From Gloeocapsopsis crepidinum LEGE 06123 (GTDB taxonomy: Bacteria; Cyanobacteriota; Cyanobacteriia; Cyanobacteriales; Chroococcidiopsidaceae): a stretch of DNA of 57,618 bases. The DNA lies in assembly GCF_015207655.1 (NCBI RefSeq), contig NZ_JADEWN010000035.1, forward strand, positions 1 to 57,618. Reading direction: 5' to 3'. How positions within the stretch are numbered: the stretch's first letter is position 1; every line of letters starts with the position of its first letter. The translations under genes were made by a program, and so were the position numbers. The notes under the pieces are model-generated. The model did no database searches. It was not told where the DNA came from and saw only the letters and a program-made list of their open reading frames with translations. Below are positions 1-57,618 of this stretch, one piece after another.

Positions 1-127
1 CTGGTGTCGGAGACTGAGCAAAGATTATGAGGTTTTACCTGCCACTTCTGAGGCGATGATTCAAGTTGCGATGATTCGTCTTATGTTGAGACGATTGGTA
101 TAGTCTTTGACTTTTCAGACATCCTCT
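1..127 (+). mobile_element. Right end of an IS5-family insertion sequence (partial)
   Basis: The window opens inside a transposase gene. Its stop at 101-103 is followed by about 25 nt that read, on the opposite strand, AGAGGATGTCTGAAAAG, the look of an IS5-type terminal inverted repeat. The likely boundary is just before the TTA at about 127-129, since IS5 elements often duplicate a 3-bp T-N-A target. The left end lies outside the window, so neither the matching inverted repeat nor the target duplication could be confirmed. Confidence 0.6.
2..103 (+). CDS. IS5-family transposase, C-terminal end (partial)
   Basis: Frame 2 encodes the last 33 residues of a DDE transposase: WCRRLSKDYEVLPATSEAM, followed by IQVAMIRLMLRRLV and a stop. 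The segment 'RRLSKDYE...SEAMIQ.AMIRLMLRRL' is the conserved C-terminal tail of IS5/IS1031-type transposases, downstream of the catalytic Glu. The rest of the gene lies off the left edge, so activity cannot be judged. The element has landed directly in front of the ubiquitin-like frame that follows. Confidence 0.75.
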   Translation, partial: WCRRLSKDYEVLPATSEAMIQVAMIRLMLRRLV

Positions 128-384
128 TAGAGCGTCAGTATTTAACCGTATCAGAAATTACTAAGCAAGCGGAACAAGGAGCAATACGCTTTCCCTCAAA
201 GCCATGTAATACACTTCAAATTGATACCGGAACAGAAGTAAAAAAAGCGCTACATGCGTTTAATAATGGAGTATTCATTATTTTAGTAAATGGTCAGCAA
301 GTAGAAAGCTTAGAAGCAAAAATAACGTTGAGTCAAGAAACAAAAGTTACGTTCTTGCGGTTAATGCCATTGGTAGGTGGTTAA
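128..384 (+). pseudogene. Ubiquitin-like (MoaD/ThiS-fold) protein, 5' end removed by the IS insertion
   Basis: The frame ending at taa 382-384 encodes about 85 residues. Its second half matches the MoaD/ThiS beta-grasp pattern: a strand (TLQIDTGTEVKKAL), a variable middle, then FIILVNGQQVESL, ITLSQETKVTF and a C-terminal LMPLVGG. The terminal Gly-Gly is the residue pair that E1-like enzymes adenylate in MoaD, ThiS and bacterial ubiquitin-like proteins. No ATG, GTG or TTG occurs in frame between the stop at 49-51 and the TTG at 328, so the native start was lost to the IS5 insertion upstream. It lies 49 nt before the DUF4132-type gene on the same strand, which suggests a former operon. Family assignment rests on motif reading; a true molybdopterin or thiamine role is not shown by the neighbours. 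Confidence 0.6.
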
Positions 385-433
385 TACGATTGTGGATTGA
401 AGAAAGTCTGAAGAAGCTTTAAAGGTATAAACT

Positions 434-3400
434 ATGGAAATACCGACCTCGCTGCAAGAAAGAGTAACATTATTTGAACGAGAAATTTCTCGTCTATTTG
501 TAGATGTATGGCAAATAGATCAGATTAAAAATTACCAGCATTTGTCTACTCAACAAGGAATCTACGAGTTGCTATTTAGGGATGAAATGGCAACATTGAG
601 AAATGCGGAAATAATGAATATTCCTAGTGGGCAGATAGTTTTTGGTTGGAGTGTGCCTCACAATTTTGGGCAATTATCTATATTAGTACAAAGAAGTTTA
701 GAGCAATTAGCAACACACTTGCCAATAACTGAATTAGGTAACTTGGCAGCTGATACGTATTTTAATCCGATGCTTTGGCAGAGTTGCTACATAATCAATG
801 TACCACAGTATCAAGCTGTGGTAGAAATCTTAACTGCCTGCTTGATTGAATTTACTCCATTTGATATGTGCGATCGCTTAGCAAATAGATTGACACAAAT
901 CCTGGCAAATCCCTTTTATACCAACGAAGTCGAAATTAAACAGCGTCAGAGGATTTGCTATGTTCCTGATTTGTATCTAACACCAACTCTAGAGGATTGC
1001 TTAGCGTTACTACTAAAGCTACCGCCATCTTCGCAAAATATACATCTAGTTGAACAACTTGTGCTTGGAAAATGGGATTTTGGACCTTTCGATCCTTCTG
1101 GCTACTTTGGGAAAATGTACTATACTCCTCAAGGTTTTCCTTGTTACAACGATGATGCCAAGTCTCAACAGCAGCAATGGCAATTCAACTTTGATGCATA
1201 TGCATACCCATATGATTTTGACAGTTGTAAATCAATTCGGGCATATCAAATTTATGGACGTGGTTTCTACACGCAATCAAACAAAGGACTTTGCTATTAC
1301 TTTCCACACTTGATGAATCGTTTGCATGAATATGGACGTTTCGGCTATACAGAATTTTGTCAAGCTGTACAACATCTACCGCTAATTTTTCACGATGCTT
1401 GTGAATTGATGGCTGATGGAGTTGTTACTCCTTTTCACGCGCAACTTAGCGATCAATTTAGCCGAGTAATTTTAGAATACTGTGACAAATTAGTAGGGGA
1501 AACAGCCCAAAACCTTTCAAAAGAAAACTACTACATCTTGACGCGAATTAAGAAACTTCAAGGCAGTCATTATTTATTAGAAGCTGTTAGGCAACATAGC
1601 ATTTATCAAATTGGCAAACTTGTGTATCCTCACGCGAACAAGTATTTTAGGAATCCGAACAAAATTAAATGGCAAGATGGAATTACTAGGGCTGTTATTA
1701 ACTTGGCACAGGCAGCCGATACTGAACCAGAATTACCCACAGATCGTCAAGTACTTATTGCTCAGTTGCAAAGATTACCTTTTACTTCATTAAAATATTT
1801 ACTACCGATTGCTCAAAATAGCCAGAATGTATTGTGTGTAGCTTTGGGTTGGGATGAGGCATTACCTCTGATAAATATACTGAAAATTGTTAAACACAAC
1901 ATTACCGATACATTTAAAGTAGAACTTGATTTGAAAACAGTTGCTACGCTGAGAAGTGCTTTTGTAAAAGCTGGGGATTTAGGACGCGAAATTTGGACGC
2001 TATGGCGTGAAGCTAAAGTTTTTGATAAGAATACTGTGTTTTTAATTGAGGCGATCGCAGGTTGGAATCGTACAGAAATTGAACAGGCGCTAGCCCAACG
2101 TAAACAACTTGCTATTAAAGCTTATGGTTTATTACCTCTAGAAGGAGGACAAGAAGAAGTTCTAGAACGTTATTTATTTCTACAGCAGTTTCTCAAAGAA
2201 AGCAAAAAATTTGGTGCAGAAAAACAGGCAAATGAACAAATAGCAGTCCAACAAGCTTTAGCTTATTTGGCACAAGTCGCTGGCTATCCCAACGCGCAAC
2301 GCTTAGAGTCGATGATGGAGGCGCATTTTAACCAAAAGATAGCACCAGAAACGTGTCATTGGTCAATTGGTGAATATCAAGTAACAATCGCTTTAAAGCA
2401 AGCTGATGTGCAACTTAGCGTACGCCGAGGCGATCAGTTACTTAAGTCTGTGCCTACTGTTGTTCGCCAAAGTCAAATCTATACCGAAATTAAAGCAACA
2501 GTGCAGCAACTGCGCAATCAGATGACGCGTTTTCGCCGTCATTTTGAGGAAATAATGGCAACAGGACAGCCGTTAAGCTATGAGGAACTAACTGTCTTTA
2601 GCCAAATCCCGATCGCACGGAAAATGTTGAATCAACTTGTTTTATTGACGGAACAAAGCTGTGGCTTGTTTGTGACTGATGCTTTAGCAGTACAAGGTTT
2701 AGATGGCAAATTGATACCATTACAAAATCAAAGTTATATTGCTCATCCGTATCATTTTTTTCACAAAGGTGAATTAGCGGCATGGCAACAAGAAATTTTT
2801 CGTCAACGCCTTGTACAGCCTTTTAAACAAGTATTTCGCGAACTTTATTTGGTGACACCTGCGGAACAAGAAACTTATAATTATTCATATCGCTTTGCAG
2901 GACATAAATTAGAATCACGGGTTGTTGCAAGGCTATTACAATCGCGGGGTTGGCAGCTTGGTTATGGTGAATATCCTATACCGTTTAAAGTCTTTCCAGA
3001 ATTAGATTTAGTTGCCTATTTTGAGTTTCAAGATGCGAGTTACTATTTATCTGCATCAGAGGAGATTACAAGCGATCGCATTTACTTTCAAGCCGATCAA
3101 TTTATTGATGGAACTTTGTTACCGTTAATTGATATCCCTCCAATCATTTTTTCTGAAGTGATGCGTGATGCTGATTTAGTCGTTACGGTAGCACAACGCG
3201 AAGGAGAAACACATTTATCTCAAGAGACTTATCAACGACACGGGGATTTAATTAGAACACTAATAGCTGATTTGGGTTTAGCAAATGTCACTGTTGCAGG
3301 ACATTTTGCGCAGGTACAAGGAAAATTAGCTTGCTATCAAGTACATCTTGCTAGTGCAGCAATTCACATTAAACCAGGTCATTATCTTTGTATTGTTCCA

Positions 3401-3552
3401 GATCGCTGGGAAAACGACAGAAACTTTTTTTGCCTTTTAGCGATGGTGGCGATTCAAAGATCAGCGAGGTTATCAGTAAGATTTTACTACTGGCAAATGA
3501 TGACAAAATCAAAGATAAAAGTATTCTACATCAGATTCAGATGAGGTTGTAA
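434..3552 (+). CDS. DUF4132 (MolR/YehI-like) large protein with a late -1 frameshift
   Basis: A protein of about 1,040 residues of unknown function. The C-terminal third carries the DUF4132 pattern seen in E. coli YehI/MolR-type proteins: RFAGHKLESRVVARLLQSRG near residue 830, SEVMRDADLVVTVAQREG near 910, and CYQVHLASAAIHIKPGHYLC before the end. The N-terminal two thirds look helical, with no recognised domain and no WGR domain. As read, the frame stops at 3542-3544 with a basic, family-unlike tail. Shifting by -1 at the run GAAACTTTTTTTGCC (3420-3433) restores a family-like ending, LPFSDGGDSKISEVISKILL, that stops at 3550-3552. This is either a one-base deletion or slippage at the T7 run. 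The start ATG follows AAAGG at about 420. It is probably co-transcribed with the ubiquitin-like frame upstream. Confidence 0.7.
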
Positions 3553-3553
3553 T

Positions 3554-4867
3554 TTATACTGCTATTAATTGATCTTCCTTTGGCGTGCGATCGCGTTTGT
3601 TGCGTATCCAAATCCACAATGCACCCAAGCCAAGAAAGATTGTCGCTAAATGGAGTAAGCCACCTATGAGGGGGATTGCAGTCAAAATCACAAATACGAA
3701 TAAACCCACGATAAGAGAAACGAAACGCCTTGATGATGTGTTTGGTTGCAGTTTCTGCATCAGCCAATATCCACTTAGCAAACTGACGATAATTTGAGGC
3801 ACAAAGGTAGCAAATAAAAAGAAACTAACGAATAAGGCAAGGTTAGCGAGTGTTCCTAAACCCATAATTGGAATAATGAGAATAGGTAAAGTGACAGCTG
3901 ATAAGGCTGTAAGAACAAACGTCACAACAGCGATCGCGAACGCTATGATTCCTACTAAAAGAAGACTCACAATTCCCCACCCTACACTTGGTAGAGGTTT
4001 AGAAGATGCGATCGCTGCTAAGCGTTGAATCCAAGATGGTACAAATTTGAGTAATAGCCATCCTACCAATACTAAAGCAAGTAAGTACTGCAACTGCTGA
4101 ACAATGATTGCTACCGGATTTGGTGCTACTGTTTCTGCTTCTGGTAATGCTTCGCGGATAACACCCCCAGCAATTTGTGCTTGCTGACTAATATTCGCGA
4201 CATCAGGAGAACGATATGTTAAATTGCTACCAATTTGCACTGAATCTGCTACCGTTAAGCCAGCGCGTAATTGGGGCGTTGGAACTGGTGGTTGAGGAAA
4301 AAAAGGCGGATAAGCTTCAGGTGCATCGCCTTCTGCACCCATTGTGACATTGACATTACTACCAATACTACTACGCAGTTCTAATGCTGCCATACTTCCG
4401 ATGACATTTCGCCCGACACTCCCCGCTAACAGTGCTTGCCATCCTGTAAAAGCTAAATCGCTTGCTACTGTACTACCAGCAACACTTTCAAAACTCCAAC
4501 CCGCAGCGACAACATCATCTCCAATACGTGCATTTGAACTCAACTGTGTAACTTGACTAACGACTCGGAGATCGTCATTGACAGCGCCATTGATGACAAC
4601 TGCTTGACCTGCAGCTAAGAGATCGCCTTGAACTGTACCATTGATGGTAATTAAACGACCAGCCGCTACAAGATCGCCGTTGACAGTGCCATTAATTGTA
4701 ATTGTCCTACCAGCAACATAGAGATCGTTGGCAATCACTTCATTCGCACCAATAATCACTTGATCTTTGCTGCGACTTGCTAACGACCAAACTGGGGTAA
4801 CAAGAAAGAGTAGCAGTAGTAAAGTGCAGAGAAATCCTGTGATAGCAGTACGCCATTTATGCCTCAT
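3554..4867 (-). CDS. Bactofilin-like polymer-forming protein with membrane C-terminus
   Basis: A 437-residue exported membrane protein. An N-terminal signal/anchor segment (about residues 8-30) is followed by repeated short beta-helix rungs such as AGRTITINGTVNGDLVAAGR and its variants, typical of bactofilin/polymer-forming cytoskeletal (DUF583) domains. The C-terminal half has about four hydrophobic helices (LLALVLVGWLLLKF, VGWGIVSLLLVGIIAFAIAV and others) and ends in a basic cytoplasmic tail (RNKRDRTPKEDQ). The start ATG has GGAGAAA upstream. It is convergent with the DUF4132 gene, the two stops being only 1-2 nt apart. A scaffold role at the membrane is inferred from the family. Confidence 0.75.
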   Translation of the reverse strand: MRHKWRTAITGFLCTLLLLLFLVTPVWSLASRSKDQVIIGANEVIANDLYVAGRTITINGTVNGDLVAAGRLITINGTVQGDLLAAGQAVVINGAVNDDLRVVSQVTQLSSNARIGDDVVAAGWSFESVAGSTVASDLAFTGWQALLAGSVGRNVIGSMAALELRSSIGSNVNVTMGAEGDAPEAYPPFFPQPPVPTPQLRAGLTVADSVQIGSNLTYRSPDVANISQQAQIAGGVIREALPEAETVAPNPVAIIVQQLQYLLALVLVGWLLLKFVPSWIQRLAAIASSKPLPSVGWGIVSLLLVGIIAFAIAVVTFVLTALSAVTLPILIIPIMGLGTLANLALFVSFFLFATFVPQIIVSLLSGYWLMQKLQPNTSSRRFVSLIVGLFVFVILTAIPLIGGLLHLATIFLGLGALWIWIRNKRDRTPKEDQLIAV

Positions 4868-4899
4868 AATTAATTTCTCCAGTGATTTTACTAATGCAC

Positions 4900-5445
4900 C
4901 TATGCTTTAACAGCAACTTCTTGCCATTCCTGCACGACAAATCGTGGAACAGAAATACGAATGAAGCGATCGCCAACTAAAGGTAAACTCAGTTGTAGGG
5001 ATTCTGTAGGTAAGTTTGGCAAAACATCTTTGAAATCATATTGAGCGATTGTTGGTGCAGGCGCTTCGTCTAAAAACACATCATTTGCGGTTAAAATGTC
5101 GCCTGTAGGCGTTGTAATTTGGAGTGGTTGTGGATGAACTAACTCTGCAACTCCTGGAAATCCTACTAGCCTCAAATTAATTAAAGCTGCTTGCCCAGAT
5201 TGCACTTGTTTAAATAAAATGACCTGCCAAGAATTTCCTGAAGAATCTGTTAATCTTTGCTGAGAACGATAAAGTATTTCTCCTGGTGCTTCAATTTGAT
5301 TCACAATTGCAAGTACTGGCTGTGATATAAAAGTTCCTATACCTAAGAATATAATTATTGTCCATATTCCTAGTAATAACAGCCAAAGCACAGTTTGTAA
5401 AATATTTTGGTACAATGACCTTCGTTTTCTTCTCAAACGAACCAT
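4900..5445 (-). CDS. DUF3122 family protein
   Basis: A 181-residue protein with a basic N-terminus (MVRLRRKRRS) and one strong transmembrane segment (about residues 15-45), so it is probably anchored with its C-terminal domain outside the cytoplasm. The segment SGNSWQVILFKQ...LRLVGFPGVAELVHPQPL matches the cyanobacterial DUF3122 family as I know it; the function is unknown. A GGAG sequence precedes the ATG. It lies 32 nt upstream of the bactofilin-like gene on the same strand and may be co-transcribed with it. Confidence 0.7.
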   Translation of the reverse strand: MVRLRRKRRSLYQNILQTVLWLLLLGIWTIIIFLGIGTFISQPVLAIVNQIEAPGEILYRSQQRLTDSSGNSWQVILFKQVQSGQAALINLRLVGFPGVAELVHPQPLQITTPTGDILTANDVFLDEAPAPTIAQYDFKDVLPNLPTESLQLSLPLVGDRFIRISVPRFVVQEWQEVAVKA

Positions 5446-5596
5446 TGTTTTTCTCCAATACTGTTAATATAGTTTGCAGATTTTGCCTCGCATTTATATC
5501 CGATAAGAAATTAGTTATTCTTTACTCTGTGCCTCTGTAGTTCAAACATAAGTAACTGCGCTAGTAGGGAACTAGCAGCAGTTTTGAAATTGAGAA

Positions 5597-6124
5597 CTAA
5601 GATAATGCTTCTACTTGTTGCTTCTGACTGTCTTGAGGACTTTCTTTACTAACAGATTGAATCGTCAAAACTGAAGCAGAAGCGTGATGAAGAACATAAT
5701 TACTCACACTACCAAGAAACAACTCTTTTAGACCAGAATGACCGCGCCTTCCTAGGATAATTAAATCAGCATTCCATTTACGTGCATAGTCACAAATCGC
5801 GCGACTAGGAGTACCAAAAACCTGCTCAAAAGCAGCTTTAACACCTACACGAGAGGCTTGTTCGCTGCGATCGCGTAGCATCTCAATTCCTTGTTGTTCA
5901 AACTCCCGCCATTGCTGACGATGCAACTCGGCAATTTCACTGCTTAAACCAGGATAGTATTCTTCTCTCATCAAAGAAGTATCTGGACTTCCTTGTTCCT
6001 CTGGAGAAAGAACGTGCAACAACATGACATTGGCATTCGTTGCTTTAGCCACATCAATTGCTTGTTGAAAAACTTGTTCGCCCATAGGAGAACGATCGAG
6101 TGCAACGAGAATTCTGGTATACAT
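5597..6124 (-). CDS. Universal stress protein (UspA family)
   Basis: The protein begins MYTRILVALDRSPMGEQVF and contains a single Usp domain. The nucleotide-binding segment near residues 125-140 reads ILGRRGHSGLKELFLGSVSN, close to the G-x2-G-x9-G-S/T pattern of ATP-binding Usp proteins. A C-terminal tail follows (SKESPQDSQKQQVEALS). A longer frame starts at TTG 6139, but the ATG at 6124 has GAGGAG about 8 nt upstream and begins at the conserved first strand, so it is preferred (175 residues). It sits just downstream of ppsA on the same strand with an 81-nt gap. Confidence 0.85.
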   Translation of the reverse strand: MYTRILVALDRSPMGEQVFQQAIDVAKATNANVMLLHVLSPEEQGSPDTSLMREEYYPGLSSEIAELHRQQWREFEQQGIEMLRDRSEQASRVGVKAAFEQVFGTPSRAICDYARKWNADLIILGRRGHSGLKELFLGSVSNYVLHHASASVLTIQSVSKESPQDSQKQQVEALS

Positions 6125-6205
6125 AGAAACGCTCCTCAATGAAATTTTGTAGTAGTGTAATAGAGGTCAGATGTCAAAGATCAGAGTTAACCAGTTATTG
6201 GAATT

Positions 6206-8638
6206 TTATGATTTGACTTCTATTCCTTCCACTGCGGCAATTTGTAGTAGATTTTTAAGTACAGAATCAGGATTGAGGCTAATTGAATCAATTCCTTGCT
6301 CAACTAAGAAACGGGCAAATTCGGGATAATCGCTGGGTGCTTGACCGCAAATACCAATTTTGCGATTGTGTTGTTTCGCAGTTGCGATCGCCATTTGAAC
6401 TAATTTTTTCACGGCATCATTGCGTTCATCAAATAAATCTGCAACCATTGCTGAATCGCGGTCTAAGCCCAATGCAAGTTGGGTCAAATCATTAGAACCA
6501 ATCGAAAAGCCATCAAAAACTTGGCTGAATTCCTCGGCTAACAGGACATTGCTAGGTAGTTCACACATGACATAAACTTGTAAACTGTTTTCACCTTGTA
6601 CCAAGCCGTGTTTTACCATCTCCGCTAAGACTCGACGTCCTTCGTTTGGAGTGCGACAAAACGGAACCATCAAGATGACATTTGTCAAGCCCATTTCTTC
6701 ACGGACTTTTTTGATAGCCTGACACTCTAAAGCAAAGCCTTCACGGTAGCGATCGCTATAATATCGGGATGCGCCCCGCCAGCCAATCATAGGGTTTTCT
6801 TCTTGCGGTTCAAAATCGCGTCCACCCAAGAGATTGGCATATTCATTGCTCTTAAAATCTGATAGCCTGACGACTACAGGTTTTGGGTAAAAAGCTGCCG
6901 CAATTGTTGCTACACCTTGCGCTAACTTATTCACAAAGTATTGCGGTTTATGTTCATATTGCGAAGTTAATGTGGCAATTTCATCTTTAATGGCATCTTC
7001 TGGAAGTTCATTAAAGTGAATCAATGCCAACGGATGCACCTTAATATGGTTAGCGATAATAAACTCCAACCGTGCTAATCCGACACCATCATTAGGAATT
7101 GCAGCCACACCAAACGCTTCTTGCGGATTACCCAAGTTAATCATGATTTGCGTGCGGGTGCGCGGTAAATTTTCCAGCGTTACTTCTTGAACTTTATAAG
7201 GTAATATGCCTTGATAAACTTTACCTTCTTCACCTTCAGCACAAGAAACTGTGACTTCTTGACCAGTTTTCAACAAACTAATTGCATTACCACTACCAAC
7301 GATCGCCGGAATTCCTAACTCGCGGGCAATGATTGCAGCATGACACGTCCGTCCGCCTTGGTTGGTGACAATCGCACTTGCTTTTTTCATGATCGGTTCC
7401 CAGTCAGGATCGGTTTTATACGTCACCAAAACTTCTCCCGCTTTAAACTGATCGAGTTTGTGAACGTCTAGAATCACGCGGACTTTTCCTTGACCGATTG
7501 CTTCGCCAATGCTGCGTCCTGTCACGAGGACTTGACTGCGTTTTTGCAGCGAGTAACTTCGCAGTACATTCTGATGTTTTTGTGACTGCACCGTTTCAGG
7601 ACGCGCTTGGACAATAAACATTTCTCCTGTCATCCCGTCTTTCGCCCACTCAATATCCATTGGTGTGAAAGTTCTTCGCACTTGGGAATAGTGATTTTCA
7701 ATCAAGCAAGCCCAACGCGCCAGTTGCAAAACTTCCTCGTCGTTAAGGGCGAACTGCGTGCGATCGTCAAGGGGTACAGGGACGTTTTTTGTTTGTTTAG
7801 AACCACCAACATCGTAAACAAGTTTCAGTTCTTTTGTCCCAATGCGCTTTTCTAAAATCGGGCGGAAGCCAGCTTTTAAGGTTGGTTTAAACACCAAGTA
7901 TTCATCAGGGTTAACCATTCCTTGGACGACATTTTCCCCTAACCCGTAAGCAGCAGTAATCAACACTGCGTCTTTAAAACCAGATTCAGTATCAATCGAA
8001 AACATCACTCCCGAAGCAGCCATATCCGATCGCACCATTTTCTGCACGCCGACAGAAAGTGCAACATCTAAATGATCAAATCCTTTGATTTGGCGATAGG
8101 AAATTGCCCGATCTGTAAACAAGGAGGCGAAACATCGGTGACAAGCGTCGAGAACTGCGGCTAATCCGTGGACATTGAGATAGGTTTCCTGTTGTCCGGC
8201 AAAACTTGCATCGGGTAAATCTTCAGCAGTAGCGCTAGAACGCACCGCAACATCGGTATCAAAACCGTAACGCTGACACAAATGATTGTAAGCAGTGGCG
8301 ATCGCTTCTTCTAGTTCTGTGGGAAATGAGGTTTGCAAAATTAAGGAACGTGCTTGTCTACCTTTTTGTCGTAGTTGGTTGACATCTTCAATATCTAAAT
8401 CTGCAAACAATTTACCTAATTCTGCTTCCAATCCAGCCGACTGCATAAAGTAGCGATAAGCCGTTGCGGTGGTAGCAAAACCACTGGGAACGTTAACTCC
8501 TTGGTTGGATAGTTGCTGGATCATTTCTCCTAGGGAAGCATTTTTACCACCCACCAAGGCAAGATCAGCTAAGCTAACTGTATCTAGTTCCAACACGAAA
8601 TCTTGCTTACCAGCAGTTTGAGCAACCGTATGCAACAT
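6206..8638 (-). CDS. ppsA: Phosphoenolpyruvate synthase
   Basis: A cytosolic enzyme of 810 residues, the usual length, that converts pyruvate, ATP and water to PEP, AMP and phosphate for gluconeogenesis. The order is an N-terminal ATP-grasp/PPDK domain (LVGGKNASLGEM at about 30; VAVRSSATAEDLPDASFAGQ at about 130), the swivelling phosphohistidine domain (GGRTCHAAIIARELGIPAIV, with the catalytic His) and the C-terminal PEP/pyruvate TIM barrel (GFSIGSNDLTQLALGLDRDS, then IGICGQAPSD). The ATG at 8638 has AGGAAG upstream; the TTG one codon earlier is less likely. The universal stress gene lies immediately downstream. Confidence 0.95.
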   Translation of the reverse strand: MLHTVAQTAGKQDFVLELDTVSLADLALVGGKNASLGEMIQQLSNQGVNVPSGFATTATAYRYFMQSAGLEAELGKLFADLDIEDVNQLRQKGRQARSLILQTSFPTELEEAIATAYNHLCQRYGFDTDVAVRSSATAEDLPDASFAGQQETYLNVHGLAAVLDACHRCFASLFTDRAISYRQIKGFDHLDVALSVGVQKMVRSDMAASGVMFSIDTESGFKDAVLITAAYGLGENVVQGMVNPDEYLVFKPTLKAGFRPILEKRIGTKELKLVYDVGGSKQTKNVPVPLDDRTQFALNDEEVLQLARWACLIENHYSQVRRTFTPMDIEWAKDGMTGEMFIVQARPETVQSQKHQNVLRSYSLQKRSQVLVTGRSIGEAIGQGKVRVILDVHKLDQFKAGEVLVTYKTDPDWEPIMKKASAIVTNQGGRTCHAAIIARELGIPAIVGSGNAISLLKTGQEVTVSCAEGEEGKVYQGILPYKVQEVTLENLPRTRTQIMINLGNPQEAFGVAAIPNDGVGLARLEFIIANHIKVHPLALIHFNELPEDAIKDEIATLTSQYEHKPQYFVNKLAQGVATIAAAFYPKPVVVRLSDFKSNEYANLLGGRDFEPQEENPMIGWRGASRYYSDRYREGFALECQAIKKVREEMGLTNVILMVPFCRTPNEGRRVLAEMVKHGLVQGENSLQVYVMCELPSNVLLAEEFSQVFDGFSIGSNDLTQLALGLDRDSAMVADLFDERNDAVKKLVQMAIATAKQHNRKIGICGQAPSDYPEFARFLVEQGIDSISLNPDSVLKNLLQIAAVEGIEVKS

Positions 8639-8768
8639 CAATCAACTTCCTCTTAGCATTAGTTAGTTTTCGTGAGAAGCTTTTGTGGAGAACTCGCGAT
8701 TTACTTCTCATTCCTACATCTTTAGTTATAGGAAAACAACTTGAGGAAATTGTGAGGTTGCGTTAACC

Positions 8769-9422
8769 TTATTGTTGATTTAGCGTCGCAATCAACCACC
8801 GACTAATTGCCCCGTCGTCTTCAGTTTGAGAACGCTTTAAAGCTTCTTCTACTAAATCAATATCTAGTTTTGGTAACACTTGTGATTCGCGAATGAAATG
8901 ACTTTGCGTTGGTGTTAAACAACTTGCAATCACTTTACCTGCATTGACATCAACAACCCAGTATTCTTGTACGCCCATGCGTTGATAAAGCTTTTGTTTA
9001 CGATTGCTATCGTCTTCTAGGGAAGAAGCCGCAACTTCAACCACAAGTGTCGGTGGATCGAGTTCATTTAAGTTTACAGGTGCATTGTTGCGTGGCGGAA
9101 ATCTCAAGTTTTTTCCAACATAGTATGCGATATCCGGCTGGGCTTCTTGCAATCCAGCTTTTCTAAAACTGGTGTTTGTCAATTCTTTAGTTGCAATGTT
9201 CTTGATTGCTGCATACAAAACAATCACTGTAGAAACAATTGAATTATCTTGACCATGCGCAGAACCTAATGGCGACATTTCAATCCTCATGCAGCCTTCA
9301 TCGTAGTAAAATCTCCCACTTACCAAAGTCGGATCGTCCGCAAACGTTAGAAAATCTTCCCAAGCTGCTGCTACCCAGGTGTCAGTAGGAACGGTGTTTA
9401 AGACTGGAGGTGGATTAACCAT
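8769..9422 (-). CDS. Uma2-family restriction-endonuclease-like protein
   Basis: A 217-residue Uma2 (DUF820) protein, a family greatly expanded in cyanobacteria with a PD-(D/E)xK nuclease-like core. The core is visible as AQPDIAYYVG (Asp), then PPTLVVEVAASSLEDDSNRK (Glu-Val-Ala) and KLYQRMGVQEYWVVDV. Its cellular role is unknown; many copies lie near mobile elements. It stands alone between ppsA and the divergent M41-like gene. This is the first of three Uma2 loci in the window. Confidence 0.85.
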   Translation of the reverse strand: MVNPPPVLNTVPTDTWVAAAWEDFLTFADDPTLVSGRFYYDEGCMRIEMSPLGSAHGQDNSIVSTVIVLYAAIKNIATKELTNTSFRKAGLQEAQPDIAYYVGKNLRFPPRNNAPVNLNELDPPTLVVEVAASSLEDDSNRKQKLYQRMGVQEYWVVDVNAGKVIASCLTPTQSHFIRESQVLPKLDIDLVEEALKRSQTEDDGAISRWLIATLNQQ

Positions 9423-9563
9423 CGCTGTAATGTTCCAGTATTGTCGAATATTAAATATGTTACTTCAATAGAGCCTTTCTCTATCGCTGTGTTCTTGAAC
9501 GCCAAACCTCTGCAAGATAATCTAATAATTAAGAATCGTTACAATTAGAAATAAAATCACACC

Positions 9564-10262
9564 ATGAGTCAAACTGCGCTTAATTTAACGGCGATCGCCA
9601 TATTTTTAACGACAATGACGACTTTGCTAGGACCAATATTCAATGTATCTCCTACGCTACCAGCGATCGCAACTTTTAGCCTCTTAGGGCTTGCCACCTT
9701 AGATAGTTTCAGCTTACAAGGTAAGGGTGGTACTTTAATATTAGACTGGTTAGCAAGTTTTTCTCCCCAACATCGCGATCGCATTATTCGCCATGAAGCT
9801 GGACACTTTCTTGTCGCGCATCTTTTAGGCATTCCGGTTACAGGCTATGCTTTAAGTGCTTGGGAAGCTTTAAAACAAAAACAACCAGGACAAGGTGGGG
9901 TAAGCTTTGATGATACCGAAGTCGCATCTCAACTTGCACAAGGCACAATCTCAGCTCAATTGTTAGATCGTTACTGTACCATCTGGATGGCAGGAATCGC
10001 TGCAGAAACCTTAGTATACAATCGCGCCGAAGGTGGTGCTGACGACCGGCAACATCTTCATAGTGTGCTTTCATCGTTGGGATTTTCTGCTGCGAGTGTA
10101 GAACTGAAGCAGCGATTTTGTAGCTTACAAGCGTGTACCTTACTAAAACAAAATTGGGCAACGTATGAAGCTTTAGTTACTGCAATGCAAAAACGGACTA
10201 ATGTTGCTGAGTGTAGTGATTTAATTGATTCATTAACACCACAATCAAATTTAGTTGGTTAA
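9564..10262 (+). CDS. M41-like zinc metallopeptidase without an AAA+ domain
   Basis: A 232-residue protein with two N-terminal hydrophobic segments (about residues 7-25 and 32-48) and a metallopeptidase domain. The zinc signature H77-E-A-G-H81 lies in RIIRHEAGHFLVAHLLGIPV. A downstream acidic segment (AGIAAETLVYNRAEGGADDR) corresponds to the third-ligand region of the FtsH peptidase domain. The AAA+ ATPase module of FtsH is absent. Stand-alone M41-type proteins of this kind are found in cyanobacteria and plastids; substrate and role are unknown. It is transcribed away from the Uma2 gene. Confidence 0.8.
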   Translation: MSQTALNLTAIAIFLTTMTTLLGPIFNVSPTLPAIATFSLLGLATLDSFSLQGKGGTLILDWLASFSPQHRDRIIRHEAGHFLVAHLLGIPVTGYALSAWEALKQKQPGQGGVSFDDTEVASQLAQGTISAQLLDRYCTIWMAGIAAETLVYNRAEGGADDRQHLHSVLSSLGFSAASVELKQRFCSLQACTLLKQNWATYEALVTAMQKRTNVAECSDLIDSLTPQSNLVG

Positions 10263-10397
10263 ATACTTATTTAAGTAGTCAGTGAGGAGTGAATATTCAA
10301 TAGACCTCCAGCATGAATAGAAGATGTCCTACGACTGAAGTCGGGGCTATCCAAGCAAAGTGTACCTTCTTACATTAGAATAAGACTTTTAGCAGTC

Positions 10398-10447
10398 AGT
10401 CCACGAAGGTGGACTTTGTTTATAGTGTGCGAATTCATTCGCCCAGC
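10398..10447 (+). repeat. Dispersed palindromic repeat, copy 1
   Basis: Two adjacent hairpins: AGTCCACGAAGGTGGACT (10398-10415), and GCGAATTCATTCGC (10429-10442) joined by a short T-rich linker. The same two-hairpin unit recurs at 33145, 34559, 38083 (inverted) and 54605. Here it lies between the convergent M41-like and diguanylate cyclase genes, where it could act as a terminator. Another small hairpin, CGACTGAAGTCG, lies just upstream at about 10331. Confidence 0.8.
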
Positions 10448-10469
10448 ATTCTAGCCATTAACAATGTAG

Positions 10470-11450
10470 TTAGTCTGTGCAATCAACAATACAGTCTCTG
10501 CCAGCAGCTTTAGCTTGCAACAAATATTCGTCAGCGCGGGCTAACATCTGTACGCCTTCAGGATCGTCTGAGGCTCTAAGACAACTTGTCCCGATACTGA
10601 TTGTAATAGGAATTGCCAAATTATTGTCAATGACAAATGGTTGCTCACTCACAACGCGTTGCAATCGACGAGCAACGACTGATGCGTCTTGACAGTTAGT
10701 ATTATGCAGCAAAATCACAAATTCCTCACCACCGTAGCGAAAGGGAATGTCGTTTGATCGCAAGTTATAGCGTAAGCGCGAACTCAGTAATTTGAGAATG
10801 CGATCGCCAATCAAATGTCCGTAAGTATCATTGACAACTTTAAAATAATCGACATCTAGCATCAAAATACTTAAAGGAATTTTGTAGTTTCGGCTAGTTC
10901 TAATTTGGCGAACTAAATTACTTTCTAAAGCGCGTCTATTATTGAGTTCTGTCAAGGCATCTATATATGCGATCATTGATAGAACATCATTTTTTTGAAT
11001 CAGGTCGCGGTATTTTTTTACCTTACGTAAACCAACTTGAATATGGGCAAGTAACAAACGTGTAATTGGTTGCAACTGTTTATCTAAATTCAAATCATCT
11101 GGTAGCCATACATAAGCATCAGCAGCTTCTTCTAATGCTGTAGCAGTTGCATCAAATTCCCAATCCCAATTTGCACGCTTTCTTTCTTCGATAAGTTGTG
11201 CGCGATCCTCGACGAGAATGCAATATATCCACGATAAGGGTGCTTGCTGTTTCAGCCATTGGCAAAGATCTAAACTTTGCTCTAAGCCAGCCTGTACCAG
11301 AAGAATATCTGGTGGTCTAACCTCAATCCAATTTTGCGCTTCGTTGACATTAATAGCAAATTCTACAGTAAAGTCTTTTCCATGCCGAATCTGGTATGGC
11401 AGCTTGTCAAAAAAATCTTGTCCGCCAACAGTCAGGATTGAAGAGTGCAT
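10470..11450 (-). CDS. GGDEF diguanylate cyclase with degenerate receiver-like N-terminus
   Basis: A 326-residue protein that should make cyclic di-GMP from two GTP. The catalytic GGEEF lies at residues 240-244. An allosteric inhibitory site R231-S-N-D234 sits exactly five residues upstream, so product feedback is likely. The N-terminal 150 residues resemble a receiver domain, but PPDILLVQAG has Gln where the phospho-acceptor Asp would be expected, suggesting a pseudo-receiver. No partner kinase is adjacent. It diverges from leuS across about 600 bp. Confidence 0.88.
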   Translation of the reverse strand: MHSSILTVGGQDFFDKLPYQIRHGKDFTVEFAINVNEAQNWIEVRPPDILLVQAGLEQSLDLCQWLKQQAPLSWIYCILVEDRAQLIEERKRANWDWEFDATATALEEAADAYVWLPDDLNLDKQLQPITRLLLAHIQVGLRKVKKYRDLIQKNDVLSMIAYIDALTELNNRRALESNLVRQIRTSRNYKIPLSILMLDVDYFKVVNDTYGHLIGDRILKLLSSRLRYNLRSNDIPFRYGGEEFVILLHNTNCQDASVVARRLQRVVSEQPFVIDNNLAIPITISIGTSCLRASDDPEGVQMLARADEYLLQAKAAGRDCIVDCTD

Positions 11451-12066
11451 GGTAACGCTATGTGCTCAATCTCAAATATGTAGCCTTTAGTACTCATAAA
11501 ATGTATTTGCATTTACCCTAGTTTTAATTTTAAAGTCACAATTTTTACTGTTGTTTATAATTTTATTTGAAATTGCTTGCGTATATTTCATATCATGTGG
11601 CATTCTTAGTTATTCATAAGTGCTTGGTATTTCACCTATCGTCTTGTCTCATTGTTTGTAGAAAAACAGTCTCTTCATCCATATTTATTAATCATTAAAC
11701 TAGGAGATCGCTTCTGAACAGTAAGTAATAAATTTAATTATATTACCTACGTATTATCACCCATAAAAAAATAGTATCACTCAAAAGACTATACTTTTGT
11801 CAAATCTTTATGCTTGTTATATCAACCATTTAAGATTTTAAAAAAAATTAAGAAAAATAGGGAGTGCGAAAAAGTGAGAAAAGGTCAGAAATAAAGTCAG
11901 TAAAGTGTTAGTGACACAAGACGAAATTGTATAAATACTCAGTATTTTATCGTATAGATCTATACATATATACTAACTAAGTAACTTTTGGTTCTGGCAA
12001 AGACCTTTATTTGCACCGAGAACCATCTAAAATATGGGGACAGAGACAATAACAGGAGTGACTTTC
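11451..12066. other. Long AT-rich divergent intergenic region upstream of leuS
   Basis: About 600 nt without a supportable gene, between the starts of the diguanylate cyclase and leuS. It is rich in A/T runs. It holds a perfect 14-nt palindrome, GTATAGATCTATAC (11952-11965). It must contain both promoters, but no clear -35/-10 pair, T-box or other riboswitch was recognised. Confidence 0.6.
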
Positions 12067-14610
12067 GTGGAGTCGCGTTACAACCCCGCAGCAATCGAGG
12101 AAAAGTGGCAACAAATTTGGGCTGATCTTGGTTTAGATAAAACTCAGACAGATAGTGCTAAGCAAAAATTTTATGCGCTATCAATGTTTCCCTATCCATC
12201 GGGTAGCCTGCATATGGGTCACGTTCGTAACTATGTGATTACGGATGTTATTGCCCGACAAAAACGGATGCAAGGATATCGGGTATTACACCCCATGGGT
12301 TGGGACGCTTTTGGTTTACCAGCAGAAAATGCAGCGATTGATCGCGGAATACCGCCTGCAAAGTGGACGTATCAAAATATTGTCCAGATGCGATCGCAAT
12401 TGCAACGCCTAGGCTTATCAATTGACTGGGATCGCGAAGTCGCCACCTGTTCGCCTGAGTATTACAAGTGGACGCAGTGGATTTTTTTACAATTTCTCAA
12501 AGCAGGACTTGCATATCAAAAAGAAGCCGCAGTCAATTGGGATCCGATCGATCAAACTGTTCTCGCCAACGAACAAGTAGACAGCGAAGGGCGATCGTGG
12601 CGCAGTGGTGCGAAAGTTGAACGCAAATTATTGCGTCAATGGTTCTTGAAAATTACTGACTACGCCGAAGAATTGTTGAATGATTTAGATAAGTTGCCAG
12701 GATGGCCCGATCGCGTCAAGTTAATGCAAGCGAACTGGATTGGTAAATCAATCGGTGCGTACTTGGAATTTCCCCTTGTCGATTCGGATGAAAAAATCGG
12801 CGTTTACACAACACGCCCTGATACTGTTTATGGCGTCACGTATGTTGTCTTAGCACCCGAACATCCTTTAACAAAGCGCGTCACCACGCCCGAACAGCAA
12901 GCCTCAGTAGAAGCATTCGTGCAAGAAGTTGCAAACCAAAGTGAATTAGAACGTACCGCCGAAGATAAACCGAAGCGGGGAATTCCCACAGGTGGTAAAG
13001 CAATTCATCCTTTCACTGACGAAGAAATTCCAATTTGGATTGCGGATTATGTTTTGTATGAATACGGTACTGGTGCAGTGATGGGAGTTCCCGCCCACGA
13101 TGTGCGTGATTTCAAATTTGCCCAAGAAAAGAGTTTACCAATCAAAGTTGTGATTGTTCCTGAAAACGGAGATGCATCAACACTAGCAGCATATACAGAA
13201 CCAGGAATTGTGGTAAATTCGGGTGAATTTGATGGCATGATTTCTACGAATGCGAAAGAAGCGATCGTCAAACACGCCGAGAAACATGGTTTTGGTAATG
13301 CACGAATTCAGTATCGCCTGCGCGATTGGTTGATTTCTCGACAGCGATATTGGGGCGCACCCATTCCAGTAATTCATTGCCCTAACTGTGGCATAGTCCC
13401 AGTTCCCGATGAAGATTTACCTGTAGAGTTGCCAGAAGAAGTTGAATTTACAGGTCGTGGTGGTTCGCCTTTAACGCAATTAGACTGGGTAAATGTGCCT
13501 TGTCCAACTTGTGGAACACCAGCCAAGCGGGAAGCTGACACGATGGATACATTTATTGATTCGTCGTGGTATTACTTGCGTTATCCTGATGCAAGAAACG
13601 ATCAACAGGCGTTTGATCCAGCAAAAACGAATGACTGGATGCCAGTCGATCAATATGTAGGTGGTATTGAACACGCAATTTTGCACTTGTTGTACTCGCG
13701 ATTCTTTACTAAAGTGTTGCGCGATCGCGGCTTATTAAACTTCGACGAACCTTTCCAGCGTCTATTAACTCAAGGAATGGTGCAAGGAATAACCTACAAA
13801 AACCCTGTAACTGGTAAATACATTGCACCCGCACAAGTTGATCCTAACGATCCTAAAGATCCCGAAACTGGCGAACTGTTGCAAGTCTTCTATGAGAAGA
13901 TGTCTAAATCTAAATACAACGGCATTGATCCTGAAGAAGTCTTAGCTAAGTACGGTGTGGATACTGCACGGATGTTTATTTTGTTTAAAGCACCTCCAGA
14001 AAAAGACTTAGAGTGGGAAGACGCCGATGTTGAAGGACAATTCCGCTTTTTAAATCGCGTTTGGCGTTTAGTCACCGATTACAGCAATCAACCAGCAGTT
14101 GCGAGTCAGCAAGCATTAACCAAACCAGAAAAAGAACTGCGACGGGCGATTCACACTGCAATTAAAGCTGTGAGTGAAGACTTAGAAGGCGAATATCAAT
14201 TTAATACCGCCGTTTCTGAGTTAATGAAATTAAGTAACGCACTTGCTGATGCACCGTGTAAAGACTCGGCAATTTATGCTGAAGGTATTCAAAGTTTACT
14301 AATATTGCTAGCACCTTTTGCACCTCATATTGCTGAGGAATTGTGGCACAGTTTAGGTAACACCGAATCAATTCACATCCAACCTTGGTTGAAATACGAT
14401 GAATCAGCCTTAGTCGCTGACGAAATCACGTTAGTAGTTCAAATCAACGGTAAAAAACGCGGTGACTTACAAGTACCCGCGCAAGCTGACAAAGCTGAAC
14501 TTGAAAAGTTTGCCCGCGAATCTGAAGCTGCGCAGCGTTACATCGAAGGTAAAGACGTAAAAAAGGTCATTGTTGTACCTGGAAAACTTGTCAACTTCGT
14601 CGTTGGATAA
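12067..14610 (+). CDS. leuS: Leucyl-tRNA synthetase
   Basis: A cytosolic class I synthetase that charges tRNA-Leu with leucine. The HIGH-type motif is HMGH (residues 49-52) in [16 protein letters not shown], and KMSKS lies at residues 611-615. The editing (CP1) domain ([20 protein letters not shown], then [12 protein letters not shown]) and zinc-binding cysteines (CPNCG, CPTCG) are present. The length of 847 residues is normal. The longest frame begins at ATG 12034, but the GTG at 12067 has AGGAG 8 nt upstream and gives the family-typical N-terminus ([14 protein letters not shown]), so it is preferred. Confidence 0.95.
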
Positions 14611-14655
14611 GATATTTTCAGCGTAGAGTGATGAACTAAGTAAGCTGATATAAGT

Positions 14656-14684
14656 GCAGAGTTTTTATGCTCTGCCTCTTTTTT
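14656..14684 (+). terminator. Intrinsic terminator of leuS
   Basis: A 6-bp stem GCAGAG/CTCTGC with an 8-nt loop (TTTTTATG), followed by CTC and six or more T. It lies 46 nt after the leuS stop and before the next small gene. Confidence 0.7.
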
Positions 14685-14706
14685 ACCAATTGTGCATTTG
14701 ATCTTG

Positions 14707-15009
14707 ATGGTTGCGATCGCCCACTCCAAAAATAATATCCCAATTCGACTACCAGACGAGCGGTGGCAACACATTCTTGAAGAACATCCCGAACTTGTTG
14801 ACAGCAAAACAAAACTTCTTGAAGTGATTTCTCAACCTAAATGTATTCTAGAAGGTAGAGAAGGCGAACTGTTAGCTATGCAAGAAATTCAGCCAGGAAA
14901 GTGGTTAGTAGTCGCTTACCGAGAACTCATTAACGATGGATTTGTCATTACAGCATTTTTGACGTGCCGTCGTCAATACTTAACTCGCAGGAGACAAATA
15001 TGGCCTTAG
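14707..15009 (+). CDS. Small PBECR/RNase-fold-like protein, possible toxin
   Basis: About 100 residues. The pattern IRLPDERWQHILEEHPEL, then LEVISQPKCILEG, LLAMQEIQPGKWLVVAYREL and DGFVITAFLT resembles small proteins with a barnase/EndoU/RelE-like nuclease fold (PBECR-type), with a conserved His in the EEHPEL motif. A GTG at 14692 is possible, but the ATG at 14707 gives the usual N-terminus (MVAIAHSKNN). Its stop overlaps the start of the downstream DUF2283 gene by 10 nt, a toxin/antitoxin-like arrangement. Nuclease or toxin activity is inference only. Confidence 0.6.
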   Translation: MVAIAHSKNNIPIRLPDERWQHILEEHPELVDSKTKLLEVISQPKCILEGREGELLAMQEIQPGKWLVVAYRELINDGFVITAFLTCRRQYLTRRRQIWP

Positions 15010-15239
15010 CTAGTATTGATGTTAATCTATACATAAAATTAGTGACTAATATTAAACATCTTCCTTCCCAAGATTTTTATCTATCTTACGATGCTGAAGC
15101 AGATGTAGTATATATTAATTTCCAAAACCCTGCTGCAACTGCTGATGACAGTGAACTTACAAATGATGATATTATTATTCGCTACAACAAGCATGAAGAA
15201 ATCATTGGTTTAACTATTTTACACGCTAGTAAGCGTTAA
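15000..15239 (+). CDS. DUF2283 family protein, possible antitoxin partner
   Basis: A 79-residue protein beginning MALASIDVNLYIKLVTN, with the DUF2283 core FYLSYDAEADVVYINFQNPA, followed by DDIIIRYNKHEEIIGLTILH. AGGAG lies about 6 nt upstream of the ATG at 15000, inside the end of the preceding gene; a longer frame from 14964 is less likely. DUF2283 genes are commonly paired with small toxin-like genes in cyanobacteria. The galU-type gene begins 3 nt downstream, so all three may share a transcript. Confidence 0.75.
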   Translation: MALASIDVNLYIKLVTNIKHLPSQDFYLSYDAEADVVYINFQNPAATADDSELTNDDIIIRYNKHEEIIGLTILHASKR

Positions 15240-15242
15240 TGA

Positions 15243-16157
15243 ATGCTTGAAAATATGCAGATAAATTATCCCAAAAAAATTCGCAAAGCAGTAATTCCCG
15301 CAGCAGGGTTCGGAACTCGTTTATTCCCAGCAACCAAAGCTATTAAAAAAGAACTCTTTCCGATTATTGATAAAGATGGAAGAGCAAAACCTGTGATTCA
15401 ACTTATTGTAGAAGAAGCGGTCAACGCCGGAATTGAAGAAGTTGGTATCGTTATACAAACAAGCGATCGCTCTCTTTTTGAAGATTTCTTTAAATCCCCA
15501 CCTAAACACGAACTTCTGCAAAAATTATCACCACAAAATCAAAAATATAGCGAGTATCTCCAAGATTTAGGTAGTAAAATAACAATCCTGACGCAGGATA
15601 CACAAGAAGGCTATGGTCATGCAGTATTTTGTGCTAAAGAATGGGTAAATAACGAACCTTTTCTATTAATGTTAGGCGATCATATCTATGACTCTAACAC
15701 TGAAAAATCTTGTACTGCACAAGTTTTAGATATTTATAACCAAGTTAATCAAAGTACAATCGGCTTAACAATAATGCCAGCAGAAATGATTCATAAAGCT
15801 GGTTGTATTGCAGGTAATTGGCAACACGAGTCAATTCTTATTGTTACGCAAGTTTATGAGAAACCCTCAATTGAATATGCGCGTCAGCACTTACGTGTAG
15901 AGGGAATACCGGAAGACGAATTCTTGTGTATCTTTGGTTTATACGCATTATCACCAAAGTTGTTTGACTTTTTAGAAGAAAATATTAGGAATGACATGCG
16001 CGATCGCGGCGAATTTCAATTAACATCTGCACTCGATCAACTACGAGAAGCCGAAGGAATGACAGGCTACATTGTTGAGGGACATTGTTTTGATACAGGA
16101 ATGCCTGATGCTTATCTGCAAACTATGATTAATTTCAGAAAGAAAACTGATTCTTAA
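15243..16157 (+). CDS. galU: UTP-glucose-1-phosphate uridylyltransferase family (GalU-like)
   Basis: A 304-residue sugar nucleotidyltransferase that should form UDP-glucose from UTP and glucose-1-phosphate, feeding glycolipid and polysaccharide synthesis. The N-terminal signature AVIPAAGFGTRLFPATKAIK is the GalU nucleotide-binding loop. Further matches are GYGHAVFCAKE, LMLGDHIYDS and the C-terminal GHCFDTGMPDAYLQTM. The start has no strong ribosome-binding site and follows the DUF2283 stop by 3 nt, suggesting translational coupling. The exact substrate within the family is not settled by sequence. Confidence 0.85.
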   Translation: MLENMQINYPKKIRKAVIPAAGFGTRLFPATKAIKKELFPIIDKDGRAKPVIQLIVEEAVNAGIEEVGIVIQTSDRSLFEDFFKSPPKHELLQKLSPQNQKYSEYLQDLGSKITILTQDTQEGYGHAVFCAKEWVNNEPFLLMLGDHIYDSNTEKSCTAQVLDIYNQVNQSTIGLTIMPAEMIHKAGCIAGNWQHESILIVTQVYEKPSIEYARQHLRVEGIPEDEFLCIFGLYALSPKLFDFLEENIRNDMRDRGEFQLTSALDQLREAEGMTGYIVEGHCFDTGMPDAYLQTMINFRKKTDS

Positions 16158-16193
16158 TGTATATACTTAAGCGTAGATTACTTTGGTTTATCA

Positions 16194-16841
16194 ATGTATT
16201 TGACAATTACTAAAGACAACATTGACTTGCCACTAGGTGCAGAAGTAATCTTACGTCACCAATCTTGGATAGACTACCAAGAGTTATTAACAAGTCGTCA
16301 AGATAAAGCAGCAATTAAAATCTATTTTGACGCAACAACGCACGAGATTCGCATCATAGCACCTTTGCCCGAACATGGTAAGAAATCTGATACTCTTTCA
16401 GATTTAGTAAAGAGTCTTTTGCGTCACCTAAGAAAAGATTGGGAAAGCTTTGATTCAATTACACTAAAACGGTTTGAAAAGAAAGGAGTAGAACCAGATG
16501 CTTGCTTTTATATTCAAAATCGTGAAGCAATCTTAGGAAAAGAAAGAATTGATTTAGAAAGCGATCCGCCTCCTGATTTAGCACTTGAAATAGATTTGAC
16601 ATCATTTACAAAGTTTGAAGATTACACGGCTATTGGTGTTCCGGAACTTTGGATCTACCGCAATCAAACACTGAATATTTATCTTTTTGATGGGCAGCAG
16701 TATCGAGAAAGCTTAAAAAGTTCACTATTTCCAACGATTCCTGTCAAAGAACTGATTCCCATATATGTAGAACGTGCTTGGAATGCAGGTTCTAGTGTTG
16801 CCTTAAGAGAATTTGAAAACATTCTGCGAGAGCAATATTAG
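16194..16841 (+). CDS. Uma2-family restriction-endonuclease-like protein
   Basis: A 215-residue Uma2 protein of the subgroup starting with DUF820-like strands (LTITKDNIDLPLGAEVIL). The nuclease-like core reads GVEPDACFYIQN (Asp), then PPDLALEIDLTS (Glu) and GVPELWIYRN. It has the same strand as the galU-type gene, 36 nt after it. The function of the family is unknown. The three Uma2 loci here are clearly different from each other in sequence, so they are not a recent local duplication. Confidence 0.85.
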   Translation: MYLTITKDNIDLPLGAEVILRHQSWIDYQELLTSRQDKAAIKIYFDATTHEIRIIAPLPEHGKKSDTLSDLVKSLLRHLRKDWESFDSITLKRFEKKGVEPDACFYIQNREAILGKERIDLESDPPPDLALEIDLTSFTKFEDYTAIGVPELWIYRNQTLNIYLFDGQQYRESLKSSLFPTIPVKELIPIYVERAWNAGSSVALREFENILREQY

Positions 16842-16854
16842 CGACGATCGCACT

Positions 16855-17745
16855 TCAACAACGCGCAGAACGCGGTAACATAAATTCCTTACCTTCAGCT
16901 GCAAACTCACCGCGTACCATCAAAAATGCCTCGTCTAGTACGTGGGGAACAGCTTGAAAATTTGCATTTAGGCGATCGGGACTAAAGTATACTATAATTT
17001 CCTTAATAGGTTGGGAAATTCTTGCCAAAATTGCATCTAATGTGGGAATATTCGTTCCTACCAAATCAAAAAGCTTGAGTTGAGTATCTTCAATTTCCAT
17101 ACAAATCATCACATCTAAATCTTCTGCATAGTACAGAGGACGAGTTGCTTCATTGACACAAAATAAAGCTTTCTCCTGCTGTGGTAAAACTCCGACAATA
17201 TTTGAGACAGGGGTACGAGTTTCTAAAAGTCGATGCAGTAGTTTGACATCGTTTGAGTTGGAAAAATTTAATAGTCGCAGACGATCGCTACTTCCTATTG
17301 AATCACACTGCGTCACAAACTTGTGTTCTTCCACGACACGAAAGCCAAAAGTTTCATATAATTCAGGTTGTGATGTTGTGAGGACTAATGTTTCATAACG
17401 GCGATCGCAATAATCCAGCACTTCCGTCATAATTTCCCGATAATATCCCCGCCGACGATATTCAGGATGCGTTGCAACAGCGTGAATTCCTCCTGCCGTC
17501 ACACTTTCGCCCATAATGTTGAGTGGAATTTCTAAAACGCCGACGTGTGAAACCGCGATGTCATCGTGAACCCGCATAAACGGAGTAGAAGCAGTCTCCC
17601 AAGGTGCGCCCAGTTTTCTTGCAGATTCGACTAAGTTGCTGATATCAAAACCAAAACTAGAAAATACGGTTTCTAGCAATGTAAACAATCGTTTGTATAA
17701 AGTGGGATCGCAAGAAAAGGACTGTTGAAAGTATTGTTGATTCAT
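16855..17745 (-). CDS. GNAT-family N-acetyltransferase
   Basis: A 296-residue protein with an N-terminal GNAT domain. The acetyl-CoA loop is seen in GGIHAVATHPEYRRRGYYRE (R/Q-x-x-G-x-G/A form), followed by the beta-5/alpha-4 segment TLVLTTSQPELYETFGFRVV. The C-terminal half is poorly conserved, with no domain I can name. The substrate is unknown. It is convergent with the Uma2 gene, with only 13 nt between the stops. Confidence 0.82.
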   Translation of the reverse strand: MNQQYFQQSFSCDPTLYKRLFTLLETVFSSFGFDISNLVESARKLGAPWETASTPFMRVHDDIAVSHVGVLEIPLNIMGESVTAGGIHAVATHPEYRRRGYYREIMTEVLDYCDRRYETLVLTTSQPELYETFGFRVVEEHKFVTQCDSIGSSDRLRLLNFSNSNDVKLLHRLLETRTPVSNIVGVLPQQEKALFCVNEATRPLYYAEDLDVMICMEIEDTQLKLFDLVGTNIPTLDAILARISQPIKEIIVYFSPDRLNANFQAVPHVLDEAFLMVRGEFAAEGKEFMLPRSARC

Positions 17746-17835
17746 AGTTTAGCCGATAATCCCTTTAGTAGTATTCAGTTTATACTACATATACTACACA
17801 GTATTATTATGAATTCCGGCAATGCGTACGCAGTT

Positions 17836-19365
17836 TTAGTGCAAAAAGTGGCGTATTCCTGTAAATACCATCACTAAGCCTAAATCATTCGCCGCATTAA
17901 TTGAATCTTGATCGCGCATACTACCACCAGGTTGCACAATCGCAGAGATTCCCGCAGCAGCAGCAGTTTTTACCGAGTCATCAAACGGAAAGAAACCATC
18001 ACTTGCTAAGAATCCACCCTTAGCTTTTTCTCCGGCTTGATCTAAAGCAATTTGCACTGAACCAACACGATTCATTTGCCCTGCACCAACTCCCGCAGTC
18101 GTGCGATCGCGCGTAACAACAATTGCATTCGACTTGACGTGCTTGCAAACTTTCCAGGCAAACAATAATTCTGCTAATTGTTCTGGTGTCGGTTGCTTTT
18201 GTGTTACAACTTGCCACTTATGAGTATCAGCAACAACATCATCTGCTGCTTGTACCAAAAATCCACCTGCAATAACTTTGACTGTTTCTTTTGGTCCTGC
18301 ACTCAAGTTTGGTAAAATCAAAACACGCACTTTAGATTTAGCTGCTAATATCTCCTGGGCGTCTGCATCACAACCAGGTGCAACCACACACTCTAAAAAT
18401 GTCTTCGTTAACTCTGTTGCTGTTGCAGCATCAATTGAGTGATTTAGAGCAACAATTCCACCGAAAGCCGAAACTGAATCAGCATTAAAAGCTTTAGTAT
18501 AAGCTTCTACAAGAGAATCTCCCAAGGCAACACCACAAGGATTTGTGTGCTTAATAATCGTTGCTGCTGGTGTATCTGTAAATTCAGTAGTAATTCGCCG
18601 CGCTGCTTCTAAATCGACTAAGTTGTTGTAACTCAGTTCCTTTCCCTGAAGTTTCGTAGCTGCCGCCCATCCACTTGCAATAGCACCACTTTGATACCAA
18701 ACTGCCTCCTGATGCGGATTCTCCCCATACCGCAAAGCCTGCACTTGTGTCCCCTCAAGTGTATAGTGTTGTGATAATTCCTGACCTCTCAAATAAGATG
18801 CGATCGCCTGGTCATACCCCGATGTATGAGAAAATGTCTTAATTGCACATTCTTGGCGAAACTCTAGAGATGCTTCGCCATTGTGTTGACGTAATTCTTG
18901 TAAATAAGCATCGTAGCTTGCGGGGTCACACAATACTGTGAGGTAAGCATAATTCTTTGCTGCTGCTCTGAGCATAGCAGGACCGCCAATATCAATTTGT
19001 TCAACGGCATCTGCTAAGGTGACATCAGGTTTAGCGATCGTCTGTTCAAAAGGGTACAAGTTAACAACAACTAAATTGATCGGGCGAATCTGATTATTTT
19101 CTAAATCTGTTAGATCTTGTGGAACATCACGACGCGCCAAAATACCGCCATGAATTCGTGGATGTAACGTTTTGACTCTTCCACCCAAAATTTCAGGTGA
19201 ACCAGTGTATTCAGCCACTTTTGTTACTGGTAATCCTGCATCTTTCAATACTTGAGCTGTACCACCACTGCTGATCAGGTCAAAGCCAAATTCTGCAGCT
19301 AAACTCCGCGCAAAATCAACCAACCCAGTTTTATTAGATACACTCAGCAGTGCCAAACGCGCCAT
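17836..19365 (-). CDS. purH: Bifunctional AICAR formyltransferase/IMP cyclohydrolase
   Basis: It performs the last two steps of IMP synthesis. Residues 1 to about 195 form the MGS-like cyclohydrolase domain (ALLSVSNKTGLVDFA, GRVKTLHPRIHGGILARRD), and the rest is the AICAR transformylase domain (LRYGENPHQEAVWYQ, IIKHTNPCGVALG, SNAIVVTRD, ending SIVQPGGSMRDQDSINAAND in slightly shifted form). The length of 509 residues is normal. The frame opens at TTG 19371, but the ATG two codons in (MARLALLSV) is the family start. It is monocistronic as far as can be seen. Confidence 0.96.
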   Translation of the reverse strand: MARLALLSVSNKTGLVDFARSLAAEFGFDLISSGGTAQVLKDAGLPVTKVAEYTGSPEILGGRVKTLHPRIHGGILARRDVPQDLTDLENNQIRPINLVVVNLYPFEQTIAKPDVTLADAVEQIDIGGPAMLRAAAKNYAYLTVLCDPASYDAYLQELRQHNGEASLEFRQECAIKTFSHTSGYDQAIASYLRGQELSQHYTLEGTQVQALRYGENPHQEAVWYQSGAIASGWAAATKLQGKELSYNNLVDLEAARRITTEFTDTPAATIIKHTNPCGVALGDSLVEAYTKAFNADSVSAFGGIVALNHSIDAATATELTKTFLECVVAPGCDADAQEILAAKSKVRVLILPNLSAGPKETVKVIAGGFLVQAADDVVADTHKWQVVTQKQPTPEQLAELLFAWKVCKHVKSNAIVVTRDRTTAGVGAGQMNRVGSVQIALDQAGEKAKGGFLASDGFFPFDDSVKTAAAAGISAIVQPGGSMRDQDSINAANDLGLVMVFTGIRHFLH

Positions 19366-19454
19366 ATGCAACTTCCTTATTTCTGAATTAAAAATGATAC
19401 CATTTTTTATAGCTCAAAGATTCATATCTAGTCACTGGCATCCAAGCTCACTCT

Positions 19455-19616
19455 TCATTCTCCAAAGCACCAAAACAACACCAGTGCTACCGTACCCCAA
19501 ATCAGCATATTAGGTAAATGCAACTCTCTAATAAAAGTTAGCGGAGTTAAAACAAAGATTTCAGTTATCCAACTTGAAGTAAGAAGCAAAAACAGGATTA
19601 ATAAAAATGGCGGCAT
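19455..19616 (-). CDS. Small two-helix membrane protein
   Basis: A 53-residue frame, MPPFLLILFLLLTSSWITEI and so on, with two hydrophobic helices (about 2-22 and 33-50) ending WCFGE. It resembles short hypothetical proteins I associate with cyanobacteria, but no function is known. An in-frame extension to 19688 would add a cysteine- and arginine-rich N-terminus that looks non-coding. It lies just upstream of purH on the same strand. Confidence 0.45.
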   Translation of the reverse strand: MPPFLLILFLLLTSSWITEIFVLTPLTFIRELHLPNMLIWGTVALVLFWCFGE

Positions 19617-19898
19617 AAAAGTTATATATTTTGGCAAGCAACATTTTTCCACAGCAGCGATCTGCCGAAGGCACGGGCGTTTCGCCATCGCACCCAGTTG
19701 TAATCCTAAATTATTTGCGAAGACCTCTCCTTATCTCTTTGCTCTGTATCTTCGTGGTAGCCTACCTACGTTAAACAAGAATTGTCACAAGTCAGACAGG
19801 GCTATTGCTGCTCTTCTCATTTTAAATTTTTAATTACCAAGCTACAGAAAACGCTAAGATAAATTGTGAAATGTTTTGCCTACGATGGGTATTTTAAG

Positions 19899-20687
19899 GT
19901 GTTCTCTACCCTGCTTGCTGACTTTCAAATTATTTTCGAGCGCGATCCAGCAGCACGTAACTGGCTGGAGGTGTTATTCTTCTATCCTGGCTTACAAGCA
20001 ATCTTATTACACCGGATAGCACACAAGCTCTATAAAATAGGTATTCCCTTTATTCCTCGTTTGATCTCTTTTATAGCACGATTCATCACAGGAATTGAGA
20101 TTCACCCAGGTGCAGTCATTGGACAAGGGTTTTTTATCGATCATGGCATGGGAGTTGTGATCGGAGAAACCGCAATTATTGGCAATGATGTTTTGCTCTA
20201 CCAAGGTGTTACGCTTGGTGGTACAGGTAAAGAAAGCGGCAAGAGACACCCTACAGTAGGTGATAATGTGGTAGTTGGTGCTGGTGCTAAAGTTTTAGGT
20301 AATATTGAAATTGGCAACAATGTGCGAATTGGCGCAGGTTCAGTAGTACTACGTAATGTCCCTTCTAATTGCACAGTTGTGGGTGTGCCAGGACGTGTTA
20401 TCTATCGCTCTGGAGTCCGTGTCGATCCTCTAGAACATGGTAGTTTACCAGATTCAGAAGCAGAAGTCATTCGTGCTTTGGTTGATCGGATAGAATCTTT
20501 AGAGCAACAAGTAGAGCAATTACAGCACAAGCAAGCTCCTGCACCTGTGTATCATATCTCGATTGCTACAGAAGATGTCAGTGACGCAACCGAAAACGAA
20601 CATAACAAGATACCAACAACTCAAGGTGCAGCTTGTCAATTAAAAAACAAAGCAATTCAAGAGTTTTTAGACGGTGCTGGAATTTAA
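19899..20687 (+). CDS. cysE: Serine O-acetyltransferase
   Basis: It acetylates serine with acetyl-CoA to give O-acetylserine, the carbon skeleton for cysteine. The N-terminal helical domain ([20 protein letters not shown]) is followed by a left-handed beta-helix of hexapeptide repeats from about residue 65. It includes [19 protein letters not shown] (catalytic His/Asp region) and [21 protein letters not shown]-terminal coiled-coil-like, Gln-rich tail follows. The frame can start at GTG 19866, but the GTG at 19899 yields the family-like N-terminus [15 protein letters not shown]. Neither has a strong ribosome-binding site, so the start is uncertain. Confidence 0.92.
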
Positions 20688-20690
20688 ACT

Positions 20691-21257
20691 TTAAGGATTG
20701 ATTTCTTGAGTAGACCAAATGCAATCGCTACTGCGAGTATAAAGATATCTATTCTGTGGTTCACCACGTAGTTTTAGGTGATCTACCTCGATAGGTTCGA
20801 GTAGTAACAAACAAAAATGCGGTAGAGGTTGCGTTGCATCTGGTGGTGGAACATCAAATCCTGTGTTTGCTCTTGGTTTCCCAGGATGAGGAAATGCAAA
20901 GAGTAATCGCGCTGCGTCGCTAATTTCACGCCAGGTATCTTGACGTGCTTGTTGTAGAGTTGTGTCGGGGTGATCTTCGCCGATTAAATTCAAGTAACCA
21001 CCAATGCGAAATTGTTCGCGGGTATCAACAAAGTACCAACAAGCTTCCGCCCAAGGTTGATGTGCTATTTGTTCGGGTTTTTGCGTACGTGCATCGACGA
21101 TAAATTTTAATTGATCGGTATCTTCAAGAAAACCGCGAAAGACAACAGTACGATTCGCAGGGCGATTATCCAAGCGCACCGTTGCAAGTTGTAAGTAGCG
21201 AGACGGTTGCGGATTTTTATGCAAAGCACGCGCTAGAGGCGATCGCCAAGGAGCCAC
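20691..21257 (-). CDS. PPOX-class FMN flavoprotein (pyridoxamine-phosphate-oxidase-like)
   Basis: A 188-residue split-barrel flavoprotein of the Npun_F5749-type cyanobacterial subgroup. It shows RYLQLATVRLDNRPANRTVV, FIVDARTQKPEQIAHQP, then ACWYFVDTREQFRIGG, the FMN-binding and dimer segments of the PNPOx fold. Its reaction is unknown; the subgroup lacks evidence of true PNP oxidase activity. It is convergent with cysE, with stops 3 nt apart. Confidence 0.82.
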   Translation of the reverse strand: MAPWRSPLARALHKNPQPSRYLQLATVRLDNRPANRTVVFRGFLEDTDQLKFIVDARTQKPEQIAHQPWAEACWYFVDTREQFRIGGYLNLIGEDHPDTTLQQARQDTWREISDAARLLFAFPHPGKPRANTGFDVPPPDATQPLPHFCLLLLEPIEVDHLKLRGEPQNRYLYTRSSDCIWSTQEINP

Positions 21258-21321
21258 AATTTTATCTCCAAATACGTTTATCTAATGCCATCATGCCCTA
21301 ACAAACAAGTAATAACGTATT

Positions 21322-22010
21322 TTAAAGACTATCAGGATCAATTCCCATTTCTAGTAGACGTGCTACTAATCGTTGCACGCGTTGTTCAGCTAAATTTGCG
21401 CGATCTCTTTCTTGCTGTGCTACTTCTTCTGGGGTAAGTAATCGCTTTCCTGCCTCATCGTACCAATAAAGCCATTCTCGCCTCCAGCCTTGATGTGTGC
21501 CTTGTTCTCGCCCTATCCCTAAGCCAATTTCTGGTATCCAACACAGTTCATCAGTTTGTAGCACGTACTGACCATCAACCAAGCGATAACCCTCCAAAGC
21601 TTTCCGTTTGTGGCGTTTGCCTCTCTCTGGAGCATAACTAACATAGTACAAAATCCCTAAGGGAGCATAATCAATTTTTTTCTGTTCGTACTCGCCGCTG
21701 TAGGTTTTGGAAACGACTTCTAAAGCTAAAACTGGTACTTTGTTGTCTTCTTCCCACAAAACATAGCTTAAACGCCCTGCTTCGCCAACAAAGCAATCGA
21801 CACCCAAACTCAAGAACCCATCAGGGACAATTGGTGGTTCTCCTGGGTTGTAGTAAATTCCCATATCAACACCAAAGAACCAATCGCTGCGATTTGCCCA
21901 GATCAACGCTAATATTGCTGCTAAAAGATTGGGAATCTGTCCACCGGCGTGTCGTCAGAATCAGGCAGTTCAGCAGATGTGGGCAATTGCCGTGGGTCGT
22001 ACTGTACCAT
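21322..22010 (-). pseudogene. Uma2-family gene with a frameshifting deletion near its 5' end
   Basis: The downstream frame (21322-21930) encodes most of a Uma2 protein: FFGVDMGIYYNPGEPPIVPD, then VLALEVVSKTYSGEYEQKK and a C-terminal coiled segment (QERDRANLAEQRVQRLVARL). The expected N-terminus is in another frame: ATG 22010 gives MVQYDPRQLPTSAELPDSDD then TPVD and soon stops. The family-like continuation IPNLLAAILALIWAN resumes in the lower frame at about 21930. From the family pattern I infer that roughly 16 nt were lost near 21930. A shorter protein from an internal start could still be made, but it would lack the first helix. Confidence 0.7.
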
Positions 22011-22228
22011 AACCGCCTCTGCAAAAATGTTGAGAAAAACGTACTTGCATCAACGATTGTAGCTTGGTGGATAACGGCTTTGAGTTACGTACAAATCTAC
22101 ATGCAAAGTAGAATTACCCACTACTGCTAGCGCAAATCTTCAAAAATTTCAACGTCTTTACCACTATATACAAATGACGTATAGTCTTAATCTATCCCAA
22201 ACCAACACGACGATAAATTTCCTCATCT

Positions 22229-25200
22229 ATGGTTCGAGAGCTTGAGCGTACTAATCAAACTAGCCAGTTCCCCGAAACTGCGCCTGCTGCTAATCCCGTA
22301 TTTTTCAGAACTTATAGCCGTCGCCAGCCGAACGGCAAACGTGAAAGCTGGGAAGAAGTCTGCGATCGCACGCTCAAGGGTTTAGTTAAGTTGGGTAAAC
22401 TCACCGACACTGAAGTTGCTATCCTTGCTAAAATGCAGCAGCAGATGAAGGCGCTTCCTAGTGGACGTTGGTTATGGGTTGGTGGCACAGAATGGATCGA
22501 AAAGCAAGAAAATTTTTCTGGAGCCTATAACTGCACGAGTACCAACGTTACCGACTGGCGGGCGTTTGGCTTGATGATGGATCTGGCAATGATGGGTTGT
22601 GGCACTGGTGCTGTTCTCGAACCGCAATACATCAATCAACTTCCACTAATTCGCAATCGCTTAAACGTGACAATTGCTGGAGAAATTGGGATAACACCAG
22701 CTATTCGTAGGAAAGAAAATACTGAAATTCAGATTTCTGGTAACGATATCACAATCTACGTCGGTGATAGTCGTCAAGGTTGGGTGAAATCATATCAAAC
22801 TCTCCTCGAACTATCCAGTGATAAACAGTTTGCTGGAGAAGTCAATGTCCGTGTCGATCTTCGTAATGTCCGCCCTGCAGGTGAACTCCTCAAAGGCTTC
22901 GGCGGTGTTGCTAACCCGATTAAGTTACCCGAACTATATCAACGCTGTGCAGCAATTCTCAACAAAGCGGTAGGACGCCAACTCAATTCAGTTGAATGCT
23001 GTTTACTGATTGATGAAGCTGCTGTTGTCGTTGTCGCAGGCAATGTCAGGCGTTCAGCTGGAATGCGTCAAGGTGACAGCGACGATGAATTATTTGCCAA
23101 TGCCAAAGGTAATCTATGGCAACAAGATGAGAATGGTAACTGGCGAATCGATCCCGAACGCGATGCGCTACGAATGGCAAATCATACTCGCGTGTTTCAT
23201 CGTCAACCAACTTTAGATGAATGTGTTGATGCCGTACGCAATCAATATTATTCAGGCGAAGGGGCAATTCAATATGCACCCGAAGCGATCGCCCGTGCTA
23301 ACGCAGATATCTTAACAACTCCTGAACTCAAAACCGAATTTATCCAAGCTTATTCCCAAGGTAAAGAACAAGCAAGAGCATGGTTGCGCGATCGCTTTAA
23401 TGAATTTCCACCTGAAGAAATCGCCCACAGATTATCAAGATATGCTCTGAATCCTTGCGGAGAAATCGTTGGCGCAAATTTCCATTGTGTCTCAGGAGAA
23501 ACTTTGTTAATTACCCGCCAAGGTATTCACAAAATTAAAGATATTGTTGGCGAAGAAATTGAAATTTGGAATGGTAAACACTGGAGTAAAGTTGTTCCAT
23601 TTCAAACTAATACTGACCAGAAATTATATCGAGTAGAATTTGGTGATGGCTCATATTTAGACGTGACAGAATACCATCGATTCTTTGTTAAAGATAGATT
23701 TGGTAAAAGCTATCAAGAAGTACAAACAAAAGAACTATTATCATATAGCAAATACTCAATTCATACCGAACCATTTGTAATTGAATATCAAGATGGAGAA
23801 GCTATTAATTCTGCGTATGCTTATACATTAGGAGTAGCTGTAGGTGACGGAAATTTAGATCGGAATGGCAACGCAAAGATCAGAGTATACACCAAGAAAG
23901 CTGAACTTTTAGTTTCTGGAAAAAAATCGCCTTTAAGAAACTATGATTACTTGCCTTCTTTTGTAGACATTACTGACTTAGGGTTTTCAGGAGAACTCTT
24001 ATATCGTTTGAAAACACAAGCTGATGCGTTAAATATAATTGGTTCATGGAACAAGCAAGCAATTCTTGCTTTTATAGCTGGGCTAGCTGATACCGATGGT
24101 TCTAATACTCAAGGAAATGGCATTAGAATTTATATTGCTGACTACGAAAGAGCGCATCGATTACAGCTACTTTTAACCAAATGCGGACTTCAGTCATCGG
24201 TAAATATGATGGCTCGTAAGGCATCTGCAACAAACTTAGGTAAAAGAGCGCAAGATCTATATTATTTGCAGATTACTGATTGCAATCAAATTCCTTGCCA
24301 GAGATTGGATACAAGTAAAGGATGTAAGCCTACAGCAAAAGAAAAATGGCAAGTCATCAAAAGCGTGGAAGAGTTACCAGGCTATCACGATACTTATTGC
24401 TTCAATGAGCCAGAATTACATAAGGGAGTTTTTGGCAATACTTTAACTGGAAATTGCAATTTGTCTGAGATCCATCTTAATCAAATTGATCCGAATAATC
24501 AGCAAGAACAAGTAGAAGCATTTACTGCTGGAGCGCTCTCAGTTGCGACGCTATTGAATCACAAATTTATTGAACCACGCTACCAAAAATCGCGCGAGTT
24601 AGACCCAATTGTTGGTGTATCTTTTACAGGATTATTTGACTTTTTTGTTCGTGCTTTCGGTGTTGATTGGCTACATTGGTGGACAGCAGGAAGACCAGAA
24701 ACACCACAAGGCTTAGAGTATAAACAAAAAGAGCAAGAATATCTTAGTAGATGGAAAGAAATTGTTCATCAGGTGATCTGGGAATATTGCGATCGCCACA
24801 ACATTAAACGCCCGAACCGCTGTACGACTGTGCAACCATCAGGAACAAAATCTTTACTCACAGGTGCTTCTCCTGGTTGGCATCCTCCCAAAGCGCAACG
24901 CTTTATTCGCCGCATCACATTTCGCAGTCACGATCCTGTGGCACTAGCTTGTATTGACTACGGTTACAGCGTTGTCCCATCGCAATCGGATAAAGATGAA
25001 AATGGCAATTTGCTTAACGATCCGTTCGATCCGCGTTGTACCGAATGGTTAGTCGAGATTCCAGTGGCTGTACCTTGGGCTGATTTACCAGGTGCGGATG
25101 AAATTGATATCAGTCAATTTAGTGCGATCGCTCAAATGGATTTCTATATGCAAGTCCAAAAGTATTATGTCTCGCACAACACCTCCGCCACCATCGAACT

Positions 25201-25501
25201 ACGGGAAAACGAAGTTGAAGCCTTGGGTACTCGCATTTACGAGACAATTCAAAATAATGAAGGCTATATCTCAGCTGCGCTGCTAGCACGATTCGACGAT
25301 CATCAAACTTTCCCTCGCCTACCTTTTGAACCAATATCTAAACAACAATATGAGCAACTAATGCAACAAGTCAAAACACAACGTCGCACCAACGTTTTTC
25401 AGTCAGCGTTAATTCAATACGATGCCAAAGATTTATCAGAGGTAGGACCTGCAGGTTGTGACTCTGACAAATGTCTGTTCTCAGACCAAAAACCTAATTG
25501 A
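22229..25501 (+). CDS. nrdJ: Adenosylcobalamin-dependent (class II) ribonucleotide reductase with intein
   Basis: It reduces ribonucleoside triphosphates to deoxynucleotides using coenzyme B12, so needs no oxygen or iron radical subunit. Extein landmarks: YNCTSTNVTDWRAFGLMMDL and GCGTGAVLEP near residues 105-135, GGVANPIKLPELY, the active-site segment NPCGEIVGANFHCNLSEIHL once the intein is removed, and RCTTVQPSGTKSLLTGASPG near residue 870. The C-terminus (AGCDSDKC) carries the redox-active Cys pair. A 323-residue intein occupies residues 420-742, leaving 767 extein residues, a normal size. No cobalamin riboswitch was recognised upstream. A conserved small gene follows 48 nt downstream. Confidence 0.94.
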   Translation: MVRELERTNQTSQFPETAPAANPVFFRTYSRRQPNGKRESWEEVCDRTLKGLVKLGKLTDTEVAILAKMQQQMKALPSGRWLWVGGTEWIEKQENFSGAYNCTSTNVTDWRAFGLMMDLAMMGCGTGAVLEPQYINQLPLIRNRLNVTIAGEIGITPAIRRKENTEIQISGNDITIYVGDSRQGWVKSYQTLLELSSDKQFAGEVNVRVDLRNVRPAGELLKGFGGVANPIKLPELYQRCAAILNKAVGRQLNSVECCLLIDEAAVVVVAGNVRRSAGMRQGDSDDELFANAKGNLWQQDENGNWRIDPERDALRMANHTRVFHRQPTLDECVDAVRNQYYSGEGAIQYAPEAIARANADILTTPELKTEFIQAYSQGKEQARAWLRDRFNEFPPEEIAHRLSRYALNPCGEIVGANFHCVSGETLLITRQGIHKIKDIVGEEIEIWNGKHWSKVVPFQTNTDQKLYRVEFGDGSYLDVTEYHRFFVKDRFGKSYQEVQTKELLSYSKYSIHTEPFVIEYQDGEAINSAYAYTLGVAVGDGNLDRNGNAKIRVYTKKAELLVSGKKSPLRNYDYLPSFVDITDLGFSGELLYRLKTQADALNIIGSWNKQAILAFIAGLADTDGSNTQGNGIRIYIADYERAHRLQLLLTKCGLQSSVNMMARKASATNLGKRAQDLYYLQITDCNQIPCQRLDTSKGCKPTAKEKWQVIKSVEELPGYHDTYCFNEPELHKGVFGNTLTGNCNLSEIHLNQIDPNNQQEQVEAFTAGALSVATLLNHKFIEPRYQKSRELDPIVGVSFTGLFDFFVRAFGVDWLHWWTAGRPETPQGLEYKQKEQEYLSRWKEIVHQVIWEYCDRHNIKRPNRCTTVQPSGTKSLLTGASPGWHPPKAQRFIRRITFRSHDPVALACIDYGYSVVPSQSDKDENGNLLNDPFDPRCTEWLVEIPVAVPWADLPGADEIDISQFSAIAQMDFYMQVQKYYVSHNTSATIELRENEVEALGTRIYETIQNNEGYISAALLARFDDHQTFPRLPFEPISKQQYEQLMQQVKTQRRTNVFQSALIQYDAKDLSEVGPAGCDSDKCLFSDQKPN
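23486..24454 (+). other. LAGLIDADG-containing intein in nrdJ
   Basis: The in-frame insertion starts at Cys420 (block A, CVSGETLLITRQGIHKI) and ends at Asn742 before Cys743 of the extein (LTGN/CNLSEIHL). Removing it rebuilds the uninterrupted reductase motif NPCGEIVGANFHCNLSEI. The block B His lies in VTEYHRFFV. Two LAGLIDADG motifs (TLGVAVGDGNL and FIAGLADTDGS) keep their acidic residues, so the homing endonuclease looks intact. The penultimate residue is Gly rather than the usual His, which can alter the Asn cyclisation step in splicing. Confidence 0.92.
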
Positions 25502-25549
25502 GCAGCCACGCGCTAGAATACAAAGCAATCGAGAACATAGGAAAAATAT

Positions 25550-25765
25550 ATGTTTGGAGACGAACTGAAACCAATTTTCCAGCAATTAACTCAACACCCA
25601 GGCTCTTTTTTAGGTGGTTTCGTTTCTGGCTTGTTGCGGCTAAATCTTGGAGAAGATCCAGTCAAAAGTTGGCTCGATCAACAGCTAGGTTATACCAGTT
25701 ACGCATCGCCAACGAGTCAAGCACAAAATGGTAAAACTGGTCCCCAGTCAATATCAATTGAGTAA
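25550..25765 (+). CDS. Conserved cyanobacterial small protein
   Basis: A 71-residue protein beginning MFGDELKPIFQQLTQHPGSF. One moderately hydrophobic, glycine-rich segment (FLGGFVSGLLRLNLGEDPVK) is followed by SWLDQQLG and a polar tail. It resembles short cyanobacterial hypothetical proteins; no function is known. It starts 48 nt after nrdJ and may be co-transcribed with it. A strong palindromic terminator follows its stop. Confidence 0.7.
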   Translation: MFGDELKPIFQQLTQHPGSFLGGFVSGLLRLNLGEDPVKSWLDQQLGYTSYASPTSQAQNGKTGPQSISIE

Positions 25766-25767
25766 TC

Positions 25768-25790
25768 AGTAGGTGCGATCGCACCTACTT
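25768..25790 (+). terminator. HIP1-centred palindromic terminator
   Basis: A perfect 22-nt palindrome, AGTAGGTGCGATCGCACCTA plus CT (25768-25789), then TTTGC. It has the HIP1 octamer GCGATCGC at its centre and can fold with a 9-bp stem and a GATC loop. It directly follows the stop of the small gene, so it probably ends the nrdJ transcript. Confidence 0.6.
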
Positions 25791-26172
25791 TGCTATTAAT
25801 ATGGCTTTGGTTCAACCCATCACAAATATAATTTTTGCTTATAAATTATATTTATAGAGTAAAGGTAGAAAGACTTGCTACTCAAATACTTGTATTTAGA
25901 CATCGTTAGAGAAATTAAACTAATACAAAACATACAGTCTTTGTAATGCAAGTAACCTTTGACAACTGAGTGGATAGGATATGATAAAACCGTATGCGTA
26001 AGTTCAGTCCTATCATTGGTTGAGTTTTAGACACTGCCAACTCAGTTGCTAGTTTTGAAATTCATCACTGGTAAATAAGACGTACTGTACTTTTGGCAAG
26101 CCTCCTTGACAAAGTTGGAAGTTGTCTTAACTTAACTGAACTTCAGCTTCTGTTCAGACTTACGTGATCGAT
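25791..26172. other. Intergenic region upstream of the RNA-binding protein gene
   Basis: About 380 nt without a supportable gene. It probably holds the promoter and a long leader of the downstream RRM gene; cold-regulated rbp genes of cyanobacteria are known to have long 5' leaders. No defined promoter or stable hairpin was recognised. Confidence 0.5.
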
Positions 26173-26463
26173 ATGACTATTTACGTTGGAAACCTTTCCT
26201 ACCGCGCTACAGAAGACGACTTGAGAGCAGTATTTGCAGAGTATGGTACAGTCAAAAGAATTGTCTTGCCAACAGACCGAGAAACTGGTAGGATGCGCGG
26301 TTTTGCCTTTGTTGATATGACAGAAGATGCTCAAGAAGATGCCGCAATTACGGAATTGGACGGTGCTGAGTGGATGGGACGTCAACTGAGAGTCAACAAA
26401 GCAAAACCGCGTGAAGAAAATAATCGACGCAATGGAACTGGTATGAGGAGAAACGAGTACTAG
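26173..26463 (+). CDS. RRM-domain RNA-binding protein (Rbp family)
   Basis: A 96-residue single-RRM protein. RNP2 is IYVGNL (residues 3-8) and RNP1 is RGFAFVDM (42-49). The C-terminal tail is short, basic and Asn/Arg-rich (KPREENNRRNGTGMRRNEY) without the glycine-rich domain of the cold-induced class. The ATG at 26173 begins the family sequence MTIYVGNLSYRATEDDLRAV; the GTG three codons upstream is less likely. Such proteins bind mRNA; some guide transcripts to the membrane or help cold adaptation in cyanobacteria. Confidence 0.92.
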   Translation: MTIYVGNLSYRATEDDLRAVFAEYGTVKRIVLPTDRETGRMRGFAFVDMTEDAQEDAAITELDGAEWMGRQLRVNKAKPREENNRRNGTGMRRNEY

Positions 26464-26776
26464 TTACCCTTGTTACCGCTAGTGAGTAAAAGCTACATTT
26501 GCTAACACTTAACTAGTCTGTAAAAAAGCAAAGCTGCTCCGGCAAGTTATGGAACACAGACAAGATACCATAACAAGTCGGTTATTTTTATTGGAGAATT
26601 TAACTAAAGTTTCCAACAAATAACTATCTGTTGACTTTTCTTTCTTACCTACGGTAAATTATGCATTCCTTATAGTTTAAACTAACGCTGTTTTCACCAA
26701 ATTTGTCATAAGTATGGCACTCTGAAGAACAGAGAGGAATATCTAAATTTTTCGCAAGTAACCAGCGAACAGCGTT
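26464..26776. other. Intergenic region between rbp and ispG
   Basis: About 310 nt with no gene. A small hairpin, AGCAAAGCTGCT (about 26527-26538), lies after an A6 run and reads best as a weak minus-strand terminator. The ispG promoter must lie here, but no clear elements were seen. Confidence 0.45.
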
Positions 26777-28003
26777 ATGCAAACCTTGCCTACTCCATCA
26801 ACTAATATTAACCCTATCTCTGGGTCATTAACTGATACCACGATCCATCGCCGCAAAACCCGTCCGGTTCAGGTTGGCAATGTCACCATTGGTGGTGGCT
26901 ATCCTGTGGTAGTGCAATCAATGATTAATGAAGACACGCTTGATGTAGATGGTTCTGTTGCTGCCATTCGGCGCTTGCACGAAATCGGCTGCGAGATTGT
27001 CCGAGTTACTGTACCAAGCATGGCTCATGCTAAAGCTTTAGCAGAAATCAAGCAAAAACTCCATCAAACTTACAAATCTGTACCACTCGTTGCAGATGTC
27101 CATCACAATGGCATGAAAATTGCCTTGGAAGTTGCTAAGCACGTAGATAAAGTGCGCATCAATCCAGGGTTATATGTGTTTGAAAAACCGAAAACGGACA
27201 GAACAGAATACTCACAAGCCGAGTTTGACGAGATTGGTGACAAGATTCGAGAAACGTTAGAACCTTTAGTCATTTCCCTGCGCGACCAAGGCAAAGCAAT
27301 GCGTATTGGAGTCAATCATGGTTCGCTTGCCGAAAGAATGCTATTTACCTATGGAGATACACCTGAAGGAATGGTGGAATCTGCTTTAGAGTTCATTCGG
27401 ATTTGTGAGTCATTAGATTTTCGGAATTTGGTCATTTCGCTTAAAGCATCGCGCGTTCCTGTGATGCTAGCTGCTTACCGCTTGATGGCTCAAAAAATGG
27501 ACGCTTTAGGAATGGATTACCCCTTGCATCTAGGTGTAACTGAAGCGGGTGATGGTGAGTATGGTCGCATCAAGTCCACTGCAGGAATTGGTACTCTCTT
27601 AGCAGAGGGTATTGGCGATACTATCCGCGTATCGCTTACTGAAGCACCTGAGAAGGAAATTCCAGTCTGCTATAGCATCCTACAAGCACTTGGCTTACGT
27701 AAGACAATGGTGGAGTACGTCGCTTGTCCTTCTTGCGGTCGTACTTTGTTCAATTTAGAAGAGGTGTTACACAAAGTCCGCGAAGCAACGAAACATCTTA
27801 CTGGTTTAGATATTGCAGTAATGGGCTGTATTGTGAACGGACCAGGAGAAATGGCAGATGCAGATTACGGCTACGTTGGTAAGCAACCAGGTTACATTTC
27901 TTTGTATCGTGGTAGAGACGAAATCAAGCGCGTTCCTGAAGCTCAAGGTGTTGATGAGTTAATCAATCTCATCAAAGCAGATGGACGCTGGGTTGAACCA
28001 TAA
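26777..28003 (+). CDS. ispG: 4-hydroxy-3-methylbut-2-enyl diphosphate synthase
   Basis: The penultimate enzyme of the MEP isoprenoid pathway: it converts MEcPP to HMBPP with a [4Fe-4S] cluster fed by ferredoxin in cyanobacteria. The 408-residue sequence shows [20 protein letters not shown] at the N-terminus, the TIM-barrel segments [18 protein letters not shown] and [20 protein letters not shown], and cluster ligands C317 and C320 (CPSCGRT) with C351 ([17 protein letters not shown]). It is the short two-domain form. It is probably monocistronic; an inverted-repeat region follows the stop. Confidence 0.96.
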
Positions 28004-28014
28004 AGATTAGGATT

Positions 28015-28076
28015 CAAGAGTTTTGAGTTTTGAGTTAAATCTTCTTCAATTCATAACTCAAAATTCTCAATTCATA
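28015..28076. repeat. TTTTGAG repeat with inverted partner, possible ispG terminator
   Basis: Two tandem copies of TTTTGAG (28021-28034) are followed about 20 nt later by complementary sequence AACTCAAAATTCTCAATTC. Together they can form a long imperfect hairpin after ispG. The same heptamer appears in tandem after dpsA (41327). Confidence 0.55.
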
Positions 28077-28266
28077 GTTTTGCGTAGCAGCGAGAAAAAC
28101 AGTAAAGTAAATTAAGAATAATGAAGGAATATTGAAGAATATTTATCCTTCGTAAATTTTTGAATTTTAGCCCCCCGACCCCTAGTATCCGAACCCTATT
28201 CACTGAGATCGTGTGTTACATTGAGCATACTTGAATTGCATTTTCCCTACGACTTTTGCAGTCACT

Positions 28267-29556
28267 ATGGTCATTTCAAAACGTGGACTTGTTCTGGGTG
28301 CTACAGCAGCAATGCTGACAACGGTTGCAGTTGCCGGCGCGGGAATTCACTCGCGGGGTCAGGCTTTCTTTCAAGAAAGTCCTAAAGAATTAGTAGATGA
28401 AGTTTGGCAGATTATTGACCGTCAGTATGTAGACGGTACATTTAATCAAGCTAATTGGCAGGCTGTGCGCCGAGAGTACCTTAACAAGTCTTACAACAGC
28501 AAAGAGGATGCTTATAAAGCCATCCGAGAAATGCTCAAAAGACTAGATGACCCATATACTCGGTTTATGGACCCAGAAGAATTCAAGAACATGCAAGTTG
28601 AGACTTCTGGAGAACTGACCGGAATTGGTATTCAAATTGCCCAGGACGAGAAAACGAATAAATTGACTGTAATTTCTCCCATTGAAGACACTCCAGCTGC
28701 AAGAGCAGGGATTATAGCAAAAGATATCATTCTTCAGATTGACGGTCAAAGTACTGAAGGCATGGATATTAATCAAGCGGTATCTATGATTAAAGGGAAA
28801 CCAGGTACTCAAGTCCGCTTGACAATTCAGCGAGAAAATCAGCAAAGAGAATTTCAAATTACACGGGCGCGGATCGAGTTACACCCTGTTCGCTATAGTC
28901 AGCAAACATCTCCAACAGGAAACTTGGGTTATATTCGCTTAACTCAGTTCAGCGCCAACGCAGCAACAGAAATGCGTGATGCCATTAGAGACTTAGAAAA
29001 ACAGCAAGTTCAAGGGTATATTCTCGACTTGCGTTCCAATCCTGGTGGTTTACTGTTTTCCAGTGTAGAAATTGCCCAAATGTGGTTACAAGATGGCACG
29101 ATTGTCTCTACAGTCGATCGCCAAGGAAAAAGAGACATTGAAAAATCTAGCCACCGTGCCCTGACTGATAAACCTGTTGTCGTTTTAGTTGATGGTGGGT
29201 CAGCAAGTGCAAGCGAAATTTTGGCTGGTGCTTTGCAGGATAATAAGCGTGCTGTGGTAGTAGGGACAAGAACCTTTGGTAAAGGCTTAGTACAATCGGT
29301 ACGGGGATTAGGAGATGGGTCAGGTTTAGCAGTGACAATTGCTAAGTACTTTACCCCTAATGGTCGCGATATTAATAAAGCGGGTATTAATCCTGATGTA
29401 ATAGTAGAACTTACCGATCAACAAAAAGAATCGCTAGTTCAAGATCGAGAAAAAATTGGCACGCCTGCCGATCCTCAATTCTCTACAGCTTTAAACGTGT
29501 TACAAAAAGAAATTGCTGCACAACGCGGTAATCGAGCAGTCGTTACGCCGCAGTAG
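28267..29556 (+). CDS. C-terminal processing protease (S41A)
   Basis: A 429-residue exported serine protease with a Ser/Lys dyad. An N-terminal signal (SKRGLVLGATAAMLTTVAVA) is followed by a helical region, a PDZ domain (about residues 100-180, GIGIQIAQDEKTNKLTVISP) and the S41 core: LDLRSNPGGLLFSS, the Ser region GGSASASEI near residue 312 and Lys339 in TFGKGLVQ. Relatives process precursor tails in the thylakoid lumen or periplasm; CtpA matures photosystem II D1, but sequence alone does not assign this one to CtpA, CtpB or CtpC. An upstream in-frame TTG at 28231 is an unlikely start. Confidence 0.92.
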   Translation: MVISKRGLVLGATAAMLTTVAVAGAGIHSRGQAFFQESPKELVDEVWQIIDRQYVDGTFNQANWQAVRREYLNKSYNSKEDAYKAIREMLKRLDDPYTRFMDPEEFKNMQVETSGELTGIGIQIAQDEKTNKLTVISPIEDTPAARAGIIAKDIILQIDGQSTEGMDINQAVSMIKGKPGTQVRLTIQRENQQREFQITRARIELHPVRYSQQTSPTGNLGYIRLTQFSANAATEMRDAIRDLEKQQVQGYILDLRSNPGGLLFSSVEIAQMWLQDGTIVSTVDRQGKRDIEKSSHRALTDKPVVVLVDGGSASASEILAGALQDNKRAVVVGTRTFGKGLVQSVRGLGDGSGLAVTIAKYFTPNGRDINKAGINPDVIVELTDQQKESLVQDREKIGTPADPQFSTALNVLQKEIAAQRGNRAVVTPQ

Positions 29557-29579
29557 GCTTGATAAACTGTACTTTTTAT

Positions 29580-29771
29580 CTACATAGGTTGACACTTTCC
29601 TGCACGAATTAAACCTATCCGTCGTGCGAAGGCTTCTTCTTGGGAAGAAAAAGGTCCCCAACGATCTTTGGCTGATACATGCAGTTTGTCATCAGTGCGA
29701 TCGCTTGGTACAACTTCGCAATGACCTGTTGGACGTTTAATAATAAACCAGGCTTGGGGATGGTTACTCAT
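29580..29771 (-). CDS. Small conserved cyanobacterial protein
   Basis: A 63-residue protein, MSNHPQAWFIIKRPTGHCEV then VPSDR, with a conserved-looking C-terminus (WGPFSSQEEAFARRIGLIRA, then GKCQPM). I recall similar short sequences in many cyanobacteria, sometimes mislabelled as DDE transposase family; nothing here supports a transposase. No known function. It is convergent with the ctp gene, 23 nt apart. Confidence 0.7.
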   Translation of the reverse strand: MSNHPQAWFIIKRPTGHCEVVPSDRTDDKLHVSAKDRWGPFSSQEEAFARRIGLIRAGKCQPM

Positions 29772-29864
29772 ATACAGGTTTGGGAATCCTTTAACTTAAG
29801 CTCAATATTATGATGTGGAGGCATCTTGCCTGCTTATCTTACTAGTAAAAACTTCATAAACAAA

Positions 29865-29883
29865 GGGAAGGTAAAGCCTTCCC
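29865..29883 (-). terminator. Hairpin terminator of the EF-G-like gene
   Basis: A 7-bp perfect stem GGGAAGG/CCTTCCC with a 5-nt loop. Read on the minus strand it is followed by TTTGTTTATG. It lies about 50 nt past the stop of the EF-G-like gene. Confidence 0.65.
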
Positions 29884-29933
29884 AAGCATCATTTATTTCT
29901 TGTATTGATATTTAGCTGAACTCAACATTTGTG

Positions 29934-32012
29934 CTAGCGATGATTATTACCATTGCTATTGCCATTACCATTAGTAGTCGAACAAACTCTTTCAGCTAGC
30001 TTTTCGGGAACTTCCTGAAGATGGTGATATTGCCAGTGGAACGAACCAACACCTAAAGTAAGCGATCGCAACTCGATGATAAAGCTGTGCATCTCAGCTT
30101 GTGGTAAGTAAGCAGTTACGTTGTCCCAGCCTTGCCAATCGCTTCTACCTTCGTAACCTAAAATCTGTCCTCGACGTCCGCTGAGAAGTTGTAGCACCTT
30201 AGAGGTAAATTCATTCGGCGTCGTCACTTCAATAGAGACAATTGGTTCGAGTAACGTAGGTTCGCCTTGCGGTATTCCTGTTTGCATGGCAATCCGTGCA
30301 GCTTGCTTAAATGCTTGTTCGGAACTATCTACACTGTGGTAGGAACCATTTGTGAGTGTAACAGCAACGTCCACAATCGGAAAGCCTAAAGGTCCATGCG
30401 CAAGATACTCGCGCACCCCTGTTTCCACACCTGGAATATACTGCTTTGGTACGACTCCACCAACAATAGTTTCCTTGAAGTCAAAGCCTTCACCCCGTGG
30501 TAATGGTTTAATTTCTAAATACACATCACCAAACTGTCCGTGACCGCCACTTTGATGTTTATAACGCCCATGTACCGAAGAAATTGGTTTACGAATAGTT
30601 TCTTTATAAGGTACTTGTGGCAAATGCGTTGTCATGGGCAAATTGTATTTGCGCCGCAAGCGATCTAACGCAACTTGCAAGTGAATTTCACCTTGACCCC
30701 ACAAAATCACTTCGTGCGTGTCACCGTGCTGTTCCCAATAAAGTGCAGGATCTTCTTCTAAAAGTTTACTTAGCGCTCCACTTAGTTTTACCTCGTCATT
30801 GCGTTTTTCAGGAGTAATTGCTAATGCATATACTGGGTCTAAATGTTCAGCTTTAGGCAATTGTGATGCTAGTTCGCTATTCGCTGACAGCGTATCTCCT
30901 GTATTAATTCCTTCTAGGCGCGAGAGTGCCACAATATCGCCAGCTTGCGCTTCGGTGAGTGAGGTTGTTTGTTGTCCCATCAAGCGATAAATACCACCAG
31001 CGCGTACTCCGTTAAGGACAATTCCATCAGTTAACTTACCCTGCCAAACTCTGACTAAAGAAAGTTTGCCACCTTGAGGAGTGTAGTAAGTTTTAAGAAC
31101 CTGCGCTAATGGTGCTTCGCTGTGTAAAACGACGCCGCGACGTTCTGCGGTTGTCTCTGGTGTTGGTGCTTCTCGTAGAAGTGCTTTGAGGAGCGATCGC
31201 ACGCCAAAATCTTGTTCAGCAACCCCAAAAAATACTGGAACAACTAAATCTGCTCCCAATTCAAGCCGCATATCTTGGACAATTTCTTCTTGCGGCGGGT
31301 TAATTTCTTCTAGCAATTCTTCTAACAAATGATCGTCAAAGTTGGCTAATTCTTCCAACATTTCCGCGCGTGCTGCTTGTTCCTGTTCTTTAAACGCTTC
31401 AGGAAATGGAATTGGATCGCAAGCTGCCCCTGAATGATACTGGTAAGCTTGCTCGCTCACCAAGTCAATAAAGCCTGTAATTTGTTCGCCTTGCGTAATC
31501 GGATATTGATGTGGAACAATCGGTCGGCTAGAAATTGATTTTAAGGCGTGCAACATTTCCATAAAGTTGCTGTTGCCTTTGTCCATTTTATTGACGAAGA
31601 CTAGGTGAGGAATTTCCCAGTCGTCTAAGAATTTAAATATTGGTGCGAGAGTCAGTAGCCTTTGCTTTGATTCGTTTGAATTATCATTCGTTGGTTCGCA
31701 AACAACAATCGCTGCATCGACTCCCATTAGGGCGTTGTAAGTTTCTTGAGCAAATTCTACCGAGCCAGGACAGTCAATAAAGTTAAAGCGTACTCCGTTA
31801 TACTCTGTACTGGCAGCATTCACTTCTACACTCATGTGGCGATCGCGGGCTTCGGTTGCACTATCTCCTACCGTATTGCCATCGCGCATACTACCTTTGC
31901 GAGAAATTGCCCCAGTGACGAAGAGCAAACTTTCTAGTAATGTTGTTTTGCCACTTAAATATGGGCCGACAATGGCGACATTGTGCAAGCCCATTTTTCC
32001 TTTTTCGTTCAT
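29934..32012 (-). CDS. Divergent elongation factor G paralogue
   Basis: A translational GTPase of 692 residues. G1 is GPYLSGKTTLLES, G3 is DCPGSVEF and G4 is VNKMDK, followed by EF-G domains II-V (PLAQVLKTYYTPQGGKLSLV; SVHGRYKHQSGGHGQFGDVY; GEPTLLEPIVSIEVTTPNEF; LLSGRRGQILGYEGR). The effector segment that reads RGITI in canonical EF-G is replaced by ARDRHMSVEV, so it belongs to the EF-G-like paralogues rather than the housekeeping factor. The C-terminus is a low-complexity Asn/Gly tail. The ATG at 32012 has a strong GGAGGA upstream; the frame continues 8 codons further to 32036. Confidence 0.88.
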   Translation of the reverse strand: MNEKGKMGLHNVAIVGPYLSGKTTLLESLLFVTGAISRKGSMRDGNTVGDSATEARDRHMSVEVNAASTEYNGVRFNFIDCPGSVEFAQETYNALMGVDAAIVVCEPTNDNSNESKQRLLTLAPIFKFLDDWEIPHLVFVNKMDKGNSNFMEMLHALKSISSRPIVPHQYPITQGEQITGFIDLVSEQAYQYHSGAACDPIPFPEAFKEQEQAARAEMLEELANFDDHLLEELLEEINPPQEEIVQDMRLELGADLVVPVFFGVAEQDFGVRSLLKALLREAPTPETTAERRGVVLHSEAPLAQVLKTYYTPQGGKLSLVRVWQGKLTDGIVLNGVRAGGIYRLMGQQTTSLTEAQAGDIVALSRLEGINTGDTLSANSELASQLPKAEHLDPVYALAITPEKRNDEVKLSGALSKLLEEDPALYWEQHGDTHEVILWGQGEIHLQVALDRLRRKYNLPMTTHLPQVPYKETIRKPISSVHGRYKHQSGGHGQFGDVYLEIKPLPRGEGFDFKETIVGGVVPKQYIPGVETGVREYLAHGPLGFPIVDVAVTLTNGSYHSVDSSEQAFKQAARIAMQTGIPQGEPTLLEPIVSIEVTTPNEFTSKVLQLLSGRRGQILGYEGRSDWQGWDNVTAYLPQAEMHSFIIELRSLTLGVGSFHWQYHHLQEVPEKLAERVCSTTNGNGNSNGNNHR

Positions 32013-32220
32013 AAAATCCTCCTGAGCTTTGCTCATGAAAGCGCTGCATCGTTTTAATTTGAGAAGCGATAATGATGCTGTAGGAAATTATCTGTTACTT
32101 AATCTTACTATTACCTATCTTTAATCAGAGCAACAAAAATCGTAGTCTCTTGTAAGATTTAGTTTAATAAAAATTAAGCAAAACAAATTTTTATGCAACT
32201 CTTTGAACTTTTATAAAGGA

Positions 32221-33132
32221 ATGTCAGAATTAAGATTGATCGAACTACTTTTAAAATATTTAGTAATATTCTTAATACCCGTACTAACAATATCTTCTGT
32301 TATTCAAGCGGGCTTAACTTTACCTTACTTAGCACAGACAAAGCCCCAAACGGCTGCTGATTGGGTTAATCAAGGGCTACAATTAGTACAAAAAAAACAA
32401 CTTAAAGATGCGATCGCTGCGTTTGAAACAGCAACTAAACTCGACCCTAAATTAGCACCAGCATACTACAACCTGGGACTTGCTTTGCGTGAAACTGAAC
32501 AGCTCCAACCTGCTGCAGAAGCATTTTACCGTGCAATTCAAGCCGATCCAAAGTTTGCTTTAGCTTATGCTAACTTGGGAGCAGTACTACTAGAAGGAAA
32601 CAACCCTAAGCAAGCGCAAGACTTTTTACAAAACGCAATAGAACTTGAACCAAACTTAGGACTAGCACACTACAATCTTGGTTTAGTAAAAGAGCAACTG
32701 CAAGATTGGGAAGGCGCGATCGCCGCATATAATACAGCACTAAAATACAGCCCAAATCTACCAGAAATTACTTATCACTTAGGTGTTGTTTATCTTCAAC
32801 AGAATCAAATTGAACAAGCAGCCACAGCTTTTCGCGAAGCAATTAAACTTAAACCAAGTTATGCGGAAGCTTATTACAATTTAGGTGCAATTCTATTCGG
32901 GCAAGGCAATTTACAATCCGCAATAGAAGCTTTTCGCCAATCTACCTTAGCAAATAGAAACTATGCTAATGCCTACTACGCTGCTGGGCTAGTCTATATG
33001 CATTTGGGGCAATATCAAAGCGCACAAACATTGTTGGAATCTGCTAAAACCTTGTATGCATCTCAAGGTAATTCGCAGTGGCAAAAAAGTGCAGAAGAGC
33101 TTCTACAACGTGCTAGTAGTCAAAACAATTAG
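32221..33132 (+). CDS. TPR-repeat protein with N-terminal signal or membrane anchor
   Basis: About 303 residues. A hydrophobic N-terminus (LLLKYLVIFLIPVLTISSVI) suggests export or anchoring. About seven 34-residue tetratricopeptide units follow: DAIAAFETATKLDPKLAPAY, QPAAEAFYRAIQADPKFALA, QAQDFLQNAIELEPNLGLAH and so on. It is a likely protein-interaction scaffold; the partner is unknown. The start is uncertain: TTG 32203 and ATG 32221 are possible, the ATG having AAAGGA directly against it. It diverges from the EF-G-like gene. Confidence 0.85.
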   Translation: MSELRLIELLLKYLVIFLIPVLTISSVIQAGLTLPYLAQTKPQTAADWVNQGLQLVQKKQLKDAIAAFETATKLDPKLAPAYYNLGLALRETEQLQPAAEAFYRAIQADPKFALAYANLGAVLLEGNNPKQAQDFLQNAIELEPNLGLAHYNLGLVKEQLQDWEGAIAAYNTALKYSPNLPEITYHLGVVYLQQNQIEQAATAFREAIKLKPSYAEAYYNLGAILFGQGNLQSAIEAFRQSTLANRNYANAYYAAGLVYMHLGQYQSAQTLLESAKTLYASQGNSQWQKSAEELLQRASSQNN

Positions 33133-33144
33133 CCTTTAGTAATG

Positions 33145-33195
33145 AGTCCACGAAGGTGGACTTAGTTTGTGTAGCAGCGAATTCATTCGCCAAGC
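33145..33195 (+). repeat. Dispersed palindromic repeat, copy 2
   Basis: Same unit as at 10398: AGTCCACGAAGGTGGACT (33145-33162) then GCGAATTCATTCGC (33177-33190). It lies between the TPR gene stop and the marR promoter and may terminate the TPR transcript. Confidence 0.8.
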
Positions 33196-33225
33196 TTGAC
33201 AACCAAAGAGCAAACATGATATTTT
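33196..33225 (+). promoter_or_regulatory. Candidate promoter of marR
   Basis: TTGACA at 33196-33201 and TATTTT at 33220-33225, separated by 18 nt, fit a housekeeping sigma promoter. Transcription would start near 33232, about 24 nt before the marR ATG and just before the shared box at 33239. Confidence 0.5.
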
Positions 33226-33238
33226 AATATTAAATAAA

Positions 33239-33253
33239 TCAATGTTAAACTAT
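33239..33253 (+). promoter_or_regulatory. Candidate MarR operator, site 1
   Basis: TCAATGTTAAACTAT lies between the predicted transcription start and the marR ATG. It matches the site before the pirin gene (33732) at 14 of 15 positions, consistent with autorepression of marR and control of the next gene. Confidence 0.45.
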
Positions 33254-33255
33254 AA

Positions 33256-33702
33256 ATGGGAACGCGATATCATGGTACGGAAGAGGAGGTCAGAGCATTA
33301 GACGCGTATATTAAGTTAATACGTGCAGCAGACTCAGTATCGTCGCGCATTCATCGCCATTTAGACGAAACAAACTTAACGATTACGCAATTTGGTGTAC
33401 TTGAGGCACTGTATCACCTGGGTTCGATGTATCAACGCGACCTGGCTGCAAAACTCCTCAAAAGTGGTGGTAATATCACTCTGGTGATTGATAATTTGGA
33501 GAAGCGATCGCTGGTTAAACGCGAACGAGAACCTAACGATCGCCGCTGTATTAGAGTCAACTTAACAGAAGCTGGAAATCAGTTAATTAGTCACATTTTT
33601 CCGACCCATGTGGCGGCTGTGGTGGCTGAAATGGCTACATTAAGTATGTCTGAACAAGAAGAACTTGGTCGGCTGTGTCGGCGATTAGGCAAAAAAGAAT
33701 AA
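33256..33702 (+). CDS. MarR-family transcriptional regulator
   Basis: A 148-residue winged-helix repressor. The wHTH core is LTITQFGVLEALYHLGSMYQ, then RDLAAKLLKSGGNITLVIDN (recognition helix) and SLVKREREPNDRRCIRVNLT (wing). MarR proteins bind palindromic sites as dimers and release DNA when ligand or oxidised cysteines change them. The Cys in RRCIRVNL is on the wing; one more lies near the C-terminus (GRLCRRLG). It heads a cluster with pirin and wrbA genes, a combination typical of quinone/electrophile responses. No clear ribosome-binding site precedes the ATG. Confidence 0.88.
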   Translation: MGTRYHGTEEEVRALDAYIKLIRAADSVSSRIHRHLDETNLTITQFGVLEALYHLGSMYQRDLAAKLLKSGGNITLVIDNLEKRSLVKREREPNDRRCIRVNLTEAGNQLISHIFPTHVAAVVAEMATLSMSEQEELGRLCRRLGKKE

Positions 33703-33731
33703 CTATTGGCACTATTTTTTATTCAATTAAT

Positions 33732-33746
33732 TCAATATTAAACTAT
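33732..33746 (+). promoter_or_regulatory. Candidate MarR operator, site 2
   Basis: TCAATATTAAACTAT, 26 nt before the pirin ATG, is nearly identical to the box before marR. It is embedded in AT-rich inverted sequence (TTAATTCAATATTAAACTAT). Confidence 0.45.
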
Positions 33747-33771
33747 TTAATTTAAAACTAAGGAGGAAGTG

Positions 33772-34470
33772 ATGATTACCCTACGTCCAGGAAGCGATCG
33801 CGGTCATGCAAATCATGGTTGGCTAGATAGCTACCATACATTTTCCTTTGCGAATTACTACGATCCAAAACACATGGGGTTTCGGGCTTTGCGTGTTATT
33901 AATGAAGACCGAGTTCATCCAGGGAGAGGTTTTGGCGCACACGGTCATCGTGACATGGAAATTCTCACCTATGTACTCGAAGGGGCACTCGAACACAAGG
34001 ATAGTTTAGGAAATGGTGCAATTATCACACCAGGCGAAGTACAGCGGATGAGTGCGGGAACGGGGATTGTTCATAGTGAATTTAACCCTTCAGAAACCGA
34101 CTCAGTGCATCTGCTGCAAATTTGGATCTTACCGAATCAGCAAGGACTAGAACCAAGTTACGAACAACGAATGTTTCCTTTAGCCGAAAGACAATCGCAA
34201 CTGCGGTTGATTGCAGCAGGCGATGGGCGCGATGGTGCAGTAAAGATTCACCAAGATGTTGATTTGTATAGTTCGGTATTAAAAGCAGGCGATCGCTTGT
34301 CGTATCAGTTACAACCCAATCGTTACGGTTGGTTACAAGTAGCACAAGGTACCTTAAATCTTAACGGTTACGCCTTGCAAGCAGGTGATGGTGTTGCTGT
34401 CAATGAAGCTGAGTTACTCAAGATCGCTACAGATAGCGGCGCAGAAATTTTGCTGTTTGATTTGGCGTAA
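33772..34470 (+). CDS. Pirin-family protein
   Basis: A 232-residue bicupin of the YhhW-type pirin group. The metal-binding residues of the first cupin appear as [20 protein letters not shown] (two His) and [17 protein letters not shown] (Glu and His). The second cupin ([20 protein letters not shown]) lacks a metal site, as in YhhW. Some relatives have quercetin 2,3-dioxygenase activity; the physiological role is unclear. AGGAGG lies 5 nt upstream of ATG 33772; the GTG one codon earlier is too close to it. It lies 69 nt after marR. Confidence 0.9.
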
Positions 34471-34520
34471 TCAAGATTCCTGCATCAGCTGATTCGGTTG
34501 AAACCGCAGCTACACAAACA

Positions 34521-34542
34521 AAACCTATCTTCATAGGTTTTT
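34521..34542 (+). terminator. Intrinsic terminator after the pirin gene
   Basis: A perfect 8-bp stem AAACCTAT/ATAGGTTT with a CTTC tetraloop, followed by two more T (five in all). It lies 50 nt after the pirin stop and separates it from wrbA. Confidence 0.7.
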
Positions 34543-34558
34543 AACCAATTCTTATGTT

Positions 34559-34608
34559 AGTCCACCTACGTGGACTTGATTTATAAAGTCGCGACTTTAG
34601 TCGCCAGG
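34559..34608 (+). repeat. Dispersed palindromic repeat, variant copy 3
   Basis: First hairpin AGTCCACCTACGTGGACT (34559-34576). The second hairpin here is GCGACTTTAGTCGC rather than GCGAATTCATTCGC, a compensated variant that keeps the palindrome. It lies between the pirin terminator and wrbA. Confidence 0.75.
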
Positions 34609-34638
34609 CGTCCAGCAGCATTCATTTAAGAGGTGAAA

Positions 34639-35253
34639 ATGAAAATTCTGATTGTTTACTACTCAATGTATGGTCACACACTGCAAATGGCAAAAGCTGT
34701 AGCAGAAGGTGCAAGTCAAATTCCGCAAGCTGAAGTCATGTTACGGCGCGTACAAGAGTTTCCAGAAGTTGACAAAATTATCGATCAAAATGAGTTTGCC
34801 AGCCAAGTACGCGAACAGCAAAAAGATATACCCGTTTGTACGGTTGATGATTTGCGCGAGGCTGACGCTGTTATTTTTGGTTCCCCAACGCGCTACGGTA
34901 ATATGTGCGCGCAGATGAAGCAGCTGATAGATTCGACCACACAGCTGTGGCTCAATGGTGAAATGGAAGGTAAACCAGCAGGCGTTTTCACTTCTACAGC
35001 TTCGACTCATGGCGGACAAGAGACAACGCTATTGACCATGATGGTTCCATTGTTGCACTTAGGTATGGTAATTGTTGGCGTACCTTACTCTACACCAGGG
35101 ATGATTCATACTGAGGCGCGTGGCGGTACTCCTTATGGTGCTACAACGATCGCGGGCGGAAAAGGCGAGTTGCAACCTAAATCAGAAGACTTGGAAATCT
35201 CAAAAGTATTAGGTCGTCGCGTGGCTGAGGTTGCAGCTAAGGTGCGATCGTAA
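34639..35253 (+). CDS. wrbA: NAD(P)H:quinone oxidoreductase, WrbA type
   Basis: A 204-residue flavodoxin-fold enzyme that reduces quinones by two electrons with FMN and NAD(P)H, avoiding semiquinone radicals. The FMN phosphate loop is YYSMYGHTLQMA. Further WrbA signatures are ADAVIFGSPTRYGNMCAQMK, GVFTSTASTHGGQETTLLTM and TPYGATTIAGGKGELQPKSE. AGAGG lies about 6 nt before ATG 34639 (GTG 34633 also in frame). With marR and pirin it forms a coherent redox-protection cluster, though a terminator separates it from pirin. Confidence 0.93.
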   Translation: MKILIVYYSMYGHTLQMAKAVAEGASQIPQAEVMLRRVQEFPEVDKIIDQNEFASQVREQQKDIPVCTVDDLREADAVIFGSPTRYGNMCAQMKQLIDSTTQLWLNGEMEGKPAGVFTSTASTHGGQETTLLTMMVPLLHLGMVIVGVPYSTPGMIHTEARGGTPYGATTIAGGKGELQPKSEDLEISKVLGRRVAEVAAKVRS

Positions 35254-35283
35254 TAGGTGTCGCATTTCCTTGCAATTGCTCAC

Positions 35284-35320
35284 TACCACGGCTATTTTGC
35301 GGATATAGCTGTGGTATTTC
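35284..35320. terminator. Bidirectional hairpin terminator
   Basis: A 12-bp stem, TACCACGGCTAT against ATAGCTGTGGTA (35284-35295 and 35305-35316, one G-U pair), followed by TTTC. It can serve wrbA and the small convergent frame at 35327. Confidence 0.65.
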
Positions 35321-35326
35321 TATGTT

Positions 35327-35419
35327 TTACTTAACTAGGCTAAAGAAAATCGCAGCACCGACGATTAAACTTAAGAGTAATAAAGGAACCCACAAATTTG
35401 GAAGATCTGCTGCAGTCAT
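35327..35419 (-). CDS. Tiny single-helix membrane protein (30 residues)
   Basis: ATG 35419 to taa 35327 encodes MTAADLPNLWVPLLLLSLIV, then GAAIFFSLVK: a short polar N-terminus, one transmembrane helix and a terminal Lys. The size and layout resemble the small single-span subunits of photosystems, cytochrome b6f and NDH-1, but it matches none I can name. No clear ribosome-binding site. It is convergent with wrbA across a strong hairpin, which supports it being a real transcript. Confidence 0.45.
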   Translation of the reverse strand: MTAADLPNLWVPLLLLSLIVGAAIFFSLVK

Positions 35420-35511
35420 AGCTATGTTTCATAAAATGCAACGTTTGTCAGCGCGATCGCTCGTGTTTAGTTCATAATACATAAGTAAGCCGCATTATCG
35501 GGGAATCGCCA

Positions 35512-38076
35512 ATGACATCTCCAGACACCGCGATATGGCTACAAGAACGAACGGCTTTAGGAATTCTTTCTGCTGAAGTATTGGAAGCGATCGCGCAAGT
35601 TCTTGAAGAAGTAACTTTACCAGAAAATCATCCTCTCGTCACAGAAGACACGCCTCCAGAAGCACTCTATATTCTTAAACAAGGCAAACTCGAAAGCTAC
35701 CCCACTCATCAAAGCAATTTAGCAGCAGCGTGTAGTTTTCTTCCTGGATCAGTTGTTCATCTCCAGGAACTCTTGTTAGACCAACCTGCACAACGTACTA
35801 TTAAAACTCTTAGTGAAAGTCACTTTTGGGTTATTCCGGCAGCGCAATTCAAACAAATTGTGGCGCGACATCCAGAAATTACACAAGTGTTTTCGCGTCA
35901 ACTTATCCAAGAAGTCGCACAACTTACCTCAGCACTTTCTTACGAACAAGAACGTTCCCAAGCGCTGCGTCCTTATTTAGTTACCAAAGCACAACGCGGT
36001 ATTGTAGGGACAAGTCGCTATGCAGTGCGTCTACGTGCAGTAATTCGCGAAGCTAGCATAGAACGCAAGTCAGTGTTAATTTTTGGCGAACCAGGATTAG
36101 AGAAAGATAACATTGCGGCTTTGATTCACTTCGGTTCTCCGCAGCGTAAACAACCAATTATCAAACTTAACTGTAGTATTCTTCAATCGAGTGGTGCAGA
36201 CTTATTCGGTCGCGCAAGTGGTAAAGTCGGATTACTCGAATGGCTGGGAGATGGCACACTTGTTCTCAATAATATTCAAGATCTCCCTGTGGAGTTAGTT
36301 CCTTCGTTAGTACAACTACTCAAAACAGGTACATACACTCCAGTAAGTCGTTCAGGAGAACCTACTCCTGCAACTCGGACTTCTCATGCTCGGATTTTGA
36401 TGATTTCTGAAAGGACTCAGTCTATAATAGAGCGCTGCGCTGGTCAAATTATCAAAGTTCCCCCACTACGAGTACGTAAAACTGATATTAAAGCTCAAGC
36501 TGAGTATTACATTAGTCTCTACAGTCGCAGTCAAGGCATTTCCAAACCAAGAATTACTCCAGAGGCGCTACGCCGCTTACAATCCTATGATTTTCCTGGT
36601 AATCTGCAAGAACTACAAAGCTTAGTAGAAAGAGCCATTATTCAATCAGCGGGAGGATCAGAACTTACTGAAGAAATTTTTTGGTCAGCCCAAACGAAGA
36701 AAAAACAATTCCGTGTCAATCTTTTAAATATGTATTCTGGATTGCGACGATTTCTGCGTAGTCCTTGGTATCCAGACAGGATTAATTACGGCTTTACTCT
36801 ATGGTTTTTTGCTGTCGTTGTCATTGTCCTCTTCGTTGGTCCGCAACATCGTAGTGAGAACTTTGCCTTAAATATGTTTTGGGCATGGTGGTGGCCTTTA
36901 ATATTACTTGGATTTCCGTTTCTCGGACGAATTTGGTGTGCCTTTTGTCCCTTCATGATTTACGGAGAAATAACACAAAAGCTCTCGCTATGGCTATTTC
37001 CGCGACAATTAAAATCATGGCCGCGACATCAAGCAGAAAAATGGGGTGGATGGTTTTTATTTGGATTATTTACCTTAATTTTCTTGTGGGAAGAACTTTG
37101 GAATTTAGAAGATACAGCTTATCTCTCTAGTTGCTTGCTATTGTTAATTACTGCTGGGGCGATGATTTTCTCGGCAATTTTTGAGCGTCGATTTTGGTGT
37201 CGCTACCTCTGTCCCATTGGAGGAATGAATGGGCTATTTGCTAAATTATCAATGATTGAATTGCGGGCGCAACAGGGCACTTGTTCGGCGGAGTGTACAA
37301 CATATCAGTGTTACAAAGGTGGTCCGCAAAAGGGTGAAGGAATGGAAACGAATGGGTGTCCCTTGTACTCGCACCCTGCACAACTTGAAGATAACCGCGA
37401 TTGTGTACTGTGCATGACGTGTTTGAAAGCTTGTCCGCACCGTTCGGTTGAAGTTAACTTGCGTCCTCCTGGAATTGAATTATGGACAACACACGTACCC
37501 CGTTCTTATGAAGTAGCGTTGTTGTTTTTGCTCTTTGGTGGAGTATTTTTGCATCGTTTACCAGAGTTGCAAGCTACTCTAGGATGGCATCTAGATTTGA
37601 CGCAGTTTTTACCACATTTAGGAGTATCGTTAACTGCTTTAGTTATTCCAGCGATCGCTGCACTATCGGTATACGGTTTGATGCAGCTATTGTATTTGTT
37701 CAGCAAGTTTATCAAACAAACCAAATCTAATTTCGTTCCTAAACCTAAACCATTTACAGAGATAGCTTATGGTTATTTGCCTCTTGTGTTAGGTGGAAAT
37801 CTGGCACACTACCTACGTTTAGGTTTGGGAGAGGCTGGCAGGATTGTTCCGGTAACGTTAGCAACTTTTGGCTATAGCACTCAAGGAATGCCAATTGTCA
37901 TAGCGCATCCTGCTGTCACTGCATTTTTACAAGGAGTCACGTTAGTTTTTTCTGTACTGTTAACAATAGTGTTGACACACAAAATTACCCGTCAGCCGTT
38001 ACGTCTGCTTTTACCGCAACATTTAGGTGCGATCGCCTTAACCACAATGATTTGGATACTTGTTGTCGGTCGGTAA
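35512..38076 (+). CDS. Fusion: cNMP-binding-like domain, degenerate NtrC-type AAA+ domain, membrane polyferredoxin
   Basis: An 854-residue, three-part protein. Residues 1 to about 135 look like a cyclic-nucleotide-binding beta-roll (PPEALYILKQGKLESYPTHQ, then FLPGSVVHLQELLL). Residues about 155-400 follow the sigma-54-activator AAA+ fold (IGTSRYAVRLRAV; KLNCSILQSSGADLFG; DFPGNLQELQSLVERAI). Walker A is GEPGLEKD instead of GESGTGKE, Walker B is LVLNNI instead of LFLDEI, and the GAFTGA loop is missing, so ATP hydrolysis and sigma-54 contact are unlikely. From about 425 there are several transmembrane helices with NapH/NosR/CcoG-like motifs WCAFCP (about 474) and RYLCPIGGMNG. A soluble cysteine cluster follows (CSAECTTYQC; CVLCMTCLKACPH at about 631), then more helices. 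It is probably a membrane redox protein with a sensory front end. Confidence 0.82.
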   Translation: MTSPDTAIWLQERTALGILSAEVLEAIAQVLEEVTLPENHPLVTEDTPPEALYILKQGKLESYPTHQSNLAAACSFLPGSVVHLQELLLDQPAQRTIKTLSESHFWVIPAAQFKQIVARHPEITQVFSRQLIQEVAQLTSALSYEQERSQALRPYLVTKAQRGIVGTSRYAVRLRAVIREASIERKSVLIFGEPGLEKDNIAALIHFGSPQRKQPIIKLNCSILQSSGADLFGRASGKVGLLEWLGDGTLVLNNIQDLPVELVPSLVQLLKTGTYTPVSRSGEPTPATRTSHARILMISERTQSIIERCAGQIIKVPPLRVRKTDIKAQAEYYISLYSRSQGISKPRITPEALRRLQSYDFPGNLQELQSLVERAIIQSAGGSELTEEIFWSAQTKKKQFRVNLLNMYSGLRRFLRSPWYPDRINYGFTLWFFAVVVIVLFVGPQHRSENFALNMFWAWWWPLILLGFPFLGRIWCAFCPFMIYGEITQKLSLWLFPRQLKSWPRHQAEKWGGWFLFGLFTLIFLWEELWNLEDTAYLSSCLLLLITAGAMIFSAIFERRFWCRYLCPIGGMNGLFAKLSMIELRAQQGTCSAECTTYQCYKGGPQKGEGMETNGCPLYSHPAQLEDNRDCVLCMTCLKACPHRSVEVNLRPPGIELWTTHVPRSYEVALLFLLFGGVFLHRLPELQATLGWHLDLTQFLPHLGVSLTALVIPAIAALSVYGLMQLLYLFSKFIKQTKSNFVPKPKPFTEIAYGYLPLVLGGNLAHYLRLGLGEAGRIVPVTLATFGYSTQGMPIVIAHPAVTAFLQGVTLVFSVLLTIVLTHKITRQPLRLLLPQHLGAIALTTMIWILVVGR

Positions 38077-38082
38077 GCGAGT

Positions 38083-38128
38083 GCGCATCAATTCGCTGCT
38101 AAATACACAAAGTCCACCTTCGTGGACT
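38083..38128 (-). repeat. Dispersed palindromic repeat, copy 4 (inverted)
   Basis: The unit is in reverse orientation: AGTCCACCTTCGTGGACT (38111-38128) preceded by an imperfect GCGCATCAATTCGC. It follows the stop of the polyferredoxin fusion gene closely and may end its transcript. Confidence 0.75.
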
Positions 38129-38188
38129 ACTTTGTAAAATTTAATCCTGCATCATGGATTTATACCCTGCCTCAAGACATGAAGATCC

Positions 38189-38539
38189 ATGAACGATAGA
38201 AATCAATATCTTTTAGAATTAGCAAAACGCAATGTCAAAGCGTATATCGCTAACCCAAAAACTAAAGCTGCAATGGTCGCAGGTTCAGTTGCAGAAGAAC
38301 TGTGTGATGAGTATTCTGATTGTGACGTAAGCATTTATGACGATGAGTTACCTTCTGAAGAAGAATTACAGCTTGCGCGTCAGCAAAATCAAGGTTCAGA
38401 ACGGCTTTGGATTTTAGGCGATCGCAGATCTTGCTCATCCTTAGCTTCATTGATTGCTGCAAATAAAAGCTGTAAGGAACTTGTCATGCTGGCAGTGACA
38501 AAAAGTGTACTCGATCGAGGATTAGGCGATGCTACTTAA
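38189..38539 (+). pseudogene. Truncated nucleotidyltransferase
   Basis: Of 116 residues, the first 80 match the start of a polymerase-beta-type nucleotidyltransferase: KAAMVAGSVAEELCDEYSDC and DVSIYDDELP contain the G-S and D-x-D-type catalytic elements. After WILGDR the sequence changes abruptly to an unrelated, non-family tail (SCSSLASLIAANKSCKELVM). The switch coincides with the HIP1 octamer in GGCGATCGCAG (about 38420), suggesting an internal deletion or recombination. It is probably a nonfunctional remnant. It lies next to the broken rhodanese gene. Confidence 0.55.
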
Positions 38540-38580
38540 CCTCTCCTAATCTTAGCTAAGCGTGATGATAGGAAAAAGCA

Positions 38581-39415
38581 ATGTCTCAATATGCTCACCC
38601 TGAAGTTTTAGTCGATACGCAATGGCTGATGAATCATCTCAACGATCCGACGGTGCGTGTAGTTAAAGTTAATACGAGTTCAGAGCCATACAAAAATGCT
38701 CACATTCCTGGTACAGTTTTCTGGAATATTTTTACAGATTTGTTGCTACCCAACCTTCGGATGAATCTAGATCCAACCGCTATCGAAAAATTGCTGGCGC
38801 GATCGGGAATTTCTAATGATACAACTGTAATTGCCTACGGTAGTTATCCTGGCACAGAAGCTTGGATCTTTTGGCTTTTAAAACTATTTGGACACGATCG
38901 CGTGTATGTTCTCAACGGCGGCTATCAGAAATGGGTGGCGGAAGGTTGCCCACTCGCAACTGATTTATCTAAACGTCACGCCGACTCAGTACTCTGCCAA
39001 ATCTCCTGATGTTCATTTGCGAGTTCTACTGCCAGAAGTTCAAGCTTCTCTAAACTGGACAGATTGCGTGTTACTTGATGTCCGTACTTCTCCAGAGTAT
39101 CGCGGCGAAATTTTCATGATGCAGCCGCCAGAAGGTACAGAACGCGGCGGTCATATTCCAGGTGCTGTCCATCTTGAGCATACTCTCATGCTCAATGAAG
39201 ATGGAACGTTTAAATCAGTCGAAGAGTTACACGCACTTTATACTAGCCAAGGCATCACACCTGATAAAGAAGTATTTCCTTATTGTGCGATTGGTGGACG
39301 GTCTGCCTATACTTGGTTCGTTCTGAAATACTTATTGGGCTATCCTCACGTCCGAAATTATGACGGGTCGTGGAACGAATGAAGCCGTCTTCCTAATGTG
39401 CCAATCGAGCGATAA
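38581..39415 (+). pseudogene. Two-domain rhodanese (sulfurtransferase) broken by a frameshift and a stop
   Basis: The first part (38581 to about 38970) encodes the N-terminal rhodanese domain (HPEVLVDTQWLMNHLNDPTV; YGSYPGTEAWIFWLLKLFGH; VLNGGYQKWVAEGCPLA). At TCTAAACGTCACG (about 38969-38981) one extra A shifts the frame; the sequence continues in the +1 frame as NVTPTQYSAKSPDVHLRVLL and the C-terminal domain with the active-site loop CAIGGRS. This frame ends at TGA 39380, where WNE is followed by an in-frame SRLPNVPIER and taa 39413-39415, so a Trp codon has probably become TGA. Two independent lesions argue for a real pseudogene rather than a sequencing error. Confidence 0.8.
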
Positions 39416-39561
39416 GCCTGATATTACGCACCACACCATTACAGATGACGAGCGATCGCGTCACCAATACAGAATCAAAAGCGTTTTTGCGCTCTTAAAC
39501 TATAAATTTAAACTGAAAATTAATCTGAATTAGCCTCTTCTCAACTACTTGTTATTCTTTC

Positions 39562-40194
39562 TCAATTAGCAGATATCAATTGCTCTGTTGCATTCAGTGA
39601 AACTGGCTCTAGTTCTGCTTCTGGTACATTTTCACAGGAAGTTGTAAAGTGTCGGTCAATAACTTCAGGAATTTCTGCTGCTTGGATGCGGCTGTAACGG
39701 GTTTTATCGGGCATGACAATATTAGGACCTGCTTTACATTGTTTAAGGCAACCTGTACCTTTGATGGCGACTTCGTTTTCTAAACCGCGATCGCTCAACG
39801 TCGCCTGTAATGCTTGACAAACCCCTGTACCGCCCCGTTTCATACAGCTAGACTTTTGACAAACCAGAATACTTGTTTTCTTTTTACTTGGTGCAACTTT
39901 TGGAGAAACTGCGTTTTCTGGCGCTTGAGGTGTTGTACGCGTGACTTGTGCAGCTTTGAGTTTTAGTTTGCCAGTTTTTAAGTCGAGCTTGCGTTCGCCT
40001 AGTACTTGTACCCAATCACCTGGTATTAATTGTAACTCTTGCTGCCGTAGTTCTTTGCAAGGTTTAATCCAGTATTCACCCTCGGCGCTTGCTACACGCA
40101 GATATTTTAGCTTGTAGCCATCCTCTAAAATGAAATTCAAAAAGCGTCCTTCCAATGTAAATTCTGATACTTTTTTACTCTTTGATTTACCCAT
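39562..40194 (-). CDS. Thioredoxin-like [2Fe-2S] ferredoxin-domain protein
   Basis: A 210-residue protein. The N-terminal 95 residues resemble a small beta-barrel (FTLEGRFLNFILEDGYKLKY, LIPGDWVQVLGERKLDLKTG). From about 105 it has the thioredoxin-like [2Fe-2S] fold known from NuoE-type proteins and the shethna-type ferredoxin, with ligands C112, C117, C149 and C153 in ILVCQKSSCMKRGG and GTGCLKQCKAGPN. It is a likely electron carrier; the partner is unknown. A small conserved gene lies 27 nt upstream on the same strand. Confidence 0.82.
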   Translation of the reverse strand: MGKSKSKKVSEFTLEGRFLNFILEDGYKLKYLRVASAEGEYWIKPCKELRQQELQLIPGDWVQVLGERKLDLKTGKLKLKAAQVTRTTPQAPENAVSPKVAPSKKKTSILVCQKSSCMKRGGTGVCQALQATLSDRGLENEVAIKGTGCLKQCKAGPNIVMPDKTRYSRIQAAEIPEVIDRHFTTSCENVPEAELEPVSLNATEQLISAN

Positions 40195-40221
40195 ATTTCT
40201 TTACCTTTTATTCAATTTGTC

Positions 40222-40482
40222 TTAAAAATCTTGTTCCCAGCAGCACTCTAGCCAGTAGATTAAATCATGACGAGACATTTTGAATTGTCTTGATACACTC
40301 CAAAGTTGAATGGCACTGTGGACATCAATAATATGAACTCGTAATGGTTGACTAGTGGCACACCAACAAGGAATTGCCAGCTCTTGTAGTCGTTGGTAAA
40401 TTTGCCACTTATCTAGACAGTTCACCTCCACCATCTCGCCAACATTCAGCCTAGCCCCTGACCCCAAGACAACTTCCTCCAT
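40222..40482 (-). CDS. Conserved cyanobacterial small protein
   Basis: An 86-residue protein of a cyanobacterial hypothetical family: VEVNCLDKWQIYQRLQELAI, PCWCATSQPLRVHI, then SAIQLWSVSRQFKMSRHDLI and YWLECCW. The real start could be the ATG at 40434 (MVEVNCLDK), since the first 16 residues look less conserved. It precedes the [2Fe-2S] protein gene by 27 nt, and the two probably share a transcript. The function is unknown. Confidence 0.68.
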   Translation of the reverse strand: MEEVVLGSGARLNVGEMVEVNCLDKWQIYQRLQELAIPCWCATSQPLRVHIIDVHSAIQLWSVSRQFKMSRHDLIYWLECCWEQDF

Positions 40483-40712
40483 AAAGCTCCATTAAATTAA
40501 ATGAACCCAACCGATTGCAGCAGATTTCCTTTGTTATGTAACGCAGGAAAATTTAACTTTAAATCTAGAATACATTAACTGCGAATAATTCTCAAAACTT
40601 TTGCAAAAGAAAAGCAAAATAGGTGGTATGTGAAGCCTTTGTAAACGCTAAAGTAAAGCGATCGCAATGATCGCAGCCGTTATAGCGAATTAGAATGGTA
40701 CTGGATGCTACG

Positions 40713-40740
40713 TTGAGCAGACTTATTCCTGCAATACAAT
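40713..40740 (+). promoter_or_regulatory. Candidate dpsA promoter
   Basis: TTGAGC (40713-40718) and TACAAT (40735-40740) with 16-nt spacing lie just upstream of dpsA, giving a short leader with a strong GAGGAG ribosome-binding site before ATG 40762. The pattern is plausible but not unique. Confidence 0.35.
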
Positions 40741-40761
40741 GCTCAAAAAGAGAGGAGAAAT

Positions 40762-41319
40762 ATGGCTGAAGCTCAAACCGTATTACGTAATTTTGGGCAG
40801 GTTTACGATAACCCCGTCCTGCTAGATCGCTCAGTAACAGAGCCAATTTGCGAGGGCTTAAACGCTGCCTTAGCTAGCTTCCAGGCTTTGTATATCCAAT
40901 ATCAAAAGCACCACTTCGTCGTCGAAGGCGCAGAATTTTATCAACTGCATCAATTCTTCAACGAAAGCTACGACGAAGTTCAAGAACACGTCCATGATGT
41001 CGGCGAACGTCTCGATGGTATTGGCGGCGTCCCCGCTGCAACATTTAGTAAGTTGGCTGAACTATGCTGCTTTGAACAAGAACCCGATGGCGTCTTCTCT
41101 TGTCGCCAAATGGTAGAACACGACTTAGCTGCAGAACAGGCAATGATCGGTTTGATTCGCCGCCAAGCAGCCCAAGCTGAAAGTCTAGGCGATCGCGCTA
41201 CACGTCACCTTTACGAAAAAATCCTTCTAGAAACCGAAGAAAGAGCATATCACTTAGCTCACTTCTTGGCTCATGACAGTCTCACATTAGGATTTATAGG
41301 TAACGGTAATAGTAACTAG
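40762..41319 (+). CDS. dpsA: DNA-binding ferritin-like protein Dps
   Basis: A 185-residue Dps-family four-helix protein that oxidises and stores iron with peroxide and protects DNA. The ferroxidase pattern of the family is seen in [20 protein letters not shown] and [19 protein letters not shown], where His and Asp/Glu sit at the dimer interface. The C-terminal half is the longer cyanobacterial DpsA form ([20 protein letters not shown]). GAGGAG precedes the ATG. It is followed by a TTTTGAG tandem repeat. It is transcribed away from the small conserved gene and [2Fe-2S] gene. Confidence 0.92.
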
Positions 41320-41326
41320 TGGTTAG

Positions 41327-41407
41327 TTTTGAGTTTTGAGTTTTGAGTTTTGAGTTTTGAATTAAAAGAATTTCTTAACTCAGCACTCAACACTCATAAT
41401 TCAGAAC
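41327..41407. repeat. TTTTGAG tandem repeat with inverted partner
   Basis: Four perfect copies of TTTTGAG and a fifth partial one (41327-41360) are followed by a region rich in the complementary AACTCA/ACTCA motif (41374-41407). The pair can fold into a long imperfect hairpin after dpsA. Short tandem heptamer repeats like this are common in cyanobacterial intergenic DNA. Confidence 0.7.
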
Positions 41408-41537
41408 TCCCTTGCTCCCCTAACCCCTAGTTAAGTCATCAAATCTTGGAAAACTTGCTAAATAAACCACAATTAATAGGGGCATTGCCGCTTAAAATAA
41501 TCAGGATTCAAAAATTCCTTCTCTAGGTAGAAAGACT

Positions 41538-44500
41538 ATGCCCCGCCGCGACGATATCCATAAAATTCTATTGCTTGGCTCCGGTCCAATTGTGATTGGA
41601 CAAGCTTGCGAGTTTGATTACTCCGGTACGCAAGCCTGTAAAGCACTCCGCGAAGAAGGATATCAGGTGGTGCTGGTGAACTCAAATCCGGCGACGATTA
41701 TGACTGATCCGGAAACAGCGGACAGGACGTATATTGAACCGCTGACACCGGAAATTGTCGAGAAAATTATTGCCAAAGAGCGCCCTGAAGCTTTGCTACC
41801 AACAATGGGCGGTCAGACTGCGCTCAATATTGCTGTGGCTTTGTCAAAGAACGGAGTTTTGGAAAAGTATGGCGTTGAACTCATTGGTGCGAAGCTACCT
41901 GCAATCGAAAAAGCTGAAGATCGACAACTATTTAAACAGGCAATGGAGAAAATCGGAGTGGGTGTGTGTCCCTCCGGTATTGCTTCTACAGTTGATGAAG
42001 CAAGAGCGATCGCGCTCACAATTGGTAGCTATCCCCTGATTATTCGCCCTGCTTTTACAATGGGTGGTACTGGTGGTGGTATCTCATACAACCAAGAAGA
42101 GTTTGAAACAATGGCACAAGGGGGAATTGATGCCAGTCCAGTTTCCCAAATTTTGATTGAACAATCGCTATTAGGCTGGAAAGAATACGAACTCGAAGTG
42201 ATGCGCGACTTGGCAGATAATGTCGTGATTATTTGCTCAATCGAAAACCTCGATCCGATGGGAATTCACACCGGAGATTCAATTACGGTTGCTCCTGCCC
42301 AAACGCTTACAGACAAAGAGTACCAGCGCCTCCGCGATGCTTCGATTCAGATTATTCGTGAAATTGGCGTAGAAACAGGCGGTTCGAATATTCAATTTGC
42401 GGTGAATCCGGTTGATGGAGATGTCATTGTGATTGAGATGAATCCCCGCGTCTCACGCAGTTCAGCTTTGGCGTCTAAAGCTACAGGTTTCCCGATCGCT
42501 AAATTTGCCGCAAAACTAGCCGTCGGCTACACGCTAGATGAAATCAAAAACGACATCACCAAGAAAACTCCAGCGTCGTTTGAACCGACAATTGACTATG
42601 TAGTCACTAAAATTCCTCGGTTTGCCTTTGAAAAATTCCCTGGTTCTGAACCTGTACTAACGACTCAAATGAAGTCGGTAGGCGAGGCAATGGCAATTGG
42701 CAGAACATTTCAAGAATCGTTCCAAAAAGCCTTGCGATCGCTCGAAACTGGACGTGCTGGCTGGGGATGCGATCGCTCTGAAAAACTTCCTAGTGGCGAA
42801 CAAATTCGCGCTCAATTACGCACGCCAAACCCTGAACGAATTTTTGCAGTACGTCATGCCATGCAGCTTGGGCTAAGTACTGAAGATATTTACGAACTGA
42901 CGGGGATTGATCCCTGGTTCTTAGATAAAATGCAACAGTTGCTCGACACAGAGAAATTTCTTAAGCGGACGCCCTTGGAGAAGTTGACAAAAGAGCAACT
43001 CTATGGAGTTAAGCGTCAGGGATTTAGCGATCGCCAAATTGCGTTTGCAACGAAAACAACCGAAGATGCGGTACGCGAGTATCGTAAAAGACTCAGTGTC
43101 ATTCCTGTCTACAAAACAGTAGATACCTGTGCAGCAGAATTTGAAGCGTATACTCCTTACCACTACTCCACCTACGAAGAAGAATCCGAAGTTCAACCGT
43201 CGGATAAACAAAAGGTAATGATTCTAGGTGGTGGTCCTAACCGCATTGGACAAGGTATTGAGTTTGATTATTGCTGTTGTCATGCTAGCTATGCGCTCAA
43301 AGCTGCAGGGTTTGAAACAATTATGGTTAACTCAAACCCCGAAACCGTCTCGACTGACTACGATACGAGCGATCGCCTTTACTTTGAACCGCTCACCAAA
43401 GAAGATGTATTAAATATCATTGAGGCAGAAACTCCTGTAGGAGTCATCATTCAATTTGGCGGACAAACACCACTTAAGTTAGCAGTACCGTTACAGGAAT
43501 ATTTAAACCGCCCAGAAGTCAAAGAATCGCTTCCGACTCGGATTTGGGGAACTTCTCCCGATTCAATCGATACTGCTGAAGATCGCGAACGGTTTGAGAA
43601 GATATTAAACGAGTTAGATATTGCCCAACCACCGAATGGAATTGCACGCAGTTATCAAGATGCCCTGGCGATCGCTAGTCGCATTGGTTATCCGGTTGTT
43701 GTGCGCCCAAGTTACGTGTTAGGCGGACGGGCGATGGAAATAGTTTACTCGGATACAGATCTCGAACGCTACATGACATTTGCGGTACAAGTAGAGCCAG
43801 ATCACCCGATTTTAATCGACAAGTTTCTCGAAAATGCGATTGAAGTCGATGTCGATGCGATCGCCGACAGCACAGGTAAAGTTGTCATTGGCGGAATTAT
43901 GGAACACATTGAACAAGCAGGAATTCACTCAGGTGATTCAGCGTGTTCTTTACCAGCAATTTCGCTACCATCTTCGGTATTAAATAAAATCCGGACTTGG
44001 ACTGTTCAACTAGCGCAGCGACTCCAAGTAATTGGATTAATGAACATTCAATTCGCGGTTGTCGGTGCTCACGGTTATAATCCTCAAGTTTATATCCTAG
44101 AAGCGAATCCCCGTGCTTCGCGGACGATTCCTTTTGTGTCTAAGACAACAGGTATTCCCCTGGCAAAAATGGCATCGTTGATTATGTCGGGCGAAACATT
44201 AGAATCACTTAATTTTACGCAGGAACCTTTGCCAAATCACATCGCAGTGAAAGAAGCTGTACTGCCATTTAATAAGTTTCCTGGTACAGACACAATTTTA
44301 GGACCAGAAATGCGCTCGACTGGTGAAGTTATGGGCATTGACAGTGATTTTGGTAAAGCCTTTGCTAAAGCAGAATTAGGCGCTGGCGAAACACTACCGC
44401 GTCAGGGTACGGTGTTTGTCTCAATGAGCGATCGCGACAAGACACTTGTTGTCCCGGTTGTCAAAGATTTCATCGATTTAGGTTTTACAGTTGTTGCGAC

Positions 44501-44804
44501 TGACGGTACGCGGCGGGTTCTCAAAGAGCATGGTTTAGAGGTTGAATTAATTCTGAAGCTTCATGAGGGACGCCCGAATGTTCTAGATTCAATTAAGAAT
44601 CAACAAATTCAATTGATTATCAATACTCCCTCTGGCGAGGAAGCCCAAACTGACGCCCGCCTAATTCGTCGCACGGCACTAGCTTACAAAATTCCAATCA
44701 TCACGACAATCGCTGGTGCTAAAGCAACTGCTGCGGCTATCCGTTCTTTACAAGCAACGCCTTTGAGTGTGAAGGCAATTCAAGATTACATCAGTGCTAG
44801 GTAA
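41538..44804 (+). CDS. carB: Carbamoyl-phosphate synthase large subunit
   Basis: It makes carbamoyl phosphate from bicarbonate, ATP and ammonia for arginine and pyrimidine synthesis. The protein has 1088 residues, the usual length, as two ATP-grasp halves: the first begins [20 protein letters not shown] with [16 protein letters not shown], and the second begins [20 protein letters not shown] with [19 protein letters not shown]. The C-terminal MGS-like allosteric domain starts at about residue 950 ([20 protein letters not shown]). The small subunit carA is not in the window. It is monocistronic here. Confidence 0.97.
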
Positions 44805-45756
44805 GAATGGGTATATGTAGCTGAAGCGAAGGGCTGTGTACTCTATTTATACTGCGGCGGCTTGGCTGTAATTCTAAATTTACCTATCTCAGGGGACTAC
44901 ACAACACTCGGTTGATAAAGGTTTGGAGAACTAAGCTGTCGCATCCTTTTGTCGAATTACCATAAGTTTTACCTAGTCTATGGCTTGTTGCAACATTTAG
45001 TATTATGAAATATCTTCCCTAAAGATATAAAGAGTTTAGAAGTTTCAAGAAGTCTTTCTAAATTCTGCTGTATTATTTAACTTCAGTATTTTAGGTGTAG
45101 TAGTACTTTATGTAATTCAAAAACTCTACGAATCTCAACTGATCTCGTCATTAACAGGCTATAAGTAAGTAAAAACAAGGTAACTAAAAATACATATATA
45201 TCATAACTCTCATTTTTAACTACTAAAATGTAAAAAAATGTATCTAAACCAAATTTACGGCAGAAAACTCAATTCCTGCATTAAAATAAACATTCTAAGT
45301 ACAACTAGCGAAAAATTAAATCAAACTTTACAACGTTTTGTTTTCCAAGATGCAATTGTGAGAACGATTAGTAGTTAGGCTGTAGAAAAAAATCAGTCAG
45401 ACTAACTTTGTAGTAACTCAGTTCAGCTATTAGATCGGTGGGGAGTACAACAGCAGCGTAAGAATTTAGCAGTTACCCTTGGAGTTCAAACACTGAAAAT
45501 TAGCAACACTGGACTAATAAAGGTTACAATAGTTAACATAGGAGTATTTAAATTTAATGAAGTGGTGACAAGACAAGTTTTAGCTACTTTGTCTGGAGTT
45601 ATCGTTTCCAAGGTCAAATTTTGGGGTCAAACACTTAAGTTGTTCATCATCAACAATCATTTAATCTTTGTTGAGTGTGACTTTGCACAAAAGTTGCCAG
45701 TCAATGATCGCACCATCTCGCCAAACCTTTGATTATCAATTTACTAGCGTAGTGCC
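44805..45756. other. Long non-coding gap upstream of the sigma factor gene
   Basis: About 950 nt with no frame that looks coding. It is AT-rich with several poly-A/T stretches (around 45180-45360). It must hold the sigma factor promoter, perhaps with a long leader, since group 2 sigma genes are stress-regulated. No tRNA, 6S RNA, tmRNA or riboswitch was recognised by eye. Confidence 0.5.
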
Positions 45757-46713
45757 ATGAAGACTGCTCAGACAGCCACAGACCTCGTGCGGACTTATCT
45801 GCGAGAAATTGGTCGTGTACCACTTTTAACCCACGAGCAAGAAATATTGTATGGCAAACAAGTGCAGCGCTCAACTGCCCTGCAAGAAATTAAAGAGACT
45901 CTCAGTGTCGAGTTAAACCGAGAACCGACCATAGAAGAGTGGGCTGCAACTGCAGGGATAGAGCCTGCTGAAATTAGCAAGACGATCGCTTTAGGAGAAA
46001 TTGCTAAACGAAAAATGGTAGAGGCAAATCTCCGACTAGTTGTGTCGGTAGCTAAAAAATACATCAAGCGTAACGTGGACTTGTTGGACTTAATTCAAGA
46101 AGGAACCATTGGGATGCAGCGTGGTGTAGAAAAGTTTGACCCAACAAAGGGATATCGGTTTTCAACGTATGCTTACTGGTGGATTCGTCAAGCAATTACG
46201 CGGGCGATCGCAGAAAAAGGTCGAACAATTCGGCTACCAATTCACATCACCGAGAAGCTGAATAAAATCAAAAAAGCACAGCGACAGCTATCTCAGCAAC
46301 TAGGACGTGCTGCTACCATTTCCGAGTTAGCCACCGAACTGGAGTTAACTCCCAAACAGGTAAGAGAATATTTAGAACGGGCGCGACTACCATTATCTTT
46401 AGACCTACGTGTAGGAGATAATCACGATACAGAACTCGGAGAGTTGTTAGAAGATACCGGCGTTTCTCCAGAAGATTTTGTGCTGCAATCGTGTATGTCT
46501 ACTGACATTGAACAGATGATGGCGGATCTGACGCCACAGCAACGTGAGGTATTGTCACTCCGTTTTGGTCTAGTCGATGGACAATCAATGACACTAGCAA
46601 AAATTGGCGATCGCCTTAATATTAGTCGCGAACGTGTTCGCCAAATTGAGCGTGAAGCCCTCACAAAGCTGCGCAAACGCAAAGCTGATATGGATCAGTA
46701 CTTAGCAAGCTAG
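45757..46713 (+). CDS. Group 2 sigma-70 RNA polymerase sigma factor
   Basis: A 318-residue, RpoD-like but non-essential-type sigma factor without a long region 1.1. Region 1.2 is [20 protein letters not shown]. Region 2 is [20 protein letters not shown] followed by [20 protein letters not shown]. Region 3 is [20 protein letters not shown], and region 4.2 has the helix-turn-helix [20 protein letters not shown]. It belongs with the cyanobacterial SigB/SigC/SigD/SigE set, which redirects transcription in stress or carbon/nitrogen shifts; the subtype is not assigned. Its long upstream gap suggests complex regulation. Confidence 0.92.
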
Positions 46714-46983
46714 TAGGAGTGAGTGGTTAGTGGCTGGTGAAAGAGTCGGAATGTGGGAGTGTAGGAGATTTAATTATTGTTCTTTACTACCCTCATACCC
46801 GCCTACCCTTGTCTTCCCAGGGTGAGAGAATCCGTCACCGTTGTGTTCGGTTTCACCAACAACAGCAAGCATTAGAGCTTGTTACATTAGTTTGCAGAAG
46901 AAAACGATAGTTAGTTCAATTTTTAAACAGCATAGTCAAGCCTCTCAATTGAGAATAGACTATAGCTAAACCGGAGGTACACA

Positions 46984-47325
46984 GTGAGCGACGTATCTAA
47001 CCAAGCTTCAAGATTTTTTGATGGCGAAGAGAACAGCGGTCTATTATGGCAGTATGTTCAAGGGCTAAGTCCAGAATCCGTTAATCAACTCTCTAAACCT
47101 ACTTCTGGGGAAGTGTTTCAAATTATGGAACGCAATATTATCGGACTTTTAGGAAATTTGCCTCCAGAAAATTTCAACGTTAGCATTACAACAACCCGCG
47201 AGAATCTAGGGCGTCTGCTAGCGTCAGCCATGATGAGTGGTTATTTCTTACGTAACGCAGAGCAAAGGATGCTGTTCGAGAAATCTCTGCAAGCAGCTGA
47301 AGCCAGTAACTCAGCACATGAATAG
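46984..47325 (+). CDS. DUF760 family protein
   Basis: A 113-residue protein of the cyanobacterial/plastid DUF760 family: LLWQYVQGLSPESVNQLSKP, EVFQIMERNIIGLLGNLPPE, and RENLGRLLASAMMSGYFLRN. In plants, relatives have been linked to protease substrates; the bacterial role is unknown. The start is GTG 46984 with GGAGG 5 nt upstream. It lies between the sigma factor gene and mutT on the same strand. Confidence 0.85.
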   Translation: MSDVSNQASRFFDGEENSGLLWQYVQGLSPESVNQLSKPTSGEVFQIMERNIIGLLGNLPPENFNVSITTTRENLGRLLASAMMSGYFLRNAEQRMLFEKSLQAAEASNSAHE

Positions 47326-47548
47326 CTACTATGATTGTACTATGTTACATCGAACATCGCTGCAGCATGTATTACATGCATATCTAACTAACAATGAACT
47401 CGGCAAGCAAACATCTCGCTCAGCCGAGTTATATAATTTTGGCAGAGAGATTACCAGTATTCAAAACTCAACAGATACTATTGCTAGTAGTAGCTGAATA
47501 GATGACTATATATCTGTACGCTCGATAACTCCATTAAGAGGTTTCTGG

Positions 47549-47959
47549 GTGATAGTTCCGCATAAAATTATCGGTGTTGCTGTTGTTTGGAATGACCAAA
47601 AACAAATTCTGATAGATCGCCGTCGTCCAGAAGGAAAGTTGGGGGGACTCTGGGAATTTCCTGGTGGTAAGATTGAGCCAGGAGAAACGGTGGAAGAGTG
47701 TATTAGAAGAGAAATTAAAGAAGAATTAGGAATCGAAATTGACGTTGGCGAACATTTAATTACAATTGACTACACTTACCCACACTTACAAGTGACTTTA
47801 ACAGTACATTTGTGCAAGCATCTATCTGGTGAGCCAATGCCAATTGAATGCGACGAAGTTCTCTGGGTCAGTTTAAACGAAATTGAGCAGTATTCTTTCC
47901 CTACAGCTAATACTCAAATTATTGCTGCCATTAAAAGATACTCCCAAACAAGAAGCTAG
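47549..47959 (+). CDS. mutT: 8-oxo-dGTP diphosphatase (MutT/Nudix)
   Basis: A 136-residue Nudix hydrolase that removes oxidised dGTP from the nucleotide pool. The Nudix box GX5EX7REUXEEXGU lies at about residues 40-62: GKIEPGETVEECIRREIKEE then LGI. MutT-like features are VAVVWNDQKQILIDRRRPEG and GGLWEFPGGK. The start is GTG 47549, with AAGAGG about 8 nt upstream. It is convergent with sasA. Confidence 0.88.
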   Translation: MIVPHKIIGVAVVWNDQKQILIDRRRPEGKLGGLWEFPGGKIEPGETVEECIRREIKEELGIEIDVGEHLITIDYTYPHLQVTLTVHLCKHLSGEPMPIECDEVLWVSLNEIEQYSFPTANTQIIAAIKRYSQTRS

Positions 47960-47980
47960 TTTCAGTTTGAGAAAACATCT

Positions 47981-49144
47981 TCAAGTTGGATAAACTGGTA
48001 GCGTGAAGTGAAAGCAAGAGCCACCTGTGGGTGGGCAATCTACCCAAATTTGACCATAGTGTGCTCTAATAATTCGCTGGCACAGACAAAGACCAATTCC
48101 ATAGCCATCTTTTGCTTGGTCTCTTTCTAAGCGAAAATGGTTTTCAAAGATGCGATCGCGATTTTCTTCAGGAATTCCAGGACCTGTGTCACAAATACTC
48201 AATTGAATTTTTTGAGTTGTGCGATGTAGCGCAGAAACTCGTATGGTGCCATTTGTTGGCGTGTATTTGATTGCATTATCCAATAAATTGATTAAAACTT
48301 GGCGAACTCTTTCTTGATCGGCATAAATACGTGGTAGATCGTGAGGAATATCAGTTTCTACTTTCTGATTTTTGTCGTTCGCGCGATCGCTTAATTGCGT
48401 AAGCACATCATGACACAGTTGCTTTAACTCTAATTTTTGTGGCTGAATGTTTAATTCAGCTGCGGTTCCGCGTGCCGCTTGCAACAACCCAGCAATCATT
48501 TTATCAATTGACTTTGCTTGTGTCCGCGCTTGCTTCAATAACTGCGCTATTAAATTTGGTGTGAGTTGAGGTTGTCCTTGACGTGGATTTAAATTTGTTT
48601 CTAGAGTCTCAAGAGCAATCGATACAGCAGTAAGAGGATTTCGCAAATCGTGTGCCAACATAGCAATGATTTGTTCTTTAAAGTGTAGCTGTTCTAATAA
48701 CTTTTCTTGTTCGCGTTTTAAGCTAAAAATTTCGTCTGCCATCAGCATTGCTTCTGCTGAATCGGCAATTGAGCGCATACCATCTTGTGATGATATGATA
48801 TCTGCTGATTTGCTGTTATTCTCTAGTTTCTCTGCGATCGCTTGTTGCCAACGCGGCCACCAAGATTGTAGTTGGGCAATTAAATTGCTGCCAGCTAAAG
48901 TTTGCCGTGGTTCTGGATAAATTTTAATCAGTGCTGGTGTAGCAACTAATTTAAAGTGTTCTGCGAAATATGGTTGCTCGCCAACGTCAATACTTTGAAG
49001 TTCAAATACATATTTTTCTTGTAACTCTTTGAGGTAGTGATATATTTGCTGATTCTGTTGCTGAGAACCGGAACGTTCATCAACAAACAGCAATAGCTGA
49101 AGCGGTGCGCGAGAATCACTAAGCTTTTGAGGAAAAACCTGCAT
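47981..49144 (-). CDS. sasA: Circadian clock output histidine kinase SasA
   Basis: Residues 1 to about 100 form the KaiB-like thioredoxin-fold domain that docks on KaiC ([40 protein letters not shown]). The dimerisation domain carries the phospho-His at H165 ([20 protein letters not shown]). The ATPase has the N box [18 protein letters not shown]1 [16 protein letters not shown] and G2 [12 protein letters not shown]. SasA phosphorylates RpaA to time gene expression. The frame can begin at GTG 49162, but ATG 49144 ([15 protein letters not shown]) better fits the family start; the length is then 387 residues. The kai genes are not in the window. Confidence 0.92.
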
Positions 49145-49411
49145 GAAATTTTGTTGCAGCACAGGAAACAGGTTAAGCTTGCTAATATCTTATACTTAAA
49201 TTTAATATTTATTTTGTCTTTTGGATACTAGGCAGAGCGCAAGTTTTCCATAACTCATCTACCATCTCATCAAAATCTCCCTGATTTAGTAGAAACATAT
49301 ACAAAAAAATATTGTCCAGCTAGTCATCCATAACCTTCTTCATAAGCAGTGTCAGCAACTCTCAAAAAATTACGTTAGCGTAAGAAGTGACGGTATCTTC
49401 TCTGAACGACT

Positions 49412-50800
49412 GTGTTGACATCAAGATGCTTTTTCCGAGTAGCTAGTATAGCTGTGTTATTGGCATCTGTAAGTGCCTGTGCGAATAGTCAATCTAGCAG
49501 AAGTCTAGAGCAGATGTTAGCTGCAGATCCTAGATTGGAGAATAACCCTGCGATCGCCTTTAGTACAGGTAATAACAATAGAAATCAACCTACTCCAAAT
49601 CCCAATATTCAGCTACCAGCAGACTTTCCACCAGAAATTCCGCGTTATCCTAATGCTCAACTGCAGGAAGTTACACAATCAACAACGCGCTGGACAACTT
49701 CTGACCCAATGAATGCTGTTCAAAGCTTTTATCAAAATGAGCTTCAGACAAATAATTGGGATGTAAGTCAGTCAACTCAAGAGGGAATATTAGAAGCACA
49801 GCAAAACGGGTTGCGCGTTACACTCGCGATTCCGGCAACAACCAATCAAAGTAGTACTGCTGAGTCAAACTTAGCAGGAAATACAGAATTCACAATACAA
49901 TACACTCGCGATACCACGGCTGCAGCTAGTCCATCAATATCGGCTGAGACAGACAACGTACCACAACCAGGAGATGCAGATTTTATTGGTCCAGTCCCAT
50001 CACAGCAAAACGAGCAAACAGCACAATCTGTAGATAGCACGGGTCAACAGACAAATACTCCACAAACTTTCAACGATACTAACCAAGCGCCACAAGAATT
50101 ACGTCAGTATCTCCAAGACTTAATAGCATTAGGTGTGCTGCCACTGCAAGCAACATCTAAAAGTAGTGCTCCTACAACTCAATTTGAACCAAGTAAAACT
50201 GTAATGCGGCGAGAGTATGCGCGTTGGTTAGTTACTGCAAATAACCAATTTTATGCTAGTAGCCCTGCGCAACAAATTCGCGAGGCATCTTCTTCTGCCC
50301 AACCAGCATTTCAAGATGTACCGTCATCCGATGCAGATTTCCCAATTATTCAAGGTTTAGCAGAAGCAGGTTTAATTCCTAGTCCGCTCTCAGGTAGTTC
50401 AACAACCGTGCTATTTCGCCCTGATGCACCGCTAACGCGAGAACAAATGATTCTATGGAAAGTTCCGCTAGATACGCGCTCCTCACTCCCTAATGCTTCA
50501 GTAGAGGCAGTACAGCAAACGTGGGGTTTTCAAGATGCAGCAAAGATTGAACCAAGAGCATTACAAGCCGTCTTAGCAGATTTTCAAAATAGCGATCGCT
50601 CAAACATTCGCCGCGTTTTTGGCTATACGACGCTGTTTCAACCCAAAAAAACGGTAACTCGTGCAGAAGCCGCAGCTGCATTGTGGTACATTGGCTCCGC
50701 AAGTGAAGGCGTTTCAGCGCAAGAGGCACTACGATTACAGCAATCTGGTACATCACAAGCTACATCAGAGTCTTTATCTCCAACTACTGAATACGATTAG
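49412..50800 (+). CDS. SLH-domain lipoprotein
   Basis: A 462-residue protein. The N-terminus RCFFRVASIAVLLASVSAC is a lipoprotein signal with a lipobox-like VSAC, so it is probably lipid-anchored. A Ser/Thr/Gln-rich low-complexity linker (about 150-225) precedes S-layer-homology-type repeats: DLIALGVLP with FEPSKTVMRREYARWLV, FQDVPSSDADFPIIQGLAEA with FRPDAPLTREQMILWKV, and FQPKKTVTRAEAAAALWYIG. SLH domains often bind pyruvylated polymers or peptidoglycan. The start is GTG 49412; no strong ribosome-binding site. It diverges from sasA. Confidence 0.85.
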   Translation: MLTSRCFFRVASIAVLLASVSACANSQSSRSLEQMLAADPRLENNPAIAFSTGNNNRNQPTPNPNIQLPADFPPEIPRYPNAQLQEVTQSTTRWTTSDPMNAVQSFYQNELQTNNWDVSQSTQEGILEAQQNGLRVTLAIPATTNQSSTAESNLAGNTEFTIQYTRDTTAAASPSISAETDNVPQPGDADFIGPVPSQQNEQTAQSVDSTGQQTNTPQTFNDTNQAPQELRQYLQDLIALGVLPLQATSKSSAPTTQFEPSKTVMRREYARWLVTANNQFYASSPAQQIREASSSAQPAFQDVPSSDADFPIIQGLAEAGLIPSPLSGSSTTVLFRPDAPLTREQMILWKVPLDTRSSLPNASVEAVQQTWGFQDAAKIEPRALQAVLADFQNSDRSNIRRVFGYTTLFQPKKTVTRAEAAAALWYIGSASEGVSAQEALRLQQSGTSQATSESLSPTTEYD

Positions 50801-51093
50801 TCAGATTCTCTTGGTTTTAGGTAATGGGCAATAGGAAACTGGGAGAGTTGATTAAAAAGAGAGTTATGAGTTTAAGAGAGTTCTTCTAATTCAAAATTCA
50901 AAACTTAAAATAATTGCCTCCGGCACGCTGACGCGAACAAAACTCAAAACTGATTACTAATCATAAATGCCTCCCAACTATGAGCGCTTTCCGAAACTCA
51001 AAATTCAAAACTCTTTCACTAGCCACTAATCACTCGCCCCCCACTCCTCAAACAAGAGATAATAGTACAGTTGAAGTCAGTCAGAATGATTAC
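50801..51093. repeat. Repeat-rich intergenic stretch (AACTCAAAA/ATTCAAAA motifs)
   Basis: About 290 nt containing several copies of short degenerate motifs (ATTCAAAATTCAAAACTTA; AACAAAACTCAAAACTGA; AAACTCAAAATTCAAAACTC) related to the TTTTGAG repeats after ispG and dpsA. An in-frame extension of the next gene from 50980 runs through this repeat and is therefore unlikely to be protein-coding. Confidence 0.55.
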
Positions 51094-51750
51094 ATGACAC
51101 AGCAATTAAGTGCCACTGAAATATTTAAAACTGCTTACGAGAATCGCTATACCTGGGATGAAAACTTTCCTGGATATAGTGCTGATGTAGAGTTAAAGCA
51201 AGGTTCTGAAGTCTACACAGGTCACGTACGCATCAATCAGGATTGGAGTGTGGAAGTCACTGGGATTGACAATGAAGAAGTGCAAGAGAGTGTCTACACG
51301 CAACTGCGAGATATTGTCACGCATCGCAAGCGCTCTAGTTTTGAGCAGTCGCATAGCAAGCACGAATTCAATCTAGGTGAAACTGACTCTTCAGGTGCTG
51401 TTGAGATCCTAGTGAAGGGCGATTCAATGGGGTCTAACTACAAAATTCGCGGTACAGAAATTTGCCAAGTGAGCCGCGTTATGGGGCGTATGGCGTTTGT
51501 GATTGATACTCACGAAAGCTTAGATACTGGAAAAGGTTATGTTGCATCGCGCTATGATGCTGTATTTCGCAATCCGCAAACAAACGACGTGATGAGAGTT
51601 TTGAATTTTGAAGATACTTACGAGAAAGTCGGTGACTACTATGTCATGACCAAGCAGGTTGTGCACTCGTATGAGAATGGCAAACGGACTACAACAGAAT
51701 TCAATTTTTCAAATATTAAGTTGCTCGAACCAGTAGCTGTAGAGGCATGA
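51094..51750 (+). CDS. DUF3386 family protein
   Basis: A 218-residue protein of the cyanobacterial/plant DUF3386 family: ATEIFKTAYENRYTWDENFP, GYSADVELKQGSEVYTGHVR, and FNLGETDSSGAVEILVKGDS. The composition is beta-rich, with no signal peptide. The function is unknown. The start is taken at ATG 51094 (MTQQLSATEIF), because the upstream extension is repeat sequence. It lies about 110 nt before nfu. Confidence 0.82.
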   Translation: MTQQLSATEIFKTAYENRYTWDENFPGYSADVELKQGSEVYTGHVRINQDWSVEVTGIDNEEVQESVYTQLRDIVTHRKRSSFEQSHSKHEFNLGETDSSGAVEILVKGDSMGSNYKIRGTEICQVSRVMGRMAFVIDTHESLDTGKGYVASRYDAVFRNPQTNDVMRVLNFEDTYEKVGDYYVMTKQVVHSYENGKRTTTEFNFSNIKLLEPVAVEA

Positions 51751-51860
51751 ATGAACTAGTGGGTGTATCCGCGATCGCGCCAAGCCCACGCTCCGCGATC
51801 GCATAAATTAGATCTAGGATCAACTTATCAACATTTGCAAGCTGAACGAGGTCTAGATTA

Positions 51861-52091
51861 ATGGAACTGACAACAAATAACGTAGAAACAGTTCTGGATG
51901 AATTGCGTCCTTACCTGATGTCTGATGGCGGTAATGTAGAGTTAGTAGAACTCGATGGTCCTATTGTCAAATTACGGCTTCAAGGAGCCTGTGGTAGTTG
52001 TCCTAGCTCAACAATGACGCTGAGAATGGGAATTGAGCGCCGTTTACGGGAAATGATTCCAGAGATTGCTGAAGTTGAGCAAGTTCTGTAG
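51861..52091 (+). CDS. nfu: NifU C-terminal-domain iron-sulfur scaffold (Nfu)
   Basis: A 76-residue stand-alone Nfu domain that assembles and delivers Fe-S clusters; in cyanobacteria it supports photosystem I maturation. The cluster-binding C44-x-x-C47 lies in [20 protein letters not shown]. The start of the domain is [20 protein letters not shown]. The length is the usual one for cyanobacterial Nfu. Confidence 0.95.
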
Positions 52092-52103
52092 TTAATAGGT
52101 AAA

Positions 52104-52209
52104 AGGGACTAGGGACTAGGAAGGTAAATTAGGATAAAGTGGTTAAGAAAATATCATAGTTTTTCTGGCTTACCTGGTAAACCTAGTAATACCTAGCCTC
52201 TAGCCCTTA
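52104..52209. repeat. Imperfect inverted repeat between nfu and the GH57 gene
   Basis: GGGACTAGGGACTAGG at 52105-52120 and CCTAGCCTCTAGCCC at about 52192-52206 are roughly complementary and flank an AT-rich 70-nt centre. It could be a small non-autonomous repeat or a terminator for nfu. Confidence 0.4.
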
Positions 52210-52213
52210 GCTT

Positions 52214-54448
52214 ATGGCGCATCCTCTATACGTTGCATTTGTTTGGCATCAACACCAGCCTCTGTACAAAGGTCGAGATAGCAGCATTTCATTATCTGCA
52301 CACAGTCAATACCGACTACCTTGGGTACGGCTGCATGGCACAAAAGATTATTTAGATTTAGTCTTACTGTTAGCACGCTATCCGAAGTTGCATCAAACGG
52401 TAAACTTAGTACCTTCGTTGATTTTGCAACTCGAAGATTATATCAATGGCACGGCGTTTGACCCGTATTTAGCTGTCAGCTTGACGCCAACTGAGCAACT
52501 CTCTCAACAACAAAAACAGTTTATTATTGAACATTTTTTTGATGCGAATCACCACACACTAATTGATCCGCATCCACGTTATGCCCAGTTGTACCACCAA
52601 AAACAAGAACAAGGCAAAGCGTGGTGTTTAGAAAACTGGCAGTTGCAAGATTATAGCGATTTACTAGCGTGGCATAATTTAGCGTGGATCGATCCGTTGT
52701 TTTGGGACGATCCAGAAATCGCAGCATGGTTACAACAAGGTCGGAATTTTACTTTAAGCGATCGCCAGCGGATCTATTCTAAGCAGCGCGACATCTTGGG
52801 TAGAATTATCCCCCAACACCGAGATATGCAAGACGCTGGGCAGTTGGAAGTCACCACAACGCCTTACACGCACCCAATTTTGCCTTTACTCGCGGATACT
52901 GATTCGGGACGTGTCGCTGTACCCAATATGACATTGCCCCAACATCGCTTTCAATGGGCAGAAGATATTCCTCGGCACTTGTATAAAGCATGGGAATTGT
53001 ATCAAAACCGCTTTGGGCGAGAACCTCGTGGATTATGGCCTTCCGAACAATCGGTGAGTTCTGAAATTTTGCCTTATATCGTTAAACAAGGATTCAACTG
53101 GATCATATCTGACGAAGCTGTACTAGGCTGGACACTGCATCACTTTTTCCACCGTGATGGTGCAGGAAACGTGTGCGAACCCGAATTGCTGTATCGTCCG
53201 TATCGTTTAGAAACTCCAGCAGGTGATTTATCGATTGTCTTTCGCGATCACCGCTTATCAGATTTAATTGGTTTTACGTACGGTTCAATGCCTTCTAAGC
53301 AAGCAGCGACAGATTTAGTCGGACACTTAGAAGCGATCGCGCACTCGCACAAACACCGTCAACCTGAACAGCCGTGGTTAGTCACAATCGCGCTTGATGG
53401 CGAGAACTGTTGGGAATTTTATCCGCAAGATGGTAAGCCGTTCTTAGAGAATTTGTATCAAACTCTCAGCGATCATCCTCACATCAAACTTGTCACTGTC
53501 TCGGAATTTCTTGAAAAATTCCCTCCAATAGCAACAATTCCAGGAGAACAATTACACAGTGGTTCCTGGGTAGATGGTAGCTTTACAACGTGGATCGGCG
53601 ATCCTGCTAAGAATCGTGCTTGGGATATGCTAGCTGAAGCTAGGGCTGTCCTTGCCAAACATCCCGAAGCAACCGAAGAAAATAACCCTGAAGCGTGGGA
53701 AGCTTTGTATGCGGCTGAAGGTTCTGATTGGTTTTGGTGGTTTGGTGAAGGTCATACTTCAAACCAAGATGCTATTTTTGACCAACTATTTCGCGAACAT
53801 TTGTGCGGAATTTATCAAGCACTAAATGAACCGATTCCGCCGTATCTGCGCTTACCTGTAGAATCTCACAAAGTTCAAGCCGATCATCGTCCCCAAGGTT
53901 TTATTCATCCTGTGATTGATGGTATGGGTGATGAGCAAGACTGGGATCGTGCTGGACGTTTAGAAGTTGGCGGGGCGCGAGGAACAATGCACAAAAGCAG
54001 TGCAATCCAGCGATTGTGGTATGGGGTAGATCACTTGAATTTCTACCTGCGAGTAGATTTAAAACAGGGCGTACAACCAGGGCGTGACTTGCCTTCAGAG
54101 TTACATTTACTCTGGTTTTATCCCGATCGCACAATGCACAACAGCCCAGTGCCACTAGATGATATTCCGAATGAAGCTCCGGTAAACTATTTGTATCATC
54201 ACCAGCTAGAAATTAACTTGCTCACTCAGTCAGTTCATTTTCAAGAGGCTGGAGAACACCATCAATGGCATCCGCGTTACAGTCGCGCTACTGTAGCATT
54301 GAATAAATGTTTGGAAGTTGCCGTTCCGTGGGCTGATTTACAAATGCCTCCAGATTATCCGTTACGATTGGTTTTAATGTTGGCAGATGAAGGTAGTTTC
54401 CGCAGTTACTTGCCAGAAAACACTATGATTCCGATTGAGGTGCCTTAG
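52214..54448 (+). CDS. Glycoside hydrolase family 57 (alpha-amylase/glucanotransferase type)
   Basis: A 744-residue alpha-glucan-active enzyme, probably acting on glycogen. The GH57 signature WHQHQPLYKG is at residues 11-20. The nucleophile-type Glu is E278 in GLWPSEQSVSSEILPY, and the acid region is ALDGENCWEFYPQDGKPFLE. The C-terminal 180 residues form an added beta-rich domain (VDHLNFYLRVDLKQGVQPGR) similar to those in cyanobacterial GH57 proteins. No signal peptide, so cytosolic. Branching versus hydrolytic activity cannot be told by eye. Confidence 0.9.
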   Translation: MAHPLYVAFVWHQHQPLYKGRDSSISLSAHSQYRLPWVRLHGTKDYLDLVLLLARYPKLHQTVNLVPSLILQLEDYINGTAFDPYLAVSLTPTEQLSQQQKQFIIEHFFDANHHTLIDPHPRYAQLYHQKQEQGKAWCLENWQLQDYSDLLAWHNLAWIDPLFWDDPEIAAWLQQGRNFTLSDRQRIYSKQRDILGRIIPQHRDMQDAGQLEVTTTPYTHPILPLLADTDSGRVAVPNMTLPQHRFQWAEDIPRHLYKAWELYQNRFGREPRGLWPSEQSVSSEILPYIVKQGFNWIISDEAVLGWTLHHFFHRDGAGNVCEPELLYRPYRLETPAGDLSIVFRDHRLSDLIGFTYGSMPSKQAATDLVGHLEAIAHSHKHRQPEQPWLVTIALDGENCWEFYPQDGKPFLENLYQTLSDHPHIKLVTVSEFLEKFPPIATIPGEQLHSGSWVDGSFTTWIGDPAKNRAWDMLAEARAVLAKHPEATEENNPEAWEALYAAEGSDWFWWFGEGHTSNQDAIFDQLFREHLCGIYQALNEPIPPYLRLPVESHKVQADHRPQGFIHPVIDGMGDEQDWDRAGRLEVGGARGTMHKSSAIQRLWYGVDHLNFYLRVDLKQGVQPGRDLPSELHLLWFYPDRTMHNSPVPLDDIPNEAPVNYLYHHQLEINLLTQSVHFQEAGEHHQWHPRYSRATVALNKCLEVAVPWADLQMPPDYPLRLVLMLADEGSFRSYLPENTMIPIEVP

Positions 54449-54604
54449 AAAAATTATTTCAACGAAAGGGCTTATTCTAGTTCAGGGTTTCAAACTCTAT
54501 CGAAGCCTTGAACTCAACTGTGTTATGCATGCATCACAGATGCCCTTCGACTTTCTTCGGAGCTACCTAAACAAAGTGGGCGCGTCTGTTGAGTTTTATG
54601 AGTA

Positions 54605-54650
54605 AGTCTGTGCAGGTGGACAGGGTTTATCTAGTAGCGAATTTATTTGC
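54605..54650 (+). repeat. Dispersed palindromic repeat, degenerate copy 5
   Basis: A decayed copy: AGTCTGTGCAGGTGGACAG (54605-54623), then GCGAATTTATTTGC (54637-54650). The spacing of the two arms matches the other copies, but the palindromes are imperfect. It lies between the convergent GH57 and osmC genes. Confidence 0.6.
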
Positions 54651-54698
54651 AATTCTTTTCATGCAGGAGGTCTAATCGCTTGAAAGTACGTAAAATTT

Positions 54699-55136
54699 TT
54701 ACTGGAGAGAAGCTTTTAAGTTGATCGCTACACTACCTCGTAATGCATTAGAAACAGGACAAATCTGTTCAGCTTCCTGCGCAATTCGATTGAATGTTTC
54801 AGCATCAATACCTGATAGCTGACCTTGTGTTTCTAACTGCATCTTCGTGATTTTGAAGCCTCCATCCTGCGATTCAATAGTACAGGTAGCCTGGGTTTGA
54901 ACCTGTTGGGGCTGATATCCTTTTTCGTTAAGCGTCAGTGTCAGTGCCATACTGTAACACGCAGCATGAGCAGCGGCAATCAGTTCTTCTGGATTGGTTC
55001 CTTGTTCATTCTCAAACCGCGTAGCGAAGCTGTAGGGAATATTGAGCAATACTCCACTTGCTGCACTAATTTGACCTTGCCCTTCTTTCACAGTGCCATT
55101 CCAAGTCGCTGATGCAGTCCGTTGTAGTGCTGGCAT
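54699..55136 (-). CDS. OsmC-family peroxiredoxin
   Basis: A 145-residue thiol peroxidase of the OsmC group that reduces organic hydroperoxides. The redox pair is C60 (IAAAHAACYSMALTLTL) and C126 (EAEQICPVSNALRG), with an N-terminal beta-hairpin start (ASATWNGTVKEGQGQISAAS). One extra Cys at 85 is not part of the usual pair. It is convergent with the GH57 gene and monocistronic as far as seen. Confidence 0.9.
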   Translation of the reverse strand: MPALQRTASATWNGTVKEGQGQISAASGVLLNIPYSFATRFENEQGTNPEELIAAAHAACYSMALTLTLNEKGYQPQQVQTQATCTIESQDGGFKITKMQLETQGQLSGIDAETFNRIAQEAEQICPVSNALRGSVAINLKASLQ

Positions 55137-55329
55137 AACTTTCCTAACCGTTAAACTTTAGTGATTGTTTATAGTCTGACAAACATTTTTAATTCTTTTA
55201 TTGAGGTAGCTCAGTTTTAACGTTGCCTTAAATATGATTTGAGCTTTGTAGCGATCGCCTAATACCTGTCAGAAAACAACGCAAGGCAACCTGGCTTTCG
55301 TGTTGGAAGCCTACTTACGCCTTCCATCT

Positions 55330-55566
55330 TTACACTAATGATGTTTGTGGCTCTAATTCACAGCTTTGTACTTCTCGACGCGACACAATCCGCAACTCAC
55401 TGGGGTAACGCGGACGCGGATCATCGACTAACCAAATCGGAGGTACCATCATAGCTTCATAGTAGTCAATCCGATGCAGAACGCCTGGATTGTTTTTGAG
55501 TTCTACAATCGTTCCTGGTAGATACTCAAACATTTCATCCCAATCGATAACTGACTCGGTATTCAT
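55330..55566 (-). CDS. Small protein of unknown function
   Basis: A 78-residue protein beginning MNTESVIDWDEMFEYLPGTI and containing LKNNPGVLHRIDYYEAMMVP and PPIWLVDDPRPRYPSEL. I do not recognise a family. The ATG at 55566 is preferred over the TTG at 55575. It follows the next small gene by 27 nt on the same strand, so the two probably form an operon. Confidence 0.6.
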   Translation of the reverse strand: MNTESVIDWDEMFEYLPGTIVELKNNPGVLHRIDYYEAMMVPPIWLVDDPRPRYPSELRIVSRREVQSCELEPQTSLV

Positions 55567-55593
55567 TGCTATCAACCAATTTCATTTTTTCAA

Positions 55594-55842
55594 TCAACAA
55601 TAGAAATCGCTTCTGTCGAGAACAACCTCACCATGATCTGGTACCCAGGCGAGCCAAGTATCTGGAGACTCTTGACAGAGCAACTTAGCTTCGTCAAATG
55701 CGTATTCACTCGGCGATTGCAGTAGCTTAACCCAAGTGTCGCGCGTGTAAGTGATCTGGCAAACTGGATTCCAGCCAGAAGCGATCGCACTTAAGGGTGC
55801 AGGTGCTGGAAGACAAATTGGATTGGTTGATTGAAGCGACAT
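55594..55842 (-). CDS. Small conserved cyanobacterial protein
   Basis: An 82-residue protein beginning MSLQSTNPICLPAPAPLSAI, with a conserved-looking C-terminal part (DTWVKLLQSPSEYAFDEAKL, LCQESPDTWLAWVPDHGEVV, ending DFYC). Similar short sequences occur in other cyanobacteria in my recollection; the function is unknown. GGAG lies about 7 nt before ATG 55842; an upstream in-frame ATG at 55866 is less likely. It is upstream partner of the 78-residue protein gene. Confidence 0.68.
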   Translation of the reverse strand: MSLQSTNPICLPAPAPLSAIASGWNPVCQITYTRDTWVKLLQSPSEYAFDEAKLLCQESPDTWLAWVPDHGEVVLDRSDFYC

Positions 55843-56264
55843 GCTTGTTCTCCGTCTTAAATCCATTAAAACTTAATAAAATCTCCCTACAGCGAACTGG
55901 GGAATTCAATTTAAATATTTCTGTATTCAATTTTACAAAATGACTGCGCAATCATCCAATTATGCTAAATAAATTAATAAATCCTGACATAACAGATTCG
56001 GATGCTGTTCAAACTCCTGGGTATTCTGCATAGCTTGGGAGTCCTTGTCTAGACAGGCAGAAGGTGCCTAAGCATCACAGCGCTGGTTGCGTCGATGAGT
56101 TTGCGAACATTCCAAGCGATTGGCAGCTTTGTTGCTAGATCGACTGAACTACCTTGACAGTGTTATTTGTAATTTAAGGCGTGAGAATTGATTTCGTAGG
56201 TTTGGTTTAGAGATTGACTGGTTTTCAATTTTGTGAATGCCGAGAATATTTAGGAGATATGTCA
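55843..56264. other. Divergent intergenic region
   Basis: About 420 nt between the small-gene pair and the YwiC-like gene. The first 150 nt are AT-rich; the rest is of mixed composition and holds the 10-nt palindrome TGTCTAGACA (about 56045-56054). No coding frame or known RNA was recognised. Confidence 0.5.
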
Positions 56265-57107
56265 ATGACGCCTTCGCAACCCAACTCTATCCAAGAAAAT
56301 TCTGCTTCTCAGTCCCAATCATTATTTTCTCATGCTCCAGTCTGGTATCGTCCTACATTTTCACCAGAGCATGGAGTCTATGTCGTGCTATTTGTGTCAT
56401 TTCTGACAGGAGCGGCAGCCGCGCAACAGTGGACGTTAGCAACAACGCTAGCACTGATTTGTGCTTTTGCCGGATTTCAGGCAGAGCATCCGTTGGTATT
56501 GCAAATTAAACAACGGCGCAGTTGGAAACCCCGATTTCTTGTTTGGGGCGGAATTTACACTGGAATAGCATTAAGCCTTGCGGTTTATTTGTACCTGCAA
56601 ACGCCTGTATTAGTATGGTTATATCTAGGTGCGATCGCGGCTTTTGCGATTGATGCAATTTCGGTTTTTTATCGGCAGCAGAAATCGGTAATGAATGAAC
56701 TACTTACTTTTGCTGCTGTTTGCCTTGCTGCCTCTTTTGCCTATATTGCGACAACCGGAACTTGGGTGGTTTCGCTACTGGGTTTGTGGCTCTTAAACAC
56801 GCTGTTTTTTAGCAGTGCCATTTTTACCGTGAAACTGCGCAAACCTAAAACGGCATCGCTCGTTCCAGGAGTAATTTATCATGCGATCGCAAGTGTGATT
56901 GTTGGGGTTCTCTGGTACATCGGCTGGCTGACTCCCATCGCTGCGATCGCTTTTGGCATAGTGCTGCTCAAGTTTGGCTTGATTCTGGTACGGCGAGAAT
57001 GGTATCGAACCACTCGAATTCAAAATGTTGCAATGCTAGAAACTGTTTCTGCTTTGCTCTTTTTCGTGATCGTTGCGATCGCGCTTTTACCTGCGCACCT
57101 TAGCTAG
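56265..57107 (+). CDS. YwiC-like integral membrane protein
   Basis: A 280-residue protein with about eight transmembrane helices. The start of the membrane part, YRPTFSPEHGVYVVLFVSFL, corresponds to the PxEHG segment of YwiC-like proteins; another characteristic stretch is IDAISVFYRQQKSVMNELLT. Family function is unknown (a relation to UbiA-type proteins has been suggested by fold pattern). The start ATG 56265 has TAGGAG 8 nt upstream; the ATG at 56259 is too close to it. The gene is followed by AT-rich DNA leading to the CRISPR-like repeats. Confidence 0.78.
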   Translation: MTPSQPNSIQENSASQSQSLFSHAPVWYRPTFSPEHGVYVVLFVSFLTGAAAAQQWTLATTLALICAFAGFQAEHPLVLQIKQRRSWKPRFLVWGGIYTGIALSLAVYLYLQTPVLVWLYLGAIAAFAIDAISVFYRQQKSVMNELLTFAAVCLAASFAYIATTGTWVVSLLGLWLLNTLFFSSAIFTVKLRKPKTASLVPGVIYHAIASVIVGVLWYIGWLTPIAAIAFGIVLLKFGLILVRREWYRTTRIQNVAMLETVSALLFFVIVAIALLPAHLS

Positions 57108-57316
57108 CTTAAGAGCCTCACAAAAAGAAATCTGTACAGATAAGAGTTTGAGTGAATGCTCAACGAACCTCTACGGATTCAACAAAAATATGCATAAAAT
57201 AATATTATTAATTACAAATAAAAGCCTACCAAAGTATAACGTCAATTCCTGATTTTAATGGTTGAAAAAGATTTATTTTAAGTAAGTTTATTCTACTCAA
57301 AACATGGGTCTGTAGC

Positions 57317-57493
57317 GTTTCAAGCCTTGATAAGTATTTATCTTAATTAAAATTTGATTAGATCGATTCTTTCTTGAGAAATGTGCATAAAAGTTTCATT
57401 TTTTGACAAGGATTTATGTTAATTAAAAGAATGTATTTACAAAAGCTTTAAATTAAATAGCTGAGTTTCAAGCCTTGATAAGGATTTATGTTA
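57317..57493. CRISPR. Short degenerate CRISPR-like array (three repeats)
   Basis: Repeat 1 (57317-57352) starts GTTTCAAGCCTTGATAAG and ends TATTTATCTTAATTAAAA. Repeat 2 (57393-57428) has a mutated front, GTTTCATTTTTTGACAAG, but the same end. Repeat 3 (57465-57493) is GTTTCAAGCCTTGATAAG plus GATTTATGTTA and is then cut off. Spacers are 40 nt and 36 nt and unlike each other. The CCTTGATAAGG core can form the small hairpin typical of CRISPR repeats, and the GTTTCAA...TTAATT layout resembles known cyanobacterial repeats. No cas gene is in the window; the array looks decayed. Confidence 0.65.
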
Positions 57494-57618
57494 CAGCCTA
57501 TTGCAAGTTTATGAGGTACAGTAAGAGGAGTACACAAATGAAGTCTAATGAAACCGTACTCGCTCGACTTGCGAGAAAAAATAGTTAAGGCATACACACA
57601 AGGTGACACCTCAATCAG
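57494..57618 (+). mobile_element. IS630-family element, left end (partial)
   Basis: Repeat 3 of the CRISPR-like array breaks off directly after the dinucleotide TA at 57492-57493. From 57494 (CAGCCTATTGCAAG...) the sequence is unrelated and leads within 54 nt into an IS630-type transposase start. IS630/Tc1 elements insert at TA, so the boundary is placed here. The right end is outside the window. Confidence 0.55.
57548..57618 (+). CDS. IS630-family transposase, N-terminal end (partial)
   Basis: ATG 57548 opens a frame reading MKPYSLDLREKIVKAYTQGD then TSI up to the window end. This is the start of the helix-turn-helix domain of IS630-type transposases, which typically begin MKPYSxDLREKI. AAGAGGAG lies about 20 nt upstream. 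A competing ATG at 57538 gives a 16-codon frame that soon stops. The catalytic domain lies outside the window. Confidence 0.8.
   Translation, partial: MKPYSLDLREKIVKAYTQGDTSI

Follow-up and report, generated by a model that had tools for sequence, protein, structure and literature searches.

Domain organization of the fusion gene

We analyzed a 57,618-nucleotide stretch of Gloeocapsopsis crepidinum LEGE 06123 (contig NZ_JADEWN010000035.1, positions 1 to 57,618), referred to here as the window. It contains a gene whose product combines a CAP-like fold, a bEBP-type AAA+ domain, and a NapH/NosR-like Fe−S membrane part (Table 1). This three-part architecture, encoded by one gene, is confirmed, and the Pfam domain matches of the 854-residue protein are far above chance level. 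The initial annotation, made from the sequence alone, had described a degenerate NtrC-like AAA+ core fused to a NapH/NosR-like Fe−S membrane part, and both the Pfam matches and the family alignment bear this out. The possibility that the frame joins two separate genes, which would have undone that description, was rejected, as 65 sequences, that of the window included, read through in a single frame. Two features were out of reach for that first annotation: the fusion is common across cyanobacteria, and its paralog is linked to cysK (see below).

Table 1. Features of the fusion gene, in window coordinates
Feature	Residues	Position	Strand	Evidence
Whole gene		35512..38076	+	single intact frame, 854 aa
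CAP-like domain (cNMP_binding, PF00027)	34-120	35611..35871	+	Pfam, 45.7 bits (cut-off 27.5)
bEBP-type AAA+ alpha/beta part (Sigma54_activat, PF00158)	164-281	36001..36354	+	Pfam, 50 bits (cut-off 20.2)
Walker A, GEPGLEKD	192-199	36085..36108	+	family alignment, Lys198 in 65/65
Walker B stretch, GTLVLNNI, acid-free	248-255	36253..36276	+	family alignment
AAA+ lid (AAA_lid_14, PF25601)	320-391	36469..36684	+	Pfam, 50.3 bits (cut-off 27)
Membrane Fe−S part	424-854	36781..38073	+	hydropathy, seven or eight peaks
First membrane cysteine pair, C-x-x-C, then P	C476, C479	36937..36948	+	Cys in 65/65
Second membrane cysteine pair, C-x3-C, then P	C563, C567	37198..37212	+	Cys in 65/65
Eight cysteines	C591, 595, 600, 616, 631, 634, 637, 641	37282..37434	+	Cys in 65/65

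In the membrane part, the best Fer4_5 stretch spans residues 543 to 579 (31 bits, cut-off 22), and Fer4 models match the eight-cysteine region weakly, under their cut-offs. The eight cysteines could hold two [4Fe-4S] clusters. No HTH or any other DNA-binding domain was found among the Pfam matches of the window protein at E ≤ 1. A phmmer search matched bEBP chains in the PDB over approximately residues 161 to 379 (best E value, 3.8e-20). The NCBIfam matches listed included NapH and a large number of bEBP models, none of which came near its cut-off.

In an AlphaFold model of the whole protein (41 close sequences), the CAP-like and AAA+ parts were good, with blocks mostly at 70 to 90, and the Fe−S part was poor, with pLDDT values under 50 over residues 553 to 657; the membrane part modelled alone was also poor (mean pLDDT, 57.5). 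Foldseek matched the AAA+ part to bEBP AAA+ domains with target TM scores of up to 0.77 among the matches listed, so that a bEBP-type AAA+ fold is supported at the level of a predicted structure. A profile search gave no solid solved relative of the membrane part (best E value, 0.017).

Distribution and clades of the family

With the window protein as the query, 73 of 291 genomes of the phylum were matched at E ≤ 1e-20. A search of the class with a member of clade II (see below) matched 247 of 388 genomes and 121 of 159 genera at E ≤ 1e-100; the family is not universal, since the remaining 141 genomes had no match at this threshold. The best 80 of at least 563 genome relatives were all cyanobacterial by title. 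Of 72,556 plasmid records, two have a place that covers 80% or more of the protein, and both are cyanobacterial. More distantly, the membrane part by itself has relatives in Deinococcus, haloarchaea, and others, in varied gene neighborhoods. In Natronorubrum, such a relative is flanked by a metal transporter and P-type ATPases, and a short, weak match in Chlorohelix is set among sulfur-transfer genes.

The family alignment comprises 65 single-frame sequences, including that of the window, from 81 places listed. Excluded were three damaged copies, with an internal deletion (L057), a split frame (L055), and a frame break (L047), and a protein of another kind (L056); 10 further places, L034 among them, also lie outside the alignment, and some of these are located at the end of a contig or contain a stop. 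L057 is the one copy that is missing the AAA+ part, and most of its Fe−S part is gone too. In the tree of the 65 sequences, clade II (7 rows) and clade P (8 rows, from a single family of small genomes) each have a support of 100. We use “clade I” as a label for the remaining 50 rows, the window among them, and not as the name of an established clade. In the class-genome search, 43 places were at least 56% identical to the clade II query and the next was at 43%; clade II is paralogous to the window's clade. Of the 65 aligned sequences, 12 lack the CAP-like domain but all have the AAA+ part, and thus the AAA+ and Fe−S parts together look like the core unit of the family.

Motifs lost and kept in the cytosolic domains

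The initial annotation regarded the Walker A motif as altered, which is correct for its second glycine, replaced by E197 in the window protein, but not for the lysine (K198 in the window protein), which is kept in every aligned sequence (65/65), nor for clade II, which is canonical (G-K-T in 7/7 rows). Of the 50 clade I rows, 42 have another residue in place of the second glycine and 8 have G; in clade P, all 8 rows show such a replacement. As had been noted, the Walker B stretch of the window protein is free of acids (LVLNNI, residues 250 to 255, with N253 and N254 in the motif). The position of the Walker B aspartate is mostly occupied by N in clade I (48/50 rows) and by D in clade II (6/7) and clade P (5/8); at the glutamate position, E occurs in none of the 65 sequences and D in one. 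Forty-nine window-clade sequences from named genomes were uniform in having the Walker A lysine and two consecutive asparagines in Walker B. The GAFTGA loop, the sigma-54 contact, was likewise correctly reported as missing: neither the loop nor a similar stretch is present in any of the 65 aligned sequences, so that the GAFTGA-bearing homologs that would have spoken against the initial annotation were not found among them. The putative sensor I and Arg finger positions, which were set from an alignment with LuxO and are less sure, have no conserved N or R. Since the Walker A motif is largely kept, with its lysine invariant and its canonical form retained in clade II, nucleotide binding by the AAA+ part may persist.

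The CAP-like domain, annotated earlier as cNMP-binding-like, belongs to the CNBD fold by its PF00027 match above cut-off, but its phosphate-binding signature is lost and, as stated above, part of the family lacks the domain. Where the domain is present, the putative position of the phosphate-binding Glu is Leu in 44 of 47 clade I rows and Tyr in all 6 clade II rows, and the Arg position is variable; we assigned both positions by hand, following the layout of CAP. Binding of cAMP or cGMP by this domain is unlikely as judged from these residues, and a cyclic-nucleotide sensor is disfavored because the phosphate-binding signature is missing.

Selection on the three parts was estimated from dN/dS in eight completed pairs of sequences, seven within clade I and one within clade II (L011 is a member of two of the clade I pairs), none including the window; one pair has a dS above 1, which makes its ratio rough. 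The values were 0.004 to 0.058 for the Fe−S part, 0.012 to 0.135 for the AAA+ part with its lid, and 0.092 to 0.241 for the CAP-like part. Mean identities of clade I sequences to the window protein were 83.3% for the Fe−S membrane part, 68.1% for the lid, 62.5% for the AAA+ core, and 58.2% for the C-terminal helices (49 rows each), and 48.1% for the CAP-like part (46 rows). The low dN/dS of the catalytically poor AAA+ part indicates that it is selected for, less strictly than the Fe−S part, and an AAA+ core kept by selection is a module rather than junk.

Relationship to sigma-54 activators and to membrane Fe−S proteins

The window protein shares the AAA+ alpha/beta fold and lid with the bEBPs (NtrC, NifA, NorR, and PspF), and its structural match to NtrC1 chains has 27 to 28% identity. 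Unlike them, it has lost GAFTGA and the Walker B acids, there is no conserved sensor I Asn or Arg finger, Pfam gave no DNA-binding domain, and the host genome has no sigma-54 match over cut-off. It scores 94.9 bits against the NorR model (cut-off 476) and 92.9 bits against NtrX, far from the equivalog cut-off of 600 (both NCBIfam).

The statement of the initial annotation that cyanobacteria lack sigma-54 agrees with our searches of the host genome, in which neither PF04552 nor PF04963 matched above cut-off. For PF04552, only a 58-residue frame under the cut-off was found in the host genome; PF04963, the core-binding domain, gave no match in any of the four genomes examined, the host included. 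Across the phylum, 9 of 291 genomes had a PF04552 match at E ≤ 0.001 and 2 were over the cut-off. The stronger case, in genome G123, is a 202-residue frame (62 bits) in a genome with no PF04963 match. In the available part of a published survey, sigma-54 and its activators are given as absent from all 29 cyanobacteria examined (PMC3162934). On this sequence evidence, the best reading is that the protein would not be a sigma-54 activator.

The membrane part has the cysteines expected of the broad NapH/NosR-like group, namely CxxCP, CxxxCP, and eight ferredoxin cysteines, and all twelve are invariant in the 65 sequences. The NapH/MauN model (TIGR02163) aligns across both cysteine pairs of the membrane part as well as its ferredoxin region, but the score (51.2 bits) is well short of the subfamily cut-off of 213.05, and the window protein differs in its extra C-terminal helices and its long cytosolic front. 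With NosR/NirI it shares the arrangement of a front part followed by a membrane polyferredoxin, although it scores 19.9 bits against a cut-off of 1000. NosR carries a periplasmic FMN domain, and the CAP-like and AAA+ parts occupy the place of that domain in the window protein. The copper reductase CcoG/RdxA is a membrane [4Fe-4S] reductase, and the likeness to it lies in this general idea; at E ≤ 0.01 the membrane part gave four NCBIfam matches, none of them to a CcoG model.

Synechocystis slr1529, named “ntrX, nitrogen assimilation regulatory protein,” is a candidate ortholog of the window protein. The clade II gene NIES50_69290 bears the same product name. For the window protein, the names NtrX and “nitrogen assimilation regulatory protein” are not supported. 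In the published data available for this candidate ortholog, slr1529 stands at 0.29 with 3 µM copper (PMC4182526) and has negative values in an iron-deprivation table, where it is paired with an antisense RNA (PMC3516471). Its knockout was one of six in which metabolites changed most at 72 h and did not belong to the four mutants whose growth in BG11 was altered, according to the available part of that study (PMC5318462). A literature search, which lay mostly outside subscription journals, found no published account of the fusion, and the accessible portions of three papers on sulfide and cyanobacteria (PMC5061849, PMC5776472, PMC12466478) make no mention of 4Fe-4S, NtrC, or cyclic nucleotide.

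Gene neighborhoods

The window's clade has no conserved neighborhood. When 11 neighbor proteins from the window were compared with 121 clade I loci, some of them short and some from the same genome twice, none was matched in more than three loci, and the upstream MarR, pirin, and WrbA genes were matched in none.

Clade II is different in this respect. Among 41 clade II loci (32 + 8 + one plasmid; 6 of the 43 clade II places lie outside this set), cysK is near the gene in 29, always on the same strand and in 22 cases directly downstream, compared with 2 of 42 loci of the window's clade (Fisher P = 1.2e-10, an optimistic value because the loci are related). Some of the 12 clade II loci without cysK are on short contigs. 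Other genes in the clade II flanks (n = 41) are nudix (10 loci), psbA, petC, rhodanese, and nitronate monooxygenase-like (8 each), SQR-like (7), DUF2892, RND, and thioredoxin-reductase-like (6 each), and ArsR, ADO-like, and heme oxygenase-like (5 each), and looser clustering gives a few more. In the flanks of the window's clade (n = 42), psbA and ArsR were found once each and the other listed genes besides cysK not at all. The identities of cysK, psbA, and petC rest on matches above NCBIfam cut-offs, the SQR-like protein matched a sulfide quinone reductase model under its cut-off, and the other neighbors were named by eye.

Two annotated plasmids carry such islands, with katG, DsrE, cysK, rhodanese, petC, and psbA in Pseudanabaena galeata and with a cysteine synthase, petC, psbA, and a regulator in Aulosira laxa. 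Judging from the gene names, the clade II islands may be sulfide/low-oxygen islands. In Synechococcus PCC 7002, polysulfide is reported to raise cysK2 and rhod, and the available text of that study leaves the present family unmentioned (PMC12466478). In 4 of 9 clade P loci, a Fur-like gene (named by eye) lies downstream at a distance of up to approximately 1.5 kb; an ABC-3 transporter gene adjoins the family gene in 2 of 9, and an ArsR-type gene is nearby in 2 of 9.

Proposed function and alternative explanations

We put at about even odds a membrane Fe−S redox protein that is gated by a pseudo-ATPase AAA+ module and is not a sigma-54 activator. The Fe−S cysteines are invariant, the residues needed for hydrolysis and sigma-54 remodelling are lost, and the P-loop lysine is kept, as expected of a nucleotide- or ligand-sensing gate. 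The cytosolic front end, in which the CAP-like fold precedes the AAA+ part in most members, would act as the regulator; binding of a nucleotide, metabolite, or partner to the AAA+ module would alter the access to, or activity of, the NapH/NosR-type Fe−S part. The latter would move electrons between a cytosolic donor and an acceptor in the membrane or on its far side, along a path that might consist of two [4Fe-4S] clusters and the membrane cysteine quartet. Points against this reading are the poor models of the Fe−S part and its want of a solid solved relative, the clade II loci without cysK, the class genomes without a match, and, if slr1529 is indeed the ortholog, the absence of its knockout from the mutants with altered growth. 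The initial annotation had proposed a structural or sensory AAA+ module in a signal-gated electron-transfer protein; the module, kept by selection, stands, and the gating and electron transfer are read from motifs. Clade II may have a sulfide/low-oxygen role and the window's clade I a more general redox role; because the window's clade lacks a conserved neighborhood, the former is not transferable to it. The wider proposal, a class of membrane redox proteins that spans the cyanobacteria and is gated by signals, and in which an activator AAA+ module has become a non-hydrolyzing nucleotide or metabolite gate, with one branch serving sulfide/low-oxygen photosynthesis alongside cysteine synthase, is more tentative, and we would sooner bet against it than for it.

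Transcription factors share the folds of the cytosolic part, which lends some weight to a membrane-tethered redox sensor that would control gene expression through a partner. Its Fe−S part would sense the quinone or ferredoxin pool, and its AAA+/CAP part would bind and release either a DNA-binding protein or an RNA polymerase that carries an ordinary sigma factor. The available text of PMC3162934 gives DhaR and TyrR as bEBP relatives that work with sigma-70, an ArsR-type gene is near the clade II gene more often (5/41) than near that of the window's clade (1/42), with 2/9 for clade P, and the metabolite changes in the slr1529 knockout, to the extent that the study of this candidate ortholog is available (PMC5318462), point the same way. 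The sensor nevertheless seems unlikely to us, roughly a one-in-four prospect, as no HTH or other DNA-binding domain was matched by Pfam and the invariant ferredoxin cysteines with CxxCP and CxxxCP favor electron transfer over sensing alone.

Less probable still is an enzyme that handles metals or clusters, either a reductase resembling CcoG or an assembly factor, with the AAA+ part as its handling domain. The Fur-like and ABC-3 transporter genes of clade P (4/9 and 2/9 loci), the setting of the Natronorubrum relative, and the copper and iron-deprivation values of the candidate ortholog slr1529 in the available parts of PMC4182526 and PMC3516471 are in its favor, but other distant relatives have different neighbors, no metal-gene link is prominent for the window's clade or clade II, and with the hydrolysis residues gone ATP-driven work is unlikely. 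That same loss of catalytic residues, the damaged copies L057, L055, and L047, and the 141 of 388 class genomes without a match at E ≤ 1e-100 would suit a decaying relic, an old fusion in which the AAA+ part is merely a folded spacer. We consider this the most improbable of the explanations, given the purifying selection on the AAA+ part, the invariant K198, and the presence of the family in 121 of 159 genera.

The gene thus represents a family, found in 247 of 388 class genomes and named a nitrogen regulator in at least one record, whose sequence does not support the role of a sigma-54 activator. If the protein does gate membrane electron flow, the redox metabolism of photosynthesis or respiration would have a control point that has gone unrecognized, and a sigma-54 activator module would, unusually, have been recruited outside transcription. 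The link between clade II and cysK is a new lead, and offers a direct and testable entry to the function of the family and to the ways in which cyanobacteria deal with sulfide and low oxygen.

Neighborhoods of the paralogous and small-genome clades

Upstream of two members of the paralogous clade II (L052 and L053) lie adjoining genes that by eye resemble those for heterodisulfide-reductase B and C subunits and a flavoprotein, while a NifH-family gene (L054:12352-13242; PF00142, 451 bits) is located 3' of a third clade II member. A gene for a Fur-like regulator, named as such by eye, or for an ABC-3 transporter is found near the members of the small-genome clade at L042, L043, L044, and L047 and at L045 and L046. 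The family copy at L047 is one of three that are damaged.

Damaged copies of the family
Locus	Position	State of the copy
L057	7995-8753	Most of the middle gone, up to about residue 643
L055	3039-5761	Spread across two frames
L047	7971-9951	Frame break

Other sigma-54-related proteins in the phylum

A protein of another kind is encoded at L056:6918-8876 in genome G106, from the same phylum as the window. It has 653 amino acids and two well-kept tandem bEBP AAA+ domains, whose loops read GAYTGA and GSFTNA. No match to either of the two sigma-54 domain models tested was obtained in G106, which is 98% complete. In another genome of the cyanobacterial phylum, G123, a 202-amino-acid frame (L192:6915-7523) carries a sigma-54 DNA-binding domain (62 bits); the core-binding domain model gave no match in this genome.

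Rhodanese-like frames in the window

Downstream of the family gene in the window, two frames overlap (38581-39009 and 38888-39382). The domain scan covered the first of them alone and yielded a Rhodanese match. Judged by eye, the two together (38581-39382) look like a single rhodanese/sulfurtransferase gene that has two parts and changes frame.
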